64,000 nt of DNA from Blastococcus mobilis (lineage in GTDB: Bacteria > Actinomycetota > Actinomycetes > Mycobacteriales > Geodermatophilaceae): NCBI RefSeq assembly GCF_900188025.1, contig NZ_FZNO01000001.1, forward strand, positions 62,001 through 126,000. The letters run 5' to 3'. Shown one piece after another: positions 1-64,000 of this stretch (within the stretch, counting starts at the first letter, position 1; every line of letters starts with the position of its first letter). The notes beneath the pieces were generated by a model. That model was not told the DNA's origin and did not search any database. It was given only the letters and a program-made list of their open reading frames with translations. A program made the translations under genes and the position numbers.

Positions 1-2
1 AT

Positions 3-455
3 CTCGCCGCCCAGGTCCGGCGCGCGGAGGCGTTCGACGCCGACCTCGCCGTCGTGGTGATCGGGGCGAACGATCTGGCCCGCTTCGTCCCTCCGGAGCA
101 GGCGGCCGCCGCGCTGGCCGCAGCCGTCACCGCCCTGCGGGCGCGAGGCGCCGACGTCGTCGCCGTTCCCGCCCCGGACATGTCCATGGTGCCCGTCGTC
201 CCCCCGGCGTTCCGCCCCCTCGTCCGGGCCGCGTGCGTCCAGCTGCAACAGCGGCAGGCGGCCGTCGTCGAGGCCGCGGGCGGATCGGTCGCGGGAGTGG
301 CCGCCGAGGTGGCCGGAGCGTTCGCCGCCGATCCGGCGATGTTCTCCAGCGACCGCTTCCACCCCTCGTCGGCCGGCTACGCGCGCATCGCGGCGGCGCT
401 GACGCCGTCGGTGCTCGCCGCCGCCCGGGGCCGCCGGGACGAGGCCGCCGCCTGA
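3..455 (+). CDS. SGNH/GDSL-type hydrolase, C-terminal part (5' end outside window)
   Basis: The frame is open to the left edge, so the N-terminus with the catalytic Ser block is not visible. What remains shows the block III motif GAND around bases 63-74 and the block V Asp-x-x-His as SDRFHPSSAGYARIA near the C-terminus. Together these mark an SGNH-fold esterase or lipase. The family hydrolyses ester bonds in lipids or acylated sugars; the substrate here cannot be told. It ends convergently with the antiporter gene, 10 bases away. The family call is firm, the specificity unknown. Confidence 0.8.
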   Translation, partial: LAAQVRRAEAFDADLAVVVIGANDLARFVPPEQAAAALAAAVTALRARGADVVAVPAPDMSMVPVVPPAFRPLVRAACVQLQQRQAAVVEAAGGSVAGVAAEVAGAFAADPAMFSSDRFHPSSAGYARIAAALTPSVLAAARGRRDEAAA

Positions 456-465
456 CCCGGCGGGC

Positions 466-1632
466 TCACCGGGTCGACGGCGCGGACGCGAGGCGCAGGC
501 CGATCGGCTCGGCGATCCGCGTGAGCACCGGTCCGGTCACCGCCAGGAGCAGCACGTAGCCGGTGGCCACGGGCCCGATCTCCGGCAGCCCCGAGGTCAC
601 CGCCAGGCCGGCGATCACGATGGAGAACTCCCCGCGGGCCACCAGCGCGGTACCCGCGCGCAACCGGCCGGGCACCCCCACACCATCGCGCCGGGCGGCG
701 AACCAGCCGGTGGCGATCTTCGTGGCGGTCGTGACGAGGGCCAGGGCGACGGCCGCAGGGAGCACCGGTAGGATCGCGCCCGGATCGGTCGCCAGGCCGA
801 AGGCGACGAAGAACGTGGCGGCGAAGAGGTCCCTCAGGGGGCTGAGGATGGCCCGGGCGCGGTCGGCGAAGGAGGCCGGCAGCGCGAGCCCGACCAGGAA
901 CGCACCGACCGCGGCGGAGGCGCCGACGGACTGCGCCAGCCCCGCGACGAGCAGCGTCAGCCCGACCAGCCGAAGCATCACCTGTTCGTCGTCGTCGTGG
1001 GTCATCAGCCGGCCGAGCCGGTGACCGAGCCGCTGCGCGGCGAGGAGCACCACGAGCACGGCACCCACCGCGAGCGTGATCCCGCCCAGCGCCGACATCG
1101 GCCCCGCGCCGGCCAGTGCGACCGCCAGCAGCGGGAGGAAGAGCGCCATCGCGAGGTCCTCGAGCACGAGGACCGAGAGCACGGCCGGGGTCTCGCGGTT
1201 GGCCAGCCGGCCGAGGTCGCCGAGCAGCCGGGCGATGATCCCCGACGACGAGATCCAGGTGACGCCGGCGAGGGCCAGCGCACCCTGCCACGGCAGCCCC
1301 AGCAGCAGCCCGGCGGCGAAGCCGGGGGGCGCGTTGAGGACCAGGTCCACGACACCCGACGGGGCGTGCCGCCGGAACGCCGCGAACAGTTCGGTTGCGG
1401 AGAACTCCAGGCCCAGGGTGAAGAGCAGCAGGACGACGCCGATCTCGGCCGACGCGGTCAGGAACGGCTCCGCGGTGCTCAACGGGACGACGCCGCCCTC
1501 CCCGAGTGCGAGCGCGGCGACCAGCACGAAGGGGATCGGTGACAGCCCGAGGCGCCGGGCGGCCAGCCCGAGCAGCGACAGCCCCACGAACAGCAGGCCG
1601 AGCTCGACCAGGAGCGCGGCGACGTGGTCCAC
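466..1632 (-). CDS. Cation:proton antiporter, CPA2/KefB-like membrane subunit
   Basis: This 388-residue protein is almost entirely hydrophobic, with about 10-12 membrane segments. It carries the CPA2-type LLLFTLGLEF segment near residue 85, typical of KefB/KefC/KhtU exchangers that trade K+ or Na+ for H+ across the cytoplasmic membrane. I chose the GTG at 1632, 14 bases after the stop of the upstream TrkA-C gene. A longer start at 1800 would overlap that gene completely and add an Arg-rich non-membrane leader. There is no C-terminal TrkA-N domain, consistent with the regulatory subunit being a separate protein. The ion selectivity is not determinable. Confidence 0.85.
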   Translation of the reverse strand: MDHVAALLVELGLLFVGLSLLGLAARRLGLSPIPFVLVAALALGEGGVVPLSTAEPFLTASAEIGVVLLLFTLGLEFSATELFAAFRRHAPSGVVDLVLNAPPGFAAGLLLGLPWQGALALAGVTWISSSGIIARLLGDLGRLANRETPAVLSVLVLEDLAMALFLPLLAVALAGAGPMSALGGITLAVGAVLVVLLAAQRLGHRLGRLMTHDDDEQVMLRLVGLTLLVAGLAQSVGASAAVGAFLVGLALPASFADRARAILSPLRDLFAATFFVAFGLATDPGAILPVLPAAVALALVTTATKIATGWFAARRDGVGVPGRLRAGTALVARGEFSIVIAGLAVTSGLPEIGPVATGYVLLLAVTGPVLTRIAEPIGLRLASAPSTR

Positions 1633-1646
1633 CGAGGAGGGCCCGA

Positions 1647-2147
1647 TCAGCCGTCGGCCTGGCCGGACAGTCGCCGGTCCAGCTGTTCCAGGCCGCTCGC
1701 CGAGCCGATGGCCACCAGCACGTCGCCGGCACGCAGCCCGTGCTCCGGCCCGGGGGAGGGAACGACGTCGGCGTCGCGCACGAGCGCGACGATCGAGCAC
1801 CCGGTCAGCGTGCGGGCGCGGGTGTCGCCGAGGGTGCGGCCGTCGAACGGGGAGCCCGGGGCGATCGGGAACCGCGCCGACCGCAGGCCGGGCACCTCGC
1901 GGGAGAGGTCCGCGAAGCGCTGGGTCAGGCGCGGCGCCCCGAGCACCTCCGCGACCGCGTCGGCCTCCTCGGGGCTCAGGCGGAACACGTCGCGCACGCG
2001 GTCGGGGTCGCGCCGGTCGTACACCGAGATCTCCGCCCCGCCCTCGCGCTGGACGACGATGCCGAGCACCTCGCCCGTTCGAATCCGCACCTCGTAGCGC
2101 ACACCGACGCCGGGCAGCAGGGTCTCCTCGAGGTCCATGACGGGCAT
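1647..2147 (-). CDS. TrkA-C domain regulatory subunit of the antiporter (KhtT-like)
   Basis: This soluble 166-residue protein has an N-terminal ligand-type domain (about residues 1-70) and a C-terminal TrkA-C/RCK-C domain (about 80-160) ending in LRAGDVLVAIGSASGLEQL, the usual RCK-C signature. KhtT-type proteins bind c-di-AMP or sense pH and gate the partner KhtU exchanger. The antiporter gene follows 14 bases downstream on the same strand, so the two should be co-transcribed and form one complex. Because a c-di-AMP riboswitch also occurs in this window, c-di-AMP control of this transporter is plausible but is an inference. Confidence 0.85.
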   Translation of the reverse strand: MPVMDLEETLLPGVGVRYEVRIRTGEVLGIVVQREGGAEISVYDRRDPDRVRDVFRLSPEEADAVAEVLGAPRLTQRFADLSREVPGLRSARFPIAPGSPFDGRTLGDTRARTLTGCSIVALVRDADVVPSPGPEHGLRAGDVLVAIGSASGLEQLDRRLSGQADG

Positions 2148-2169
2148 CGTGGCAGAACCGCGGCGGCGG

Positions 2170-5004
2170 TCAGCGCAGCCGCTCGGCCAGGAGCTCGGCG
2201 AGGTGCAGGCCGCGGCGGCCGGCGAGCTGGTCGAGCTGGGTGCGGCAGGAGAACCCGTCGGCGAGGACGACGGCCTCGGGCCCGAGTCCGGTGACGGCGG
2301 GCAGCAGCTGCTGCCCGGCGATGGCCACCGAGACGTCGTGGTGGCCGCGCTCCACGCCCCAGTTGCCGGCCAGGCCGCAGCAGCCGCCGAGCCGGGTCAC
2401 CCGGGCGTCGGCCCGCGCCAGCAGCCGGGCGTCGGCCGACCAGCCCATCACCGACGCGTGGTGGCAGTGCGGCTGCGCCACGACCTCGAGGCCGGCCATC
2501 GACGGCGGCTCCCATCCCGGGGTGGCCGCGAGGAGCTCGGCCAGGGTGCGGGTGCCACGGGCGACCCGCTCGGCCGCCGGACCGCCGACCAGCTCGAGCG
2601 ACTCCCCGCGCAGGGCGGCGGTGCACGACGGCTCCACCCCGACGATGGGGATGCCCTGGTCGGCCAGCGGCGCCAGCGACTCGACCGTCGACCGGAGGAT
2701 CCGCCGGGCGGTGTCCAGCTGGCCGGTAGTGATCCAGGTCAGCCCGCAGCAGGTGTCGGCGCCGGGCACCTGAACCCGGTAGCCGGCCGCTTCGAGCACC
2801 CGGGCCGCGGCGTGCGCCACCTCCGGCGCGAAGTGGTCGGTGAACGAGTCCACCCACAGCGCCACCGGTGCGCCGTCCGCGGTGGGGAGCGTGCGCGCCG
2901 CCCACTCCTGCCGGAAGGTCCGCCGGGCGAACGGGGGGACGTCGCGCCGCTGATCCATCCCCGCGGACCACTTCGCCAGCCGACCGCCGAGGCGCGAGGT
3001 GAGTACGGCGTTGACCACCCGGGGTGCCCGCGCGGCCAGATCGGCCCAGCGGGGGAGCCGGCCGAGGGTGTAGTGCGCACGGGGCCGGAGCCTGCGCCGG
3101 TAGGACTGGTGGAGCACCTCGGCCTTGTAGGAGGCCATGTCGACGCCCGTGGGGCAGTCGCGGGAGCAGCCCTTGCAGGACAGGCAGAGGTCCAAGGCGT
3201 CGTGCACCTCGGGCGACCGCCAGTCCCGGACGGGACCGCCGGGCGCGAGCATCTCCTGCAGTACCCGCGCCCGCCCCCGGGTGGTGTCCTTCTCCTGCCG
3301 GGTCGCCGGCCACGAGGGGCACATCACGCCGCCGACGGCCTGCAGGTCGGCCCGGCACTTGCCCACGCCCGTGCACCGGTGCACGGCTCCGGAGAAGTCC
3401 CCGCCGTCGTGCCGGTAGGCCAGGGCGAGCCCGTTCCGGAGGACGGGGGCAGCGGCCATCCGGACGTCGTCGTCGAGCCGCGCCGGCCGGACGAGCACGC
3501 CCGGGTTGAGCAGGTCGGCGGGGTCGAAGAGCTGCTTCACCCGCTCGAACAGTCCGAGGGCCGCCGGGCTGTACATGTGCTGGAGCAGCTCGCTGCGCGC
3601 CCGGCCGTCGCCGTGCTCACCGGAGAGGGAGCCGCCGTATCCCGCCACGAGCCGGGCGGCGTCCTCGACGAAGGAGCGGTAGCGCGCCCGGCCCCGGTCC
3701 TCCCCGGAACCGAACGGGAAGTCGATGCGCCCGTGGACGCACCCGTCACCGAAGTGGCCGTACGGAACGCACTGCAGGCCGTGCTGGTCGAGCAGCGCCT
3801 CGAACTCGCGCAGGTAGTCGCCGAGTCGCTCCGGCGGCACGGCGGCGTCCTCCCAGCCGGCGTGCGCGGGATGCCCGTCGGACGTGCGGGCGGCGAGCCC
3901 GGCGCCGTCCTCCCGGATCCGCCAGATCGCCGCCGCCTCCGCGGTGTCGGTGACGACGAGGTCGTCCAGCGCCCCCGCGTCGGCGAGCACCCGGCGGGCC
4001 TTGTCGGTCACCTCCGCGACGCTGTCCCCGGTGAGCTCGACGACCAACCAGGCGTCCCCGCGGGGCAGCTCGGGCACAACGGCGGCCGGCACGTCGCGCA
4101 GCCGCTGCACCATCCGGGCGTCCAGGCCCTCGACGGCGGTGGGGGAGTGCGGCAGGAGTGCCGGCGTGGCGTCGGCGGCGTCGGCCATCGTGGGATAGCC
4201 CAGGACGACCAGCCCGCGGAACGGTGCGTCGGTGACCAGCCGCACCGTGGCGCCGAGCACGAGCGCCAGCGTGCCCTCGCTGCCGACCAGGGCGCGGGCG
4301 ACGTCGAAACCGCGCTCGGGCAGCAGGTGCTCCAGGGAGTAGCCCGACACCTGGCGACCGAAGCGGCCCAGTTCGGTGCGGACGGTCGCCAGTTCGGAGT
4401 CGACGAGCGCGGAGAGGGCGGCGAGCACGCCGTCGTCGCCGGGCGCACCGGGGCCCAGCCGCAGCCGCTCGCCGGCGCCGGTGACGACGTCGAGGCCGAC
4501 GACGTTGTCCGCAGTCCGGCCGTATCCCAGGGCCCGCGAGCCACAGGCGTTGTTGCCGATCATCCCGCCGACGGTGCAGCGGTTGTGCGTGCTCGGGTCG
4601 GGCCCGAACCGGAGCCCGGACGGCTTCGCCGCGGCCTGCAGCGCGGCCTGCACCACACCAGGTTCGACGGTGGCCGTCCGGGCCTCGGCGTCGACATCCA
4701 GCACCCGGGACAGATGCCGGCTGGTGTCCAGCACCACCCCCGGGCCGACGGCGTTCCCGGCGATCGAGGTGCCGGCCCCGCGCGCCGTCAGAGGCACGCC
4801 GAGGGAGCGGCAGACCTCCAGCGTGGCCACCATCTCGTCGACGTGGCGGGGGCGGACGACGGCCCGCGGCAGCACCCGGTACAGCGAGGCGTCCGAGGAG
4901 TACAGGGCTCGCGCCAGGCCGGAGTCGTCGACGTCGTCGAGGCCGGCCCGCCGGAGCGCGTCCACCAGCTCCCGGGCGGCCGCGGGAGGGGCGACTGTGG
5001 TCAT
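2170..5004 (-). CDS. Fused FAD-linked oxidase / Fe-S (CCG domain) dehydrogenase
   Basis: This 944-residue protein joins a GlcD/D-lactate-dehydrogenase-type FAD_binding_4 domain (about residues 35-180, with LTARGAGTSIAGNAVG), an FAD-oxidase C-terminal domain (about 250-520), a two-cluster 4Fe-4S segment (about 545-625, including CLSCKGCSRDCPTG) and two CCG domains near residues 750 and 875. This is the layout of YdiJ-type membrane-associated 2-hydroxyacid dehydrogenases, which oxidise D-lactate or D-2-hydroxyglutarate and pass electrons to the quinone pool. The ATG at 5004 has GGAG upstream; longer in-frame starts add only low-complexity sequence. All cluster cysteines appear intact. The exact substrate is unknown. 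Confidence 0.9.
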   Translation of the reverse strand: MTTVAPPAAARELVDALRRAGLDDVDDSGLARALYSSDASLYRVLPRAVVRPRHVDEMVATLEVCRSLGVPLTARGAGTSIAGNAVGPGVVLDTSRHLSRVLDVDAEARTATVEPGVVQAALQAAAKPSGLRFGPDPSTHNRCTVGGMIGNNACGSRALGYGRTADNVVGLDVVTGAGERLRLGPGAPGDDGVLAALSALVDSELATVRTELGRFGRQVSGYSLEHLLPERGFDVARALVGSEGTLALVLGATVRLVTDAPFRGLVVLGYPTMADAADATPALLPHSPTAVEGLDARMVQRLRDVPAAVVPELPRGDAWLVVELTGDSVAEVTDKARRVLADAGALDDLVVTDTAEAAAIWRIREDGAGLAARTSDGHPAHAGWEDAAVPPERLGDYLREFEALLDQHGLQCVPYGHFGDGCVHGRIDFPFGSGEDRGRARYRSFVEDAARLVAGYGGSLSGEHGDGRARSELLQHMYSPAALGLFERVKQLFDPADLLNPGVLVRPARLDDDVRMAAAPVLRNGLALAYRHDGGDFSGAVHRCTGVGKCRADLQAVGGVMCPSWPATRQEKDTTRGRARVLQEMLAPGGPVRDWRSPEVHDALDLCLSCKGCSRDCPTGVDMASYKAEVLHQSYRRRLRPRAHYTLGRLPRWADLAARAPRVVNAVLTSRLGGRLAKWSAGMDQRRDVPPFARRTFRQEWAARTLPTADGAPVALWVDSFTDHFAPEVAHAAARVLEAAGYRVQVPGADTCCGLTWITTGQLDTARRILRSTVESLAPLADQGIPIVGVEPSCTAALRGESLELVGGPAAERVARGTRTLAELLAATPGWEPPSMAGLEVVAQPHCHHASVMGWSADARLLARADARVTRLGGCCGLAGNWGVERGHHDVSVAIAGQQLLPAVTGLGPEAVVLADGFSCRTQLDQLAGRRGLHLAELLAERLR

Positions 5005-5187
5005 GGTGGCGAGTCTCCGTTCCGGCGTCCACGCCGGCCAACCGGTGGGGCTGCCGTGCCGGTCTGCCGGTCCTGCAGGCTTTCGACGCCCCTCCGTCAC
5101 CGGCCGGACCGCTCCCACGGGGTCTTCCGCCGGACGTTCGCGCGGGACCGGTCGGCGCTGGAAGCTTCCCCGGTGCGGGGACCGGGC

Positions 5188-5217
5188 CGTGGCCGCCGCC
5201 GGCTGACGGCGGCCACG
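5188..5217 (-). terminator. Hairpin downstream of the cupin gene
   Basis: There is a perfect 11-bp stem (CGTGGCCGCCG / CGGCGGCCACG) with an 8-base loop in the gap after the minus-strand cupin gene. A second perfect 8-bp inverted repeat (CTCCTGAA / TTCAGGAG, 5222-5241) overlaps the cupin stop codon. No T-tract follows, as is usual in actinobacteria. Confidence 0.55.
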
Positions 5218-5234
5218 CCGGCTCCTGAACGGAT

Positions 5235-5633
5235 TCAGGAGGTCGGCGGCTCGTCCTTGCCCTCTTCCTCCAGCCGGTCGGCCTCCTCCTTGGTCTTGTG
5301 CACTGCGCCGTCGGCGTGCTCCGGCGGCCCGTAGACCGTGTAGAGGATCAGCGGGTTCTCGCCGGTGTTGACGAAGTTGTGCTTCTTGCCCGCCGGCACG
5401 ACGACGAGGTCGCCCTGGGCCACCTGCTTGGTGGAGCCGGAGATCCTGGCCTCCCCGGTCCCGCTGACGAAGGTGAGGATCTGGTCCACCTCGTGGACCT
5501 CCTCGCCGATCTCACCGCCGGCCGGGATGGTCATGATGACCAGCTGGGTGTGCTCGCCGGTCCAGAGGACGCGGCGGAAGTCCGGGCTCTTCTCGGCCTC
5601 GGTGGCGATCGTGTAGTGGATGACGGACGCCAT
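5235..5633 (-). CDS. Cupin domain protein
   Basis: This 132-residue single-domain cupin has both motifs visible: motif 1 around EEVHEVDQILTFVSGTGE (residues 44-61) and motif 2 around GDLVVVPAGKKHNFVNTG (74-91). His47, Glu49 and His85 are possible metal ligands. The C-terminus is a charged tail rich in Lys, Glu and Asp. The ATG at 5633 is preceded by AGGAG at good spacing, which decides the start. Small cupins of this type are sugar isomerases, dioxygenase-like or binding proteins, and nothing nearby points to a substrate. Confidence 0.85.
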   Translation of the reverse strand: MASVIHYTIATEAEKSPDFRRVLWTGEHTQLVIMTIPAGGEIGEEVHEVDQILTFVSGTGEARISGSTKQVAQGDLVVVPAGKKHNFVNTGENPLILYTVYGPPEHADGAVHKTKEEADRLEEEGKDEPPTS

Positions 5634-6032
5634 GGACGGCGCTCCTCTCGTCGGACTGCTGCCGTCCGGAGCTGCTGTGCCCGCGCACGGCGGGGCGCCC
5701 GGACGGGGGACGACGGTTCTCCTGCCCCGTGTGCTCGCCGCGTACTCGTCGTGATCACCCGGACGTGCTGCCGGCCGGGCACCCCGCCCTGGCGCGGGCC
5801 TTCGGCTGCTGTCGTCTCCCGCGCCGGGAGGCGACCACAGCTGCACACCCGACGCCGAGGCCAGGCGGTCAGTGCCTCGCCGCGGTGCGTCGCGGTCGCC
5901 CGGGATCCGTCGATCCGACGCGCCGACGCTGACGTCGGCGGGTGCACTCATCCGGCTCCGATCCACCTGAGCAGGGGCCTGACCAGCCTGCAGACCGTTG
6001 TCACCGGTCGGTGGACCTGGGCACCGCACGGG
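5634..6032. other. 399-base intergenic region, no gene seen
   Basis: Only short frames with no recognisable similarity occur here, and they are antisense or out-of-frame shadows. It should hold the cupin promoter (AGGAG ribosome site at its left end) and the end of the TetR transcript. I found no convincing tRNA, riboswitch or strong hairpin. Confidence 0.5.
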
Positions 6033-6692
6033 CTACTCCGCGTTCGGCGGGCGCCGTGGTCCCTGACGGCGCTCGAGGAGGCCGACGACGGCCTCCGTCG
6101 CCACGTCGGCGTCGTCGCGGAGGTGCTCGGCCTCTCCCCGCTCGACCCGCGCCAGCATGAGCTCGTTGATCCCGCCCACCGCGGCGAGGACCAGCTCCCG
6201 GCTGACCGGACGGACCTCGTCGGGGTGGTCCTGGGCCAGCCCCTCGGCGACGCCGCAGAGCAGGTCGACGTACCGGTCGATCATCTTCCGGCGCAGGGCC
6301 AGTGCCGGCCGGCCGGCCGCCTGGACCTCGACGAGGGCCGCCCACGCGACCGCCGGTCCGTCCGCCAGGGTCTCCAGGTAGGCGCTGATCCCTGCGCGCA
6401 GCCGGTCCCGCCAGGGCAGCCCGGCGCTGCGGGCGTCCTCCTGGGCCTGCCGCACCGTCGCCAGCACCTTGTCGTTGGCGCGGGAGTACAGCTCCAGCAG
6501 GCAGTGCTCCTTGTCCGGGAAGTGGGTGTAGACGACCGTCTTCGACACCCGGGCCACCCGGGCGATGTCGGCGATCGTCGTCGCCTGGTAGCCCTTCTCG
6601 GCCATGCAGCTGGCCAGGGCCCACAGGATCCGGCCGCGGCGCGGGGCGTCGTCGACGGCGGGATCTGCGGCGGGATCGACGAGCGTGTGCAT
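6033..6692 (-). CDS. TetR family transcriptional regulator
   Basis: This 219-residue protein has an N-terminal helix-turn-helix (about residues 20-65; TIADIARVARVSKTVVYTHF) with the usual FPDKEHCL continuation, followed by an all-helical ligand domain. It is divergent from the MFS gene starting about 100 bases away, the standard layout for a repressor controlling an efflux or uptake pump. A perfect GGTGAG-CAAT-CTCACC inverted repeat lies in the shared region. The ATG at 6692 was chosen because longer frames run through the divergent transporter gene. The effector is unknown. Confidence 0.88.
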   Translation of the reverse strand: MHTLVDPAADPAVDDAPRRGRILWALASCMAEKGYQATTIADIARVARVSKTVVYTHFPDKEHCLLELYSRANDKVLATVRQAQEDARSAGLPWRDRLRAGISAYLETLADGPAVAWAALVEVQAAGRPALALRRKMIDRYVDLLCGVAEGLAQDHPDEVRPVSRELVLAAVGGINELMLARVERGEAEHLRDDADVATEAVVGLLERRQGPRRPPNAE

Positions 6693-6724
6693 CGAGGCGC
6701 ACTGTAATGGGCACGAGCGCTCCG

Positions 6725-6740
6725 GGTGAGCAATCTCACC
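6725..6740. promoter_or_regulatory. Candidate TetR operator (6-bp inverted repeat)
   Basis: A perfect inverted repeat GGTGAG-N4-CTCACC sits between the divergent TetR and MFS genes. Its position fits an autoregulatory operator. It also overlaps an alternative GTG at 6726, which argues for the later MFS start. Confidence 0.35.
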
Positions 6741-6791
6741 GCGGCGCGACGGAAGCTGCGCCGTCGGCCCGTTGTCCTCCATGGGGTGACG

Positions 6792-8138
6792 ATGCAGCCA
6801 GCCGGGGACAGCGCCCCTCCCGCCGTCCGGCCGTCGGCCCGGGCCTACGCGGTGTGGCTGGTCGCCCTGGTCGCCTACGCGGTCGCGGTGTTCCACCGGG
6901 CCTCCCTCGGCGTCGCCGCCGTCGAGGCGCAGGAGCGGTTCTCCGCAGGTGCGTCGGCGGTCTCGCTCTTCCTGGTCGTGCAGCTGGCCGTCTACGCCGC
7001 ACTGCAGGTGCCGGTCGGTGTGGCCCTGGACCGGTTCGGGTCGCGACGGATGATCCTCGCCGGCGCGCTCACGATGGCCGCCGGCCAGCTCGTGCTGGCG
7101 CTGGCGACCGACGTCCCCACGGCGGTGGGTGCCCGCGTGCTGGTCGGCGCCGGCGATGCCATGACCTTCATCAGCGTCCTGCGGGTGGTCTCCCTCTGGT
7201 TCCCCGGCCGCACCGTTCCGCTGATCACCCAGCTCACCGGGATCCTGGGCCAGCTCGGCTCGGTCGTCGCGGCCTATCCGCTGGTCGCGCTGCTGCACGG
7301 TACGAGCTGGCAGGCCACCTTCCTCGGGGCCGCGGCGACCGGAGTGGTCGTCGCCGTCCTGGTGCTGGTCGCCCTCCGGGATACGCCGCCCGGCACCGAG
7401 CCGGCCACCCCCGCAGGCCTGTCCGAGCTGCGCGGCAACCTCACGGCCACCTGGCGGGAGCCCGGCACCCGGATCGGCCTCTACACGCACCTGGTCACCC
7501 AGTTCTCCGGCACGGTCTTCGCGCTGCTCTGGGGATATCCGTTCCTCGTCGTCGGGCAGGGCCGGTCGCCTGCGGTCGCCGCCGCACTGCTGACGCTGCT
7601 GGTCGCGGTCGGCATGGGCGTGGGCCCGCTGTTCGGCCGGCTGTGCGGGCGGTGGCCCCTGCGCCGGTCGGACCTGGTGTTCGCCATCCTCGCCGTCACC
7701 GCCGGCGTCTGGACGGTCGTTCTCCTCTGGCCGGGCCGCGCTCCGCTCCCGCTGCTGATCGTGTTGGTCGTCGTCCTGGGCACGAACGGGCCCGGCTCGA
7801 TGATCGGGTTCGACTACGCCCGCACCGAGAACCCCGCCGAGCGGATGGGCAGCGCCAGTGGCGTCGTCAACGTCGGTGGTTTCGTCGCCTCGCTGCTCAC
7901 GATCCTCGGCGTCGGCGTCGTCCTCGACGTACTGACCCCGGGCTCCTCGACCGCCTACGAGCTGGACGCGTTCCGGGCGGCGTTCGCCGTGCAGTACCTG
8001 TTCTGGGCGATCGGACTCGTGGGTGTGCTGCGCCACCGCCGTGAGCTGCGGGGGCGGCTCGCCCGCGACGGCGTCGTCCTCGCACCCCTCCACATCGCCG
8101 CCCGTGCCCGGCTGCGCGGGACCTCGGCCTACCGCTGA
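6792..8138 (+). CDS. MFS transporter
   Basis: This roughly 448-residue protein has about 12 hydrophobic segments and the MFS loop 2-3 motif seen as VGVALDRFGSRRMIL (about residues 78-92). It belongs to the major facilitator superfamily of proton-coupled transporters or drug/metabolite exporters. I chose the ATG at 6792, which has a GGGG stretch just upstream; an in-frame GTG at 6726 would add 22 basic residues and overlap the putative operator. Divergence from a TetR gene suggests substrate-inducible expression. The substrate cannot be inferred. Confidence 0.88.
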   Translation: MQPAGDSAPPAVRPSARAYAVWLVALVAYAVAVFHRASLGVAAVEAQERFSAGASAVSLFLVVQLAVYAALQVPVGVALDRFGSRRMILAGALTMAAGQLVLALATDVPTAVGARVLVGAGDAMTFISVLRVVSLWFPGRTVPLITQLTGILGQLGSVVAAYPLVALLHGTSWQATFLGAAATGVVVAVLVLVALRDTPPGTEPATPAGLSELRGNLTATWREPGTRIGLYTHLVTQFSGTVFALLWGYPFLVVGQGRSPAVAAALLTLLVAVGMGVGPLFGRLCGRWPLRRSDLVFAILAVTAGVWTVVLLWPGRAPLPLLIVLVVVLGTNGPGSMIGFDYARTENPAERMGSASGVVNVGGFVASLLTILGVGVVLDVLTPGSSTAYELDAFRAAFAVQYLFWAIGLVGVLRHRRELRGRLARDGVVLAPLHIAARARLRGTSAYR

Positions 8139-8219
8139 ACCCGGCGCTCGACTCGCTGTCGTGACGATCGGTACCCGATCGGCTGTCCGCGGAGCCCACC
8201 GACGGGGATAGTGACCGTC

Positions 8220-9794
8220 ATGAACCGCGTCGCACGAGCGGCCGCAGCCGGATTGTCCGCCGTCGCGGCCGTCGCCGCCCGCGACCTGCTGCAGCGCGAG
8301 CACACCCTACTGCGCAACTACCCCGTGGTCGGGCGTGCCCGGTACCTGCTGGAAGCGATCGGACCCGAGCTGCGGCAGTACCTCGTGGCGGGCAACAACG
8401 AGGAACGGCCGTTCACCCGGGACCAGCGGCGGTGGGTCTACGCGTCGGCGAAGAAGGCCAACAACTACTTCGGCTTCGGCACCGACAACGATCTCGAGTA
8501 CACCGCCGGCTATCCCGTCATCAACCACCGCACCTTCGGCCGGGCGGTGCCGGCGGCCCATGTCCAGGCCGGTGAGGACGTCGTGCTGCCGTGCGCGAAG
8601 GTCCTCGGGGCGGCGCGCGGCCGTGCGGCGGCGTTCCGGCCGAACTCGCTGGTCAACATCTCGGCGATGAGCTTCGGGTCGCTGTCCGGCGCCGCGGTCG
8701 AGGCGCTGAATCGGGGCGCGGCCCTGGCCGGCTGCATGCACAACACGGGCGAGGGCGGCCTCTCGGTGCACCACCGCCACGGCGGTGAGCTGGTGTTCCA
8801 GATCGGCACGGCGTACTTCGGCTGCCGGGACGAGCACGGGCGGTTCGACCTGCAGCGGCTCAAGGACCTGGTCGCGGGCGCTCCGGTGCGGGCCCTGGAG
8901 ATCAAGCTGAGCCAGGGCGCCAAGCCGGGGCTGGGCGGGGTGCTGCCCGGTGCGAAGGTGTCCGAGGAGATCGCGGCGGCCCGGGGGGTGCCCGAGGGTG
9001 TGGATTGCGTGAGCCCGTCGCGGCACGCGGAGTTCTCCGACACCGACAGCCTGCTCGACTGGGTGGAACTGCTGGCGACCGAGACCGGGCTGCCGGTCGG
9101 CATCAAGTCCGCGGTCGGCGACATGACGTTCTGGGACGAGCTGACCGACCTCATGTCCCGCGACGGGCGCGGCGTGGACTTCGTGACCGTCGACGGCGGC
9201 GAGGGCGGCACGGGCGCGGCACCGCTGATCTTCACCGACTCGGTGTCGCTACCCTTCCAGCTGGGCTTCGCCCGGGTCTACGCGACCTTCGCCCGCAGGG
9301 GATTGGCTGAGCAGGTCGTGTTCATGGGCGGGGGCAAACTGGGCCTGCCCGACAACGCGGTCGTCGCGTTCGCGCTGGGCTGCGACATGGTGAACGTCGC
9401 CCGGGAGGCGATGCTCGCGATCGGCTGCATCCAGGCGCAGAAGTGCCACACCGACACCTGCCCCACCGGCGTCGCCACGCAGAACGCCTGGCTCAGCCAC
9501 GGTCTGGACCCGGCGCTGAAGTCGGTGCGGGCGGCCAACTACGTGCGTATTCTGCGCCGCGACCTGCTGAAGGTCGCCGAGGCGTGCGGCGTCGAGCACC
9601 CGGGCCTGATCGACTCCAGCTCGGTGGAGGTGCTGACCGGGCGGAGCGCGTCCACGCCGCTGCACGAGGTCTACGGCTACGAGCCGGGATGGGGGGTGCC
9701 CTCGCCCGCGGACCGTGCGGAGATCGCCCGCATCATGACCGGGGAGTCGCCGCAGGGCGGCTCTGCCCCGCCGTCCCCGGACGCCGTCGGTTAG
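8220..9794 (+). CDS. FMN-binding glutamate synthase family protein (GltB central/FMN domain only)
   Basis: This 524-residue protein matches the FMN-binding synthase domain of glutamate synthase without the amidotransferase or NADPH domains. Visible marks are the FMN-barrel segment FVTVDGGEGGTGAAPL and the C-x5-C-x4-C pattern in CIQAQKCHTDTCPTGVATQ, which in GltS holds a [3Fe-4S] cluster. The N-terminus (about residues 5-22) is Ala-rich and mildly hydrophobic, possibly a membrane anchor. ATG 8220 sits 11 bases after a GGGGA; GTG 8211 is an alternative. Stand-alone members of this family have no settled function. The gene is not in an obvious operon. Confidence 0.88.
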   Translation: MNRVARAAAAGLSAVAAVAARDLLQREHTLLRNYPVVGRARYLLEAIGPELRQYLVAGNNEERPFTRDQRRWVYASAKKANNYFGFGTDNDLEYTAGYPVINHRTFGRAVPAAHVQAGEDVVLPCAKVLGAARGRAAAFRPNSLVNISAMSFGSLSGAAVEALNRGAALAGCMHNTGEGGLSVHHRHGGELVFQIGTAYFGCRDEHGRFDLQRLKDLVAGAPVRALEIKLSQGAKPGLGGVLPGAKVSEEIAAARGVPEGVDCVSPSRHAEFSDTDSLLDWVELLATETGLPVGIKSAVGDMTFWDELTDLMSRDGRGVDFVTVDGGEGGTGAAPLIFTDSVSLPFQLGFARVYATFARRGLAEQVVFMGGGKLGLPDNAVVAFALGCDMVNVAREAMLAIGCIQAQKCHTDTCPTGVATQNAWLSHGLDPALKSVRAANYVRILRRDLLKVAEACGVEHPGLIDSSSVEVLTGRSASTPLHEVYGYEPGWGVPSPADRAEIARIMTGESPQGGSAPPSPDAVG

Positions 9795-9796
9795 AC

Positions 9797-9882
9797 GAAG
9801 GACCCCGTCTCCCCCACCGCTCGCCAGCTCGCGGCGGTGCCCTGGACGGGGCCGATGCGGTGGGGGCAGGGGGTCCTTGCTC
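9797..9882. repeat. Dispersed intergenic hairpin repeat, copy A
   Basis: This 86-base element lies between two convergent genes. Its ends are long near-perfect inverted arms (AAGGACCCC...CCCCCACCGC against GCGGTGGGGG...GGGGTCCTT) around a core with CTCGC-CAGCT-CGCGGCGG. Related sequence occurs at 31537-31620 and 50238-50303. Here it probably also serves as a bidirectional terminator. Confidence 0.65.
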
Positions 9883-10504
9883 AACGGCCGCGGAGCAGGT
9901 CCTCGAAGGAGGTCGTCGGGTCGGCGAACGGGTCCACCGGGCGGACCGCGGCCAGCCGGCCGGTGACCAGGTCGGCCAGCTCCCCGGCGGCCCGGTCGAT
10001 CCGTCCGGCGAGCGCGCGATCCACGCCGCCGCCACCGGCCCAGTCCTCGGAGGCGGCGAAGACGGCGGTGGGCACGGTCACCGCCCGCAGGTAGGAGAAC
10101 AGCGGGCGGACGGCGTGCTCGAGAGCCAGCGAGTGCCGGGCCGTCCCCGCCGTGGCCCCGAGCAGCACCGGCTTCCCGACCAGGGCCTCCTTGTCCAGCA
10201 CGTCGAAGAACGTCTTGAACAGGCCGCTGTAGGACGCCGAGAAGATCGGCGTCACCGCGATCAGGCCGTCGGTGCCGGTGACCGTGTCCACCGCCGTCCG
10301 CAGCTCCTGGTTGGCGAACCCGGTGACCAGGTTGTCGGCCAGGTCGCGGGCGTGCGACCGCAGCTCCACGACCTCGACCGTGGTGTCCTCACCGCGCGCC
10401 TCGAGGGCCTCGACGGTGGCGGCCGTGAGCCGGTCGGCGAGCAGCCGGGTGGACGACGGGACGCTCAGGCCGGCGCTGACGACGGCCAGGGTGCGGGTGG
10501 TCAT
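9881..10504 (-). CDS. NADPH-dependent FMN reductase (CE1759-like)
   Basis: This 207-residue flavodoxin-fold reductase has an N-terminal LAVVSAGLSVPSSTRLLADR segment and the flavin-binding region with TPIFSASYSGLFKTFFDVLD (about residues 88-107). The family reduces FMN with NAD(P)H and hands the reduced flavin to a partner monooxygenase. Its start codon overlaps the stop of the upstream LLM monooxygenase gene by four bases (ATGA), so the two form a translationally coupled two-component system. It ends within the hairpin repeat at 9797-9882. The assignment is strong because of both the sequence and the partner. Confidence 0.9.
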   Translation of the reverse strand: MTTRTLAVVSAGLSVPSSTRLLADRLTAATVEALEARGEDTTVEVVELRSHARDLADNLVTGFANQELRTAVDTVTGTDGLIAVTPIFSASYSGLFKTFFDVLDKEALVGKPVLLGATAGTARHSLALEHAVRPLFSYLRAVTVPTAVFAASEDWAGGGGVDRALAGRIDRAAGELADLVTGRLAAVRPVDPFADPTTSFEDLLRGR

Positions 10505-11631
10505 CGCGCCTGCCCCGTCACGCTGTCGGCGGGGGCGAACACGGTGGAGTCCTTGGCGCCGCCGGCCGCGGCCACCAGGGACTCGTGGGTCGGCGCGTCC
10601 GGCACGTGCGCCGGCTTCAGCGCGGCGAACTCGCGGCGCAGCACCGGCACGACCTCCTCGCCGAGCAGGTCGAGCTGCTCGAGCACGGTCTTCAGCGGCA
10701 GGCCGGCGTGGTCGATGAGGAACAGCTGCCGCTGGTAGTCACCGACGTAGTCGCGGAAGCCCAGGGTGCGCTCGATGACCTGCTCGGGGCTGCCCACGGT
10801 CAGCGGGGTCTGGGCGGTGAACTCCTCCAGGGAGGGACCGTGCCCGTAGACCGGGGCGTTGTCGAAGTAGGGGCGGAACTCCCGGACGGCGTCCTGGCTG
10901 TTCTTGCGCATGAACACCTGCCCGCCGAGGCCGACGATCGCCTGGTCCGCGGTCCCGTGGCCGTAGTGCTCGAAGCGCCGGCGGTAGAACTCGACCATCT
11001 GCTGGGTGTGCTCCGGCGGCCAGAAGATGTGGTTGTGGAAGAACCCGTCGCCGTAGTAGGCGGCCTGCTCGGCGACCTGCGGGCTGCGGATCGACCCGTG
11101 CCAGACGAACGGCGGGACGCCGTCCAGCGGCCGGGGAGTGGAGGTGAAGCCCTGCAACGGGGTGCGGAACTTGCCCTCCCAGTTGACGACGTCCTCCCGC
11201 CAGAGCTGCCGCAGCAGCGCGTAGTTCTCCACCGCGAGCTCGATGCCGTCGCGGATGTCCTTGCCGAACCAGGGGTAGACCGGTCCGGTGTTCCCGCGAC
11301 CCATCATCAGGTCGACCCGGCCGTCGGCCAGGTGCTGGAGCATCGCGTAGTCCTCGGCGATCTTCACCGGGTCGTTGGTGGTGATCAGCGTCGTGGACGT
11401 CGACAGCTGCAGCGTCGACGTCTGCGCGGCGATCCAGGCGAGTGTGGTCGTGGGGGAGGAGGAGAAGAACGGCGGGTTGTGGTGCTCGCCGAGGGCGAAG
11501 ACGTCGAGCCCGACCTCCTCGGCCTTCCGGGCGATGGTCAGGACCGCCTTGATGCGCTCCGCCTCGCTCGGCGTGCGGCCGGTGGTCGGGTCGGGCGTGA
11601 TGTCACTGACCGTGAAAATGCCGAACTGCAT
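10501..11631 (-). CDS. LLM class flavin-dependent monooxygenase (CE1758-like)
   Basis: This 376-residue luciferase-like TIM-barrel protein begins MQFGIFTVSDITPDPTTGR and has the LLM features EHHNPPFFSSSPTTTLAW, VDLMMGRGNTGPVYPW and VWHGSIRSPQVAEQAA. Such enzymes use reduced FMN supplied by a reductase, here the overlapping downstream gene, to oxidise an organic substrate. The ATG at 11631 has GGAGA eight bases upstream; the frame extends further but without a ribosome site. The promoter region carries a perfect TAGTTG-N6-CAACTA palindrome 16 bases before the start. The substrate is unknown. Confidence 0.9.
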   Translation of the reverse strand: MQFGIFTVSDITPDPTTGRTPSEAERIKAVLTIARKAEEVGLDVFALGEHHNPPFFSSSPTTTLAWIAAQTSTLQLSTSTTLITTNDPVKIAEDYAMLQHLADGRVDLMMGRGNTGPVYPWFGKDIRDGIELAVENYALLRQLWREDVVNWEGKFRTPLQGFTSTPRPLDGVPPFVWHGSIRSPQVAEQAAYYGDGFFHNHIFWPPEHTQQMVEFYRRRFEHYGHGTADQAIVGLGGQVFMRKNSQDAVREFRPYFDNAPVYGHGPSLEEFTAQTPLTVGSPEQVIERTLGFRDYVGDYQRQLFLIDHAGLPLKTVLEQLDLLGEEVVPVLRREFAALKPAHVPDAPTHESLVAAAGGAKDSTVFAPADSVTGQAR

Positions 11632-11646
11632 GTCCGTCTCCGTCGC

Positions 11647-11664
11647 TAGTTGAAAGCACAACTA
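11647..11664. promoter_or_regulatory. Candidate MarR-type operator TAGTTG-N6-CAACTA
   Basis: This perfect 6-bp inverted repeat with a 6-base spacer lies immediately upstream of the LLM gene's ribosome site. The size and AT-rich half-sites resemble MarR-family operators. No MarR gene is adjacent, so the regulator would be encoded elsewhere. Confidence 0.4.
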
Positions 11665-11897
11665 CTGCCCCGCACAACACGGAGGACTCCGCGGCTATGC
11701 CCGCGCTCCGCGGAACCCACCCCTGTGGGCGGTATGACGTCGCATCCGCCGCAGACGACGGAACGTAGCCGCCCTGGCACAGGCTGGCGGAGCTACGCCG
11801 GGGCCAGTTCACGGTCCGGTCACGGTGCGGCACGGTTCGTCCCCTCGTCTGGCACTGTCCGCCTGGGTGAGCTGCGCCGGCACAGAGGAGAACGACG

Positions 11898-12818
11898 ATG
11901 GGTTCGCGTGCAAGGTCCGGTCAGGCCACCGGCAAGGGAGAGGCCGCGGGTGCCCGGACCGATGCGCCGCCGGCGGTGCCGAACAGGCGCGGTGACCTGG
12001 ACGAGTTGATGGACCATCGACCCGTTTTCCGGATCCGCCTCCAGGGTTACGACCGACTCGAGGTCGACAACTACACCGCCTGGGCGGAGAGCGAGCTGAT
12101 CGCCGTCCGGCGGGAGGCCGACCACCTGTTGAGCAGGTTCGCCCAGTGCTCGGCGGAGCTGGAGATCTCGCGCCGAGTGATCGCGGAGGCGCCTCGCGGG
12201 CGGGAGACGTTCCCGGTCTCCGAGCGCGTCCAGGCGATGCTGCGCCTGGCCTCCGACGAGGCCGCTGCGATCACCGAGGCGGGCACGCAGGAGGCCGAGC
12301 GACTGAAGGCCGAGGCGCTGACCGAGGCCGACGCCCGACTGCGCAAGGCGCACCAGATCAAGGAGATGGCGGTCCGGGCGGCCGACGAGCTCCTGGAGCA
12401 GGCTCGCCGGGACCGGGCGGATGCTGCGGCTGCGGTCGGCCGGGCCCGCGCCGAGGCTGCCGGGATCGTGCGCGAGGCCGTCGCCGAACGGGACCGCCTG
12501 GCCGCGCGGGCGGCGCAGGAGCGGGAGCGGGCCGCAGCGGCCGCGGCTGCCCAGCTGGCAGCCGTCCAGGCAGACGTCGTCGAGCTGCGCCGGCAGGAGG
12601 ACCGGGCCCGGCAGTTGCTGCGCGCACTGACCGACCGGATCGGGGACGCGCTGGCGGCGATGGCGGACGACCCGCACGAGCCGAATGTCGCGGTCGAGGG
12701 CAGGGTCCTCGGCGACCCGGAGGAGTCCGACGTGGCGCCGGCGGGCATCAGGCGGGACGACCGGGACGAGCCGAACGTGGTGGCGATGGCGGGCCGCCCG
12801 GCCCCCTCCGCCCACTGA
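11898..12818 (+). CDS. DivIVA-domain coiled-coil protein
   Basis: This 306-residue protein has residues about 44-70 (FRIRLQGYDRLEVDNYTAWA) resembling the DivIVA N-terminal membrane-binding and dimerisation segment. It is followed by a long Ala/Glu/Arg coiled coil (about 85-250) and a disordered acidic tail. A GAGGAG site seven bases before the ATG fixes the start. Actinobacterial DivIVA/Wag31 relatives organise polar growth or chromosome and cell-wall machinery. This one lacks the canonical N-terminal position of the domain, so it is more likely a divergent scaffold than Wag31 itself. The universal stress gene follows 85 bases downstream. Confidence 0.7.
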   Translation: MGSRARSGQATGKGEAAGARTDAPPAVPNRRGDLDELMDHRPVFRIRLQGYDRLEVDNYTAWAESELIAVRREADHLLSRFAQCSAELEISRRVIAEAPRGRETFPVSERVQAMLRLASDEAAAITEAGTQEAERLKAEALTEADARLRKAHQIKEMAVRAADELLEQARRDRADAAAAVGRARAEAAGIVREAVAERDRLAARAAQERERAAAAAAAQLAAVQADVVELRRQEDRARQLLRALTDRIGDALAAMADDPHEPNVAVEGRVLGDPEESDVAPAGIRRDDRDEPNVVAMAGRPAPSAH

Positions 12819-12903
12819 CGCCCGCGTCCGCCCTCCGCTCGCTCTCCTGGTGAGAGGCTGGCCGCCAGACATCGAGGCCCTGGGACGGACGAGGGAGGCA
12901 GTG

Positions 12904-13413
12904 ATGAACGACGTCTGTGAGGTCGTGCGCGTGGAGGGCGGGATCGTCGTCGGGCACGACGGTTCGAGGTCCGCACAGGAGGCGCTGTCGTGGGCCGGCC
13001 GCCTGGCCTGCCGGGCCGATATCGAGCTCCACGTGGTCCGGGCCTGGGCGATGATGACCGCGCCGCAGCCCAGCAGCTGGACGCCCGGGTACGTGCCGCC
13101 GCTGCGGGACTGGGAGAAGGCCGTGCACGACGAGCTCACCGCCCACGTCAAGGCCGCGGGCCTCGACCCGTCGGTGCGGGTCACCTGCCACGTCGTGCAC
13201 AAGGCACCGGCCCAGGGACTGATGGCCGCCGCCCAGGGGGCGAACCTGCTGGTCATGGGTGCGCGGGGTCGCGGCGGTTTCCGCGGCCTGCTCCTGGGAT
13301 CGGTCAGCGACCAGCTCGTGCACCACGCACCCTGCCCGGTCACCGTTGTCCGTACCGGAGCGACCGGACGGGAGATCGAGGCGCCGGCCGGAAGGGCGGT
13401 CGCGACCGAGTGA
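12904..13413 (+). CDS. Universal stress protein (UspA family, ATP-binding type)
   Basis: This 169-residue single Usp domain has the ATP-binding pattern G-x2-G-x9-G-S complete in GARGRGGFRGLLLGS (about residues 119-133). An N-terminal IVVGHDGSRSAQEAL strand-loop carries the Asp that contacts adenine. ATP-binding Usp proteins accumulate under hypoxia, starvation or oxidative stress in actinobacteria. The ATG at 12904 follows GGGAGG at optimal distance. The gene stands between the DivIVA-like gene and the convergent ethR. Confidence 0.9.
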   Translation: MNDVCEVVRVEGGIVVGHDGSRSAQEALSWAGRLACRADIELHVVRAWAMMTAPQPSSWTPGYVPPLRDWEKAVHDELTAHVKAAGLDPSVRVTCHVVHKAPAQGLMAAAQGANLLVMGARGRGGFRGLLLGSVSDQLVHHAPCPVTVVRTGATGREIEAPAGRAVATE

Positions 13414-13486
13414 CCCGGGTGTCCGGCGGGACGCTGCGGCTCGGCAGCGTGGTCGGCGACTGCGTGGCGACGCTGTTCGGTCCAGG

Positions 13487-14128
13487 TCAGTCGGTCGGGG
13501 AGGCGCCGTAGATGGCGCGCAGCCATACCTCCAGCAGCACGTCGACCACGTCGGTCTCGGCGAGCGCGGGACCGTCGCCGCTGAAGGTCGCGTAGAGCAC
13601 CCGCTCGTTGGTGGAGGCCAGGACGACGGCCAGGTCACGGGCGGGCGGGCCGTCCGGCGCCGCCCCCCGGGTGCGTTCCGCCTCGATGGCGGTCGTGCAC
13701 CGCTGGACCCAGGACTCGACCACGTCGGCCCACAGGCGCCGGATCTCGGCGTTGGACGAGCGTGCCTCCGCCCAGGCCAGAGTGAGCGCGCGGTGCGCCC
13801 GAAAGGTCTCGTAGTAGGCGGTGATGACCCGTCCCCAGCCCTCGCGGGGACCGCTCACCGGGTGATCGAACGCCTCCCGCGAGACGGCGTCGGCCTCGGC
13901 GACGACCCGGTCGAGCAGGGACAGCAGGACGGCGTCCTTGGAGGCGAAGTAGAAGTAGAACGTGGGCCGGGAGATGCCGGCGCCGCGGGCGAGGTCGTCG
14001 ACCGAGATCGCGCTCAGCGGCTTCTCCCCGAGCAGCCGCTCGGCGGTGGCCAGGATCGCCAGCTCGCGGTCGTCGCCCGAGGGACGGGCGGCACGGCGTC
14101 CCCGGGGCGAGGTCTCGCGGACCGTCAC
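13487..14128 (-). CDS. ethR: EthR-like TetR repressor
   Basis: This 213-residue protein closely resembles mycobacterial EthR over its N-terminal half: RPSGDDRELAILATAERLL, then the helix-turn-helix SVDDLARGAGISRPTFYFYF, which match EthR nearly residue for residue as I recall it. EthR represses the divergent monooxygenase gene ethA and is released by lipophilic ligands. Here it is likewise divergent from an ethA homologue, separated by 143 bases containing repeated TCGACA/TCGATA words. The GTG start at 14128 gives a length close to EthR (216 residues). The identification is strong. Confidence 0.92.
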   Translation of the reverse strand: MTVRETSPRGRRAARPSGDDRELAILATAERLLGEKPLSAISVDDLARGAGISRPTFYFYFASKDAVLLSLLDRVVAEADAVSREAFDHPVSGPREGWGRVITAYYETFRAHRALTLAWAEARSSNAEIRRLWADVVESWVQRCTTAIEAERTRGAAPDGPPARDLAVVLASTNERVLYATFSGDGPALAETDVVDVLLEVWLRAIYGASPTD

Positions 14129-14158
14129 GGCCGCAGACTACCTGGGGGAAGGCGTTTC

Positions 14159-14195
14159 TCGACACTCCGTCGGCTCGTTCGACAGGGCGTCGATA
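14159..14195. promoter_or_regulatory. Candidate EthR operator region
   Basis: TCGACA occurs at 14159-14164 and 14179-14184, exactly 20 bases apart (two helical turns), with TCGATA at 14190-14195. The sites lie between divergent ethR and ethA. EthR is known to bind as several dimers to one extended site, so a repeated array fits. The boundaries are approximate. Confidence 0.45.
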
Positions 14196-14271
14196 ACGTC
14201 GGTGCGGCACGGTTTCGCGGCACCGACGACCCTCCCGCCGGTTCCACCGGCCCAGCCCATGGAGCACGCAC

Positions 14272-15759
14272 ATGGCACCGGAGCACGTGGACGTCGTCAT
14301 CGTCGGGGCCGGACTGTCCGGCATCGGCGCTGCCTGCCACCTGCAGCAGGAGTGTCCGGGCAAGAGCTACGCGATCCTCGAGTCCCGCGGCGCCGTCGGG
14401 GGGACCTGGGACCTGTTCCGCTATCCGGGTGTCCGGTCGGACTCCGACATGTTCACCCTCGGTTATGCCTTCCGGCCGTGGAAGGAGTCGACGTCCATCG
14501 CCGACGGCGCCGCCATCCGGCACTACATCCAGGACACCGCGCGCGAGCACGGCGTGCAGGGCAACATCCGCTTCCACCATCAGGTGCTCTCCGCCGCGTG
14601 GTCGTCCCAGGACGCCCGCTGGACGGTGACCGCCCGCCGCACGGACACCGGGGAGACGGTGCGGCTGACCTGTTCGTGGCTGTCCGTGTGTTCGGGCTAC
14701 TACCGCTACGACGAGGGCTTCCGGCCGCGGTTCGAGGGCGAGGCGGAGTTCAGCGGCGAGGTGATCCACCCGCAGCACTGGCCCGAGGGCTTCGACGCGG
14801 CCGGCAAGAGGATCGTCGTCATCGGCAGCGGCGCCACCGCGGTGACGCTGGTGCCCAGCCTGGCCGGCGAGGCCGAGCACGTGACGATGCTCCAGCGCAC
14901 CCCCAGCTACATCCTGTCGCTGCCGGGCCGCGATCCGTTGGCCCAGCTCCTGCGCAACAGACTCCCGGCGAAGCTCGCGTATCCGATCGTGCGCTGGAAG
15001 AACGTCCTGCTCTCCACCGCGCTCTACCAGTTCAGCCGGCGCCGCCCGGCCGCGGCCCGGGAACTGATCCGCCGACTGACCGAGAAGCAACTGCCTGCCG
15101 GATTCGACGTCGACACGCACTTCCATCCGCCGTACGACCCGTGGGACCAGCGGCTGTGCCTGGTGCCCGACGGGGACCTGTTCGGTGCCCTGCGCCGGGG
15201 TGAGGCCTCCATCGCCACCGGCCGGATCGCCCGGTTCACCCCGACGGGCATCGCGCTGGAGTCGGGGGAGCACCTGGACGCGGACGTGATCGTCACCGCG
15301 ACCGGCCTGAACCTGCTGCCGATGGGTGGGATGTCCCTGAGCGTCGACGGCGACCCCGTCGACGTGTCACAGGCGGTGTCCTACAAGGGGATGATGCTGT
15401 CCGGCGTCCCCAACTTCACGATGACGATCGGCTACACCAACGCGTCCTGGACGCTGAAGGCCGACCTCGTCAGCGGCTACGTCTGCCGGTTGATCAACCA
15501 CCTCGACGCCGAGGGATATGCGTCGGCAACACCCGTGGCCCCACCCGAGGGTGCCGACCAGCCGTTCCTGGACCTCGCCTCCGGCTACGTCCAGCGCAGC
15601 CTGGCTGACCTGCCCAAGCAGGGGCGGCGCACGCCGTGGCGGCTGCACCAGAACTACATCCGCGACGTCGCGCTCATGCGGCGCGGCTCGCTGGAGGACG
15701 AGGGCATGACGTTCCAGCGGCGCGTGCCCGCCACCACGACGGAGAAGGCGGTCGCCTGA
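14272..15759 (+). CDS. ethA: EthA-like FAD-containing Baeyer-Villiger monooxygenase
   Basis: This 495-residue protein has an N-terminal FAD Rossmann motif (VVIVGAGLSGIGAA), the Baeyer-Villiger fingerprint F-x-G-x3-H-x3-W as FSGEVIHPQHWP near residue 160, and a second, NADPH-binding Rossmann motif (VVIGSGATAVTLVP). Long stretches match EthA of mycobacteria, including GGTWDLFRYPG and WDQRLCLVP. The enzyme inserts oxygen next to ketones and S-oxidises thioamides; in Mycobacterium it activates ethionamide. The stop codon overlaps the start of the next SDR gene (TGATG), indicating an operon. Control by the divergent ethR is likely. Confidence 0.93.
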   Translation: MAPEHVDVVIVGAGLSGIGAACHLQQECPGKSYAILESRGAVGGTWDLFRYPGVRSDSDMFTLGYAFRPWKESTSIADGAAIRHYIQDTAREHGVQGNIRFHHQVLSAAWSSQDARWTVTARRTDTGETVRLTCSWLSVCSGYYRYDEGFRPRFEGEAEFSGEVIHPQHWPEGFDAAGKRIVVIGSGATAVTLVPSLAGEAEHVTMLQRTPSYILSLPGRDPLAQLLRNRLPAKLAYPIVRWKNVLLSTALYQFSRRRPAAARELIRRLTEKQLPAGFDVDTHFHPPYDPWDQRLCLVPDGDLFGALRRGEASIATGRIARFTPTGIALESGEHLDADVIVTATGLNLLPMGGMSLSVDGDPVDVSQAVSYKGMMLSGVPNFTMTIGYTNASWTLKADLVSGYVCRLINHLDAEGYASATPVAPPEGADQPFLDLASGYVQRSLADLPKQGRRTPWRLHQNYIRDVALMRRGSLEDEGMTFQRRVPATTTEKAVA

Positions 15760-16601
15760 TGGACCCGTACCAGTTCGCCGGCGGCACCGCCGTCGTCACC
15801 GGAGCAGCCAGCGGCATCGGGGAGGCGCTCGCGGTCCAGCTCGCCGCGCGCGGCAGCCACCTCGTCCTGGTCGACCGCGACAAGATCCGGCTGGGGGACG
15901 TCGCCGACCGGCTGCGGACCGCCCACCCCGGGCTGACGCTCGCCACGCACGTCGCCGACCTGTCCGACGACGAGCAGACCGCGGCCCTCGCCGCGACGCT
16001 GGCCGCCGAGCACCCGGAGACGACGTTGCTGGTCAACAACGCCGGGGTCGCGCTGGGCGGGCGCTTCGACCAGGTGACCCTCGAGGAGTTCGACTGGGTC
16101 ATGGCGGTCAACTTCCGGGCCGTGGTCCGGCTGACCCATGCGCTGCTGCCGGTGCTGAAGGCCCACCCCGGAGCGCACCTGGTCAACGTGTCGAGCGTCT
16201 TCGGCATCTTCGCGCCGGCCGGGCAGGCGGCCTACTCGGCCAGCAAGTTCGCCGTCCGCGGGTTCTCCGAGGCGCTGCGGCACGAGCTGGCGGAGAACGC
16301 GGTCGGGGTGACCGTGGTGCACCCCGGCGGGATCAGGACCCGGATCGCCGAGAGCGCGCGCGTCGGGTCCGGGGTCTCGGCGGAGGAGTACGAGCAGGGC
16401 CGTGAGCAGTTCGCCACGCTGTTGACGATCCCGCCGGAGAAGGCGGCGGCGACGATCGTGGATGCGATCGAGCAGCGCCGGCCCCGGCTGCTCATCGGAT
16501 GGAGCGCCAAGGTCCCCGACGTCCTCGTGCGGCTCATGCCCGGCACCTACTGGCGGCTCATCGCCCGCCGGGCGGCCCCGGCGAAGCCGCCCGCCTCCTG
16601 A
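15759..16601 (+). CDS. Short-chain dehydrogenase/reductase
   Basis: This 280-residue classical SDR has the TGAASGIG cofactor motif (residues 14-21), NNAG (about 92-95), catalytic Ser in VNVSSVFG and the YSASK active site (about 163-167), all intact. The last 30 residues are hydrophobic and basic, a possible membrane tether. The ATG shares one base with the ethA stop, so it is translated with the monooxygenase. An alcohol dehydrogenase making the ketone substrate for the monooxygenase, or processing its product, would fit but is unproven. Confidence 0.9.
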   Translation: MDPYQFAGGTAVVTGAASGIGEALAVQLAARGSHLVLVDRDKIRLGDVADRLRTAHPGLTLATHVADLSDDEQTAALAATLAAEHPETTLLVNNAGVALGGRFDQVTLEEFDWVMAVNFRAVVRLTHALLPVLKAHPGAHLVNVSSVFGIFAPAGQAAYSASKFAVRGFSEALRHELAENAVGVTVVHPGGIRTRIAESARVGSGVSAEEYEQGREQFATLLTIPPEKAAATIVDAIEQRRPRLLIGWSAKVPDVLVRLMPGTYWRLIARRAAPAKPPAS

Positions 16602-16641
16602 CCGGCCGGAAATCGGTTGTGCCGGTCGGTACAACCAGGGG

Positions 16642-17672
16642 GTGACCGTCCGCATCGTCGAGCTCGGCCCGGACGACGTCCTCTTCGCCGACTGGTGTGG
16701 CGTCTGGGCGGCGTCCCAGCGCGCCGAGCGGCCCGACGAGCCACCCCGGTCGGCGACCGAGCACGTCGCACTGGCGCACGAGGTGCTCGCGGGCGGCGGA
16801 TCCCGCACCGGGACCCACCGCGCCGCCGTGGTCGACGGAGCGGTGGCCGGGGCGCTGCGGCTGATCTTCCCGATGCGGGACAACGGCACCGTGGCCACGG
16901 TCGACCTGGCGGTGCACCCGGACCACCGGCGCCGGGGTCTGGGCAGCGCGCTGCTCGCCGAGGGGCTGGCACTGGCCGTGGCGCACGGCCGCACGGAGCT
17001 CATCGCCGACGTGGACGAGCCGCTGCCCGACGCCCCGGGTCGCGCCTTCGCCCTCCGGCACGGCTGGACCTGCGACCTGCTGGAGACCCGCCGCGACCTG
17101 GTGCTGCCCCCCGACGAGGCGCGCCTGGCGGCGGTGGAGGCGGAGGCGGCCGAGGCAGGCGCGGGGTACGAAGTCGTCGTCTGGCGCGACCGCACGCCGG
17201 ACGCCCTGCTGGCGGACCGCGCCCTCCTGGCCCGGCGCATGACGACCGACGCGCCGCAGGGCGACCTACCGGTCGAGGAGGAGGACTGGGACGGCGCCCG
17301 CATCCGCGAGTACGAGGCCGCCGCGCTCGCGCGGGGACGGACGACGCTGTCGGCCGGCGCGGTGCGGGACGGCCGGCTGGTCGGCTACACCGACCTGCAG
17401 ATCCCGCTCGTGCAGCCCGAGCGCGCCCAGCAGGCCGGCACCCTCGTCCTCCGCGAGCACCGTGGCCACCGGCTCGGGGCGCGGATGAAGGTGGCCGTCC
17501 TGCGCGAGGTGAGCGCCTCGTTCCCTGCGGTGCGGCGGATCAGCACCTACAACTCCGAGAGCAACCGGCCCATGGTGGCGGTCAACGAGGCCCTCGGCTT
17601 CCGCCCGGCCGGCCGGCTCTCCGCCTGGTCGGCCCGTCTGTGCCCCGACGGTCTCCGGCGAGGTCGGGTTGA
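16642..17672 (+). CDS. Tandem GNAT N-acetyltransferase (apparent frameshift near 3' end)
   Basis: Two GNAT domains are visible: residues about 3-150 with the acetyl-CoA loop VHPDHRRRGLGSALL, and about 175-330 with LREHRGHRLGARMKV and the terminal ALGF motif. The frame has no stop after the second domain. It stays open to 18081, overlapping the next gene by about 410 bases and reading through as Arg/Gly-rich nonsense. In the neighbouring frame a TGA at 17670-17672 overlaps the TTG start of the methyltransferase gene by the usual four bases, so I give that as the probable ancestral end. One inserted or lost base after about 17600 would explain this. The acceptor substrate is unknown. Confidence 0.72.
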
Positions 17673-18343
17673 CTGGGCCGGTGCCGACCGACCACCCCGT
17701 TTCCGCCGCCTTCGTGCGCGACCACACCCGGCCGGTTCGGCCGTCGCTGGTGCCCGAGGTGACCCTGCAGGTCGCCCCCGACGTGGTGGCGCTCTGGGAG
17801 GCGATCGAGGAGGAGCGGGGCACCGCGCCGACCGAGCCGCCGTTCTGGGCGGCCGCCTGGCCCGGCGGGCAGGCGCTGGCGCGGTACGTCCTCGACGTCC
17901 CGGCGACCGTCGCCGACCGGTCGGTGCTCGACCTCGGGTCGGGCAGTGGACTGGTCGCCGTGGCCGCGGCCCTGGCCGGCGCGCGGCAGGTGACGGCCAG
18001 CGAGATCGACCCGTTCGGGCACGCCGCGATCGCGGTCAACGCCGACGTGAACGGCATCGCGCCGGTCGCCGTCGTCGGTGACGTGCTGGGGGAGGACCCG
18101 CCCGCGGTCGACGTCGTCCTGGCCGGTGACGTCTGCTACGACCGCGAGATGAGCGAGCGGGTGCTGCCCTGGCTCGCGGCCGCGCGGGCGCGAGGCGCGG
18201 AGGTCTACCTCGGGGACCCCGGCCGGCCGTACCTGCCGACCGAGCAGCTGACCGCCGTGACGACCTTCGACGTCCCCGACACCGAGCCATCGCCCAACCC
18301 GCCCACGCAGGTCCGCCGGACCACCGTATGGCGACTGCCGTGA
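17669..18343 (+). CDS. Class I SAM-dependent methyltransferase (Nnt1/ETFB-lysine-methyltransferase-like)
   Basis: This 224-residue protein has motif I as VLDLGSGSGLVAVAAA (about residues 86-101), the acidic SAM-ribose contact SEID in motif II, and the family marker PPFWAAAWPGGQALARY just before the Rossmann core. The PPFWAxxWP signature is shared with ETF-beta-subunit lysine and nicotinamide-type methyltransferases, so a protein-lysine target is possible. The TTG start at 17669 overlaps the expected GNAT stop. Codon usage and motif integrity support this frame over the GNAT read-through frame. Confidence 0.85.
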   Translation: MTGPVPTDHPVSAAFVRDHTRPVRPSLVPEVTLQVAPDVVALWEAIEEERGTAPTEPPFWAAAWPGGQALARYVLDVPATVADRSVLDLGSGSGLVAVAAALAGARQVTASEIDPFGHAAIAVNADVNGIAPVAVVGDVLGEDPPAVDVVLAGDVCYDREMSERVLPWLAAARARGAEVYLGDPGRPYLPTEQLTAVTTFDVPDTEPSPNPPTQVRRTTVWRLP

Positions 18344-18388
18344 CGGGTGGGCGCGACCTGCATCACGCAGCCGATTGCGCCCGCGGGA

Positions 18389-18418
18389 TTGTCACGACCA
18401 GATAACGACCGCTACGTT
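18389..18418 (+). promoter_or_regulatory. Candidate promoter for the riboswitch-transglycosylase transcript
   Basis: TTGTCA at 18389-18394 and TACGTT at 18413-18418 with an 18-base spacer resemble -35 and -10 elements of a housekeeping promoter. Transcription would start about 30-50 bases before the c-di-AMP riboswitch. Confidence 0.4.
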
Positions 18419-18464
18419 GGGCCGGTCCGGACGGAACGTTCCGCCCCATCCGGGGAGGCCGTGT

Positions 18465-18635
18465 CGGGCGCCGCCGAGTCGCCTCGCCACTCCGCTGGAG
18501 TGCGGGCGAGCCGGGGACCCACCGCAGTACTGGGGTGAATCCTGCTCCGAGCTCCGCTCGCGCAGGTAGGGCTTCTTCCCGCCCGAACCCGTCAGCTAAC
18601 TCGGTAGGCGGCCGTGGAAGAAATGGAGAGCCGCA
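18465..18635 (+). ncRNA. c-di-AMP riboswitch (ydaO-yuaA class)
   Basis: The stretch has the conserved blocks of the ydaO class in order: GGGGTGAATCC at 18532-18542, GTAGGG near 18566-18571, and CCGAACCCGTCAGCTAAC at 18583-18600 followed by TCGGTAGGCGG and GGAGAG. In actinobacteria this riboswitch typically precedes genes for cell-wall hydrolases such as Rpf and NlpC/P60 proteins, as here. Binding of c-di-AMP normally turns expression off. The boundaries are approximate, and about 195 bases separate its 3' end from the downstream start codon. Confidence 0.9.
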
Positions 18636-18830
18636 GCATGGCGCGCCCTCGGGCACACCTTGCACGCAGCAGTCATCGGCACGGACCCTCGCGCGGGAGT
18701 CGCCTGCGCTGACCCTGGTCCGGCGGGCTCCCAGCCCCCGGTGCTGCCCCTCACCCCTCAGCGGTGGACCGCCCTGCACCCCTGCGCGCCGTCGGTCCGC
18801 CGCGCCCTGTCATCCGGAGCCACGCCCTTC

Positions 18831-19679
18831 ATGAACCTCCGCACGATCACGTCCTCGCACGCTGCCAAGGCCCGTGCCATGGCCTTCCGTCGCAGCGGCA
18901 TCCCCGCGTCCCGGCCGCCCGCTGCCGGCCGCCGTCCCGCCGCCTACCTCGCGGTGGCCGCCGCCGGCGCCGTCATGGTCAACGTCATCACCGCCGGGGA
19001 GCCGGCCGCCGACGCCGCGCAGCTGGAGTCGGTGAGCGTCGCCGAGCAGCTCGGCATCCCGGCGCAGCCGGCCCCGGTGGCCGGTGACGAGATCGTCGCC
19101 CCGCTCGGGCAGCTGGCCGCCAGCCGTAGCGAGCGCGATGCCGAGCGCACCGCCGCCGCCGAGGCGCAGGCCGCCGCCGATCAGGCCGAGCGCGACCGCC
19201 TCGCCGCCGAGGAGGCCGCCCGCCTCGCCGCCGAGGAGGCGGCACGGGTCGCCGCCGAGGAGGCGGCACGGGTCGCCGCCGAGGAGGCTGCCCGCGCCGA
19301 GGAGGCTGCCCGCGCCGAGGCCGCCCGCGCTGCCGAGGCTGCTGCCGCCGCGGCCCGCCCCGGCCGGGGCACCTCCGCCCCCGTCGCTCCCGGCGGCTCC
19401 TACAAGGAGTACGCCATGAGCAAGGTCGGCAGCAGCAGCGAGTTCTCCTGCCTGGAGAACCTCTGGGGCAAGGAGAGCGGCTGGAACCCCAACGCGCAGA
19501 ACCCGAGCAGCACCGCGTACGGGATCGCCCAGTTCCTCAACTCGACGTGGGCGGGGACCGGGATCGCCAAGACCTCCGACGGCTACCGGCAGATCGACGC
19601 GGGCCTCATCTACATCGAGAAGACCTACGGGTCGCCCTGTGCCGCGTGGGCCAAGTCGCAGTCCAGCGGCTGGTACTGA
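18831..19679 (+). CDS. Secreted lytic transglycosylase-like protein (SLT fold) with Ala/Glu coiled coil
   Basis: This 282-residue protein has an N-terminal basic region, a hydrophobic segment (about residues 38-52), a long heptad-like stretch of repeated AAEEAAR units (about 120-175) and a C-terminal SLT/Rpf-like domain (about 195-282). The likely catalytic Glu is in LWGKESGWNPNAQNPSS, followed by AYGIAQFL. It should cleave peptidoglycan at the cell surface. The imperfect 21-base repeats encoding the coiled coil (about 19200-19320) may vary in number between strains. The ATG at 18831 has GGAG 11 bases upstream. Expression is probably governed by the c-di-AMP riboswitch in its leader. Confidence 0.88.
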   Translation: MNLRTITSSHAAKARAMAFRRSGIPASRPPAAGRRPAAYLAVAAAGAVMVNVITAGEPAADAAQLESVSVAEQLGIPAQPAPVAGDEIVAPLGQLAASRSERDAERTAAAEAQAAADQAERDRLAAEEAARLAAEEAARVAAEEAARVAAEEAARAEEAARAEAARAAEAAAAAARPGRGTSAPVAPGGSYKEYAMSKVGSSSEFSCLENLWGKESGWNPNAQNPSSTAYGIAQFLNSTWAGTGIAKTSDGYRQIDAGLIYIEKTYGSPCAAWAKSQSSGWY

Positions 19680-19796
19680 GTCGCTGCCGCCGGCGGCGGT
19701 GGGCGTGACGGTGGAGGGACCTCGTCGACCCACCGGCGGACGACGTCCTCGTCGGCCTGGGTCCTCGCCGCTGCTCCTCGGTCGCCGAGCCGGGCT

Positions 19797-20132
19797 CTAC
19801 GCCGGACGCGGGGCGTACATGATCACGGCCACGCCGACGAGGCAGATCGCCGCCCCGATGAGGTCGTAGCGGTCAGGCCTGAAGCCGTCCAGGGCCATGC
19901 CCCAGGCAAGGCTCCCGGCGACGAACACGCCGCCGTAGGCGGCCAGGATGCGGCCGAAGTGGGCGTCGGGCTGCCACGTCGCGACGAACCCGTAGACGCC
20001 GAGGGCAACCACACCTGCGCCGGTCCAGAGCAGTCCACGGTGCTCGCGCACGCCCTGCCAGACCAGCCAGGCGCCGCCGATCTCGGCGACGGCGGCGAGC
20101 ACGAACAGCAGGATGGACCGGGTGACCGTCAT
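19797..20132 (-). CDS. YnfA/UPF0060 family small membrane protein
   Basis: This 111-residue protein has four predicted membrane helices. The family signatures are visible: [15 protein letters not shown] in helix 1, [15 protein letters not shown] in helix 3 and [14 protein letters not shown] in helix 4. YnfA proteins resemble small multidrug resistance exporters, with efflux activity reported for a few members; the role here is unknown. The ATG at 20132 is preceded by a weak ribosome site. The gene is divergent from the DUF72 gene. Confidence 0.9.
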
Positions 20133-20320
20133 GGCTAACAGCGTGCCAGCGCCTGGCGGCAGCCCCGCCTCGGTGCTGCCGCCAGTGAGGACAACCGCGC
20201 GCGCCGCGGGCCGTGGAGCGTGTCGACGTCGAGATGCTCGCTCGTCACGGCGCGACAGCGGTGTCGGACGGTGACGTTCTTGCTGCCTGTGGAGGCCACG
20301 CTGCGCACAGGGGCCGCAGG

Positions 20321-21046
20321 GTGACCGTGCAGATCGGGACGTCCGGGTGGAGCTACGACCACTGGGACGGCGTCCTGTACCCACCCGGGACTGCCCCCCG
20401 GGACCGGCTGGCCCACTACGTGGCGCGGTTCACGACCGTCGAGCTCAACGCCAGCTTCTACCGCTGGCCACGGGACGCGAGCTTCGCGAGCTGGCGTCGC
20501 CGCCTGCCGCCGGGCTTCCAGCTCTCGGTCAAGGCGCCGCGGGGGCTGACCCACGCCAAGCGGCTGTACGCGCCCGAACCGTGGCTCCCGCGGCTGACGT
20601 CGGCCTGGCACGAGCTGGGGGACCGGCGGGCGGTGCTGCTGGTCCAGCTGCACCCGGCCCATGAGCGTGACGACGCCCGCCTCGACTACTTCCTGGCCCG
20701 CCTGCCGTCGTGGATGCAGGTCGCGGTGGAGTTCCGGCACCCCAGCTGGCACGAGGAGGCGGTGTTCGCGCTGCTGGAGCGCCACGGCGCCGCCTACTGC
20801 GTGATGAGCGGCGCACAGCTGCCGTGCGTGCTGCGGGCCACCGCGCCGTTCGTCTACGTCCGGATGCACGGCCCCGATCCCGGACACCTCTACGCCGGTT
20901 CCTACAGCGATGCCGACCTGCGCTGGTGGGCCGACCGGGTGGGGGAGTGGGCAGGGGCGGGGCGAGACGTCCTCGTGTACTTCAACAACGACGGGCACGG
21001 CCACGCCGTCCGCAACGCCGAGCGGCTCCGCGAGTTCATCGGCTGA
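20321..21046 (+). CDS. DUF72 (YecE family) protein
   Basis: This 241-residue protein with a TIM-barrel-like fold starts [21 protein letters not shown], the diagnostic IGTSGW...W opening of the family. It also has [21 protein letters not shown] and the terminal [15 protein letters not shown], all characteristic. I chose GTG 20321 because the family motif begins three residues later; upstream starts at 20213 or 20234 add unrelated sequence. Family function is not established. The gene overlaps the convergent GH3 gene by 11 bases at its 3' end. Confidence 0.88.
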
Positions 21047-22229
21047 CGTCAGTGGCGAGAAGGCCGGCCCGTTCCTTGGCCAGGAGCGCGGTGCGCACGG
21101 CGTCGTCCACTGTGGCGGCGAACGAGGGGTCGGCCTCGCTGCGGGCCAGGACGGCGTCGATCATCTCGGGCACGATCGCCGGCTCCACCGTGAGGACGAG
21201 CGTGCCGCCGGCGGCGAGGAAGCGCACCGCCCGCTCACCGGGCGGGACGTCACGGACGGCGCGGGCGCTGCCCAGGTCGTCGGAGATGACCACGCCGTCG
21301 AAGCGCAGTCGCTTCCGGAGCAGATCGGTCACGACGACGGGTGAGAACGCCGCCTGCGCCGCCGGGTCGATCTGCGGATAGGTCGCCGACGACACCATGA
21401 CGAACGGGTGCGCTGGTGAGCGTGCCAGGTCGGCGAAGAGCGTCACCTGGGCGTCGTCGGCAGTCGTGGTGGGGTCCGTGACCCCGGCGGTGGTGTCGGT
21501 GTTGTCCCGGACCCGCCCCAGGCCCGGGAAGTGCTTCAGCGTCGCGGTCACCCCCGCCTGCGCGAGCCCGTCCACGACCGTCGCGACCGCCGTGGCCGCG
21601 CTCTCGGGGGTGCTGCCGTAGTGGCGGTCATGGGCGCCGATGGGCTCGTTGGCGGCCTCGGTCCCCGGCGGGACGACGTCGGCGACCGGTGCCAGATCGA
21701 GGTTGATGCCGGCGTCGCGCAGGGCGGTCCCCATGTCCCCGGCCAGCGCGGTCAGCTCGGCCGGCGGGAGCGCAGCCTGATCGAGGGCGGATGGCAGTCG
21801 CTCGAAGCCGGGTCCCGTGAGCGACTGGACGGCGCCGCCCTCCTGGTCCACGGCCACCCAGAGGCGGGGGCCGGGGGACAGGGACTGCCAGCGCTCAGCG
21901 GTCGCGGCGAGTTCGGCGGCCGGGGCGACGGACCGCCCCGCGAGGAAGAGCCCACCCACGCCGCTCTGCGCCACGCTGTCGCCGCTCGCGAGATCGGCGA
22001 GCGGGACGCCGGTCACGAACAGCTGGGCGGCCCGCGCGCGGCGGTCGAGGCCGGCCATGACTACCTCGACCCGCTCATCGGGGCCGGGCGGCCGGCTGCT
22101 CGGGGCGGCGGAGGTCGCCGACGCCTCCCTGCGGGGGGTGGGCTCGCCGCCCGGGGAGCAGGCGGTCACCAGCGTTACCAGCGCGCAGAGCACCGCAGCG
22201 CGGAGCCTCGGGCGAGAGGCGGTGGACAT
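21036..22229 (-). CDS. Glycoside hydrolase family 3 lipoprotein (NagZ-related)
   Basis: This 397-residue protein has a lipoprotein signal peptide with lipobox LVTAC at about residues 19-23, a Ser/Pro/Thr-rich linker and one GH3 barrel domain. Visible GH3 motifs are VAVDQEGG, the KHFPGLGR loop and VISDDLG, whose Asp is the expected nucleophile. NagZ-type enzymes release N-acetylglucosamine from muropeptides or glycoproteins. Here the NagZ loop D-S-H acid/base segment reads NTDTTAG, with no His at the expected place. A role in cell-wall turnover at the membrane surface is likely. The ATG at 22229 has GGAG upstream. Confidence 0.87.
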   Translation of the reverse strand: MSTASRPRLRAAVLCALVTLVTACSPGGEPTPRREASATSAAPSSRPPGPDERVEVVMAGLDRRARAAQLFVTGVPLADLASGDSVAQSGVGGLFLAGRSVAPAAELAATAERWQSLSPGPRLWVAVDQEGGAVQSLTGPGFERLPSALDQAALPPAELTALAGDMGTALRDAGINLDLAPVADVVPPGTEAANEPIGAHDRHYGSTPESAATAVATVVDGLAQAGVTATLKHFPGLGRVRDNTDTTAGVTDPTTTADDAQVTLFADLARSPAHPFVMVSSATYPQIDPAAQAAFSPVVVTDLLRKRLRFDGVVISDDLGSARAVRDVPPGERAVRFLAAGGTLVLTVEPAIVPEMIDAVLARSEADPSFAATVDDAVRTALLAKERAGLLATDVSR

Positions 22230-22305
22230 GGATCTCCTCGACGTCGACCAGGGGAGTGGTCCGCGGCGGGGCCGCGGCCCCGACACGATGTCCCCACACG
22301 ATCTC

Positions 22306-22689
22306 CTAGCGCCGGTCGCGGCGGAGCGGGTGGTCCTCGGGCACCTCGACGAGCACGATCCGGACCCCGTCCGGGTCCTCGATCCACATCTCGACCAGGC
22401 CCCACGGCTCCAGACGCGGCGATCGGGTGACCGGCACTCCGATGGCCACCAGCCGGTCGTGCTCGGCGGCGACGTCCCGCACCTGGAACCACAGCGCCAT
22501 GCCGCGTGGCCGATCATCGGACCGCCCCGAGATCTCCAACAGCCCACTGCCGAGGAAGTACACGACGCCCCGGTGCTCCGGCGGCCCGAACTCGCGGTAC
22601 ACGGCCAGCCCGAGCACGTCGCCGTAGAAGGCCCGCGACCGCTCCGGATCGGTCGGGCGCAGCAGGACGCGGCTGCTCAACACCTCCAT
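22306..22689 (-). CDS. VOC family (glyoxalase/dioxygenase fold) protein
   Basis: This 127-residue protein covers one vicinal-oxygen-chelate module pair. It shows RPTDPERSRAFYGDVLGLAV at the start and WIEDPDGVRIVLVEVPED at the end, the usual two beta-alpha-beta signatures. Such proteins include glyoxalases, bleomycin-binding proteins and extradiol dioxygenases. The metal-ligand set is not clear enough to choose among them. It starts with ATG 22689, divergent from the DUF2218 gene 58 bases away, and runs in the same direction as the GH3 gene downstream. Confidence 0.85.
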   Translation of the reverse strand: MEVLSSRVLLRPTDPERSRAFYGDVLGLAVYREFGPPEHRGVVYFLGSGLLEISGRSDDRPRGMALWFQVRDVAAEHDRLVAIGVPVTRSPRLEPWGLVEMWIEDPDGVRIVLVEVPEDHPLRRDRR

Positions 22690-22747
22690 GGCGGCATCCT
22701 GGCGCACACCCAGGGAATCCGGAGATCCCGCGCGTAGCGTGCGACCC

Positions 22748-23053
22748 GTGCCCGAAACGCTCACCGCCCGCGCCGACGTCCGCACCGACGCCCCCGCGCG
22801 CTACGCCAAGCAACTGGTCTCCCACCTGGGCCGCAAGACCGAGTTCACCACCGAGGGCGCGACATCCACGGCTCCCATCGCCGGTGGCACCGGCGTCATC
22901 CGGGTCGGGGAAGGCGTCCTGACCCTGCTCGCCGAGGCTCCCGACGCGGAGACGCTGGACCGCGTGCGGGACGTCCTCGGCCGTCACCTGGAGCGCTTCG
23001 GCCAGCGCAACGAGCTCACCGTCGTCTGGACGGCGGACCCGTCCGCCGGCTGA
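22748..23053 (+). CDS. DUF2218 domain protein
   Basis: This 101-residue protein starts at GTG 22748. The pattern ARYAKQLVSHLGRK ... LTLLAEAPDAETLDRVRDVLGRHLERFG is characteristic of DUF2218, small proteins often found near siderophore or iron genes and annotated without function. No iron gene is adjacent here. The whole protein is one alpha/beta domain without membrane segments. I see no clear ribosome-binding site, so it may be leaderless. Confidence 0.8.
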   Translation: MPETLTARADVRTDAPARYAKQLVSHLGRKTEFTTEGATSTAPIAGGTGVIRVGEGVLTLLAEAPDAETLDRVRDVLGRHLERFGQRNELTVVWTADPSAG

Positions 23054-23100
23054 CCGGTCCGCGGCTCGCCGTCCGGCGGGCCGGGTAATACGGTCGGGCC

Positions 23101-23505
23101 ATGGCCGACGAGCAGGAGCGACCGGAACCCGAGACGGCGACCGGACGCCTGGTCGGCCGCTCGATCGACGAGTTCGTGAACCAGCTCCGAGGCTTCACCG
23201 ACCGGGCGCGCACCCTGGCCGGGAGCGCCACCTCCCGCGTCTCGCTGCCCGCGCTGCCGAGCCCTCCCGGTGCGATGTCCGCGGCCCAGCTGCGCGCGAT
23301 CTCCGAGATGGTGCGGGCTCAGCGCCGATCGATCGACGCGATGCGGTCACAGCTGGAGGCGTTCGACCAGCAGCTGGCGGTCTTCGAACGCATCCTCGAC
23401 CCGCTGGTCGAGTGGAGCTCGACGTGGGCGCGGCTGGAGGAGGCGGTCGGCGACTTCGTGCGCCGCGACCAGGGCGATCATCCCGGGGTCGGCGACCAGC
23501 GATAG
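23101..23505 (+). CDS. Hypothetical helical protein (phasin-like size and composition)
   Basis: I do not recognise this 134-residue protein. Residues about 18-45 and 62-125 are predicted amphipathic helices rich in Arg, Gln, Glu and Leu, separated by a Pro-rich linker (LPALPSPPG). The C-terminus is acidic. The next gene converges on it with a single base between the stop codons and encodes another soluble helical protein of similar style. Small helical proteins of this kind include phasins and polymer- or membrane-associated scaffolds, but no motif proves it. Confidence 0.65.
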   Translation: MADEQERPEPETATGRLVGRSIDEFVNQLRGFTDRARTLAGSATSRVSLPALPSPPGAMSAAQLRAISEMVRAQRRSIDAMRSQLEAFDQQLAVFERILDPLVEWSSTWARLEEAVGDFVRRDQGDHPGVGDQR

Positions 23506-23506
23506 G

Positions 23507-24061
23507 TCAGTAGTCCTCCTCGTCGTCCTCACGAGGCTTGCGGCGCAGCATCCCGGTCACCGATCCCACGCGCGACTGCGCCACCCGCAGCCCGTGGATC
23601 AGCGGGACGAGGTCCTCCTGGATCCGGCGCAGCGTGTCCGGCACGGTGTCCACGACCGGGTCGTCGAGCACCCGGCCCACTCGCTCGATGCCGGGCCTCA
23701 GGGCGCGTACCGGCTCCTCGAGCTCGTCGACGAGGTCCTCCAGCCGCTCGGCGATCCGCTGGGCGGACGCGATCGTGGCGTGCGCCATCCTCGTCGCCTC
23801 GGTCAGTTCCCGGACGGTGCCGTTCAGATCGCTGAGGGTGCGCGGCAGCTGGGCCAGCGCCTCGGTCTGGGTCTGGAGGAGGCTCAGCAGCTCGGTCAGG
23901 CCGGGGATGCGGGGCATCCCCAGGCCACGGAAGGGGTCCACGTCGGCAACCGTCCGTGACCGGCGCCCGTCACGCAACCGGACGTGCCGTCCCGCCGAAC
24001 GAAGTGGCTCAGCGGCCGTTCCGTCCACCGCCGAGCCCGTGGCCGTCGGAGCGCCGGCCAT
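23507..24061 (-). CDS. Hypothetical helical protein
   Basis: I do not recognise this 184-residue protein. The first 48 residues are low-complexity; an internal ATG at 23917 (MPRIPGLTELLSLLQ) could be the real start. The remainder is continuous helix (TEALAQLPRTLSDLNGTVRE, AERLEDLVDELEEPVRALRP) ending in an acidic EDDEEDY tail. Its pattern of short heptads with Leu/Val spacing suggests a coiled coil that oligomerises. It converges on the 134-residue protein with one base between the genes. Confidence 0.65.
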   Translation of the reverse strand: MAGAPTATGSAVDGTAAEPLRSAGRHVRLRDGRRSRTVADVDPFRGLGMPRIPGLTELLSLLQTQTEALAQLPRTLSDLNGTVRELTEATRMAHATIASAQRIAERLEDLVDELEEPVRALRPGIERVGRVLDDPVVDTVPDTLRRIQEDLVPLIHGLRVAQSRVGSVTGMLRRKPREDDEEDY

Positions 24062-24113
24062 CCGACCGACCGTGACACGGCCCGGGCGCAGCCCGCGGCG
24101 CCCGGGAGGCGGC

Positions 24114-24839
24114 TCACCCGGATCTGAACTCGCCGGTCTCCACGAACAGCTGGGCGACGTCGCGCACCTTGGTGTTGTTCTCCATCGACATCCGCGCCAG
24201 CGCCTGGAAGGCCTGATCGGCGGTCATCTTGAACCGCTCCATGAGGATGCCCTTGGCCTGATCGATGACAGCCCGGGAGTCGAGGGCGGCCTGCAGGTGC
24301 CCCGCTCGCTCGACGGCGCTCTCGTACAGGTACATGTTGGAGATCGGGACCGCGGCATACGTGGCGAACCGGGCGACCATCTCCCGGGTCCTCGCCGCCG
24401 ATGCGGTCGACCGCTGGGCGTACACGTTCAGCGCACCCTGGAGGCGTTCCTGGACCGGCAGCGGAACGGACAGGACCGTGTCGCAGCCACGCTCGGCAGC
24501 GATCGCGGCGAACGCCGACCATTCCGTCGCGCTGCGGGTGTCGGGGATCTCGGCCGGCCGCCCCGCCGAGGCCGCCGCGAGACACGGGCCGTCCCCCAGG
24601 CGGTACTGCGCCTGGTCCAGTTCCACCGCCAGGTCACCACTGGAGGTCACGGTCGCCGGGCCGCGCTCCCGGAGGATCGTGACCGACGTGACGGGCCGGC
24701 CCGGCAGCACGCGACCCGCCAGTTCCGTCACCGTCTGCAGCACCGACTCGAGCGAGTGCTCCGCGAAGGAGATCCGGCCCAGCTCCTCGAACGCCGAATG
24801 GACGGAGACCGAGGCAGGGTCATCCTCTGGGCGAGTCAC
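24114..24839 (-). CDS. GAF-ANTAR domain transcription antitermination regulator
   Basis: This 241-residue protein has a GAF sensory domain (about residues 28-165) and a C-terminal ANTAR RNA-binding domain (about 180-235) with IDQAKGILMERFKMTADQAF followed by the conserved LARMSMENNTKVRDVA. ANTAR proteins bind paired hairpins in leader RNA and prevent termination. GAF-ANTAR proteins are common in actinobacteria, with mostly unknown ligands. GTG 24839 follows GGAGAA at good spacing. No obvious target hairpin pair was identified in the neighbourhood. Confidence 0.9.
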   Translation of the reverse strand: MTRPEDDPASVSVHSAFEELGRISFAEHSLESVLQTVTELAGRVLPGRPVTSVTILRERGPATVTSSGDLAVELDQAQYRLGDGPCLAAASAGRPAEIPDTRSATEWSAFAAIAAERGCDTVLSVPLPVQERLQGALNVYAQRSTASAARTREMVARFATYAAVPISNMYLYESAVERAGHLQAALDSRAVIDQAKGILMERFKMTADQAFQALARMSMENNTKVRDVAQLFVETGEFRSG

Positions 24840-25194
24840 GCGATGTTCTCCGTGTCCGTTGCACCGAACGAACAGACGCCGGCGGTCGATGACTCAGCCC
24901 CGTCTGTTTCAGGGCGCTGTCGAGGCGGGAATGGCACGTCGCGCGCCGGCTGTCTGACGCGTACTCGGTGCACGAGCATAGTGGCAGCGCTCCCGGCGTC
25001 CGGACAGGCTCGAGCGGGCGCCCCCGGGCACGGTCGTTCGCGGGACGACGATCGCCGGCCCGAGGAGTCAGCGACGCGGCGAGGGCGCCGGGTGCCTCAC
25101 CTGCGATGTGCTCCCCAGGAAGGCCGGCGCCCGGCGGTCCGCCGGCCGGCGGCCGGGGGTGCAGGGCACCCCGGATGACGGGGCTCGGGCTGGG
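24840..25194. other. 355-base intergenic region, regulatory and terminator sequence only
   Basis: No credible gene is seen. The right part is very GC-rich with nested inverted repeats (around 25123-25150) plus the 7-bp hairpin at 25156-25172 expected to end the pntAB transcript. The left part should hold the GAF-ANTAR promoter. Confidence 0.5.
25156..25172 (-). terminator. Hairpin after pntB
   Basis: A perfect 7-bp stem GGGGTGC / GCACCCC with a 3-base loop lies 22 bases beyond the pntB stop on the minus strand. No U-tract is present. Confidence 0.5.
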
Positions 25195-26619
25195 TCACAA
25201 GGCGCGGAGGATGTCCTCGACCCGCTCGCGCGCGTCACCGAAGAGCATCCGGCTGTTCTCGCGGAAGAACAGCGGGTTCTGGACCCCCGCGTACCCCGTG
25301 CTCATCGACCGCTTGAACACGACGACGTTGGCGGCCTCCCAGACTCGCAGCACCGGCATGCCGGCGATCGGGCTGCTGGGATCCTCCGTCGCGGCCGGGT
25401 TGACGGTGTCGTTGGCGCCGATGACCAGTACGACGTCGGTGTCGGCCAGGTCGTCGTTGATCTCGTCCATCTCCAGCACGATGTCGTAGGGCACCTTGGC
25501 CTCGGCCAGCAGCACGTTCATGTGCCCGGGCAGGCGTCCGGCGACCGGGTGGATGCCGAACCGGACGTCGACGCCCTTCTCGCGCAGATGCCGGGTGAGT
25601 TCCGCGACGGCGCTCTGTGCCTGGGCCACCGCCATGCCGTAACCGGGCGTGATCACGACGGTTCGCGCCGCGCGCAGCAGGTCGGCGGTGTCCTCCGCGC
25701 TGATCTCGGTGTGCTCCCCGTAGTCGCGGTCGTCGGAGATGCTGCCCTCGTTGCCGAAGCCGCCCGCGATCACCGAGATGAACGACCGGTTCATCGCCTT
25801 GCACATGATGTAGGACAGGTAGGCACCGGAGGAGCCCACCAGGGCGCCGGTGACGATCAGCAGGTCGTTGCCCAGCAGGAAGCCCGACGCCGCCGCGGCC
25901 CACCCCGAGTAGCTGTTGAGCATCGAGACGACGACGGGCATGTCGCCGCCCCCGATCGAGGCGACCAGGTGCCAGCCCAGCGCGAGGGCCACCAGCGTCA
26001 CGGCCGAGAGCGCGAGCAGGTTCGGCTCGATCACGAAGACGACGGTCAGGACGGCGAAGACGACCAGTGCCCCGAGGTTGAGCAGGTTGTGCGCCGGCAG
26101 CATCAGCGGGTTGCTCTTGATGCGACCCGACAACTTGAGGAAGGCCACGATCGACCCGGTGAAGGTGACCGCGCCGATGAAGACGCCGATCACCACCTCG
26201 GCGGAGTGGATGCCCAGCAGGTTCCCGGCGACCTCCGTCTGGCCGGGGGCGCCGCTCCCCTCTGACGCCTGAGCCTCCACCGACAGGTAGCCGTTCCACC
26301 CCACGAGGACGGCGGCGAGGCCCACGAAGCTGTGCAGGATCGCGATCAGCTCGGGCATGCCGGTCATCTCGACGCGGGCGGCCCGCGAGAGGCCGATGGC
26401 GGCGCCGACGACCATGGCGACGGCCAGCAGGACGATGCCCACCGTCGAGGCGTTGCGGGCGGCCAGGCCGATGGTGGCCACGAGGGCGATGGCCATGCCG
26501 GCCATGCCGTAGGCGTTCCCGGCCTTGGCGGTCTCGTGCTTGGACAGTCCCGCGAGGCTCAGGATGAACAGCAGCGCGGCGACGATGTAGGCCGCGGACG
26601 CGGCGGTGGTGGCTGTCAT
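25195..26619 (-). CDS. pntB: NAD(P) transhydrogenase subunit beta
   Basis: This 474-residue membrane protein has about nine transmembrane helices (residues 1-270) followed by the NADP(H)-binding domain III (about 300-474). In domain III are [35 protein letters not shown] and [11 protein letters not shown], all PntB signatures. With PntA it couples proton re-entry to hydride transfer from NADH to NADP+, supplying NADPH. It begins nine bases after the pntA stop, within one operon. The ribosome site (GGAG) lies across the end of pntA. Confidence 0.95.
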
Positions 26620-26628
26620 GGGTCGCGG

Positions 26629-28167
26629 TCAGCTCCTCGTGAACATGCCGAGCATGCGGCGGGTCACGGCGAAGCCGCCGAAGACGTTGATGCTGGCGAC
26701 GAGGACGGCGACGAAGGCCAGCGCGGTGACCACGGCGTCGTCGTGGCCGATCTGCAGCAGGGCGCCGACGACGATGATCCCGGAGATCGCGTTCGTCACC
26801 GACATCAGCGGCGTGTGCAGGGCGTGGTGCACGTGCCCGATCACGTAGAAGCCGACGACGACGGCCAGGGCGAACACCGTGAAGTGCTGGATCAGCTCGT
26901 TGGGCGAGAACGCCGTGATGAGGAACAGCACGGCGGCGCCCAGGCCCACGAGTGCCAGCCTGCGGCTCGGCGACGGTGGTTCCGGCGGTGGTGGGGGCTC
27001 GGCCGTGACGGGAGCGGCCGCGGCAGGGGCGGGAGCCGCCGAGACCTGCACCGGCGGGGGCGGCCAGGTCTTCTCCCCGGCGCGCACCACGGTGATCGCC
27101 CGCTGGACCACGTCCTCGAAGTCCAGCATCAGCTCGCCGTCCTTGCCCGGGGTGAGCAGCGTCATCAGGCTGACCAGGTTCTGGCCGTAGAGCTGCGAGG
27201 CCTGGGCCGGGAGCCGGCCGGGCAGGTCGGTGTAGCCGATGATCGAGACGCCGTTGGCGGTCACCACGATCTCGTCGGGCACCGAGCCGGCCACGTTGCC
27301 GCCCTGGGCGGCGGCCATGTCCACGATCACGCTGCCCGAGCGCATGCTGGCCACCATCTCCTCGGTGATCAGCCGCGGCGCCGGCCGCCCGGGGATCAGA
27401 GCGGTGGTGATGATGATGTCGACGTCGCGCGCCTGTTCGGCGTACATCTCCGCCGCCCGGCGGTTGAAGTCCTCGGACATCTCGCGGGCGTAGCCGTCGG
27501 TGCTGACCTGTGCCTCGGCGGCGGGCACCGCGACGTACTCGCCGCCCAGCGAGCGCACCTGCTCGGCCACCTCCGGGCGGACGTCGGTGGCGCGCACGAT
27601 CGCGCCCAGGCTGCTCGCCGCGCCGATCGCGGCCAGTCCGGCCACGCCGGCGCCGACGACGAGCACCTTGGCAGGGGGCACCTTGCCCGCCGCGGTCACC
27701 TGCCCGGTGAAGAACCGGCCGAAGGTGTGCGCGGCCTCGATGACCGCCCGGTAGCCGGCGATGTTGGCCATGGAGCTCAGCACGTCCAGCGACTGCGCGC
27801 GGGAGATCCGGGGGACGGCGTCCATGGCGAGCACGGTGATCGGCCGGGCGGCCAGCGCGTCGACCAGGTCGGGGTTCAGCGCGGGGCTGAGCAGGCTGAT
27901 CAGGGTCGCGCCGTCCCGCAGGCGTGGGATCTCCCCGGTGCTCGGGGCGTTGACCCGCAGGACCACGTCGGCCTGCCACGCGTCGTCCGCCGTCCCGACG
28001 GTGGCACCGGCCTCGGCATAGGCCTCGTCGGGGAAGCTCGCCGCGGCCCCCGCACCGCTCTCGATCACCACGTCGTAGCCCAGGGCCAGCAGCTTGCCGA
28101 CCGTGGTCGGGGTGGCGGCCACCCGTGTCTCGCGGGCGCGGGTCTCCCGCGGAACTCCGATTCGCAT
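26629..28167 (-). CDS. pntA: NAD(P) transhydrogenase subunit alpha (single-chain PntA)
   Basis: This 512-residue protein is the long PntA form: NAD(H)-binding domain I (about residues 1-370; [57 protein letters not shown]), a Pro-rich linker (about 385-410) and four C-terminal helices of membrane domain II. Many actinobacteria split this gene into pntAA and pntAB; here it is fused. ATG 28167 has GGAG seven bases upstream. It makes the proton-translocating transhydrogenase with PntB. Confidence 0.95.
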
Positions 28168-28559
28168 GGTGGCGCTCCATTCGTCGCCGGGGAGGCAGCG
28201 TCGCCTGCCCTCGGTGGCTGTCGTACGCGGTGCGGGTCGTGCTCGGTGCGTGTGGTGCGTCTCGCGGTGATCCCCGCGATCATGCCTGTCAACGATGAGG
28301 GCCACCGCTTGGGTCCGCCGTTGTGACCGGTGACACGGCAGCGCGGGGCCCCGCGCGGGCCTGCCGTAGTGGCCTCCCCCCTCCGAGGGACTCGAGCACG
28401 TCCGGGTGGAGGGAAGGGCCCCAACCGGCCGACATAGGCATCAGCGAGGCCGTGGTCCCGCTCGGGCCCGGTCGTCCCCGACCGTGGCCGGGGCGCGCCC
28501 GACGGTCCCGCCGACGCCGACCGTCCGGCGACGTCCATGCACCATCGGAGGGGAGGGCC
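28168..28559. other. 392-base divergent intergenic region with a strong hairpin
   Basis: This is the shared upstream region of pntAB and the GGDEF-EAL gene. It includes a perfect 16-base palindrome GCGCGGGGCCCCGCGC (28341-28356) enclosed by outer arms ACGGCAG / CTGCCGT (28335-28367). A hairpin there in the GGDEF leader could act as an attenuator or as a terminator of antisense transcription. No gene is recognised. Confidence 0.45.
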
Positions 28560-30635
28560 GTGTCGGTCTCGATGAGTACGACCGAGCATCACACGGTGCC
28601 ACCGGAGATCGTCTCCACGGTCTTCTACAGCGCGACCGTGAGTGAGAGTCTGGCCATCCTCGTCGCCGAGACCATCGGTGGCACGCAGCGGCTGACCTGG
28701 GGCAACGAGAGTGCCCTGCGGCTCCTCGGCTACGGCATCGAGGACCTGCGGGTGCTCCCGGTGGGCCGCCTCTTCCCCACCCTCGGCGGAGGGGAGCTGA
28801 AGCTGCTGCTGCGCCGGGAACGCGCCGCCCGCATGACGTTGCCCGTGCGCACGGCGAGCGGCGCCGACCTCGAGGCGGTCGTCGTCACCACGCCGTCGCC
28901 GGGTGGGCGCATGTGGACCGTCCGCCTCCTGTCGACCGCGAACGAGCAGGAGCGGGCCCTGCGCGCCACCGCGGACGCCCACGAGCGACGGTTCTCCGCG
29001 CTCACCGAGCGCTCGCCGGTCCCGACCCTGCTCTCGGAGCAGGGCATGCGCCTGGCGCACGTCAACGACGCCTTCTGCAGCCTGGTCGGCCGGCGCGCCG
29101 AGCAGCTGCTGGGCACCGGCTGGATCGACACCATCCACGAGGACGACCTCGACGGCGTCATCGAGCGGGTCGCCGCCGCACTGGAGGGCGACGAGGTGGA
29201 GATCCAGGCCCGCCTGGTCCGGGACGACGGCACCGTCCGCACGACGGTCATCCGCTTCGCCCACCTGTTCAGCCCCGGCGTGGGCGCGGGGTTCGTGGGC
29301 ACGATCGAGGACATCACCGACCGGCTCGCCTTCGAGGCCAGGCTGGCCCACCAGGCCAATCACGACCCCCTCACCGGCCTGCCCAACCGCACCCTGCTCG
29401 CGCAGTACGTCGCGGCGCGGTTCGTGTCCGGCACCAGTGGCCTGGCCTGTCTGTTCCTGGATCTGGACAACTTCAAGGTCGTCAACGACTCCCTGGGGCA
29501 CACCGCCGGCGACGAGCTGCTCGTGGAGGTGGCCGACCGGCTGCGCGCCACCGTCCGGCCGGGTGACCTGGTCGCCCGCTTCGGCGGCGACGAGTTCGTC
29601 GTCGTCTGCGAGGACGTGGACGAGGACGCCGCCGTCACGCTCGCCGGACGGGTGTCCGACGCCCTCGCGCAGCCCATGCGGCTCGGCGGGGTGGACGTCC
29701 GTCCCTACGCCAGCGTCGGCGTGACCGTGCAGACCGCCGAGCACGTCATGGCCGAGGAGCTCATCCGCGACTGCGACATCGCCATGTACCAGGCGAAGGC
29801 CGGCGGCAAGGGGCGGGTCACCGTCCTCGATCAGCAGGCCCGCGCCGAGGCGCGCGAGAAGCTGCGCCTGGTCGCCGAGCTGCGCGACGCGATCGAGGGC
29901 TGCGAGATCAGCCTGTACTACCAACCCATCTTCGGCACCCAGGACGGTGCGCCGGTGGCCGTGGAGTCCCTGGCGCGCTGGAACCATCGCGAGCGGGGTG
30001 CCATCAGCCCCGCCACGTTCGTGCCGCTGGCCGAGGAGAGCGGTCTGATCACCGGCCTCGGTCTGCTGGTCCTCGAGGAGACCTGCCGGCAGATCGCGGA
30101 CTGGGACCACCTGCTGGGCCCGGCCGCCCCGCCGCGGGCGAACGTCAACGTCTCGGCGCTGCAGCTGGACGACAACCTGCCCGCGCAGGTGGCCGCCGCC
30201 CTCGAACGCCACGGCCTCGACCCCAGCCGGATCTCGGTCGAGATCACTGAGTCCGCCCTCATGAAGGATCCCGACTCGGCGCGGGCGGTGCTGCAGCAGC
30301 TGCGCGACCTCGGGGTGGAGCTGGCCATCGACGACTTCGGGACCGGCTACTCCTCGCTGGCCTACCTCCGGCACCTGCCGGTCGACTGCCTCAAGGTGGA
30401 CCGTTCCTTCGTGGCCGAGCTCGCCGACGGGCACGCCGAGATCGCATCGGCCGTCATCGCCCTGGCCGGCAACCTCGGCCTCCGCACCGTCGCCGAGGGG
30501 GTGGAGACCGTCGAGCAGGCCGAGGAGCTCGCCCGGCTGGGCGCCACCTACCTGCAGGGGTTCAGCCTCGCCCCGCCCATGACGGGCGGGCGCACCGCGG
30601 CGTGGTTCGCCGCCCGCTCAGGGGAGGAGCGGTGA
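28560..30635 (+). CDS. PAS-GGDEF-EAL cyclic-di-GMP signalling protein
   Basis: This 691-residue soluble protein has a weak PAS-like region (about 20-115), a PAS domain (about 135-255), a GGDEF domain with intact RFGGDEF (about 340) and an EAL domain whose signature reads ESL (about 468) with the downstream DDFGTGYSSL intact. Both cyclase and phosphodiesterase activities are therefore possible. ESL is a tolerated variant in active enzymes, so I do not call it degenerate. GTG 28560 follows GGGAGG. The HDOD gene overlaps its stop by four bases (GTGA), so the two are co-expressed. Confidence 0.92.
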   Translation: MSVSMSTTEHHTVPPEIVSTVFYSATVSESLAILVAETIGGTQRLTWGNESALRLLGYGIEDLRVLPVGRLFPTLGGGELKLLLRRERAARMTLPVRTASGADLEAVVVTTPSPGGRMWTVRLLSTANEQERALRATADAHERRFSALTERSPVPTLLSEQGMRLAHVNDAFCSLVGRRAEQLLGTGWIDTIHEDDLDGVIERVAAALEGDEVEIQARLVRDDGTVRTTVIRFAHLFSPGVGAGFVGTIEDITDRLAFEARLAHQANHDPLTGLPNRTLLAQYVAARFVSGTSGLACLFLDLDNFKVVNDSLGHTAGDELLVEVADRLRATVRPGDLVARFGGDEFVVVCEDVDEDAAVTLAGRVSDALAQPMRLGGVDVRPYASVGVTVQTAEHVMAEELIRDCDIAMYQAKAGGKGRVTVLDQQARAEAREKLRLVAELRDAIEGCEISLYYQPIFGTQDGAPVAVESLARWNHRERGAISPATFVPLAEESGLITGLGLLVLEETCRQIADWDHLLGPAAPPRANVNVSALQLDDNLPAQVAAALERHGLDPSRISVEITESALMKDPDSARAVLQQLRDLGVELAIDDFGTGYSSLAYLRHLPVDCLKVDRSFVAELADGHAEIASAVIALAGNLGLRTVAEGVETVEQAEELARLGATYLQGFSLAPPMTGGRTAAWFAARSGEER

Positions 30636-31525
30636 CCGTGACGCCGTTCCCCGGCTCCGACACGCGCGTCGCTCCGGTGCCCGTCTTCGACATCGAGAAG
30701 GTTCTGGCCAGCATCGAGACGATGGCCGCCCAGCGACCGGTCGCAGCCCAGATCGTCTCGGTGGCCAACTCCGACGACACCAGCGCCAAGGCGCTGGCCC
30801 GGATCCTCGCCTCCGACGTCGCGCTGGCGAGCCGGGTGATGAAGCTGGCCAACTCCGCCTACTTCGGCATGCGCGGCCGCGTCACCTCCCTCCAGTTCGC
30901 GGTGACCGTCGTCGGCTTCACGACCGTCCGCACGATGGCCACCGTCGCGCTCACCAACCTCGACGACGAGTCGCGGCTGCCCGAGAACTTCTGGGACGTC
31001 ACCACCAGCCTCGCGCTGGCGGCCTCCAGCCTGGCGCCCCGATTCGGCGAACGGCCCCAGGAGTCGCTGTGCCTGGGCCTGCTCGCCCAGATGGGGGCGG
31101 CGCTGCTGCACCACAACGACCCCGTGGGCTATGGCGAGATCCTCGCCTCGGAGCCGACCTACCGGGGCCGGCGCTCCGCGGAGACCCGTCGCTACGGCAT
31201 CAACGGCCTGCGGCTGACGTCGGTCGCGCTGGAGCAGTGGGGCTTCCCGGTGTCGCTGACCACGCCGCTCAAGGAGATCGACGACGACCGGTCGATGGAC
31301 GGCGCGCTGCTGCGGGCGGCTTTCGAGGTGGCCGCGCGCCTGACCGTCGAGGACTACGAGGACGAGCCGATCGTGCGCCTCACCTGCGGCCGGCTCCGCG
31401 AGGACGACGTGGTGCCGGTCCTGGACCAGGTCCGCGCCGACGCCGCCGAGCTGCGGCGGGCGATGCTGGGCGAGACGGCCGCGTCCGACGACCCGAGCGG
31501 GAACCCGGAGGAGTGGACCCCGTGA
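30632..31525 (+). CDS. HDOD domain signalling protein
   Basis: This 297-residue protein has an HDOD (HD-related output) domain over about residues 20-225, with SVANSDDTSAKALARILASD and VMKLANSAYFGMRG in the usual places. HDOD proteins lack catalytic HD metal residues and serve as output or scaffold modules in signalling. It is translationally coupled to the upstream GGDEF-EAL gene by a GTGA overlap, which suggests it relays or senses the c-di-GMP enzyme's activity. Its stop codon lies inside a 15-base tandem repeat (31522-31551). Confidence 0.88.
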   Translation: MTVTPFPGSDTRVAPVPVFDIEKVLASIETMAAQRPVAAQIVSVANSDDTSAKALARILASDVALASRVMKLANSAYFGMRGRVTSLQFAVTVVGFTTVRTMATVALTNLDDESRLPENFWDVTTSLALAASSLAPRFGERPQESLCLGLLAQMGAALLHHNDPVGYGEILASEPTYRGRRSAETRRYGINGLRLTSVALEQWGFPVSLTTPLKEIDDDRSMDGALLRAAFEVAARLTVEDYEDEPIVRLTCGRLREDDVVPVLDQVRADAAELRRAMLGETAASDDPSGNPEEWTP

Positions 31526-31551
31526 AAGAGGACCCCGTGAAAGAGGACCCC
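31522..31551 (+). repeat. Tandem 15-bp repeat over the HDOD stop codon
   Basis: GTGAAAGAGGACCCC is present twice without spacer. The first copy contains the HDOD TGA stop. The preceding GTGGACCCC may be a decayed third unit. It merges into repeat copy B at its right end. Confidence 0.7.
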
Positions 31552-31620
31552 CTCCCGACCCTTCGCGAGCTCAGGGCGGGACCCGGGACGGGGCCGGCGG
31601 TGGGCCCCGGCACGGGGGCC
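31537..31620. repeat. Dispersed intergenic hairpin repeat, copy B
   Basis: It shares AGAGGACCCCC, C-CTTCGCGAGCT and GGGCGG...GGGACGGGGCC with the elements at 9797-9882 and 50238-50303, with more divergence. It lies between the HDOD gene and the SDR gene on the same strand. Confidence 0.5.
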
Positions 31621-31648
31621 GCGCACGCCGTCCGGTAAGAGCGACCGA

Positions 31649-32425
31649 ATGACGCCATCTCGGAGCATCTTCATCAGCGGAGCCGCGCGCGGTATCGGGC
31701 GGGCCACCGCCGAGCTCTTCCTCGCCCGAGGGTGGCGGGTCGGGATGTACGACGTCGACGCGGACGTCGCGGCCGGCGCCGCTGCGGGCCGGGACGGTGC
31801 GGTGCACGGCGCCCTCGACGTCCGGGACGCCGGTCAGTGGCGCTCGGCGCTGCACTCGTTCTGCGGCGACGGCGGCCTCGACGTCCTGATCAACAACGCC
31901 GGGGTGCTCTCGTCGGGTCCGTTCACCGAGACCGGTCTCGACAGCCACCGGCGCATGGTCGACGTCAACGTGACCGGGGCGGTCCAGGGCGCCGCCGAGG
32001 GGCACCCCTTCCTGAAGCGCTCGTCGCGAGGGCTGCTGCTCAACCTGTGCTCGGCGTCCGCGCTCTACGGGCAGCCGACGCTGGCCACCCACGGGGCGAC
32101 GAAGGCGGCGGTCAAGTCGCTGACCGAGGCCCTCGACATCGAGTGGCGCCGTGACGGCATCCGCGTGCGCAGCCTGCTCCCGCTGTTCGTGTCCACCGAG
32201 ATGGTCACGCGGGACGGCGTCCGTGCCGCCGGCGTCTCCCGCCTCGGGGTGCGGCTGACCGCCGACGACGTCGCCGCGGCGGCGTGGAACGTCGTGCACG
32301 AGCGCCGTCGTCCGCTGGCTTCCCCGCACCGCCCCGTGGGCCGCCAGACCCGGCTGCTCGCCGCCGCGGCGGCCGTCACCCCCGACTGGGCCAACCGCCT
32401 GATCGTCTCCCGCATCGTCTCCTGA
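31649..32425 (+). CDS. SDR family protein with catalytic Tyr replaced by His
   Basis: This 258-residue SDR has an intact cofactor motif (SGAARGIGR, residues 10-18), NNAG (about 86) and the Ser region LCSASALYGQP. The Y-x3-K active site instead reads THGATKAAV: the position normally holding Tyr is His, from a CAC codon that differs from TAC by one base. The rest of the fold, including ALDIEWRRDGIRVRSLLP, is well conserved. It may be catalytically impaired, altered, or a non-enzymatic member. It converges on the acyl-CoA dehydrogenase operon. ATG 31649 has only a weak upstream site. Confidence 0.85.
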   Translation: MTPSRSIFISGAARGIGRATAELFLARGWRVGMYDVDADVAAGAAAGRDGAVHGALDVRDAGQWRSALHSFCGDGGLDVLINNAGVLSSGPFTETGLDSHRRMVDVNVTGAVQGAAEGHPFLKRSSRGLLLNLCSASALYGQPTLATHGATKAAVKSLTEALDIEWRRDGIRVRSLLPLFVSTEMVTRDGVRAAGVSRLGVRLTADDVAAAAWNVVHERRRPLASPHRPVGRQTRLLAAAAAVTPDWANRLIVSRIVS

Positions 32426-32430
32426 CCGGA

Positions 32431-32495
32431 CTTCCGTACCGAAAGTTCCCGGCCCCCTCGGAACTCTCGGTACCGAAAGTCCCGAGGGGGCCGGG
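32431..32495. terminator. Compound hairpin between convergent SDR and acyl-CoA dehydrogenase genes
   Basis: A perfect 14-bp stem (CCCGGCCCCCTCGG at 32448-32461 with CCGAGGGGGCCGGG at 32482-32495) encloses a 20-base loop. That loop itself holds a 7-of-8 inverted repeat around GGTACC. The word TACCGAAAGT occurs twice, once before the stem and once in the loop. It is probably a bidirectional terminator. Confidence 0.6.
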
Positions 32496-32512
32496 GGAGT
32501 GCGCGGTGCCGA

Positions 32513-33658
32513 TCAGGCGTACGGGGCGCCCAGCGGGTCGACCGTCTCGTAGCTCGCCACGTTCGCGGCGAGCCGGTCGGCGGCCCAGTCGCCGTCGCCG
32601 AGCAGGTGGTCGATCGCGGTGAGCCGGCTCGTGTAGTGCCCGACGGAGTACTCCGCGGTCACCCCGATGCCGCCGTGCAGCTGGATGGCCTCCTTGCCGA
32701 TGTGCCGGCCGGCGCGGCTGACCTGCAGCCGGGCACGGTCGGCGGCCTGGACGACGTCCCCGCCGGCCTCCTGCACCATCGACGCCCACAGCGCGGTGCT
32801 GCGGGCCAGTTCCAGGGACACGTACATGTCCGCCGCCCGGAAGGTGAGCGCCTGGAACTTGTTGAGGGTGACGCCGAACTGCTTGCGCGTCTTCAGGTAC
32901 GCCGCGGTGGTCCGCAGTGCGGTGTCCATGGCACCGATCGCCTCGTGGCCGTAGGCGATGCGGGCCTCGGCCAGCGCGCGCTCGATGGCGGCGGTCTGGT
33001 CACCGCCCGCACCGAGGGTGACGGCGGGGGTGCCCTCGAAGCGGACGTTGGCCGCTCGCGTGCCGTCGTGCGTGCGGTATCCGGTGCGGTTCAGCCCGGA
33101 GGCGTCCCCCTGCACCAGGAACAGGCCGGTTCCGCCGTCGACGACCGCGGAGACGACGAGCACGTCGGCGCGGGCGCCGCTGGGCACCGGCTCCTTGACG
33201 CCGGTCAGCGTCCAGCCGTCGCCGCTCCGCGTGGCGGTGACGCCCTCCGCCGTCGGCGTCCAGCGGGTGCCGGGCTCGGCGTGCGCGAAGACGGCGATCG
33301 TCGTCCCCTCGGCGATGCCCCCGAGGATCTCGCCCTTCTGCTCCGCGGTGCCGACGGCGGCGACGAGGCCACCGGCCAGCACGACCGTCTCGATGAACGG
33401 CTCGGGCGCGAGCACCCGCCCGATCTCCTCGGCGACGATCGCCACCTCGACCGGGCCCGCGCCCATGCCGCCGTCCTCCTCGGTGAAGGGCAGACCCAGC
33501 AGGCCCATCTCGGCCAGCCGCGACCAGGTCTTCTCGTCGAAGCCGGGGTCGGCGGCCACCACCGAGCGGCGCTGCTCGCTGTCGGAGTAGGACCGGGCCA
33601 GCAGGCCACGGACCGCTTCCCGGAGGTCGTTCTGCTCGCTGTCGTAGTCGAAGTTCAC
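32513..33658 (-). CDS. Acyl-CoA dehydrogenase, small/second subunit (PimD/FadE-like)
   Basis: This 381-residue acyl-CoA dehydrogenase fold protein has KTRKQFGVTLNKFQALTFRAAD (about 255-276) and the C-terminal FAD and substrate segment IQLHGGIGVTAEYSVGHY. The central FAD-contact segment is less typical than in the partner, as in heterotetrameric dehydrogenases where only one subunit keeps full catalytic residues. It starts with GTG seven bases after the stop of the larger subunit gene. The pair resembles PimC/PimD and the sterol-degrading FadE pairs. The substrate is an unknown acyl-CoA. Confidence 0.88.
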   Translation of the reverse strand: MNFDYDSEQNDLREAVRGLLARSYSDSEQRRSVVAADPGFDEKTWSRLAEMGLLGLPFTEEDGGMGAGPVEVAIVAEEIGRVLAPEPFIETVVLAGGLVAAVGTAEQKGEILGGIAEGTTIAVFAHAEPGTRWTPTAEGVTATRSGDGWTLTGVKEPVPSGARADVLVVSAVVDGGTGLFLVQGDASGLNRTGYRTHDGTRAANVRFEGTPAVTLGAGGDQTAAIERALAEARIAYGHEAIGAMDTALRTTAAYLKTRKQFGVTLNKFQALTFRAADMYVSLELARSTALWASMVQEAGGDVVQAADRARLQVSRAGRHIGKEAIQLHGGIGVTAEYSVGHYTSRLTAIDHLLGDGDWAADRLAANVASYETVDPLGAPYA

Positions 33659-33665
33659 GGTTGTC

Positions 33666-34841
<1,176 letters not shown>

Positions 34842-34918
34842 CGGTCCTCATTCCTGACGGCAGCACTCGTCGTCGTGCGCGCCGTCTCGACGTGTACGTC
34901 GGACGATCCCACATCTGG

Positions 34919-34930
34919 TACCGGCCGGTA
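34919..34930. promoter_or_regulatory. Palindromic candidate operator TACCGGCCGGTA
   Basis: This perfect 12-base palindrome, extended to GKTACCGGCCGGTAMC, lies in the divergent promoter region of the acyl-CoA dehydrogenase operon and the patatin-like gene. Palindromes of this type are bound by TetR-family acyl-CoA regulators in actinobacteria; no such gene is adjacent. Confidence 0.45.
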
Positions 34931-35092
34931 ACTCCGGGCGCGAGCGGCGTGGCGGCGTCTTCCGGCGTCCGTACGGACGACGCGCCGAGCGGGGGGCGGT
35001 GAGGCCGCGCGCGAGGGGATGGACGGCCGTCCCCGAGGCGCCCTAGCGTTCCTCCGCTGCAGGCAGCGGCAGGAGGCGCTCCGGGGGTGCCC

Positions 35093-38000
35093 ATGCGCGC
35101 GAGGTCACGACCGGCGAGCAGCGCGGCGCAGCCGCCGCACGGAGGACGGCTGCCTCGGGCGCGGGCCGCGCTGTGCGTCGTGGCGGCGCTCGGCTGCGCC
35201 GTCGGGGGCTGGATCGTCTACAGCCGCCTGGCCCCCGACGTCGGGGTCGGGCGGCTGGCCTTCGCCGGCGGGGGGCAGTCGCTGCCGCTGCCGGAGGGAA
35301 CGCGGGCGGCCCTCTGGTGGGACCTGGTCTTCATCGCCGGCTACGGGGCGGCGCTGCTGATCTGCGGGCTCGTCCTGGCCCCAGCGGTGTTCCGGCGCCA
35401 GCTGACCAAGCACGACGCCCGGGCCGGGGACGGCGAGGCCGACGCGATCGGTCCGCTGGCGGCGGACGGCGACGTCACGAGGGCCGGCGCCGCCCCCATG
35501 TCCGAGGCCCCGTCCCAGCCGGTGGTGCCGGGGGAGACGGAGCCCGCGCCCGTGGCCCGGGTGCTCCTCCCGCTCGCCGTGGTGGGGATCGTGGCCGATC
35601 TGGTCGAGAACGCGCTCATGCTGTCGCCTTCCGGCGCCGCGGCGCCCCGGCTGCTGGACCTCGCGGTGGCCGCGGGCGTCCTGAAGTGGGCCTGCCTGCT
35701 GCCCGCCGCGGCCGTCGCACTCGCCGCCGGAGGGGTCACGCTGGTGCGGTTCTGGGTGCACCGCCCCGGCCGGCTGGACGAACCCGGCTACCCCACGGTC
35801 CGTCCACCCGACCCCCTCGAGGGCGACCCCGGGGTTCGGCATCCCGCGGCCGGACGACGGGACGTGCCGGCTGCGCGCGAAGCGGCACCGCGGATCCCCG
35901 AGCCCCGAGGCCGCTGGCTGCGCGGGTTCCAGGAGCCGCGCTCGCTGGCCGAGGCGCCGGACCAGCGGCAGCCGGTGCTCGGTTTCTGCCTCTCCGGCGG
36001 CGGCATCCGCTCCGCCTCCGTCGCGCTCGGAGCCCTGCAGTCACTCCGGTCGGAGCTGGTCCGTTCGCGCTACCTGGTCTCGGTGTCGGGGGGCGGGTAC
36101 ACGGCCGGGGCCCTGCAGCTGGCCCTCACCACGGCCCACGATCCCGACCACCCGTCCACGGGAGCGCGCGCCGGACAGCCTGCCGGCGTCTACCAGCCGG
36201 GATCGGTGGAGGAGGACCGGCTGCGGCGGCACGCCCGCTACCTCGCGGACTCGACGACGCAGATCCTCGGCGCGCTCGGCCTGGTCGCCCGCGTCCTCGT
36301 CCTCTCCCTGGTGGCGGTCTTCGCGCCCGCGCTGGTGTTCGGCTGGCTGGCCGGGGAGTTCTACCGCGCCGTCCCGATGGCGCCGGTGCGGGACGACCCC
36401 ACCGGCCCCCTGCACGTGCCGGACGTGCCCGCCGGCACGTGGCTGCTGCTCGCGATCCTGACCGCGGCCGCACTGGCGGCGTACGTGCTGACCCTGTGGC
36501 GCAAGGCGTCCTCGGAGGGCACCGGCGCGGGCGCACGCCGCTGGGCCCGCCGGATCACCGCCCTCGGGCTGCTCGTGGCGGTCGTCGCGGTCGGCCTGCC
36601 CTGGCTCGTGTACGGGGCGGGCCGGCTGCTCGAGGCCTCGGGGGCCACCGACATCGGACTCGGTGGCCCGGTGGCCGGCGTCGTCGTCACGTACGCCGTC
36701 ACCCTGACGACGCTCCTGCGCAGGAAGAAGGTCGTCGAGGGTGTGCGGGGCCTGTTCGGCAAGAAGGGCGGGACGACGGTCGCCGCGGTTCCGGGCGGGT
36801 TCCTGCAGCTGCTCCTCGTCGCGGTCTCCCTGTGCCTGCTGGCGGCGGGCTGGCTGGTCCTGGCCGGGGGAGTGGCGGCGGCGACGACCGCGGCGGATCC
36901 CGGGCCCGTCCGGGTGGCGGCCGCCGGACTGCTCGTCGCGCTGGTGGTGCTCGGCGGTCTGCTCGACCAGACGGAGCTCAGCCTGCACCCGTTCTACCGG
37001 CGGCGGCTCGCGGACGCCTTCGCCGCGCGGCGGGTGGAGCGAGACCTCGACCACCGCGTGGTCGCCGAGGGGTACAGCTACGGGGAGGCCACCCGGCTGG
37101 ACTCCTACGGCGTGAAGGTGGACGGCTTCCCCCAGGTCGTCTTCGCGGCCGCGGCGAACCTGACGGGTGAGCGCCGGGCGCCGCTGAAGGCGACGTCCTT
37201 CACGATGGACGCGGCGTGGGTCGGCGGGCCCGACGTCGGCTACGTCGCCACCGGAGCGCTCCGGAGGGCCGTGGCGCCGGCGTTCCGGCGTGATCTCACG
37301 GTGCAGGCGGCCATGGCGGTTTCGGGGGCCGCGTTCGCGTCGGCCGCCGGGCGGCACACCCGCTGGTACACCACGCTGCTCGCGCTCAGCGGCCTCAGGC
37401 TGGGAACCTGGCTGCCCAACCCGGTCTTCGTGGACCGCTGGAACGACGCCAGGAGAGCGAAGGACTGGACCACGCCGGGCCTGCCCCGGCTGCGTCGGCT
37501 CGGGTACCTGGCGCGTGAGGTCCTCGGCATCCACCGGTGGACCGACCGGCTGCTGCAGATCACCGACGGCGGCCACTACGAGAACCTCGGCCTGGTGGAG
37601 GCGCTGCGCCGCCGGTGTACCGAGATCTACTGCATCGATGCCAGCGGCGACAAGCCGCCGACGGCCGGGACGTTCGCGGAGGCGGTCGCCCTCGCCTACA
37701 CCGAGCTCGGCGTCCGCATCGAGCTCGACGACGAGGCGTGGCGACTCGTCCCGGGCAGCGGCACCCCACTGCCTCCGCCGGACCCGCTCGAGGCGCTGAA
37801 CAAGCGGCTGTCGGACCGGTCGGTCCTGACGGCCCGGATCTGCTATCCGGCGGAGAGTGGTCTGCCCGAGGGCCACCGCCACGGAATCCTGGTGTTCGCG
37901 AAGGCATCACTGACACCGAGGCTGCCGTACCCGCTGCTCTCCTACGCCGCGCGTAACGAGGTGTTCCCGTACGACTCGACCGGTGACCAGTTCTTCGACG

Positions 38001-38206
38001 ACGGGAAGTTCACGGCCTACTCGGCGCTGGGCCGGGCCGTCGGAGCGGAGGCGGCCGCGGCGATGGAGGCGGCCCGCCGGCAGCGGTGGTCACGCCGGCG
38101 CTGCACCGTGTGCCCGCCGCCGCCGGCACAGGCGGTCCCCGCCGGATACGCGGCAGCCGGCAGCGGGGGGACGCCGTCTCAGCGGTCGAGCGGGAGCCCG
38201 GTGTAG
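35093..38206 (+). CDS. Large membrane protein with patatin/cPLA2-like phospholipase domain
   Basis: This 1037-residue protein combines hydrophobic helices with an interrupted lipase domain. Three or four helices lie in residues 20-210. The oxyanion motif LGFCLSGGGIRSASVALGAL is at about 297-316 and a nucleophile-elbow-like VSVSGGGYTAG at about 331-341. Further helices interrupt at about 395-630. The catalytic Asp motif ITDGGHYENLGLVEALRRRC is at about 823-842. SGGGIRS, VSGGGY and DGGHYENLG recur together in uncharacterised bacterial cPLA2-like membrane proteins. ATG 35093 follows GGGGG; GTG 35087 is possible. It overlaps convergent pobA by 28 bases. Phospholipid acyl hydrolysis is inferred. 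Confidence 0.82.
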   Translation: MRARSRPASSAAQPPHGGRLPRARAALCVVAALGCAVGGWIVYSRLAPDVGVGRLAFAGGGQSLPLPEGTRAALWWDLVFIAGYGAALLICGLVLAPAVFRRQLTKHDARAGDGEADAIGPLAADGDVTRAGAAPMSEAPSQPVVPGETEPAPVARVLLPLAVVGIVADLVENALMLSPSGAAAPRLLDLAVAAGVLKWACLLPAAAVALAAGGVTLVRFWVHRPGRLDEPGYPTVRPPDPLEGDPGVRHPAAGRRDVPAAREAAPRIPEPRGRWLRGFQEPRSLAEAPDQRQPVLGFCLSGGGIRSASVALGALQSLRSELVRSRYLVSVSGGGYTAGALQLALTTAHDPDHPSTGARAGQPAGVYQPGSVEEDRLRRHARYLADSTTQILGALGLVARVLVLSLVAVFAPALVFGWLAGEFYRAVPMAPVRDDPTGPLHVPDVPAGTWLLLAILTAAALAAYVLTLWRKASSEGTGAGARRWARRITALGLLVAVVAVGLPWLVYGAGRLLEASGATDIGLGGPVAGVVVTYAVTLTTLLRRKKVVEGVRGLFGKKGGTTVAAVPGGFLQLLLVAVSLCLLAAGWLVLAGGVAAATTAADPGPVRVAAAGLLVALVVLGGLLDQTELSLHPFYRRRLADAFAARRVERDLDHRVVAEGYSYGEATRLDSYGVKVDGFPQVVFAAAANLTGERRAPLKATSFTMDAAWVGGPDVGYVATGALRRAVAPAFRRDLTVQAAMAVSGAAFASAAGRHTRWYTTLLALSGLRLGTWLPNPVFVDRWNDARRAKDWTTPGLPRLRRLGYLAREVLGIHRWTDRLLQITDGGHYENLGLVEALRRRCTEIYCIDASGDKPPTAGTFAEAVALAYTELGVRIELDDEAWRLVPGSGTPLPPPDPLEALNKRLSDRSVLTARICYPAESGLPEGHRHGILVFAKASLTPRLPYPLLSYAARNEVFPYDSTGDQFFDDGKFTAYSALGRAVGAEAAAAMEAARRQRWSRRRCTVCPPPPAQAVPAGYAAAGSGGTPSQRSSGSPV

Positions 38207-39351
38207 TTCTCCGCCAGCTCCCGGGCAGCGGCCTCCGATGAGCACACCCGCCGCAGCTGCGAGAGCTGCAGCTCGGCGTCGAAGTCGTCGCCGGACCGGT
38301 GCAGCATCGAGGTCATGAACCAGGAGAAGTGCGTGCACCTCCACACGCGGGCCAGCGCACGGTCGGAGTAGCTGTCGACCAGGTCGGTCTGCTTCTCCTG
38401 CAGCAGCCGGACCAGCGCCGAGGCCAGCAGCGTGACGTCGGCGATCGCGAGGTTGAGGCCCTTGGCGCCCGTCGGCGGCACGATGTGGGCGGCGTCGCCG
38501 GCGAGGAACAGCCGGCCGCGGCGCATCGGGGCGCTGACGAAGGAGCGCATCGGCAACACCGACTTCTCGGTGATGGGTCCGGTCGAGACGTCCCACCCCT
38601 CGAGGGCGAACCTCTTCGACAGGTTGTCCCAGATCCGGTCGTCGGACCAGTTCCCGATCTCGTCCGTCGGGTCGACCTGCAGGTAGAGGCGCGACACCGT
38701 CGGTGAGCGCATCGAGTAGAGCGCGAAGCCCTCGGGATGCCAGGCATAGACGAGCTCGTCGGTGGACGGGGCGGCGTCAGCGAGGATGCCGAGCCAGGCG
38801 TAGGGGTAGGTGCGCTCCCAGACCCGACCGCCGGTGCCCTCCTGCACCGCGGCCCGCGAGGGGCCGTGGAAGCCGTCGGTGCCGGCGATGACCTCGCACT
38901 CGAGCACCTGGGGGGTGCCGTCGGCGTCGGTGAACCGGATGCGGGGCGAGTCGGAGTCGACGTCCTCGGGGCTGACGTCGGAGACCTCGAACAACAGCGG
39001 CGCGCCGCCGTCGAGCTGCGCCTGGATGAGGTCCTTGGTGACCTCGGTCTGCCCGTAGACCCAGACGGTGCGGCCGCACAGCTCGGGGAAATCCAGCTTG
39101 TGGCGGGTTCCCGGGTACTGCAGGTAGATCCCCTGGTGTTCCATGCCCTCGCGGTGCAGCCGGTCGCCGAGCCCCGCGTCGGTGAGCGTGTCGACGGTGT
39201 GCTGCTCCAGGATGCCGGCACGGATCCGCGCCTCGACGTACTCCCGCGAGCGGTTCTCCAGGACGACGTTGTCGACGCCCTGCAGGGTCAGCAGCCGCGA
39301 GAGGAGCAGGCCGGCGGGACCGGCACCGATGATGCCTACCTGGGTGCGCAC
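38179..39351 (-). CDS. pobA: 4-hydroxybenzoate 3-monooxygenase
   Basis: This 390-residue class A flavoprotein monooxygenase, close to the 394 residues of the classical enzyme, has the FAD motif GIIGAGPAGLLLSRLL, the PHBH-type VLENRSREYVEARIRAGILEQ and the DG/GD motifs (GTDGFHGPSR; FLAGDAAHIVPPTGAKGLNLAI). It hydroxylates 4-hydroxybenzoate to protocatechuate, the substrate of PcaGH encoded on the other side of the IclR gene. GTG 39351 is the start that keeps the FAD strand near the N-terminus. It follows the IclR regulator by 50 bases on the same strand. Confidence 0.94.
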   Translation of the reverse strand: MRTQVGIIGAGPAGLLLSRLLTLQGVDNVVLENRSREYVEARIRAGILEQHTVDTLTDAGLGDRLHREGMEHQGIYLQYPGTRHKLDFPELCGRTVWVYGQTEVTKDLIQAQLDGGAPLLFEVSDVSPEDVDSDSPRIRFTDADGTPQVLECEVIAGTDGFHGPSRAAVQEGTGGRVWERTYPYAWLGILADAAPSTDELVYAWHPEGFALYSMRSPTVSRLYLQVDPTDEIGNWSDDRIWDNLSKRFALEGWDVSTGPITEKSVLPMRSFVSAPMRRGRLFLAGDAAHIVPPTGAKGLNLAIADVTLLASALVRLLQEKQTDLVDSYSDRALARVWRCTHFSWFMTSMLHRSGDDFDAELQLSQLRRVCSSEAAARELAENYTGLPLDR

Positions 39352-39401
39352 GGCCCGAGTGTGACCGCCGCTCCGGGTCGCTGGGAACCGGCCCCTTCCA
39401 T

Positions 39402-40178
39402 TCAGCGGAAATCGCGGGTGCGGGCGAGTTCGCGTCCGATGCCCCGGGCCGCGACCTCCAGGACGGGAACGAGGCGGGGGAGGTCCCGACGGTGCGGGCG
39501 GACGACGATGCCGAGTGCCGCCACCACCGCCGGGCCGCTGCGGCGTTCCACCTGGACCGGGACGGCCAGGGAGGCCGCGCCCGGTGACATCTCCTCCGAC
39601 GTCCGGGCGTACCGACGACGCCGGACCTCGGCCAGCTCTCGGCGCATGCGCCCCGGGTCGACCAGCGTGTTCCGGGTCTGTCGGGTGAGCAAACGCAGCG
39701 CCTGCTCGACGACGTCCTGCGGCGCCGCCGCCAGCAGCACCTTGCCGACCCCGGTGGCGTGCAACGGCAGCCGGCTGCCCACCTGGCTCACCATCGGCAC
39801 GGACTCCCGGCCCGAGACCCGCTCGACGTAGAGCGCGTGCAGGCCCTCGCGGACGGCGAGATGGACGGTGTCGCGGATGGTGGTGTGCAGGTCCTGGAGG
39901 AACGGGGCGGCGATCTGGCGCAGCTCCATCTGCACCGGCGCGAGCAGCCCGAGATCCCAGAGCTTGCGGCCGATCTCGTAGCGGCCGTCCGGACGGCGGA
40001 TGAGGGCGCCCCAGTCGGCCAGCTCGCCGAGGAGCCGATGGGCCGTCGTCAGCGGGGTGCCGGAGCGCTCTGCGATCTGCGACAGGGACAACCGCGGGGC
40101 GGTGCTGTCGAAGGCGTCGAGGATCGCCAGGGCACGCGAGGTCACCGATCGCCCCGGTGTGGCGCTGCGGCCGGCCAT
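39402..40178 (-). CDS. IclR family regulator of the pca/pob cluster
   Basis: This 258-residue protein has a winged helix-turn-helix (about residues 12-70; LSLSQIAERSGTPLTTAHRLLGEL) and the IclR effector domain (about 85-250; VGSRLPLHATGVGKVLLAA). IclR members PcaR, PcaU and PobR control protocatechuate and 4-hydroxybenzoate pathways. This gene sits between divergent pcaH and co-directional pobA, matching that role. ATG 40178 follows GGAGG. The inducer would be protocatechuate or 4-hydroxybenzoate by analogy. Confidence 0.9.
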   Translation of the reverse strand: MAGRSATPGRSVTSRALAILDAFDSTAPRLSLSQIAERSGTPLTTAHRLLGELADWGALIRRPDGRYEIGRKLWDLGLLAPVQMELRQIAAPFLQDLHTTIRDTVHLAVREGLHALYVERVSGRESVPMVSQVGSRLPLHATGVGKVLLAAAPQDVVEQALRLLTRQTRNTLVDPGRMRRELAEVRRRRYARTSEEMSPGAASLAVPVQVERRSGPAVVAALGIVVRPHRRDLPRLVPVLEVAARGIGRELARTRDFR

Positions 40179-40246
40179 GCGCGCTCCTCCCGCCCAGTGG
40201 AAGTGGGCGCTTGGGAAGCGTAGCCGCTCGGCCGTACCGTCCCGGC
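40179..40246. promoter_or_regulatory. Divergent pcaH / iclR promoter region
   Basis: These 68 bases separate the two start codons. They contain a CGCTT-GGG-AAGCG inverted repeat (40208-40220) and CCCA...TGGG words that could be the IclR binding site. The small gap means that one bound dimer could affect both promoters. Confidence 0.4.
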
Positions 40247-40993
40247 ATGAGCAGGACCACATCCGGTAGTCGGCTGCACCTCCCGCGCTACCTGCGGGAG
40301 GAGGACAAGTTCCGTACGCCCGTCGGCTACGCGGACTACCGGAGCACCGGCCTGCGGGCGCCGCTGCACGCCCCCGTCGACCTCCCGCACCGGCTGACCG
40401 AGATCACCGGTCCGCTCCTCGGTGAGGGACGGGTGACCCCGGCCGACGCCGACCTGACGCGCCAGCACGACGGCGAACCGCAGGGGCAGCGGATCATCGT
40501 TCACGGCCGAGTGCTCGACAGCGACGGCAAGCCCGTGCCACACACGCTGGTGGAGATCTGGCAGGCCAACGCCGGCGGCCGCTACCGGCACGTCGTCGAC
40601 AACTGGCCCTCGCCGCTGGACCCGAACTTCACCGGCCTCGGGCGATGCCTCACCGACGACCGGGGCCGCTACGAGTTCACGACGATCAAGCCCGGCGCCT
40701 ATCCGTGGGGCAACCACCACAACGCCTGGCGGCCGGCGCACATCCACTTCTCGCTGTTCGGCACCGCGTTCACGCAGCGACTGGTCACCCAGATGTACTT
40801 CCCGGACGATCCGTTGTTCTTCCAGGATCCGATCTTCAACGCGATCCCTGAGGCCGCGCGGCCGCTCGCCATCAGCCGGTTCGACTACGAGCGCACCGTG
40901 GACAACTGGGCCCTGGCGTTCCGGTGGGACATCGTGCTGCGCGGCAAGGACCAGACGCCGTTCGAGACCGAGGACGACGGAGACGTGGCGTGA
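40247..40993 (+). CDS. pcaH: Protocatechuate 3,4-dioxygenase beta subunit
   Basis: This 248-residue protein has the intradiol dioxygenase signature (about residues 85-113, LVEIWQANAGGRYRH) with one Tyr iron ligand. The other ligands are in PGAYPWGNHHNAWRPAHIHF (Tyr, then His-x-His). With PcaG it forms the non-haem Fe(III) enzyme that opens protocatechuate between the hydroxyls to 3-carboxy-cis,cis-muconate. It is the first gene of pcaHGBDC. A 154-base spacer separates it from pcaG, unusual for this operon. Confidence 0.95.
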   Translation: MSRTTSGSRLHLPRYLREEDKFRTPVGYADYRSTGLRAPLHAPVDLPHRLTEITGPLLGEGRVTPADADLTRQHDGEPQGQRIIVHGRVLDSDGKPVPHTLVEIWQANAGGRYRHVVDNWPSPLDPNFTGLGRCLTDDRGRYEFTTIKPGAYPWGNHHNAWRPAHIHFSLFGTAFTQRLVTQMYFPDDPLFFQDPIFNAIPEAARPLAISRFDYERTVDNWALAFRWDIVLRGKDQTPFETEDDGDVA

Positions 40994-41147
40994 TGACAGC
41001 CGAGGGAGCATCGCAGCGAGGCAGGAGCCGACAGGGAGTGAGCATCGCAGCGAGCGCCAGCGAGCGAGGAGCGGAGCGACCGCGGAGGCGACCGCTGACG
41101 CGGAGCGAGGAGCGGATCGAGGCCGGAATCGCGCCGGGAGGTGTGGC
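40994..41147 (+). repeat. Repeat-rich spacer between pcaH and pcaG, flanked by a 9-bp direct repeat
   Basis: GTGGCGTGA ends pcaH (40985-40993) and recurs at 41143-41151 over the pcaG start. Inside, GAGCATCGCAGCGAG occurs at 41006-41020 and 41040-41054, and GAGCGAGGAGCGGA at 41062-41075 and 41103-41116. The top strand is strongly purine-rich. No gene is recognised; a 75-residue frame across it has no support. Confidence 0.7.
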
Positions 41148-41717
41148 GTGAAGACGCAGTTGCGCACGACACCCAGCGCGACGGTCGGCCCCTACCTCGC
41201 CATCGGGCTGACGTGGGAGGACGGTCCCTTCGTCGTCGCCCCGGACGCCGACGGTGCCATCTGGATCCGCGGCACCGTGTTCGACGGCAACGGCGACGTG
41301 GTCCCCGACGCCATGGTGGAGACGTGGCAGGCCGATCCCGACGGTCGCTTCGACCATCCCGACGACCCGCGCGGCCCGGTCGCCTACCCGGGGTTCCGCG
41401 GCTTCGGCCGGTCGCAGACCGTGGACGGTGGCGAGTACGCCGTCTGCACGCTCAAGCCCGGCCGCGTCCCGGACGGCGACGGCGGGCTGCAGGCTCCGCA
41501 CCTCGACGTCTCGGTCTTCATGCGCGGGATCCTCGATCGCGTCGTCACCCGGATCTACTTCGCCGACGAGGCCGCGGCCAACGCAGAGGACGCCGTCCTG
41601 AGGTCGCTGCCCGACGACGCGGCTCGGGAGACGCTGATCGCCACCCCCACCGATGACGGGTACCGGCTGGACATCCGCCTCCAGGGCGACCGCGAGACCG
41701 TGTTCTTCGCGGTATGA
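41148..41717 (+). CDS. pcaG: Protocatechuate 3,4-dioxygenase alpha subunit
   Basis: This 189-residue protein has the intradiol dioxygenase core (GTVFDGNGDVVPDAMVETWQADPDGRF). Unlike the beta subunit it lacks the full iron ligand set, having HLDVSVFMRG where PcaH has His-x-His, as expected for the structural alpha subunit. It starts with GTG; GGGAGG lies nine bases upstream inside the spacer. The spacer breaks what would otherwise be a GTGA overlap with pcaH. Confidence 0.94.
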   Translation: MKTQLRTTPSATVGPYLAIGLTWEDGPFVVAPDADGAIWIRGTVFDGNGDVVPDAMVETWQADPDGRFDHPDDPRGPVAYPGFRGFGRSQTVDGGEYAVCTLKPGRVPDGDGGLQAPHLDVSVFMRGILDRVVTRIYFADEAAANAEDAVLRSLPDDAARETLIATPTDDGYRLDIRLQGDRETVFFAV

Positions 41718-41772
41718 CCCGGCTCCCTGACCGCTGCTCCGGTAAGAACGGCCCCATGACCGGGACCTGCGC

Positions 41773-43098
41773 GTGAGCGGACTCTTCGGCGGCACCTTCG
41801 CCCGCGGCGGAGCCACCGCCGCAGTCTCCGACGCCGCGTGGTTCCGGGCCCTGCTCGAGGTGGAGGCCGCACTGGCCCGCTCGGCCGCCCGCCTCGGGCT
41901 GGTGTCGGAGACCGCGGCCGCCACGGTGACGACCGTCTGTGCCGACCCGGCCCGGCTCGATCTCGCGACCGTCGTGGCGAGGGCTGCGGATGCCGGCAAC
42001 CCGGTGCCGCCGCTGGTGCGGGCGCTGCAGGAGGCCGTCGGCGAGGACGCCGCCCGTGCCGTCCACGTCGGTGCCACCAGCCAGGACATCCTGGACACCG
42101 CCCTGCTGCTGCTGGCCCGGAACGCGATCGCGGCCATCGACGCCGACCTCGCCGGCGCCGCCGGAGCAGCGGCCCGGCTCGCCGGAGTCCACCGGGACGA
42201 CGTCGTCATGGGCCGCACGCTCATGCAGCAGGCGCTGCCGACGACCTTCGGCCTGAAGGCAGCCGGCTGGCTGGCCGGCCTGGACGGAGCGCGCCTCCGG
42301 CTGGCCGAGGTGGTCGCGTCGCTGCCGGTCCAGTACGGCGGAGCGGCGGGGACCCTGGTCGCCAGCTCCGGGTCGGGCGTGGCCCTGCGCTCCGCCCTGG
42401 CCACCGAGCTCGGTCTGGCCGACACCGCGGCTCCCTGGCACACGATGCGGCTGCCGATCGCCGACCTCGCCGGCGCACTGGGCGCGACCGCCGGCGTGCT
42501 CGGGACCATCGCCGTCGACGTGGTCCTCATGGCACAGACCGAGGTCGCCGAGGTCAGCGAGAGCGGGGAGTCCCGCGGCGGCTCCTCCGCGATGCCGCAC
42601 AAGCGCAATCCGGTCGCGGCGATCTCGGCCCGCGCCTGCGCGCGGCGTGCGCCCGGCCTGGTCGCCACGCTGTTCGCGGCGATGGAGCAGGAGCACGAGC
42701 GGGCGGCGGGGGCCTGGCACAGCGAATGGCCCACCCTGACCGATCTGCTCAGCACCGTGGGCTCCGCCGCGTCGTGGCTGGCGGAGAGCCTGGCCGGCCT
42801 CCGGCCCGACGTCGACCGGATGGCCGCCACCGTCGCCTCGGCGCGGGACCCGGAGCTGGCTGGAGCCCTCGCCGAGGCCCTGACGCCGACGCTGGGCCGG
42901 GGAGCGGCGCACGACGCGGCGGCCGACGCATCCCGCGAGGCGGTGGCGAGTGGCCGGCCGCTGCGCGAGGTGCTCGCCGAGCGCACCGACGTCGACGTGC
43001 ACACGCTGCTGGCGGCGGGCCCGGACGTGGGCGAGGCCGGAGCTCAGGTGGACGCAGTCCTGGCCGACCACCGCCGACTGACCGAGGGGACACAGTGA
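41773..43098 (+). CDS. pcaB: 3-carboxy-cis,cis-muconate cycloisomerase
   Basis: This 441-residue fumarase/aspartase superfamily protein has the signature GGSSAMPHKRNP (about residues 270-281) and the HVGATSQDILDTA substrate segment (about 97-109). It converts 3-carboxymuconate to 4-carboxymuconolactone. It is third in the pca operon, 55 bases after pcaG, starting at GTG 41773. The length fits the bacterial type II enzyme. The downstream gap to pcaD again shows short direct repeats (CAGTGA at 43093-43098 and 43164-43169). Confidence 0.94.
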   Translation: MSGLFGGTFARGGATAAVSDAAWFRALLEVEAALARSAARLGLVSETAAATVTTVCADPARLDLATVVARAADAGNPVPPLVRALQEAVGEDAARAVHVGATSQDILDTALLLLARNAIAAIDADLAGAAGAAARLAGVHRDDVVMGRTLMQQALPTTFGLKAAGWLAGLDGARLRLAEVVASLPVQYGGAAGTLVASSGSGVALRSALATELGLADTAAPWHTMRLPIADLAGALGATAGVLGTIAVDVVLMAQTEVAEVSESGESRGGSSAMPHKRNPVAAISARACARRAPGLVATLFAAMEQEHERAAGAWHSEWPTLTDLLSTVGSAASWLAESLAGLRPDVDRMAATVASARDPELAGALAEALTPTLGRGAAHDAAADASREAVASGRPLREVLAERTDVDVHTLLAAGPDVGEAGAQVDAVLADHRRLTEGTQ

Positions 43099-43165
43099 GC
43101 CAACGTGCGAGCAAGCCAGTGACCGGAGCCGCAGGCACGCGGCCGACGAGCGCCCTGGAGGAGCA

Positions 43166-43942
43166 GTGACCGTCGCCGTCTCGTACACCGTGGACGGGGC
43201 CGCCGACGCGCCGGTCGTCGTCCTCTCCAACTCCCTGGGCGCCACCCGCGCGATGTGGGACCCGCAGGTACCGGCGCTCGCCGAGCGGTACCGCGTCGTC
43301 ACCTACGACACCCGAGGGCACGGGGAATCCCCGGCGCCGAAGGGGCCGTACACGCTCGACGACCTGACCGACGACCTGGTCGCCCTGCTCGACGAGGTGG
43401 GCGCCGAGCGGGCGCACGTCGCCGGACTGTCCCTGGGCGGCATGACCGCGATGCGGCTGGCCGCGCGGAACCCGGAGCGGGTGCACCGGCTCGCGCTGCT
43501 GTGCACCTCGGCGAAGGCCGACCCGCAGGCTTACCTGGACCGGGCGGTCGCCGCCCGCTCCGGCGGCACCGCCCCACTCGCCCCGGTCGTCGTCAGCCGC
43601 TGGCTGACGCCGACCTACGCCGCCGAGCACCCGGACCTGGTCGCGCGGCTGGAGGCGATGATCGCCGGGTCGGACGACGAGGGCTACGCCGCCTGCTGCG
43701 AGGTGGTCGCCGGCCTGGACCTGCGCGAGGACCTCGCCCGGATCACCGCGCCGACGCTGGTCGTGTCCGGGGCGGAAGACCCCGCCCTGCCGCCGGAGCA
43801 CCAGCGGCTCATCGCCGACGGCATCCGCGGCGCGGAGCTGGTCACCGTGAGCCCCGGCGCGCACCTGGCCAACCTGGAACGGACGCTGGAGGTCACCGGC
43901 GCCCTGCTGGGCCACTTCGACTCCGCAGGAGGTACCCGTTGA
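43166..43942 (+). CDS. pcaD: 3-oxoadipate enol-lactonase
   Basis: This 258-residue alpha/beta hydrolase has the nucleophile elbow AGLSLGGMTAMRLA (Ser at about residue 91), oxyanion region VVLSNSLGATRAMWDPQ and catalytic His in SPGAHLANLE. It hydrolyses 3-oxoadipate enol-lactone to 3-oxoadipate. GTG 43166 follows GGAGGAG. Some actinobacteria fuse this domain to PcaC as PcaL; here they are separate genes whose ends overlap by four bases (TTGA). Confidence 0.93.
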   Translation: MTVAVSYTVDGAADAPVVVLSNSLGATRAMWDPQVPALAERYRVVTYDTRGHGESPAPKGPYTLDDLTDDLVALLDEVGAERAHVAGLSLGGMTAMRLAARNPERVHRLALLCTSAKADPQAYLDRAVAARSGGTAPLAPVVVSRWLTPTYAAEHPDLVARLEAMIAGSDDEGYAACCEVVAGLDLREDLARITAPTLVVSGAEDPALPPEHQRLIADGIRGAELVTVSPGAHLANLERTLEVTGALLGHFDSAGGTR

Positions 43943-44340
43943 GCGAGCCGACCACCGACGACGCGCGGCGCGAGGCCGGCATGCGGACCCGGCGCGAGGT
44001 GCTCGGGGACGCCCACGTCGACCGCGCGGTGGCGGCCACGACCCCGTTCACCGCCGACTTCCAGGACTTCATCACCCGGACCGCCTGGGGTGATCTCTGG
44101 CAGCGCCCGGGGCTGGCCCGCCGCGACCGCAGCCTGATGACGCTGTCGATCACCATCGCGCTGCGGCACTGGGAGGAGTTCGCGCTGCACGTGCGGGCGG
44201 CGAAGAACAACGGGCTCACCGACGAGGAGATCGCCGAGGTGATCCAGCACGCCGCGATCTACGCCGGCGTCCCGGCCGCGAACCACGCGTTCAAGGTGGC
44301 CGCGCCCGTCCTCGAGGAGCTCCGCGACACCTCCGCCTGA
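43939..44340 (+). CDS. pcaC: 4-carboxymuconolactone decarboxylase
   Basis: This 133-residue all-helical CMD-fold protein has DFQDFITRTAWGDLWQRPGL and RDRSLMTLSITIALRHWEEFALHVRAAKNNGLT, typical of PcaC. It decarboxylates 4-carboxymuconolactone to the enol-lactone consumed by PcaD. The TTG start overlaps the pcaD stop, with a strong AGGAGG seven bases upstream. It is the last gene of the operon. A perfect 25-bp hairpin lies beyond it, shared with convergent pcaJ. Confidence 0.94.
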   Translation: MSEPTTDDARREAGMRTRREVLGDAHVDRAVAATTPFTADFQDFITRTAWGDLWQRPGLARRDRSLMTLSITIALRHWEEFALHVRAAKNNGLTDEEIAEVIQHAAIYAGVPAANHAFKVAAPVLEELRDTSA

Positions 44341-44396
44341 CGCTGATCGGCGCGCCGGCGCCGACACCGGCCCGCCGGGATCGCGACGGACGGGAA

Positions 44397-44451
44397 GGGA
44401 GTGCGCTGAGGCCCCGTTCCGCACTCCGGAACGGGGCCTCAGCGCACTCCC
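44397..44451. terminator. Perfect 25-bp inverted repeat between pcaC and pcaJ
   Basis: The arms at 44397-44421 and 44427-44451 match perfectly over 25 bases (starting GGGAGTGCGCTGAGGCC) around a 5-base loop CACTC. It sits between two convergent operons and should act as a bidirectional terminator. Confidence 0.8.
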
Positions 44452-44461
44452 TCGGGATGGG

Positions 44462-45130
44462 TCAGACGGTCGCGGGGAGGGGCATCGTCGGGCAGTCCTC
44501 GACGACGGTGAGCGGCGCGTCGGTGGCGGCCACGACCTCGTCGACGGTGACGCCGGGGGCCACCTCGCGCAGCACCAGGCCGTCGCCGGTGACGTCGATG
44601 ACGGCGAGGTCGGTGATGATCCGGTCGACGCAGGCCTTGCCGGTGAGCGGGAGGGTGCACTCCTCGACGATCTTGGCCGACCCGTCCCGGGCGACGTGCT
44701 CCATCATGATGATCACCTTGCGGGCGCCGTGGACGAGGTCCATGGCGCCACCCATCCCGTTGACCATCTTGCCGGGGATGAGCCAGTTGGCCAGGTCGCC
44801 GCGGGCGTTGACCTGCATGGCGCCGAGGATCGCGACGTCGAGGTGCTTGCCGCGGATCATCCCGAACGACAGCGCCGAGTCGAAGAAGCTGGCCCCCGGC
44901 AGGATCGTGACCGTCTCCTTGCCGGCGTTGATCAGGTCGGGGTCCTCCTCGCCCTCGAACGGGTAGGGGCCGACCCCGAGGATGCCGTTCTCGGAGTGCA
45001 GGACGACGTGGATGTCGTCGGGCACGTAGTTCGGCACCAGGGTCGGCATCCCGATCCCGAGGTTGACGTACTGGCCGTCCTCGAGCTCGAGGGCCACCCG
45101 GGCGGCGAGCTGCTCGCGGTCCAGTGTCAT
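44462..45130 (-). CDS. pcaJ: 3-oxoadipate (3-oxoacid) CoA-transferase subunit B
   Basis: This 222-residue subunit has [14 protein letters not shown] at the start, the catalytic Glu in [13 protein letters not shown] (about residues 45-57) and the CoA-transferase glycine segment [19 protein letters not shown]. Its ATG overlaps the TGA of the A subunit by one base. Sequence alone does not separate PcaIJ from ScoAB, which uses succinyl-CoA and acetoacetate. Position next to pcaHGBDC favours 3-oxoadipate. Confidence 0.9.
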
Positions 45131-45942
45131 CAGGCCGTTCCTTCCACGGTGGTGGCTTCTTCGCCGGCGCCGGCCGGGGTGCCGGTGCGGTCGGTGCGCG
45201 GGCGGGTGGTGCGCTTCTCGATCCCCTTGCCCTCGGGGCCCACGACGACGACGCGGTCGACGAAGACGCCGGGCAGGTGCACGTCCTCGGGGGTGATCTC
45301 GCCCGGCTCGACGAGCTCCTCGACCTCGGCGATGGTGATGCGCCCGGCCATGCCGGCCAGCGGGTTGAAGTTGCGCGCGGACTCGTGGAAGACCAGGTTG
45401 CCGTGCCGGTCGCCGCGGACCGCCCGGACCAGACCGAAGTCGGCGGTGAGCGCGGTCTCCAGCACGTACTGCTCGCCGTCGAAGACCCGCACCTCCTTGG
45501 GGGCGCTGGTCGCCACGACGTTGCCCTCGCTGTCGTAGCGGACCGGGATGCCCCCTTCGGCGACCATCGTGCCGACGCCGGTCGGCGTGTAGAAGGCGGG
45601 GATGCCGGTGCCGCCGGCGCGCAGCCGCTCGGCCAGCGTGCCCTGCGGGGTCAGCTCGACCTCCAGCTCGCCGGAGAGGTACAGCCGGGCCAGCTCCTTG
45701 TTGCCCCCGACGAACGAGCTGATCGTGCGGGTGATCCGCCCGGCGTAGAGGAGAACGCCCAGCGCCTGGTCGTCCACGCCGCAGTTGTTGGAAATCGTCG
45801 TGAGCCTCTTGGCACCCTGCTCGAGCAGGGCGTCGATCAGCTTGATCGGCACCCCGCACAGGCCGAACCCGCCGACCGCCAGCGTGGCGCCGTCGGGGAT
45901 GTCGGCGACCGCCTCCCGTGTCGAGGCCAGGACCTTGTCCAT
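45130..45942 (-). CDS. pcaI: 3-oxoadipate (3-oxoacid) CoA-transferase subunit A
   Basis: This 270-residue subunit has the family 1 signature [21 protein letters not shown] (about residues 23-43) and a central [22 protein letters not shown]. The last 25 residues are a disordered Thr/Ala/Glu tail. With subunit B it transfers CoA from succinyl-CoA to 3-oxoadipate, the penultimate step to acetyl-CoA plus succinyl-CoA. ATG 45942 has GGAG upstream. No pcaF thiolase follows within the window. Confidence 0.9.
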
Positions 45943-46160
45943 CGTCAGCTCCTCCGTGTACCGGGAACCGGCGGCAGGACGGCGTCCGGCCCCTGGTGCG
46001 TGCGCGTTCGATCCACCAACGTGCTCCCATCGCTCAGGACTGCGGTTCCCCAGTATCTATGCCGGAGCAGGCTGTTCCGACGTGCGGCCACCACTGGGTG
46101 GAATGGTCCCCGCACCTACCGGTCGGGGAACTCCTGGCCCGGGACCCCCGTTGCGCGGGC

Positions 46161-46535
46161 ATGGAGCTGACCTGCCCGAAGTGTCACGGTGCGATGCGGA
46201 CCTACGAGCGCAACGGCGTGCACGTCGACCAGTGCGCGGACTGCCGAGGCATCTTCCTCGACCGCGGCGAGCTGGACCGGCTGATCGACGCGGAGAACGC
46301 CTGGCACAGCGGCGCCCCGGCAGCGCAGGCCGAGCAGCCGTCCCACCAGCAGTCCACCCACCGCGAGTCGTCCCACCAGCAGTCCGCCCACGGGCAAAAG
46401 GTGTCGGGCGCCGGGCTGGGTGCGGTGGTCGGTGAGGTCCTGCGCCAGGTGCAGGGGTCCAAGCAGTCCTCGCACTCCTCCGGGTCGTACCACCGGCGGA
46501 AGAAGGAGTCCTTCCTCGGCGACCTCTTCGGCTGA
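46161..46535 (+). CDS. Zinc-ribbon (zf-TFIIB) domain protein
   Basis: This 124-residue protein has an N-terminal zinc ribbon CPKC...CADC (about residues 5-30), followed by GIFLDRGELDRLI, the full zf-TFIIB signature. A Gln/Ser/His-rich low-complexity middle and a basic C-terminal SYHRRKKESFLGDLF complete it. The family occurs widely in bacteria without known function. ATG 46161 places the ribbon at the N-terminus, as in homologues; longer starts add unrelated sequence. It converges on the MEDS gene with 25 bases between. Confidence 0.82.
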   Translation: MELTCPKCHGAMRTYERNGVHVDQCADCRGIFLDRGELDRLIDAENAWHSGAPAAQAEQPSHQQSTHRESSHQQSAHGQKVSGAGLGAVVGEVLRQVQGSKQSSHSSGSYHRRKKESFLGDLFG

Positions 46536-46560
46536 GCGCCGGCCGCCGGGGAGGTCCGGC

Positions 46561-47556
46561 TCAGGGCAGGCGGATCGTGAGACGCACGTGCGCGCCGTCG
46601 TCGTCGCCGGAGATGTCGACGTGGTCGCACAGCTGCCGGGCCAGCCACAGGCCCATGCCGCCGCGCGACAGGTCGTCGCCGTGCGCCGGCCCGTACCCGG
46701 CGAACGGGTCGTCGAAGCCGGGACCGTGGTCATCGATCGAGCAGACGATCCGGTCCTGGCCCACCCAGAGCCGCAGGCTGACCGGGGGCTTGCCGTGCCG
46801 GACGGCGTTGGACGTCATCTCGTCGATGGCGAGCAGGTAGTCCTCGACGGCGTCCGGCGGGGCGTCGACCGTTGCCAGTGCGGCGGCGACGGTGTGCCGC
46901 AGGGCGATGAAGTCGGTGATGTCGCGAACCCAGAGGCGCGGGGGAGTGCGCTCCAGGGGCTCGACGGGGATCGGCAGGGACCGCAGGTAGTCGGCGGGGG
47001 CGACGAAGTCGGGATTGTCTGCGCGGCCCTCCGGCGTCACGACGCGACCGTGGGTGCGCCGCGCGGACTCCAGGACGGTCTCGGGCAGACGTCGGGCGTC
47101 GAAGACGCACAGACCCCACAACGGCCAGTCCGCCAGTGCCTTGTTGATGACCGACTCGTAGCGTTGCCACTCCAGCCAGTCGCGCTCGGTCTCACCGAAG
47201 TCCACCTCGCCGACGATGCGCACCCGCACCACACCCTCGGCGGCGCGCTGCTCGGCCAGCTGCCGGAACGTCGTGATCGCCGTCGGCGTGCGCGCGCGAT
47301 AGACGTCGCCGCGTTCGAGGACGTGCACCCGCGGGTCACCGTCGACCGCGTCGCGCAGGACCGAGGCAGTCGCAGCACTGGTGGCGACCACGGCGGCGTC
47401 GCCGGCCTCCAGCCCCTCCAGCAGGAAGGGCACGGCCGCCGCGACGACCTGTTCGGGCTTCTCGTAGAGCAGCGCGTCGTGCGGGTAGGCGCCCGAGCTG
47501 CGCAGGTGGTCGACGGCGGGCGCGTCCGACCGTCCGCCCGCTGACCACTGCGTCAC
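46561..47556 (-). CDS. MEDS-domain / HATPase anti-sigma-type sensor protein
   Basis: This 331-residue protein has an N-terminal MEDS (DcmR-like sensory) domain (about residues 20-185; HDALLYEKPEQVVAAAVPFL) and a C-terminal RsbW-type HATPase (about 210-331) with N-box IDEMTSNAVRHG, G1 DDHGPGFDDP and G2 GGMGLWLARQL. There is no phospho-acceptor His, so it probably acts as a serine kinase or anti-sigma factor (RsbA-type) rather than a histidine kinase. GTG 47556 is the start, divergent from the aldehyde dehydrogenase gene. It probably belongs to the general stress response. Confidence 0.87.
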   Translation of the reverse strand: MTQWSAGGRSDAPAVDHLRSSGAYPHDALLYEKPEQVVAAAVPFLLEGLEAGDAAVVATSAATASVLRDAVDGDPRVHVLERGDVYRARTPTAITTFRQLAEQRAAEGVVRVRIVGEVDFGETERDWLEWQRYESVINKALADWPLWGLCVFDARRLPETVLESARRTHGRVVTPEGRADNPDFVAPADYLRSLPIPVEPLERTPPRLWVRDITDFIALRHTVAAALATVDAPPDAVEDYLLAIDEMTSNAVRHGKPPVSLRLWVGQDRIVCSIDDHGPGFDDPFAGYGPAHGDDLSRGGMGLWLARQLCDHVDISGDDDGAHVRLTIRLP

Positions 47557-47862
47557 TGATCCACCCCGAGATGTCTGTCGGCGCCCGGCATGCGGGGCTG
47601 CGGCTCCACGGTAAGGCAGAACGGTTTCCGGGGTGGGATGGACGCCGAGCGACGCGGCTCACCCGGCTCACCGGACGGCTCCGGGACCGCGGGTCAGGAC
47701 AGCGCCAGATCGGCTGCGGCCCGGCCCTGCGCCCGGGCGTGCCGGTAGCCGCGGACGGAGACGAGGCCGGACTGTGCCACGGCCGCACGGCACGATTGCC
47801 CGACCGGCCGGACGGGCAGGGGAGCAGTGCAGTCCGGCAGCGCAGACCCACGGGAGCCCAGC
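47557..47862. other. 306-base divergent intergenic region, no gene seen
   Basis: It holds the promoters of the MEDS gene and the aldehyde dehydrogenase gene. I see no convincing operator, riboswitch or RNA gene; the frames crossing it are shadows. Confidence 0.45.
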
Positions 47863-49287
47863 ATGGCCATCGCCACCGTCAACCCGGCCACCGGCGAGAC
47901 GCTCAAGACCTACGAGCCGCTGACCGACGAGGCACTGGAGGACAAGCTCGCGCGTGCGGCCACCGCGTGGGCGAGCTACCGGCGAACCTCGGCCGAGCAG
48001 CGGGCCGGCTGGCTGCGTGGGGCGGCCGACGTCCTCGACGCCGACGCCGACACCGTCGCAGAACTGATGACCACCGAGATGGGGAAGACGCTCGCCTCGG
48101 CGAAGGCGGAGGTCGCCAAGTGCGCGAAGGCGCTGCGCTGGTACGCCGAGCACGGGCCGGCGATGCTGGAACCCGAGCGCAAGGACGCCGAGGCCGTCAA
48201 GGCGAACGAGGCCTACGTGGTCTACCAGCCGATCGGTGTCGTCCTGGCGATCATGCCGTGGAACTTCCCGCTGTGGCAGGCCATGCGCTTCGCTGCCCCG
48301 GCGCTGATGGCCGGCAACGTGGGGCTCCTCAAGCACGCCAGCAACGTGCCGCAGACGGCGCTGTACCTGGAGGAAATCTTCCGCAAGGCGGGCTTTCCCG
48401 AAGACGTGTTCCAGACGCTGCTCATCGGGTCCGGCACGATCGAGCGGGTGCTGCGCGACGACCGCGTCGCGGCGGCGACACTGACCGGAAGCGCCCCGGC
48501 CGGGCAGTCGGTGGCCTCGATCGCCGGCGACGCGCTCAAGCCGACCGTCCTGGAGCTCGGCGGCAGCGACCCGTTCATCGTCATGCCCTCGGCGCACCTG
48601 GACAAGGCGGCGGAGGTCGCCGTCACCGCGCGCAACCAGAACAACGGCCAGAGCTGCATCGCGGCCAAGCGGTTCTTCGTGCACCGCGACGTGGCGGAGG
48701 AGTTCACCCGGCTGTTCGCCGAGAAGATCGCGGCGCTCACCGTCGGCGACCCGATGGACCCCGACACCCAGGTCGGCCCCCTCGCCACCGAGTCCGGGCG
48801 CGACGACGTGGAGAGATACGTGCAGGACGCCGTCGACAAGGGCGCGACCGTCCTCGTCGGCGGCACGCGGGTCGACCGGCCCGGCTGGTTCTACGCGCCG
48901 ACCCTGCTCACCGGGATCACCCCGGAGATGGATCTGTACTTCGAGGAGGTGTTCGGCCCGGTAGCGGCGCTGTTCACCGTCGACAGCCTCGACGAGGCCA
49001 TCGAGATCGCGAACAGCCACCCGTACGGCCTGGGCGCCAACCTCTGGAGCGAGGACGAGGACGAGCGCACGCAGTTCATCAGAGACATCGCCTCCGGCCT
49101 GGCGTTCGTCAACGGGATGGTCACCAGCTACCCCGAGTTGCCCTTCGGTGGCGTGAAGCAGAGCGGATACGGCCGGGAGCTGACCGAACTGGGCATGCGC
49201 GAGTTCATGAACGCCAAGACCGTCTGGATCGGGCCGCCCAGCAGCGAGCAGGCCGACGGCGACACCGCGGGCGCCGCCTCGGAGTGA
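47863..49287 (+). CDS. Succinate-semialdehyde dehydrogenase (Sad/YneI-type aldehyde dehydrogenase)
   Basis: This 474-residue aldehyde dehydrogenase has NAD(P)-binding MPWNFPLWQAMRFAAPALMA, the general base Glu in VLELGGSDPF (about residue 230) and catalytic Cys in NNGQSCIAAKRF (about 264). GQSCIAAKR and ELGGSDPFIV mark the Sad/YneI branch that oxidises succinate semialdehyde to succinate. The ATG at 47863 is preceded by GGGAG. No GABA aminotransferase is adjacent, so the aldehyde source is unclear and other short aldehydes are possible. Confidence 0.9.
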   Translation: MAIATVNPATGETLKTYEPLTDEALEDKLARAATAWASYRRTSAEQRAGWLRGAADVLDADADTVAELMTTEMGKTLASAKAEVAKCAKALRWYAEHGPAMLEPERKDAEAVKANEAYVVYQPIGVVLAIMPWNFPLWQAMRFAAPALMAGNVGLLKHASNVPQTALYLEEIFRKAGFPEDVFQTLLIGSGTIERVLRDDRVAAATLTGSAPAGQSVASIAGDALKPTVLELGGSDPFIVMPSAHLDKAAEVAVTARNQNNGQSCIAAKRFFVHRDVAEEFTRLFAEKIAALTVGDPMDPDTQVGPLATESGRDDVERYVQDAVDKGATVLVGGTRVDRPGWFYAPTLLTGITPEMDLYFEEVFGPVAALFTVDSLDEAIEIANSHPYGLGANLWSEDEDERTQFIRDIASGLAFVNGMVTSYPELPFGGVKQSGYGRELTELGMREFMNAKTVWIGPPSSEQADGDTAGAASE

Positions 49288-49301
49288 GCCCCTGATCGCC
49301 G

Positions 49302-49340
49302 GGGCCGGCGCGCGAAGGGCTGTCCGCCGCGCGCCGGCCC
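49302..49340. terminator. Hairpin between aldehyde dehydrogenase and UBP zinc-finger genes
   Basis: A perfect 13-bp stem GGGCCGGCGCGCG / CGCGCGCCGGCCC with a 13-base loop lies between convergent genes. Confidence 0.65.
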
Positions 49341-49365
49341 GGTCAGACTCGGCCGGGAACTGGAA

Positions 49366-49710
49366 TCAGTGCAGTCGCGACCGCCAGTCGGCGGGGACCC
49401 GCCCCCGCGGTCCCGGTGCGGGCTGGTCGAGGGGGTGGTGCTGCGGCGGGGCCAGCGCCGGCCCGGCCACCGGCCGCTCGGACGAGAAGTCCCAGAACCA
49501 GTCCTCGCCCGGCTCGAAGCTGCGCATCACCGGATAGCCGGCGGATGTCGCATGGGCGCGAGCGTGCTGGTTGGGCGAGGAGTCACAGCAGCCGATGTGC
49601 CCGCACCGCGCGCAGCGACGGAGGTGGAACCACCAGCCGCCCGCGGCCTCGCACTCCACGCACCCGGGTCCGCTGGGTGGCACCGATGCATCGATCGCGG
49701 CTGCGGTCAT
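49366..49710 (-). CDS. UBP-type zinc finger protein
   Basis: This 114-residue protein has a ZnF-UBP domain covering about residues 14-85: CVECEAAGGWWFHLRRC, ARCGHIGCCDSSPNQHA and HATSAGYPVMRSFEPGEDWFW supply all expected Cys/His zinc ligands and the Trp/Phe pocket. In eukaryotes this fold binds the C-terminal Gly-Gly of ubiquitin; the bacterial ligand is unknown. The C-terminal 30 residues are Pro-rich and disordered. ATG 49710 follows GGGAGAA. It is divergent by 31 bases from the DUF5709 gene and close to the kinase/flavoprotein locus. Confidence 0.88.
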   Translation of the reverse strand: MTAAAIDASVPPSGPGCVECEAAGGWWFHLRRCARCGHIGCCDSSPNQHARAHATSAGYPVMRSFEPGEDWFWDFSSERPVAGPALAPPQHHPLDQPAPGPRGRVPADWRSRLH

Positions 49711-49741
49711 CGCGTTCTCCCGCCCCGAGAGGACTGTCGGC

Positions 49742-50218
49742 ATGGAACCCGGTATCCACGGTACGGACGGCACCGACCCCGAGGAAGCCTCCGGGCTGCT
49801 GGCAGCGGAGGACACCCTCGAGGACCCGCGCGGCCTGCGCGATGTCCTGGACACCGGCTGGTCGGTGCCCGAGCGGCCCTGGGCGGTGAACGACCGGGGC
49901 ACCACGGAGGCCGAGGAGTCCGCGGGGGAGAGCCTCGACGGCCGGCTGGCCCGTGAGCTCCCCGACGGCACTGCCGACGAGGGCGACGGGCTCGGCGACG
50001 CGTCCGACACCGACGGCGAACTGCTCGACGACGAGGTGGGGGACGTGCGGTCCGGCCGCCTGATCGACGCCGACGACGGCGGGACGGAGGACACCGACGA
50101 CGAGCTGTGGGCGCAGGACGAAGGCATCGACGGCGCCGCCGCCTCGGCCGAGGAGGCCGCGATCCACGTCGTCCGGGACCGCGACCAGCGGGCGCCGCGA
50201 CCGCGTTTTCGCGACTAG
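49742..50218 (+). CDS. DUF5709 acidic protein
   Basis: This 158-residue, highly acidic protein is mostly Asp/Glu/Gly and predicted disordered. The pattern EDTLEDPRGLRDVLDTGWSVPERPWAVNDRGTTEAEES and the following SLDGRLARELPD matches the actinobacterial DUF5709 family. No function is known. ATG 49742 is divergent from the UBP zinc-finger gene, which implies a shared promoter region of only 31 bases. Repeat copy C lies directly downstream. Confidence 0.82.
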   Translation: MEPGIHGTDGTDPEEASGLLAAEDTLEDPRGLRDVLDTGWSVPERPWAVNDRGTTEAEESAGESLDGRLARELPDGTADEGDGLGDASDTDGELLDDEVGDVRSGRLIDADDGGTEDTDDELWAQDEGIDGAAASAEEAAIHVVRDRDQRAPRPRFRD

Positions 50219-50237
50219 CGTTGGGCCCAGCCGCACG

Positions 50238-50303
50238 GCAAGAGGACCCTCCTGCCCCCACCCCTCGCAAGCTGGCGGCGGGCCCCTGCAGGAGGGCCAC
50301 GGC
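50238..50303. repeat. Dispersed intergenic hairpin repeat, copy C
   Basis: It carries AGAGGACCCTCCTGCCCCC, CCTCGC-AAGCT-GGCGGCGGG and GCAGGAGGGCC. CCCTCCTGC pairs with GCAGGAGGG to form a stem. It aligns with copy A over most of its length, including the CTCGC-AGCT-GCGGCGG core. It lies between the DUF5709 gene and the response-regulator gene. Confidence 0.62.
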
Positions 50304-50332
50304 CGGGCCGGAGCTCGCCGACAGGAGCTGCC

Positions 50333-51989
50333 ATGGGCAAGCCCGTCCTGCTCAGCGTGGACGACGACCCCGGGGTCTCCCGGGCGGTCGCCCGGGACCT
50401 GCGCCGGTACTACGGGAAGGACTTCCGGGTGCTGCGCGCGTCCTCGGCCCAGGAGGCGCTGGAAGCCCTCCGCGAGCTGAAGCTCCGGGGGGACACCGTG
50501 GCCGCGCTGCTGGCGGACTACCGGATGCCGCAGATGAACGGCATCGAGTTCCTCGAGCAGGCGATGGATCTGTTCCCGGGGCCCGGCGGGCGCTGCTGAC
50601 CGCCTACGCCGACACCGACGCCGCCATCCAGGCGATCAACGTCGTTGACGTCGACTTCTACCTGCTCAAGCCGTGGGACCCGCCGGAGGAGAAGCTCTAT
50701 CCCGTCGTCGACCAGATGATCCAGGCCTGGCGGGACAGTCCCGACGCCGCCGTGGCGGACGTCAAGCTCGTCGGCCACCGCTGGTCGGCGCCGTCGTTCC
50801 GTGCGCGCGACCTCCTCGCCCGCAACGCCGTCCCCTACCGCTGGTACAGCCGGACGAGCCGGAGGGACAGCGCCTGCTCGAGGCCGCCGACGCCGGTCCG
50901 GACGACGTCCCCGTGATCATCACCCCGGAGGGCGTCGTGCTGAAGGCGCCGACCGAGTCGGAGCTGGCCTCCGTCGTGGGTCTCAGCGTCGCTCCCGAGT
51001 CGGACTTCTACGACCTGATCGTGGTGGGCGGTGGCCCGGCCGGGCTCGGCGCCGCCGTCTACGGCGCCTCCGAGGGGCTGCGGACGGTGCTCGTCGAGCG
51101 GGAGGCCACCGGCGGCCAGGCCGGCCAGAGCAGCCGGATCGAGAACTACCTCGGGTTCCCGAACGGGGTGTCCGGTGGGCAGCTGGCCGACCGTGCGCGG
51201 CGCCAGGCACGGAAGTTCGGGGCGGAGATGCTCCTGGCCCGCGACGTCGTCGCCCTGGAAGCGCACGGGTCCAAGCGGGTGCTGCGCTTCGACGACGGCA
51301 GCAGCATCGCCGCGCACGCCGTCGTCCTCGCCACGGGCGTCTCCTACCGCAGTCTCGGCGTGGACGGGGCGGACGGGCTGACCGGTCGCGGCGTGTACTA
51401 CGGCTCCGCGATGACGGAGGCGGCCGAGTGCGCCGACCAGAAGGTGTACATCGTCGGCGGCGCGAACTCGGCGGGCCAGGCGGCGGTCTTCTTCGCCCGG
51501 TACGCGCGTTCGGTGCACCTGCTGGTCCGGGGGCCCTCGCTCGAGGCCTCGATGTCGCACTACCTCGTCGAGCAGCTGGCCGCGATCGAGAACGTCCACG
51601 TGCACACCTGCACGACGGTGGCGGAGGCGCACGGCGCCGACCACCTGGAGGAGCTGACGCTCCAGGACGCGGTGACGGGCGAACGCTCGACCCACCCCGC
51701 CAGTCGCCTTCTCGTCTTCATCGGCGGCGCGCCCCGGACGAACTGGCTGGACGGCGTCGTCGTGCGGGACGAACGTGGCTTCATCCCGACCGGCCCCGGT
51801 CTGCTGGAGGACGGCCGCCGACCGCACGGCTGGACCCTGGACCGCGACCCCTACTTCCTCGAGTCGAGCGTGCCCGGGGTGTTCGTCGCCGGTGACGTGC
51901 GGGCGGAGTCGGTGAAACGGGTGGCCTCGGCGGTCGGTGAGGGCGCCATGGCCGTCACCCTCGTGCACCGGTACCTGGGGGAGCGATGA
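50333..51989 (+). pseudogene. Response regulator fused to TrxR-like FAD oxidoreductase, with two -1 frameshifts
   Basis: Three segments in successive frames make one expected 552-residue protein. 50333 to about 50580 encodes the receiver N-terminus (SVDDDPG; phospho-Asp in LLADYRMPQMNG). From about 50590 to 50850 the next frame gives the receiver end (LLTAYADTDA; Lys in YLLKPWDPP). From about 50850 a third frame gives a pyridine-nucleotide flavoprotein (VVVGGGPAGLGAA; VYIVGGANSAGQAAV; VFVAGDVRAESVKRVASAVG). Each junction is explained by one missing base. The TrxR CxxC is absent, replaced by YYGSAMTEAAEC. It overlaps the downstream kinase by ATGA. Either sequence errors or genuine inactivation would give this. 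Confidence 0.85.
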
Positions 51990-53425
51990 CGACGACGGAA
52001 CCCCGGCTGACCCCGGAGGAATTGCGCGGGCTGTTCCTCTTCGAGGACCTCGACGACGACCAGCTGACCTGGGTGGCCGACAACGGTGACGTCGTCGACA
52101 GCCCGGCCGGCACGGAGGTGTCGGTCGAGGGTGAGCCGGCCGAGTGCTTCTTCGTGCTCCTCGAGGGGACGATGACGATGTCCCGTCTCGTCGCGGGCAG
52201 CGAGGTGGAGACGGTGCGGACCTCGCACCGAGGCGTGTACTCGGGTGCGGTCCAGTTCTACTTCGGCGACCGGCTCGAGCAGCGGTACCCCGCCACGGTC
52301 CGCGCCGTGACCGACTGCCGGTTCCTCGCACTGCCCGCCGGGCCGTTCGCCGCGGTCTTCCGGCAGTGGTACCCGATGGCGGTGCACCTGCTCGAGGGGA
52401 TGTTCCTCGGGCAGCGGAACTCCGCAGAGCTCGTCGGGCAGCGCGAGCGGTTGCTGGCGCTGGGCAAGCTGACCGCGGGCCTGACCCACGAGCTGAACAA
52501 CCCCGCGGCCGCGGCGGCACGGGCGACCGCCGCGCTGCGCGACCGCTTCGCCGGCATGCGGCACAAGCTCGCGCTGCTGTCCGAGGCCGAGATCGACGGC
52601 GAGGTGCTCCGGTGCCTGACCGGCCTGCAGGAGGAGTTCGTCGCCCGCATCCCCGGCGCACGGGAGCTCAGTGCGCTGGAGCGGTCCGACCTCGAGGACG
52701 GCCTCGCCGACTGGCTCGACGATCACGAGGTCACCCAGCCATGGGACCTCGCGGGGGTCTTCGTCGCGGCCGGGCTCGGACCCGAGGACCTCGACCGGGT
52801 CGCCGACGCCGTCGCGTCGTCCTTCCTGGAGCCGGCCCTGCGGTGGCTGGCCTACACCGTGGAGACCGAGACGCTGCTGCTGGAGATCGTCGACAGCACC
52901 AGCCGGATCTCCAACCTGGTGGACGCCGCCAAGCAGTACTCCCAGCTGGACCGGACACCGCACCAGCCCGCCGACCTGCGCGCCGGGTTGGACGCCACCC
53001 TCGTGATGCTCGGCGGCAAGGTGGGGCAGGGGGTCACCGTGGTGAGGGACTACGACCCCGACCTGCCGCAGGTCCCCGCCTACGCCGGTGAGCTCAACCA
53101 GGTCTGGACCAACCTGATCGTCAATGCGCTGGACGCCATGGCCGGGAAGGGCACGCTGACCGTCCGGACGCGGCGGGAGGGGAACTGCGCGCTGGTCGAG
53201 ATCGCCGACACGGGCCCGGGCATTCCCGAGGACCTGCGGCCCCGCGTGTTCGAGCCCTTCTTCACGACCAAGCCGGTGGGGCAGGGCACGGGCCTGGGTC
53301 TGGACGTCTCCTGGCGCATCGTCGTCCAGCGGCACGGCGGGGACCTGCGGGTCACCTCGGTCCCGGGGGACACCCGCTTCCAGGTGCTGCTGCCGCTGAC
53401 CGAGCCGGCCGGGGCGCCCGCCTGA
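51986..53425 (+). CDS. Histidine kinase with cyclic-nucleotide-binding-type sensor domain
   Basis: This 479-residue soluble kinase has an N-terminal cNMP-binding-like barrel (about residues 14-125; LFEDLDDDQLTWVADNGDVV), an H-box LTHELNNPAAAAARA (His at about 168), and HATPase motifs ELNQVWTNLIVNALDAM, DTGPGIPEDL and GQGTGLGLDVSWRIV. The H-box is of the HPK4 type. Its ATG overlaps the stop of the response-regulator-flavoprotein gene, so the two form a cognate pair: the kinase would phosphorylate an enzyme, not a DNA-binding regulator. Confidence 0.92.
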   Translation: MTTTEPRLTPEELRGLFLFEDLDDDQLTWVADNGDVVDSPAGTEVSVEGEPAECFFVLLEGTMTMSRLVAGSEVETVRTSHRGVYSGAVQFYFGDRLEQRYPATVRAVTDCRFLALPAGPFAAVFRQWYPMAVHLLEGMFLGQRNSAELVGQRERLLALGKLTAGLTHELNNPAAAAARATAALRDRFAGMRHKLALLSEAEIDGEVLRCLTGLQEEFVARIPGARELSALERSDLEDGLADWLDDHEVTQPWDLAGVFVAAGLGPEDLDRVADAVASSFLEPALRWLAYTVETETLLLEIVDSTSRISNLVDAAKQYSQLDRTPHQPADLRAGLDATLVMLGGKVGQGVTVVRDYDPDLPQVPAYAGELNQVWTNLIVNALDAMAGKGTLTVRTRREGNCALVEIADTGPGIPEDLRPRVFEPFFTTKPVGQGTGLGLDVSWRIVVQRHGGDLRVTSVPGDTRFQVLLPLTEPAGAPA

Positions 53426-53530
53426 CCGGCGCCACCGCCGCGCCGTGGAGTCCGGGGAGTCTGGGGCCGGGGACCGGGAACGCGACCGTGCGGCGCCGGG
53501 CGGCGGTGCTCGGGCTGGGAGAGTGAGGGC

Positions 53531-54358
53531 GTGTTCGACGTCGACTGGATGGGCCTGCTGACCCGCGAGGTGCTCCGCGAGCGGGCCGCCGATCTGATCG
53601 CCGAGGCCTGCGCGTGGTCGGTGGGCATGTCCGACCAGCCCCACCACCTGCGCTCGGGCGGGCGGATCGTCGCCACCGGACTGACGGTGGGGGAGCGGGC
53701 CGCCCACGGCCTCCCGCTCAGCGGTGACGAGGACGGCCGGCTCGATCTCGGCGACGCCCGGCCCGGCAGCTTCCAGGACGCCCTGAACTCCGTCGACGCC
53801 GACGGCACCGTCCAGGCCGACCGGTTCGACGCCGACGTCCTCCACCCCTTCGTGCACGCCACCTGCCTGGCCGCGGCCGAGCGTGCCCGCAACACCCGCC
53901 CGGAGGCCTGGGCCGAGCTCGTCGACGACGTGGGGGAGGAGGCATCCGACCTCGACGACGTCGTCCGCGCCGGTGGCTGGGAGGGGCCGCTGCGGATCGA
54001 CGCCGAGCACCTGATCCTCGCCGCCCTCAGGGACGTGCCGCTGATCGAGGTGGAGGCGGAGGGGCTGCCGCTGTCGCTCGTGCACGCCGCCGAGGCCGTG
54101 GCCCGGGAGGCCGCACCGCCGGAGCCCCGGGCCCCGGGTGACGACCTCGCCGGTTCGCTGTTCCTCGCCCGGGCCGCTGTGACCGCGACCGGAGCGCCGC
54201 TCCCGATGGGCCCGGACGCGGCGGAGCGGCTGCTGGAGGAGTTGGTCGCGCACGGCCTGGAGCCCGACGACGTCCTCGCGGTGCTGCCGCACCTCCCGGT
54301 GCAACCGGCGACCGCCGACGAGGTGGTCGCGATCCTCCGGGCCGCCGGGATCGGCTGA
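53531..54358 (+). CDS. Hypothetical protein
   Basis: I do not recognise this 275-residue, highly acidic soluble protein. It begins VFDVDWMGLLTREVLRERAADL and is Ala/Asp/Glu/Val-rich throughout, with alternating short helices and no transmembrane segment, signal peptide or metal motif. The C-terminal LLEELVAHGLEPDDVLAVLPHLPV suggests small helical repeats. The start GTG 53531 has GGGAG upstream. It follows the kinase gene by 105 bases and may or may not belong to that locus. Confidence 0.7.
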   Translation: MFDVDWMGLLTREVLRERAADLIAEACAWSVGMSDQPHHLRSGGRIVATGLTVGERAAHGLPLSGDEDGRLDLGDARPGSFQDALNSVDADGTVQADRFDADVLHPFVHATCLAAAERARNTRPEAWAELVDDVGEEASDLDDVVRAGGWEGPLRIDAEHLILAALRDVPLIEVEAEGLPLSLVHAAEAVAREAAPPEPRAPGDDLAGSLFLARAAVTATGAPLPMGPDAAERLLEELVAHGLEPDDVLAVLPHLPVQPATADEVVAILRAAGIG

Positions 54359-54464
54359 GGCCCTTCGGCACTGGCCGGTCCGCGGTCCGGAGGGCCAGCC
54401 TGACCAGCGCTGGCACCAGGACCCGGTGGGTCGCCGGGTCACCCCGGACGAAGGGCTGCTCTCG

Positions 54465-55328
54465 ATGACCTCGACAACCGGTACCGCTGCCGACGCCGAC
54501 CGCGCCCTCAAGGCCAGGCACCGCGCGATGTGGGCGCTCGGCGACTATCCGCGCCTCGCCGCCGACCTGCTGCCGGAACTGGGCCGCACCCTCGTCGAGG
54601 CCTGCGGTGTGGCCAGCGGGGACCGGGTGCTGGACGTCGCGGCCGGTTCCGGCAACGTCGCGGTCCAGGCGGCGAAGGCCGGCGCGAGCGTGGTCGCCAG
54701 CGACCTGACCCCAGAGCTGTTCGACGCGGGCCGAGCGCGTGCGGAGGCCGAGGGCGTCGACCTCGAGTGGCGGGAGGGCGACGCCGAGGCGCTGCCGTTC
54801 GCCGACGGCGAGTTCGACGTGGTGCTGTCCTGCGTGGGCGTCATGTTCGCTCCGCACCACCAGCCCGCCGCCGACGAGCTGGTCCGCGTGTGCCGGCCCG
54901 GCGGCCGGATCGGGCTGATCAGCTGGACGCCGGAAGGGTTCATCGGGCAGCTGTTCGCCACGATGAAGCCCTACGCGCCGCCGCCTCCGCCCGGTGCTTC
55001 GCCGCCGCCGCTGTGGGGTCGGGAGGACCACGTGCTCGAGCTGCTCGGCGACCGGGTCACCGACGTCACCACCGAGCGCCGCATGCTGACGGTCGACCAC
55101 TTCGACCGGCCCGAGGACTTCCGCGACTACTTCAAGGCCGTGTACGGCCCGACCATCGCGGTCTACCGATCGCTCGCGGAGGAGCCGGAGCGTGCCGCAG
55201 CGCTGGACGGAGAACTGGCCGAGCTGGCCCGGCGCATGGACCGCGGGCAGGGGTCGACCGTCGTCGACTGGGAGTACCTGCTCCTGACCGCCACCAAGCG
55301 GCGGGAGACCGTTCCCAGTCCGCGCTGA
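54465..55328 (+). CDS. Class I SAM-dependent methyltransferase (UbiE-like)
   Basis: This 287-residue protein has motif I VLDVAAGSGNVAVQAAKAG (about residues 54-72), Asp ligand in SDLTPELFDAG, GDAEALPFADGEFDVVLS and post-motif VCRPGGRIGLISWTP, all as in UbiE/COQ5-type small-molecule methyltransferases. ATG 54465 is supported by an upstream GGGCTGCT only, so the start is moderately certain. It converges on prfC with two bases between stops. The substrate is unknown. Confidence 0.88.
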   Translation: MTSTTGTAADADRALKARHRAMWALGDYPRLAADLLPELGRTLVEACGVASGDRVLDVAAGSGNVAVQAAKAGASVVASDLTPELFDAGRARAEAEGVDLEWREGDAEALPFADGEFDVVLSCVGVMFAPHHQPAADELVRVCRPGGRIGLISWTPEGFIGQLFATMKPYAPPPPPGASPPPLWGREDHVLELLGDRVTDVTTERRMLTVDHFDRPEDFRDYFKAVYGPTIAVYRSLAEEPERAAALDGELAELARRMDRGQGSTVVDWEYLLLTATKRRETVPSPR

Positions 55329-55330
55329 CC

Positions 55331-56959
55331 TCAGAGCTGGGCGGCGACCAGCGACTCCAGGAGCAGGTCCGGGTGCTTCTCCTTGAAGACCCGCAGACCC
55401 CACTTGTCGCTGAACACCGCGACGAGTTCACCGTTGGTCCGCTGCAGCACCTCGGCGCCCCGGGCGGTCGAGACGACGGGGGCCGAGGCCTCGTCGGTGC
55501 GCAGGGCCAGGCTGTACGGCAGCCGGTCCAGCTCCACCGGGGCACCGAACTCGTGCTCCATCCGGTGGGTGGCCACCTCGAACTGCATCGGCCCGACCAC
55601 GGCCAGCACCGGCGCCTGCTCACCCCGGCGGTCCGAGCGGAGCACCTGCACCACGCCCTCGGAGTCCAGCTGCTCGATCCCGCGGCGGAACTGCTTGTGC
55701 TTGGCGGTGTCCCGGCTGCGGCAGACGGCGAAGTGCTCCGGGGCGAAGGTGGTCAGCGGGGGGAAGGTCACCGGGCGTTCGGCGTAGAGGGTGTCGCCGA
55801 CGCCGAGCGCCGCCGCATTGACCAGGCCGACGACGTCCCCGGGATAGGCGACGTCGATGCTCTCCCGCTCCCGGCCGAACACGTGCTGGGCGTACTTGGT
55901 CGCGAACGGGCGGCCGGTCCGCGCGTGGGTGACCACCATCCCGCGCTCGAAGACGCCCGAGCAGATCCGGATGAACGCCAGCCGGTCACGGTGCGCGGTG
56001 TCCATGCCCGCCTGCACCTTGAACACGAAGGCGCTGAACGGGTCGGTCAGCGCCCGCATCGTCCCGTCGGCGGCAGCCAGCCCCGCCGGAGCGGGGGCGA
56101 GGTCGACCAGGGTGTCGAGCAGTGCGCCGACGCCGAAGTTGGAGACCGCCGACGCGAAGAGCACCGGCGTCGTCACGCCGTCCAGGAACAGCGACTGCTC
56201 GTGATCGGCGCCGGTGGCGGCCAGCAGGTCGACCTCCTCGACGGCCCGCTGCCAGGCGTCGCCCTCACGAGCGAGGGCGTCCTCGGCCGACAGGGTCTCC
56301 TCGGGGGCGATCGTGGCGCCGCCGGCGGTGCGGGTGAACCGGCGGTAGGTGCCGTCGCGGCGGTCCAGCACGCCGCGGAAGTCCCCGGCGATGCCGACCG
56401 GCCAGGTCAGCGGGGTGGGCGTGAGGCCGGTCCGCTCGGTGATCTCGTCCATGAGCTCCAGGGCGTCCTTGCCCGGGCGGTCCCACTTGTTGACGACGGT
56501 CAGCACCGGGATGCCGCGGTGACGGCAGACCGCGAACAGCTTCATGGTCTGCGCCTCGAGGCCCTTCGCGGCGTCGATGAGCATCACCGCGGCGTCGACC
56601 GCGGTCAGCACGCGGTAGGTGTCCTCGGAGAAGTCCGCGTGGCCCGGGGTGTCGAGCAGGTTGATGACGGCCTTCTCGTCACCGGGGCCGTACTCGAACT
56701 GGAGGGCCGCCGACGTGATGGAGATGCCACGGGCCTTCTCCATGTCCATCCAGTCCGACACCGTGCCGCGGCGGCCTGCCTTGCCGTGCACGGCGCCGGC
56801 CTGCCCGATCACGCGAGCGTGCAGGGCCAGCGCCTCGGTCAGCGTGGACTTGCCGGCGTCGGGGTGGCTGATGACGGCGAAAGTGCGCCGGCGGGCGGCC
56901 TGGTCGAGGACGTCCGTGGGCGTGCTCGCCGGGGCGGTCCGCTCGTCCAGCGCGCTCAT
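55331..56959 (-). CDS. prfC: Peptide chain release factor 3
   Basis: This 542-residue translational GTPase has P-loop SHPDAGKST (about residues 31-39), switch motifs ARGISITSAAL and DTPGHADF, base-specific NKWDRPG, and the RF3 C-terminal region QFEVATHRMEHEFGAPV and LVAVFSDKWGLRVFKEKHPD. RF3 recycles RF1 and RF2 from the ribosome after termination. The ATG at 56959 begins MSALDERTAP; much longer frames upstream are fusions with antisense sequence and were rejected. It stands alone on the minus strand. Confidence 0.95.
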   Translation of the reverse strand: MSALDERTAPASTPTDVLDQAARRRTFAVISHPDAGKSTLTEALALHARVIGQAGAVHGKAGRRGTVSDWMDMEKARGISITSAALQFEYGPGDEKAVINLLDTPGHADFSEDTYRVLTAVDAAVMLIDAAKGLEAQTMKLFAVCRHRGIPVLTVVNKWDRPGKDALELMDEITERTGLTPTPLTWPVGIAGDFRGVLDRRDGTYRRFTRTAGGATIAPEETLSAEDALAREGDAWQRAVEEVDLLAATGADHEQSLFLDGVTTPVLFASAVSNFGVGALLDTLVDLAPAPAGLAAADGTMRALTDPFSAFVFKVQAGMDTAHRDRLAFIRICSGVFERGMVVTHARTGRPFATKYAQHVFGRERESIDVAYPGDVVGLVNAAALGVGDTLYAERPVTFPPLTTFAPEHFAVCRSRDTAKHKQFRRGIEQLDSEGVVQVLRSDRRGEQAPVLAVVGPMQFEVATHRMEHEFGAPVELDRLPYSLALRTDEASAPVVSTARGAEVLQRTNGELVAVFSDKWGLRVFKEKHPDLLLESLVAAQL

Positions 56960-57108
56960 CGGAGCCCCGCCCGGGCAGCACGGGACCGACGGAACGCGAA
57001 GGGGAACACGACACGACAGTAATCCGCCCGGACGGCGGCCCGGGCGATTGCGCGCGAAAGCACATGTCCCGACGCCAGGACGACTGCTCTCGGGCGCACT
57101 CGGGGGAC

Positions 57109-58968
57109 CTACTCCGGTGGCGTGCGGAGGCGGCGGTGGGCGGCCATCCGGACCGGGGCGTTGACCGTGCCGTACCCGTCGTAGCCCCCGACGCGCTGCA
57201 CCACCTCGAAGAAGACACGGGAGCCGAGCACCTCGGTGACCAGGTGCAGGTAGCGACCGTGCTCGTCCTCGTCGTAGAACAGCCCACACTCCCGTATGTC
57301 CGCGAGCAGGCCCGGATCGAGGTCGAGGCGGGCGTCGAGGTCGTCGTGGTAGTTGGCCGGCACCGGCAGCAGCGGCGCGTTCGCTGCGCGCAGGGCACGG
57401 GCGGTGGCGACGATGTCGTCGGTGGCGAGGGCGACCGACTGCGGGGCCGGGACGCCAGGGGCCCACTCGCCCCGGCGCAGCAACGAGACGGTGAGCGCCA
57501 GCCGCACGGCGTGGTCGGGACCGGTCACGGCCCGGCTGCGCACGAGGCCGAACGGCGCCGCGACCTCGGTGACCGCCTCGGGCTCCAGTCCGAGCACCGA
57601 CCGGTAGAACAGCCCGGCCTCGTCGAAGGAGTCGAACGGCTGGGTCAGCGCCACGTGGTCGACGGCGGTGACGCCCGCGCCCGCGCCGGCCACCGAGCCG
57701 GTCGGCAGGAAGTCGGCCGGCCACCCGCCCGGGCCGGTGCGGGCGAAGAAGACCTGGGTCCCGTCGGGAGCAGCGACCGCGGACAGGTCGGCCTCCGTGG
57801 CGCCGCGTGTGCGGGGAAGGACGGGGGCGAGCAGGGCCTCGGCCCGCTCCGCCGAACGGCCCGGGTCCTCGCTCTCCAGGGCAAGGGCCGCCACTTCGGC
57901 GACCCCGGCTGCGGCCGGCCGCACGACCGAGGCGTTGAGCAGCACGCGCGCCCGTCCCTGCTCCCACAGTTGGACCGGCTTGGACCGGTGCTGTCCGGTG
58001 TGGGTGAAGCCCAGTGCCGCCAGCGCGCCGGCGACCTCCGGTCCCGACACGCCGTCCACGGCGAGTTCGGTGAACGCGTACCCGGTGAGGGCCGGCGCCG
58101 GAGGGGGTGTGGTCAGGCCGAGTTCGGAACGCCGCACTGCGAGGCCTTCCTCCAGCCAGAGCAGTGAGCGCATGGCGTCGACCGCGGCCCGCGCCGGGTC
58201 GGACTGGCGGAAGACGTCGTTGAAGACCTCCAGGGACAGCGGCCCCGTGTAGCCGGCGGCCAGCACGTGCCCGAGGAAGGCAGGCAGGTCGAAGGCCCCC
58301 TGACCGGGGAAGAGCCGGTGGTGGCGGCTCCACTGGAGCACGTCCATGTCCATGTGCGGGGCGTCGGCCAGTTGGAGGAAGAACAGCTTCTCGCCGGGTA
58401 CCTCGGCGAAGCCGGCGGGGTCACCACCGCGGGAGAGCACGTGGAAGCTGTCCAGGCACAGACCGAGGGCAGGGGAGGCGGCCCGGCGGACGGCGTCCCA
58501 CGAGCGGTCCCAGGTGGAGACGTGCCGCCCCCACGCCAGCGCCTCGTAGGCGATCCGGAGCCCCCGCTCGTCGGCCAGTTCGGCCGCCGCGGCGAGCTGT
58601 TCGGCGAGCCGGTCGGGGTCGGCGACGGCGTCCGGCGCGACCGACGAGCACACCAGGACCGTGTCGGTGCCGAGCTCCGCCATCACGTCGAACTTGTGCC
58701 CGGCCCGCCGCAGGTTGCGGGCGAAACGCTCCGGATCGGTGGAGTCCAGATCCCGGAACGGCTGGTAGAGGTCGACCGACAGGCCCAGTCCGGCGCAGCG
58801 GGCGGCCAGTTCCTTCGGCGCCCACGGGGAGGCGATCAGGTCCGGCTCGAAGATCTCGATGCCGTCGAATCCCGCGGCCGCGGCCGCGACCAGCTTGTCC
58901 TCCAGCGTGCCCGACAGGCAGACCGTCGCGATCGTCCGGCGCACCGGCCGGTCAAGCGACACGGACAC
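57109..58968 (-). CDS. qsuB: 3-dehydroshikimate dehydratase, QsuB-type (TIM barrel fused to HPPD-like domain)
   Basis: This roughly 619-residue protein has two parts. An N-terminal xylose-isomerase-like TIM barrel (about 10-290; TIATVCLSGTLEDKLVAAAAAGFDGIEIFEPD) has metal ligands in YEALAWGRH, CLDSFHV, FLQLADAP and LSLEVFND. A C-terminal 4-hydroxyphenylpyruvate-dioxygenase-like part (about 315-615) ends HLVTEVLGSRVFFEVVQRVGGYDGYG. This is the QsuB layout, which dehydrates 3-dehydroshikimate to protocatechuate. The start is uncertain (GTG 58968, 58962 or 58944); all overlap or abut the shikimate dehydrogenase stop, so translation is coupled. It links this locus to pcaHGBDC. Confidence 0.9.
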   Translation of the reverse strand: MSVSLDRPVRRTIATVCLSGTLEDKLVAAAAAGFDGIEIFEPDLIASPWAPKELAARCAGLGLSVDLYQPFRDLDSTDPERFARNLRRAGHKFDVMAELGTDTVLVCSSVAPDAVADPDRLAEQLAAAAELADERGLRIAYEALAWGRHVSTWDRSWDAVRRAASPALGLCLDSFHVLSRGGDPAGFAEVPGEKLFFLQLADAPHMDMDVLQWSRHHRLFPGQGAFDLPAFLGHVLAAGYTGPLSLEVFNDVFRQSDPARAAVDAMRSLLWLEEGLAVRRSELGLTTPPPAPALTGYAFTELAVDGVSGPEVAGALAALGFTHTGQHRSKPVQLWEQGRARVLLNASVVRPAAAGVAEVAALALESEDPGRSAERAEALLAPVLPRTRGATEADLSAVAAPDGTQVFFARTGPGGWPADFLPTGSVAGAGAGVTAVDHVALTQPFDSFDEAGLFYRSVLGLEPEAVTEVAAPFGLVRSRAVTGPDHAVRLALTVSLLRRGEWAPGVPAPQSVALATDDIVATARALRAANAPLLPVPANYHDDLDARLDLDPGLLADIRECGLFYDEDEHGRYLHLVTEVLGSRVFFEVVQRVGGYDGYGTVNAPVRMAAHRRLRTPPE

Positions 58969-59842
58969 CGGTGCTCGGTTCCGTGACCAGGGCGGTGAAG
59001 TGGGCCAGCATGCGGTCGGCGTCGGGCTCCACGCCGGTGAACAGCTTGAAGGCGTCGACGGCCTGGAAGACGGCCATGCCGCCGCCGTCGAGCACCCGGC
59101 AGCCGAGATCTCGGGCGGTGCGGACGAGGGCGGTCTCCAGTGGGCGGTAGACGATGTCGGCCACCCAGAGGTCGGGGCGCAGGAGGTCGGCCGGCAGGGG
59201 GAGGCCGGGATGGGCGGCCATGCCGGTCGGGGTGGCGTGGACCAGGCCGTCGACGGTGGCCAGCGCGTCGGCGAGGTCGTCGGCCGCACCGCCGAGCGCC
59301 CGACCCGGACCGAAGCGGTCGGACAGGGCCGTGGCGAGTCCGCGGGCCCGCCACTGGTCGACGTCGAGGATCGTGAGCCGGGCGGTGCCGAGGGTGAGCA
59401 GGGCATGCGCCACGGCGGCTCCCGCCCCACCGGCCCCGAGGAGGACGACCGAGGTCAGGGGGGCATCGGGCAGTCCGCGGTCGAAGGACCGGGCGAAGCC
59501 GGACCAGTCGGTGTTGTGGCCGACCATGCGTCCGTCGCTCAGGACGACGGTGTTGACCGCACCGAGAGCGGCGGCATCGGGGGAGAGCTCGTCGAGGTGG
59601 TCGAGGACGAGCTGCTTGCACGGGTGGGTGATGTTGAGCCCGTCGTAGCCGGCCAGCTGAGCGGCGCCGAGGATCTCGCCGACGGCGGTCGCCGGCCGGC
59701 CGAGGACGTCGAGGTCCAGGCGCCGGTACAGGTACCGGATCCCGAGCTCGTCGGCCTCGCGCTCGTGCAGGGCGGGGGTCAGCGACGGGCCGATGCCGTT
59801 GCCGACCAGGCCGATGAGGTAACTGTGGGAGCTGCCGCTCAC
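58952..59842 (-). CDS. aroE: Quinate/shikimate dehydrogenase (AroE/QsuD family)
   Basis: This 296-residue protein has substrate-binding GIGPSLTPALHEREADELGI, catalytic Lys in NITHPCKQ and Asp in HNTDWSGF, and nucleotide motif LLGAGGAGAAVAHAL followed by LDVD. GIGPSLTP and the acidic end of the nucleotide fold (NAD preference) are typical of catabolic quinate/shikimate dehydrogenases rather than biosynthetic AroE. GTG 59842 follows GGAGG. It is first in the operon with qsuB, divergent from a TetR gene, with ACCAGTTGGT 19-28 bases upstream. Confidence 0.9.
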   Translation of the reverse strand: MSGSSHSYLIGLVGNGIGPSLTPALHEREADELGIRYLYRRLDLDVLGRPATAVGEILGAAQLAGYDGLNITHPCKQLVLDHLDELSPDAAALGAVNTVVLSDGRMVGHNTDWSGFARSFDRGLPDAPLTSVVLLGAGGAGAAVAHALLTLGTARLTILDVDQWRARGLATALSDRFGPGRALGGAADDLADALATVDGLVHATPTGMAAHPGLPLPADLLRPDLWVADIVYRPLETALVRTARDLGCRVLDGGGMAVFQAVDAFKLFTGVEPDADRMLAHFTALVTEPSTGVRVA

Positions 59843-59860
59843 GGGGGCCTCCGGTCATGT

Positions 59861-59870
59861 ACCAGTTGGT
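59861..59870. promoter_or_regulatory. Candidate TetR operator ACCAGTTGGT, site 1
   Basis: ACCAGTTGGT lies just upstream of the dehydrogenase start codon in the region shared with the divergent TetR gene. The identical 10-mer recurs upstream of the transporter gene at 60908-60917. Confidence 0.55.
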
Positions 59871-60010
59871 GAGTTAGTTCTGAGGGGACCACATTCCGCG
59901 GCTGTCCGCCAGGCCTCGGGGGGATCTGCGTCGCATCCGTTCGTGGGCGAGGCGTCGGTCCTCGAGGGCGCGCCCTAGGCTCGGCCTGTCCGTCGACCTG
60001 GAGGAGATTC

Positions 60011-60703
60011 GTGGCCGCGCAGCCGTCCGAGCCCGGTGCGCCCGTGCGCGGTGACGTGCCGGACGTGGGGGTGGCCGGTGTCGAGCGGATCAGGGACGCC
60101 GAGCGGACCCGCGCCGACATCCTCGCCGTAGCCACCCGGGAGTTCGCCGATCGCGGCTATGCCGGCGCCCGGATCAACGAGATCGCCGACAAGACCAGCA
60201 CCACCAAGCGGATGATCTACTACTACTTCGGCGGCAAGGAGCAGCTCTACGTCGCCGTCCTGGAAGAGGCCTACCGCCGGATCCGGGTTCTCGAGCAGCA
60301 GATCGACGTCGAGCATCTCGACCCGGTGCACGCGATCCGCGAACTCGCCGGCGTGACCTTCGACCACCACGAGTCCCATCCGGACTTCATCCGCCTGGTG
60401 AGCATCGAGAACATCCACCGGGCCGAGCACATCGCGCGCTCGACGGTCCTCTCCAACCTGGCCAATCCAGCGGTCGACGTGCTGGGGGCGATCCTCCGGC
60501 GCGGCTGGGATGCCGGAGTGTTCCGGGACGACGTCGACGCGCTCGACGTCCACCAGGTGATCAGTGCGTTCTGCGTCTTCCGGACGGCCAACCGTCATAC
60601 CTTCGGCGCCATCTTCGGACGCGACATGCTCGACCATGCCCGCCGGGAGCACCAGCGCCGGATGCTGGGCGACCTCGTCGTCGCCTACCTGACGACCCAC
60701 TGA
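60011..60703 (+). CDS. TetR family regulator of the quinate/shikimate locus
   Basis: This 230-residue protein has the HTH at about residues 30-75 (RADILAVATREFADRGYAGARINEIADKTSTTKRMIYYYFGGKEQLY), a clean TetR N-terminus, and a C-terminal TetR_C-type ligand domain with HHESHPDFIRLVSIENIHRAEHI. GTG 60011 follows GGAG at good spacing. It stands between the divergent aroE-qsuB operon and the downstream transporter. Both flanks carry ACCANNTGGT palindromes, so it probably represses both until shikimate, quinate or dehydroshikimate is present. Confidence 0.92.
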   Translation: MAAQPSEPGAPVRGDVPDVGVAGVERIRDAERTRADILAVATREFADRGYAGARINEIADKTSTTKRMIYYYFGGKEQLYVAVLEEAYRRIRVLEQQIDVEHLDPVHAIRELAGVTFDHHESHPDFIRLVSIENIHRAEHIARSTVLSNLANPAVDVLGAILRRGWDAGVFRDDVDALDVHQVISAFCVFRTANRHTFGAIFGRDMLDHARREHQRRMLGDLVVAYLTTH

Positions 60704-61082
60704 CCTCGCGCCGTCGCGAGCGGTACCCCGTTCCCGGCCCGACGAGCCGCGGCTCCGGCGGTGCCGTCGCGCGGACGGGGGCCGGGGGGTCGGGGCGTGG
60801 CGTCGCCGCTCGGACGCCTCGCCACTTCTCCCTCTCGCCCCGGGCCGCCACACCCCCGACATCGCCACTTGACAGGTGACCGTCATCACCTCACCATTTG
60901 GTACGTAACCAGTTGGTACATAAGCAGCTGGGGTCCCATCGCCCGACGAGGGCGGGGAGCGGACGGCCGGTGACCCCGGGCGCCGCGCAGCACGGAAACG
61001 CCGCACGCTGACCGCACCGGGCCCCGCCCGGCCCTACCCGGCACGACTCGGTCGCTGCCGCCGGTACTCCCAGGAGAACCCC
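60704..61082. other. 379-base intergenic region: TetR 3' end and transporter promoter
   Basis: CTCGCG-CCGT-CGCGAG at 60705-60720 may end the TetR transcript. The right part has TTGACA (60869-60874), an AGGTGA-N6-TCACCT palindrome (60874-60891), ACCATTTGGT (60893-60902) and ACCAGTTGGT (60908-60917). A very long untranslated stretch (about 165 bases) follows to the transporter ATG, with no gene seen. Confidence 0.5.
60874..60917. promoter_or_regulatory. Operator cluster upstream of the transporter
   Basis: The cluster holds a perfect AGGTGA-N6-TCACCT inverted repeat (60874-60891), then ACCATTTGGT at 60893-60902 and ACCAGTTGGT at 60908-60917, whose centres are 15 bases apart. The first ACCANNTGGT falls where the -10 element of a TTGACA promoter at 60869 would be, consistent with repression. 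Confidence 0.55.
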
Positions 61083-62432
61083 ATGACCTCCACCACCGCC
61101 GCCGGTGGACCCCCGACCGATCGCGTGCCCCGCAAGGCCGCGCTCGCGAGCTTCGTCGGCAGCATGCTCGAGTACTACGACTTCTTCATCTACGGCTCTG
61201 CGGCCGGACTGGTCTTCCCGACCGTCTTCTTTGCCGACAGCGATCCCGCCACGGCAACCCTGCTGTCGCTGGCCACCTTCGGCGTCGCCTACGTGGCCCG
61301 GCCGCTCGGCGCGGTCATCATCGGCCACTTCGGCGACAAGCTCGGCCGCAAGAAGATGCTGGTGCTGACGCTGCTGCTGATGGGCGTCTCGACGTTCCTG
61401 ATCGGCCTGCTGCCGTCCTACGCCGCCATCGGGGTCGCCGCGCCGATCCTGCTGGTCGTGCTCCGCGTCCTGCAGGGGCTGTCGGCCGCCGGCGAGCAGA
61501 GCGGTGCGAACTCGTTGACCCTGGAGCACGCGCCCGAGGGGCGGCGGGGCTTCTTCACCAGCTTCACCCTCAGCGGCACCCAGGCCGGCCTGATCCTGGC
61601 CACCCTCGTGTTCATCCCGGTCGCGGCACTCCCGGACGAGCAGCTGTTCAGCTGGGGCTGGCGGATCCCGTTCTTCCTCTCCGCCGTCGTGGTGGCCGTC
61701 GGCTACTGGGTGCGGCGCACGCTGCCCGAGACGCCGGAGTTCGAGAAGGTCGAGCAGAACCACGCCGTCGCCAAGCTGCCCGTGGCCGTCCTGTTCCGGG
61801 ACCACTGGCCCAGCGTGCTGCGCGTCATCCTGTGCGCGCTGGTCTCGGTGGTGAGCACGGTCGTCGCCACGTGGGCGCTCGCCTGGGCGACCGGTGACCT
61901 CGGCCTGGAGCGGGCGACCTTCCTGTGGGTCATCGTCGCGGCCAACGTCGTCGCGCTCGGCGCGATCCCGATGTGGGCCCGGCTGTCGGACCGGATCGGT
62001 CGCCGGCCGGTGTTCGCCTTCGGTGCGCTCGGGTCGGCCGTCCTAATCTTCCCGTTCCTGTGGGCCGTGGCGCAGGGGAACTTCACGCTGATCTTCGTCT
62101 TCGGGCTGCTGCTCTCCGGGGTCGTCTACTCCGCGGCGAACGGCGTCTGGCCGACGCTCTACGGCGAGATGTTCGACACCCGGGTCCGGTACTCGGGCAT
62201 GGCGATCGGCACGCAGATCGGGTTCGCCCTGGGCGGTTTCTCGCCGACCATCGCCGCGGCGATCGTCGGTGACGGTCCGAACGGCTGGCTGCCGGTCGCC
62301 TTCCTGACCGCCGGTGCCGCCACGGTGGCGGGCCTGTGCGCCCTGACCGCCCGCGAGACCGCGCACGTCCCGCTCGCCCGGCTCGGCACGCCGGCCGCGC
62401 GTGTCCCCGAGCGGGAGACGCTGGCCGCTTGA
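61083..62432 (+). CDS. MFS transporter, MHS family (probable shikimate/quinate uptake)
   Basis: This 449-residue protein has 12 predicted helices. The metabolite:H+ symporter signature is clear: ASFVGSMLEYYDFFIYGSAA (about residues 22-41), GHFGDKLGRKKML between helices 2 and 3, and RVLQGLSAAGEQSGA. MHS members include ShiA, ProP and KgtP. Location beside the dehydrogenase, dehydratase and TetR genes, with shared operators, points to shikimate, quinate or dehydroshikimate import. The ATG follows AGGAGAA at good spacing. Confidence 0.9.
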   Translation: MTSTTAAGGPPTDRVPRKAALASFVGSMLEYYDFFIYGSAAGLVFPTVFFADSDPATATLLSLATFGVAYVARPLGAVIIGHFGDKLGRKKMLVLTLLLMGVSTFLIGLLPSYAAIGVAAPILLVVLRVLQGLSAAGEQSGANSLTLEHAPEGRRGFFTSFTLSGTQAGLILATLVFIPVAALPDEQLFSWGWRIPFFLSAVVVAVGYWVRRTLPETPEFEKVEQNHAVAKLPVAVLFRDHWPSVLRVILCALVSVVSTVVATWALAWATGDLGLERATFLWVIVAANVVALGAIPMWARLSDRIGRRPVFAFGALGSAVLIFPFLWAVAQGNFTLIFVFGLLLSGVVYSAANGVWPTLYGEMFDTRVRYSGMAIGTQIGFALGGFSPTIAAAIVGDGPNGWLPVAFLTAGAATVAGLCALTARETAHVPLARLGTPAARVPERETLAA

Positions 62433-62441
62433 TCCGCCGTC

Positions 62442-62473
62442 CTGCGGGCCCCGGCTCCGGCCGGGGCCCGCAG
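62442..62473. terminator. Hairpin between MFS and pdxY
   Basis: A perfect 14-bp stem CTGCGGGCCCCGGC / GCCGGGGCCCGCAG with a TCCG loop separates convergent genes. Confidence 0.75.
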
Positions 62474-62535
62474 CATGTCCGGCGACCACGGCACATGCCT
62501 CACGCCCGCGGCGGGAGCCGGGGCGTCCCGGGCCC

Positions 62536-63387
62536 TCAGGCCTCGGTCACCTCGAAGGTGTGCGTCGGCGAGACGAATTCCTCCTGCCCCGCGACCAGGA
62601 GGATCTCCCGTGAACCGGCATCCTCCGTGCGCTGGAGCAGGCCGAAGACCGACGCCGCGGCGCGGCCGAGCGCGGTGCCGGCCGAGCGGGTGTCGAGCCA
62701 GTGCGCCAGGAACAGAGCGGCGATCGCGTCGCCGGCACCGTTCACCGAGACCCCCAGCCGCGGGGTGCGCACCCGGAAGTGCCGGCCACCCTCGGACGCC
62801 AGCAGGTCCACGGCGTCGTCCGGGGTGTCGTCGGTGACCAGCGAGGTGGTGAGGACCACCCGGGGCCCGAGGGCGTGGACCGCGGCGACCGCGTCCTTGA
62901 CCGAGGCCAGGGACCGCGTGGTGGCGCCGGAGAGCAGGTCCAGCTCGAAATGGTTGGGCGTGACGATGTCGGCGGCCGGCACCGCGACCTCGCGCATGAA
63001 CTCCTCGATGCCCGGCCGGACGAAGATCCCGCGGCCCACGTCGCCGATGACGGGGTCGCAGCAGTAGACGGCGTCCGGGTTGGCCTTCCGCACCCTGCCC
63101 ACGGTCTGGACGACGGCGTGCCCGATGTCGGCCGAGCCGAGGTAGCCGGAGAGGACGGCGTCGCAGCGTCCGAGCACGCCGCGGTCGGAGATGCCCTGGA
63201 CGAGCTCCTCGACCGCCTGACCGTCGAAGACCCGACCGGTCCACGCGCCGTAGCCGGTGTGGTTGGAGAACTGCACCGTGTGCACCGGCCACACCTCAAT
63301 ACCGAGACGCTGGAGCGGGAACACGGCCGAGGAGTTGCCGACGTGCCCGAAGGCGACGTGGGACTGGATCGAGAGGACATTCACCAC
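62536..63387 (-). CDS. pdxY: Pyridoxal kinase
   Basis: This 283-residue ribokinase-fold protein starts VVNVLSIQSHVAFGHVGNSSAVFPLQRLG, the PdxY/PdxK opening, and has FSNHTGYGAWTG, YCCDPVIGD and the anion-hole/catalytic VSVNGAGDAIAALFLA (Asp in GAGD). It phosphorylates pyridoxal for PLP salvage. The GTG start overlaps the vanZ-like stop by seven bases, so it is translated behind the two upstream genes. The protein is full length for the family. Confidence 0.93.
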   Translation of the reverse strand: MVNVLSIQSHVAFGHVGNSSAVFPLQRLGIEVWPVHTVQFSNHTGYGAWTGRVFDGQAVEELVQGISDRGVLGRCDAVLSGYLGSADIGHAVVQTVGRVRKANPDAVYCCDPVIGDVGRGIFVRPGIEEFMREVAVPAADIVTPNHFELDLLSGATTRSLASVKDAVAAVHALGPRVVLTTSLVTDDTPDDAVDLLASEGGRHFRVRTPRLGVSVNGAGDAIAALFLAHWLDTRSAGTALGRAAASVFGLLQRTEDAGSREILLVAGQEEFVSPTHTFEVTEA

Positions 63388-63845
63388 GGGGAGAAGCTAG
63401 ATCCCGCGCCCGTCGGGCCCGGACACCGGTGCCGCGCTCGCCGCCCCTCCGGAGCGGCGAGGCGTGCGACCACCAGGCCGGTGAGCACCGCGCCGGCCGC
63501 GTTGAGCAGCGCGTCCACCGGTGAGACGACGCGCCCCAGGGGCAGGCTCCACTGCAGCAGCTCCACGGCCGCTCCGGCCGCGACGGAGGCCGCGACGAGC
63601 CGGCCGGGCGCCGACAGCGGCGGCCACCGCAGGACGGCGAGCGCCGCGAGCGGTGCGAGCAGGACCAGGTTGCCGAACAACTGCAGCATCGCGGGTCCCG
63701 AGCCCAGCGCGGCCGCGTACCACTGGAGCTCCGACACGGGCGCGGCCCACGACCAGCCCCCGCCGGTGGGCACCAGAGTGACGAGGGCGACCCCCGCCAG
63801 GGCGGAGGCCAGCCCGGCGTCGAGGACCCGGCGGGTCGGCCTCAC
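63381..63845 (-). CDS. VanZ family membrane protein
   Basis: This 154-residue protein has four predicted transmembrane helices. The family features PAMLQLFGNLVLLAPLAAL and VELLQWSLPLGRVVSPVDALLNAAGAVL (Q-W and D-x-x-N positions) match VanZ-like domains. VanZ homologues affect glycopeptide or lipid sensitivity, but most members are uncharacterised. The GTG at 63845 overlaps the upstream gene's TGA (GTGA). No van resistance genes are in view, so resistance should not be inferred. Confidence 0.85.
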   Translation of the reverse strand: MRPTRRVLDAGLASALAGVALVTLVPTGGGWSWAAPVSELQWYAAALGSGPAMLQLFGNLVLLAPLAALAVLRWPPLSAPGRLVAASVAAGAAVELLQWSLPLGRVVSPVDALLNAAGAVLTGLVVARLAAPEGRRARHRCPGPTGAGSSFSPW

Positions 63846-64000
63846 GGGCGCCTCCCCGAGATCGTTGACGCCGACCGCTGGGCGAGGCCATGGATCGCGG
63901 CGGCGCCGAGCGCGTCGCCCTCCACGGCGAGCCGCTGCAGTGGCACCGGCTCCGTCACGAGGCGGTGGGCGGTCGCCGGGTCGAAGAGCCGGCGGTGCGG
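63842..64000 (-). CDS. Partial unidentified protein, C-terminal 52 residues
   Basis: The frame is open to the right edge and ends with TGA at 63844-63842, overlapping the vanZ-like GTG by four bases. The visible part reads LFDPATAHRLVTEPVPLQRL, AVEGDALGAAAIHGLAQRS and then a basic tail. The GDALGAA segment is reminiscent of the C-terminus of sugar or acetylated-sugar kinases (ROK/BadF-like ASKHA fold), but there is too little to assign. It is the first visible gene of the operon leading into vanZ-like and pdxY. Confidence 0.6.
   Translation of the reverse strand, partial: PHRRLFDPATAHRLVTEPVPLQRLAVEGDALGAAAIHGLAQRSASTISGRRP

Follow-up and report, generated by a model that had tools for sequence, protein, structure and literature searches.

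Gene content and predicted operator sites

The window (the whole stretch of DNA analysed, 64,000 nucleotides from Blastococcus mobilis) holds adjoining genes for a dehydrogenase, a dehydroshikimate dehydratase and an uptake protein, as would be seen in a local shikimate/quinate regulon. The same clusters are found in orthologous loci. The genes and features, in coordinates of the window, are:

57109-58965, minus strand: quiC, 3-dehydroshikimate dehydratase with TIM-barrel and HPPD-like domains (Pfam AP_endonuc_2, 2.1e-42)
58952-59842, minus strand: aroE-type shikimate/quinate dehydrogenase (NCBIfam PRK12549, 444 bits, cut-off 235)
59855-59876, plus strand: predicted operator U (TCATGTACCAGTTGGTGAGTTA), core at 59861-59870, conserved before aroE/quiC in orthologous loci
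60011-60703, plus strand: tetR, 230 amino acids, with TetR_N and TetR_C_29 (Pfam)
60869-60874, plus strand: -35 hexamer TTGACA of the transporter promoter, from ortholog comparison
60874-60891, plus strand: palindrome AGGTGA-N6-TCACCT with a GTGA-N6-TCAC core, CRP-like in form, in the -35/-10 spacer
60887-60908, plus strand: predicted operator A (CACCTCACCATTTGGTACGTAA), core at 60893-60902 (core match, matrix hit, 16-base form)
60892-60897, plus strand: -10 hexamer CACCAT after a 17-bp spacer from TTGACA, in overlap with operator A
60902-60923, plus strand: predicted operator B (TACGTAACCAGTTGGTACATAA), core at 60908-60917, 15 bp after A (core match, matrix hit, 16-base form)
61083-62432, plus strand: MFS metabolite/H+ symporter, shikimate-transporter-like (NCBIfam PRK09952, TIGR00883)

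As the first gene of the aroE-quiC unit, aroE starts with GTG at 59842 and overlaps quiC by 14 bases. The quiC product matches NCBIfam QuiC at 1.7e-171 with 572 bits, below the equivalog cut-off of 1200, and the transporter stays below the cut-offs of both the PRK09952 shikimate transporter (336.5 against 538 bits) and TIGR00883 (381 against 443 bits). In the regulator, an N-terminal helix-turn-helix (PF00440 TetR_N, 8e-14, 51.6 bits, cut-off 24) is combined with a C-terminal ligand domain matching the whole profile of PF17938 TetR_C_29 (6.8e-47, 158.9 bits, cut-off 26.2), and this is the only TetR_C_29 match in the host genome (5.09 Mb in 88 contigs). All Pfam domains of the regulator are of the TetR kind, so that it does not belong to the LysR type as QsuR or ShiR do. 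The closest solved sequence is 3npi_A, a TetR family regulatory protein in the PDB (E 4.7e-34, residues 35-229). By its domains the protein is a TetR-family member, and its genome setting implies that it very probably works like a local catabolic repressor.

The clustered enzymes lead from shikimate via 3-dehydroshikimate to protocatechuate. Homologues of pcaH, pcaG and pcaB, encoding protocatechuate 3,4-dioxygenase and PcaB of the protocatechuate pathway, are located at 40319-43098 of the window, ending about 14 kb before quiC; the core pattern ACCANNTGGT, described below, is absent from these genes. A second AroE, 31% identical to the clustered one, is encoded elsewhere in the genome, and the clustered AroE would thus be free for catabolism. 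It carries an aspartate after the nucleotide-binding strand (ILDVD), which suggests the use of NAD. Since a scan of the five proteins between 57109 and 63387 found no dehydroquinase, shikimate is a likelier substrate than quinate.

The initial annotation had pointed out an exact repeat, ACCAGTTGGT, before the dehydrogenase-dehydratase operon and before the transporter, and both copies are indeed present (59861-59870 and 60908-60917), as is the third copy, ACCATTTGGT, at 60893-60902, 15 bp from the second ACCAGTTGGT copy measured from start to start. Operator U is centred about 23 bp ahead of the start codon of aroE. In the window, the pattern ACCANNTGGT occurs three times, always within the two spaces flanking tetR, against a mean of 0.24 in shuffled sequence (none of 100 shuffles reached three). 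A genome scan for the 10-bp core, proposed as a check, divides the case: the core itself is not special, its 116 places being fewer than the 142 of the reversed control, and ACCAGTTGGT as a 10-mer is not unique in the genome, while the extended form is specific. We consequently rejected the core as evidence by itself. Exact matches to the 16-base form ACCANNTGGTRMRTWA in the 5.09 Mb are confined to these three places. Allowing one mismatch adds three further strand matches, one of which is the opposite strand of the first site, leaving two other places. The exact 16-base form therefore stands at each unit of the cluster and not elsewhere, apart from the two one-mismatch places, and it reveals no wider regulon across the genome. 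The shared operators of the proposed TetR regulon are strongly supported, and the regulon as found consists of the two promoters flanking tetR. The predicted operator is a palindrome of about 22 bp, of which ACCANNTGGT is one core, used mostly in the window's own family.

Conservation of the operator across tetR loci

Among 112 genomes of the family, 44 contain tetR, and the best 30 of these were given as loci, together with 80 loci kept from a species collection with 585 relatives. These make up 110 of 125 loci (L016-L125), the 15 left out having come from the core-pattern search; five loci with duplicate tetR were dropped, resulting in 105 tetR loci with the window's own as L016. In five of the family genomes tetR agrees with that of named Geodermatophilus and Blastococcus records, which suggests Geodermatophilaceae as the family. 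Exact ACCANNTGGT was found beside tetR at 47 sites in 26 of the 105 loci, compared to none for the reversed pattern in the same regions; in the remaining parts of the loci, 14 matches stand against 12 for the reversed pattern. From the 47 sites in 26 loci we built a 22-position matrix. At a threshold of 5 bits, which was chosen after the scores had been seen and applied to test loci related to those of the matrix, it placed sites next to tetR in 66 of the 79 loci outside the matrix set and in all 26 inside. No match fell into any of the 105 tetR coding stretches, and 20 column-permuted matrices matched between 0 and 8 of the 79 loci.

Across the 105 loci, a site is present at most 260 bp before the gene start in 74/74 cases for the transporter, 71/74 for aroE and 22/24 for units headed by quiC (heads too near the locus end excluded), as opposed to 1/105 random control windows. 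The 79 loci outside the matrix set give 55/55, 53/56 and 15/16 for the three groups and still 54/55, 50/56 and 13/16 at a threshold of 10. The exceptions are aroE in L090, L107 and L125 and quiC in L056 and L108, for which no site was found within 260 bp upstream. Where tetR resides apart from aroE (L053, L082, L086, L129-L132), aroE still has its sites, and so does the transporter in L053 and L129-L132. Thirteen of the 105 loci lack a site beside tetR; eight of them feature sites at pathway genes, either in the same loci (L017, L053, L082, L086) or in longer stretches (L032, L033, L034, L042), and in L077, L084, L091, L116 and L124 no site was found either beside tetR or at pathway genes. The predicted sites, in short, belong to the pathway promoters rather than to tetR. 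In L131 (1183-3005), the quiC match of genome G047 is split between two reading frames, which may point to a frameshift.

The palindrome takes the form TAATGTACGAACTAGTACGTTA or near it in Streptomyces, and in Amycolatopsis TAACTCACCATCTGGTACGTAA among others. The recognition-helix stretch TTKRM[IL]YYYF is present in all 105 TetR proteins, and variation within residues 63-73 is limited to position 63 (S/R) and position 69 (I/L). A search for covariation between core and recognition helix was uninformative because the helix is almost constant. With a core that varies between clades and a recognition helix that barely does, the base contacts are left unexplained.

Dependence of the sites on tetR

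Of the 112 family genomes, 51 have quiC, among them every one of the 44 that carry tetR. The 16-base form ACCANNTGGTGAGTTR occurs in 34 of the 112 genomes, once in each, and all of these are tetR-positive. Of the ten tetR-positive genomes without exact ACCANNTGGTGAGTTR, six have variant sites (G029, G033, G041, G085, G100, G103) and one, G095, carries a site only towards the transporter; G075, G079 and G111 are the remaining three. Genomes were called tetR-negative at an E-value cut-off of 1e-30, with no tetR match in the fetched quiC stretches. None of the seven quiC-positive, tetR-negative genomes has a site at quiC, and none of the four among them with an aroE match in the stretch (L164-L167) has one at aroE; a single weak match (8.1) in these stretches is situated far from both genes. 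These genomes amount to a natural removal control, one that is not phylogenetically independent.

Two of the tetR-negative stretches have neighbours of another kind. In L167 (G007), a LacI-type regulator and part of a TRAP transporter flank quiC, and in L164 (G024) a TRAP transporter gene is found near quiC. Perhaps this arrangement represents another control scheme for the same enzyme.

The transporter promoter and its palindrome array

The initial annotation had placed the -10 element of a TTGACA promoter at the operator copy 60893-60902, and the comparison of loci bears this out. Of 69 loci with a downstream site, 67 show TTGAC[AT] no more than 60 bp ahead of the first such site, against none of 207 shifted control windows. 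In 63 of these 67, CANNNT follows at a spacing of 17 or 18 bp (TTGACA-N17/18-CANNNT), and no such match was obtained at ten other spacings. In 22 loci, the centres of operator and -10 element are separated by 3 bp, and in the other 41 the operator is centred 13-34 bp downstream of the -10 centre; since the operators overlap the -10 element or come after it, both positions are suited to repression. A sigma-70 consensus scan of 59700-61200 returned no promoter; it misses the transporter promoter because CACCAT agrees with TATAAT at only 3/6 positions. At aroE, a -35 element of the TTGAC[AT] type was found in 0/84 cases, so that the operator geometry there is unproven. Computation on the genomes shows the sites and the promoter itself, and also that the sites are conserved, stand at the promoters of the pathway and occur together with tetR.

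The separate AGGTGA-N6-TCACCT palindrome (AGGTGACCGTCATCACCT) that had been noted before the transporter lies at 60874-60891. Its centre (60882.5) and those of operators A (60897.5) and B (60912.5) follow each other in exact 15-bp steps, and a weaker AGCAGCTGGG at 60923-60932 extends the step after B. Among the loci, a distance of 15 bp recurs in 22 pairs of neighbouring sites; the other frequent spacing, 4 bp (24 pairs), probably reflects one site read twice through shifted matches. The GTGA-N6-TCAC core is kept in 15/15 family arrays and 0/6 outside the family, counted over the 21 arrays in which site A can still be recognised; family loci whose site A has decayed (e.g. L049, L052) do not enter this count. 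In L083 (Pseudonocardia sp. KRD291) and L117 (Actinomycetospora callitridis), the entire array is framed by arms like GACACG ... CGTGTC.

CRP/GlxR-type boxes have GTGA-N6-TCAC as their core. For this one palindrome, it is conceivable, at somewhat below even odds, that a CRP-family protein binds in the -35/-10 spacer and adds carbon-source control. Such a role would fit the retention of GTGA-N6-TCAC in all 15 family arrays while most of the intervening bases vary, the HTH_Crp_2 matches in the genome (six places above the cut-off) and the 14 forward and 13 reverse genome matches to GTGAC-N4-RTCAC, for which the reversed control, not matched for codon usage, gave 0. Absence of the core from all six arrays outside the family argues against it, as does the position between -35 and -10, which is unsuited to normal CRP activation. 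Compared to a TGTGA-N6-TCACA-like CRP box, the core is present and the outer bases differ. The exact 15-bp distance to operator A, equal to that between A and B, and the continuation of the step by AGCAGCTGGG would suit a weaker TetR site on the outside of the array. We consider this unlikely, because the half-sites are reversed (GGTGA...TCACC versus TCACCA..TGGTGA in the operator) and the palindrome is not among the matrix hits at threshold 5; the three best downstream matrix scores in L016 belong to operators B and A, followed by -10.8 for an overlap of B. A more elaborate and rather doubtful picture is that of a compact combined switch, in which palindromes repeated every 15 bp (60882.5, 60897.5, 60912.5 and perhaps 60927.5) would let TetR dimers sit on almost opposite sides of the helix and bind cooperatively over the -10 element and the start, with a CRP-type protein on the -35/-10 spacer, the spacer addition being restricted to the window's family.

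Proposed regulation and alternative explanations

Our preferred reading, to which we assign a probability of roughly 90%, is that the product of tetR (60011-60703) locally represses the catabolism of shikimate, and possibly of quinate: it binds the palindrome of about 22 bp with the core ACCANNTGGT, blocks both pathway promoters and is released by a metabolite. A TetR dimer would occupy one operator just upstream of the aroE start codon. Operators A and B, 15 bp apart, would cover the -10 element and the following region of TTGACA-N17-CACCAT and thereby block RNA polymerase, until one of the metabolites of the pathway (shikimate, dehydroshikimate, quinate or protocatechuate) releases TetR. What we infer is that TetR itself contacts the DNA, that it represses instead of activating, and that a pathway compound acts as inducer. 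The earlier suggestion that TetR is the binder of the shared operators is strongly supported by their conservation, by sites that move with the promoters and by the lack of sites where tetR is absent. All this indicates a well-supported TetR switch of the ordinary kind that would keep both gene groups off until needed.

A few TetR proteins act as activators. Most of those studied are repressors, as outlined in a literature source (PMC3511530). It is quite improbable that the same TetR is mainly an activator, and a position of the sites over or after the -10 element points in the same direction. We judge it no more probable that the sites are read by another regulator with tetR as a mere neighbour. 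The 116 genomic places of the 10-bp core do offer other proteins an opportunity to meet it, but across the 112 genomes the sites track tetR and not quiC alone, and the TetR_C_29 domain has no second match in the genome. The same core count, being no higher than that of the control, might suggest that the matches are nothing but the chance recurrence of a short intergenic palindrome; given the in-register conservation across actinobacteria, as well as 0/105 tetR coding stretches and 1/105 control windows with a site, the probability of this is close to nil.

A local repressor of this kind would combine a regulator, a specific operator of about 22 bp and a promoter into a unit for shikimate/quinate catabolism that is conserved from Geodermatophilaceae to Amycolatopsis, Pseudonocardia and Streptomyces. 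Its targets are predictable from sequence alone, and it is a possible part for a shikimate-pathway biosensor. That the operator core drifts while the recognition helix hardly changes poses a small, testable puzzle.

Comparison with known systems

A similar gene neighbourhood presumably exists in the PA0243 region of Pseudomonas aeruginosa, where a TetR gene would lie beside quiC, an aroE-like gene and transporter genes. MbdR of Azoarcus, which we take to be a TetR-family protein, offers another parallel. It is summarized as a regulator of aromatic degradation that is induced by a pathway intermediate (PMC4424350); the pathway differs from that of the shikimate cluster. We found no description of a TetR-type repressor of shikimate/quinate breakdown in the titles and abstract beginnings of the open-licence papers that full-text searches listed. 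The nearest case among them, going by its outline in the literature, comes from Burkholderia, where a TetR-like protein regulates the biosynthesis of aromatic amino acids (PMC11358695).

In Corynebacterium glutamicum, the genes for quinate/shikimate utilisation are, according to the outline in PMC11258901, controlled by the LysR-type QsuR, a chorismate-dependent activator, and the same outline mentions a shikimate sensor built on ShiR, a LysR-type, shikimate-responsive regulator of this organism. The likeness to the system described here is that of a quinate/shikimate utilisation regulator or a shikimate-responsive regulator in an actinobacterium. As far as these outlines go, the regulators of Corynebacterium are of the LysR type, in contrast to that of the window, which is of the TetR type and has a palindromic predicted operator over the -10 element.
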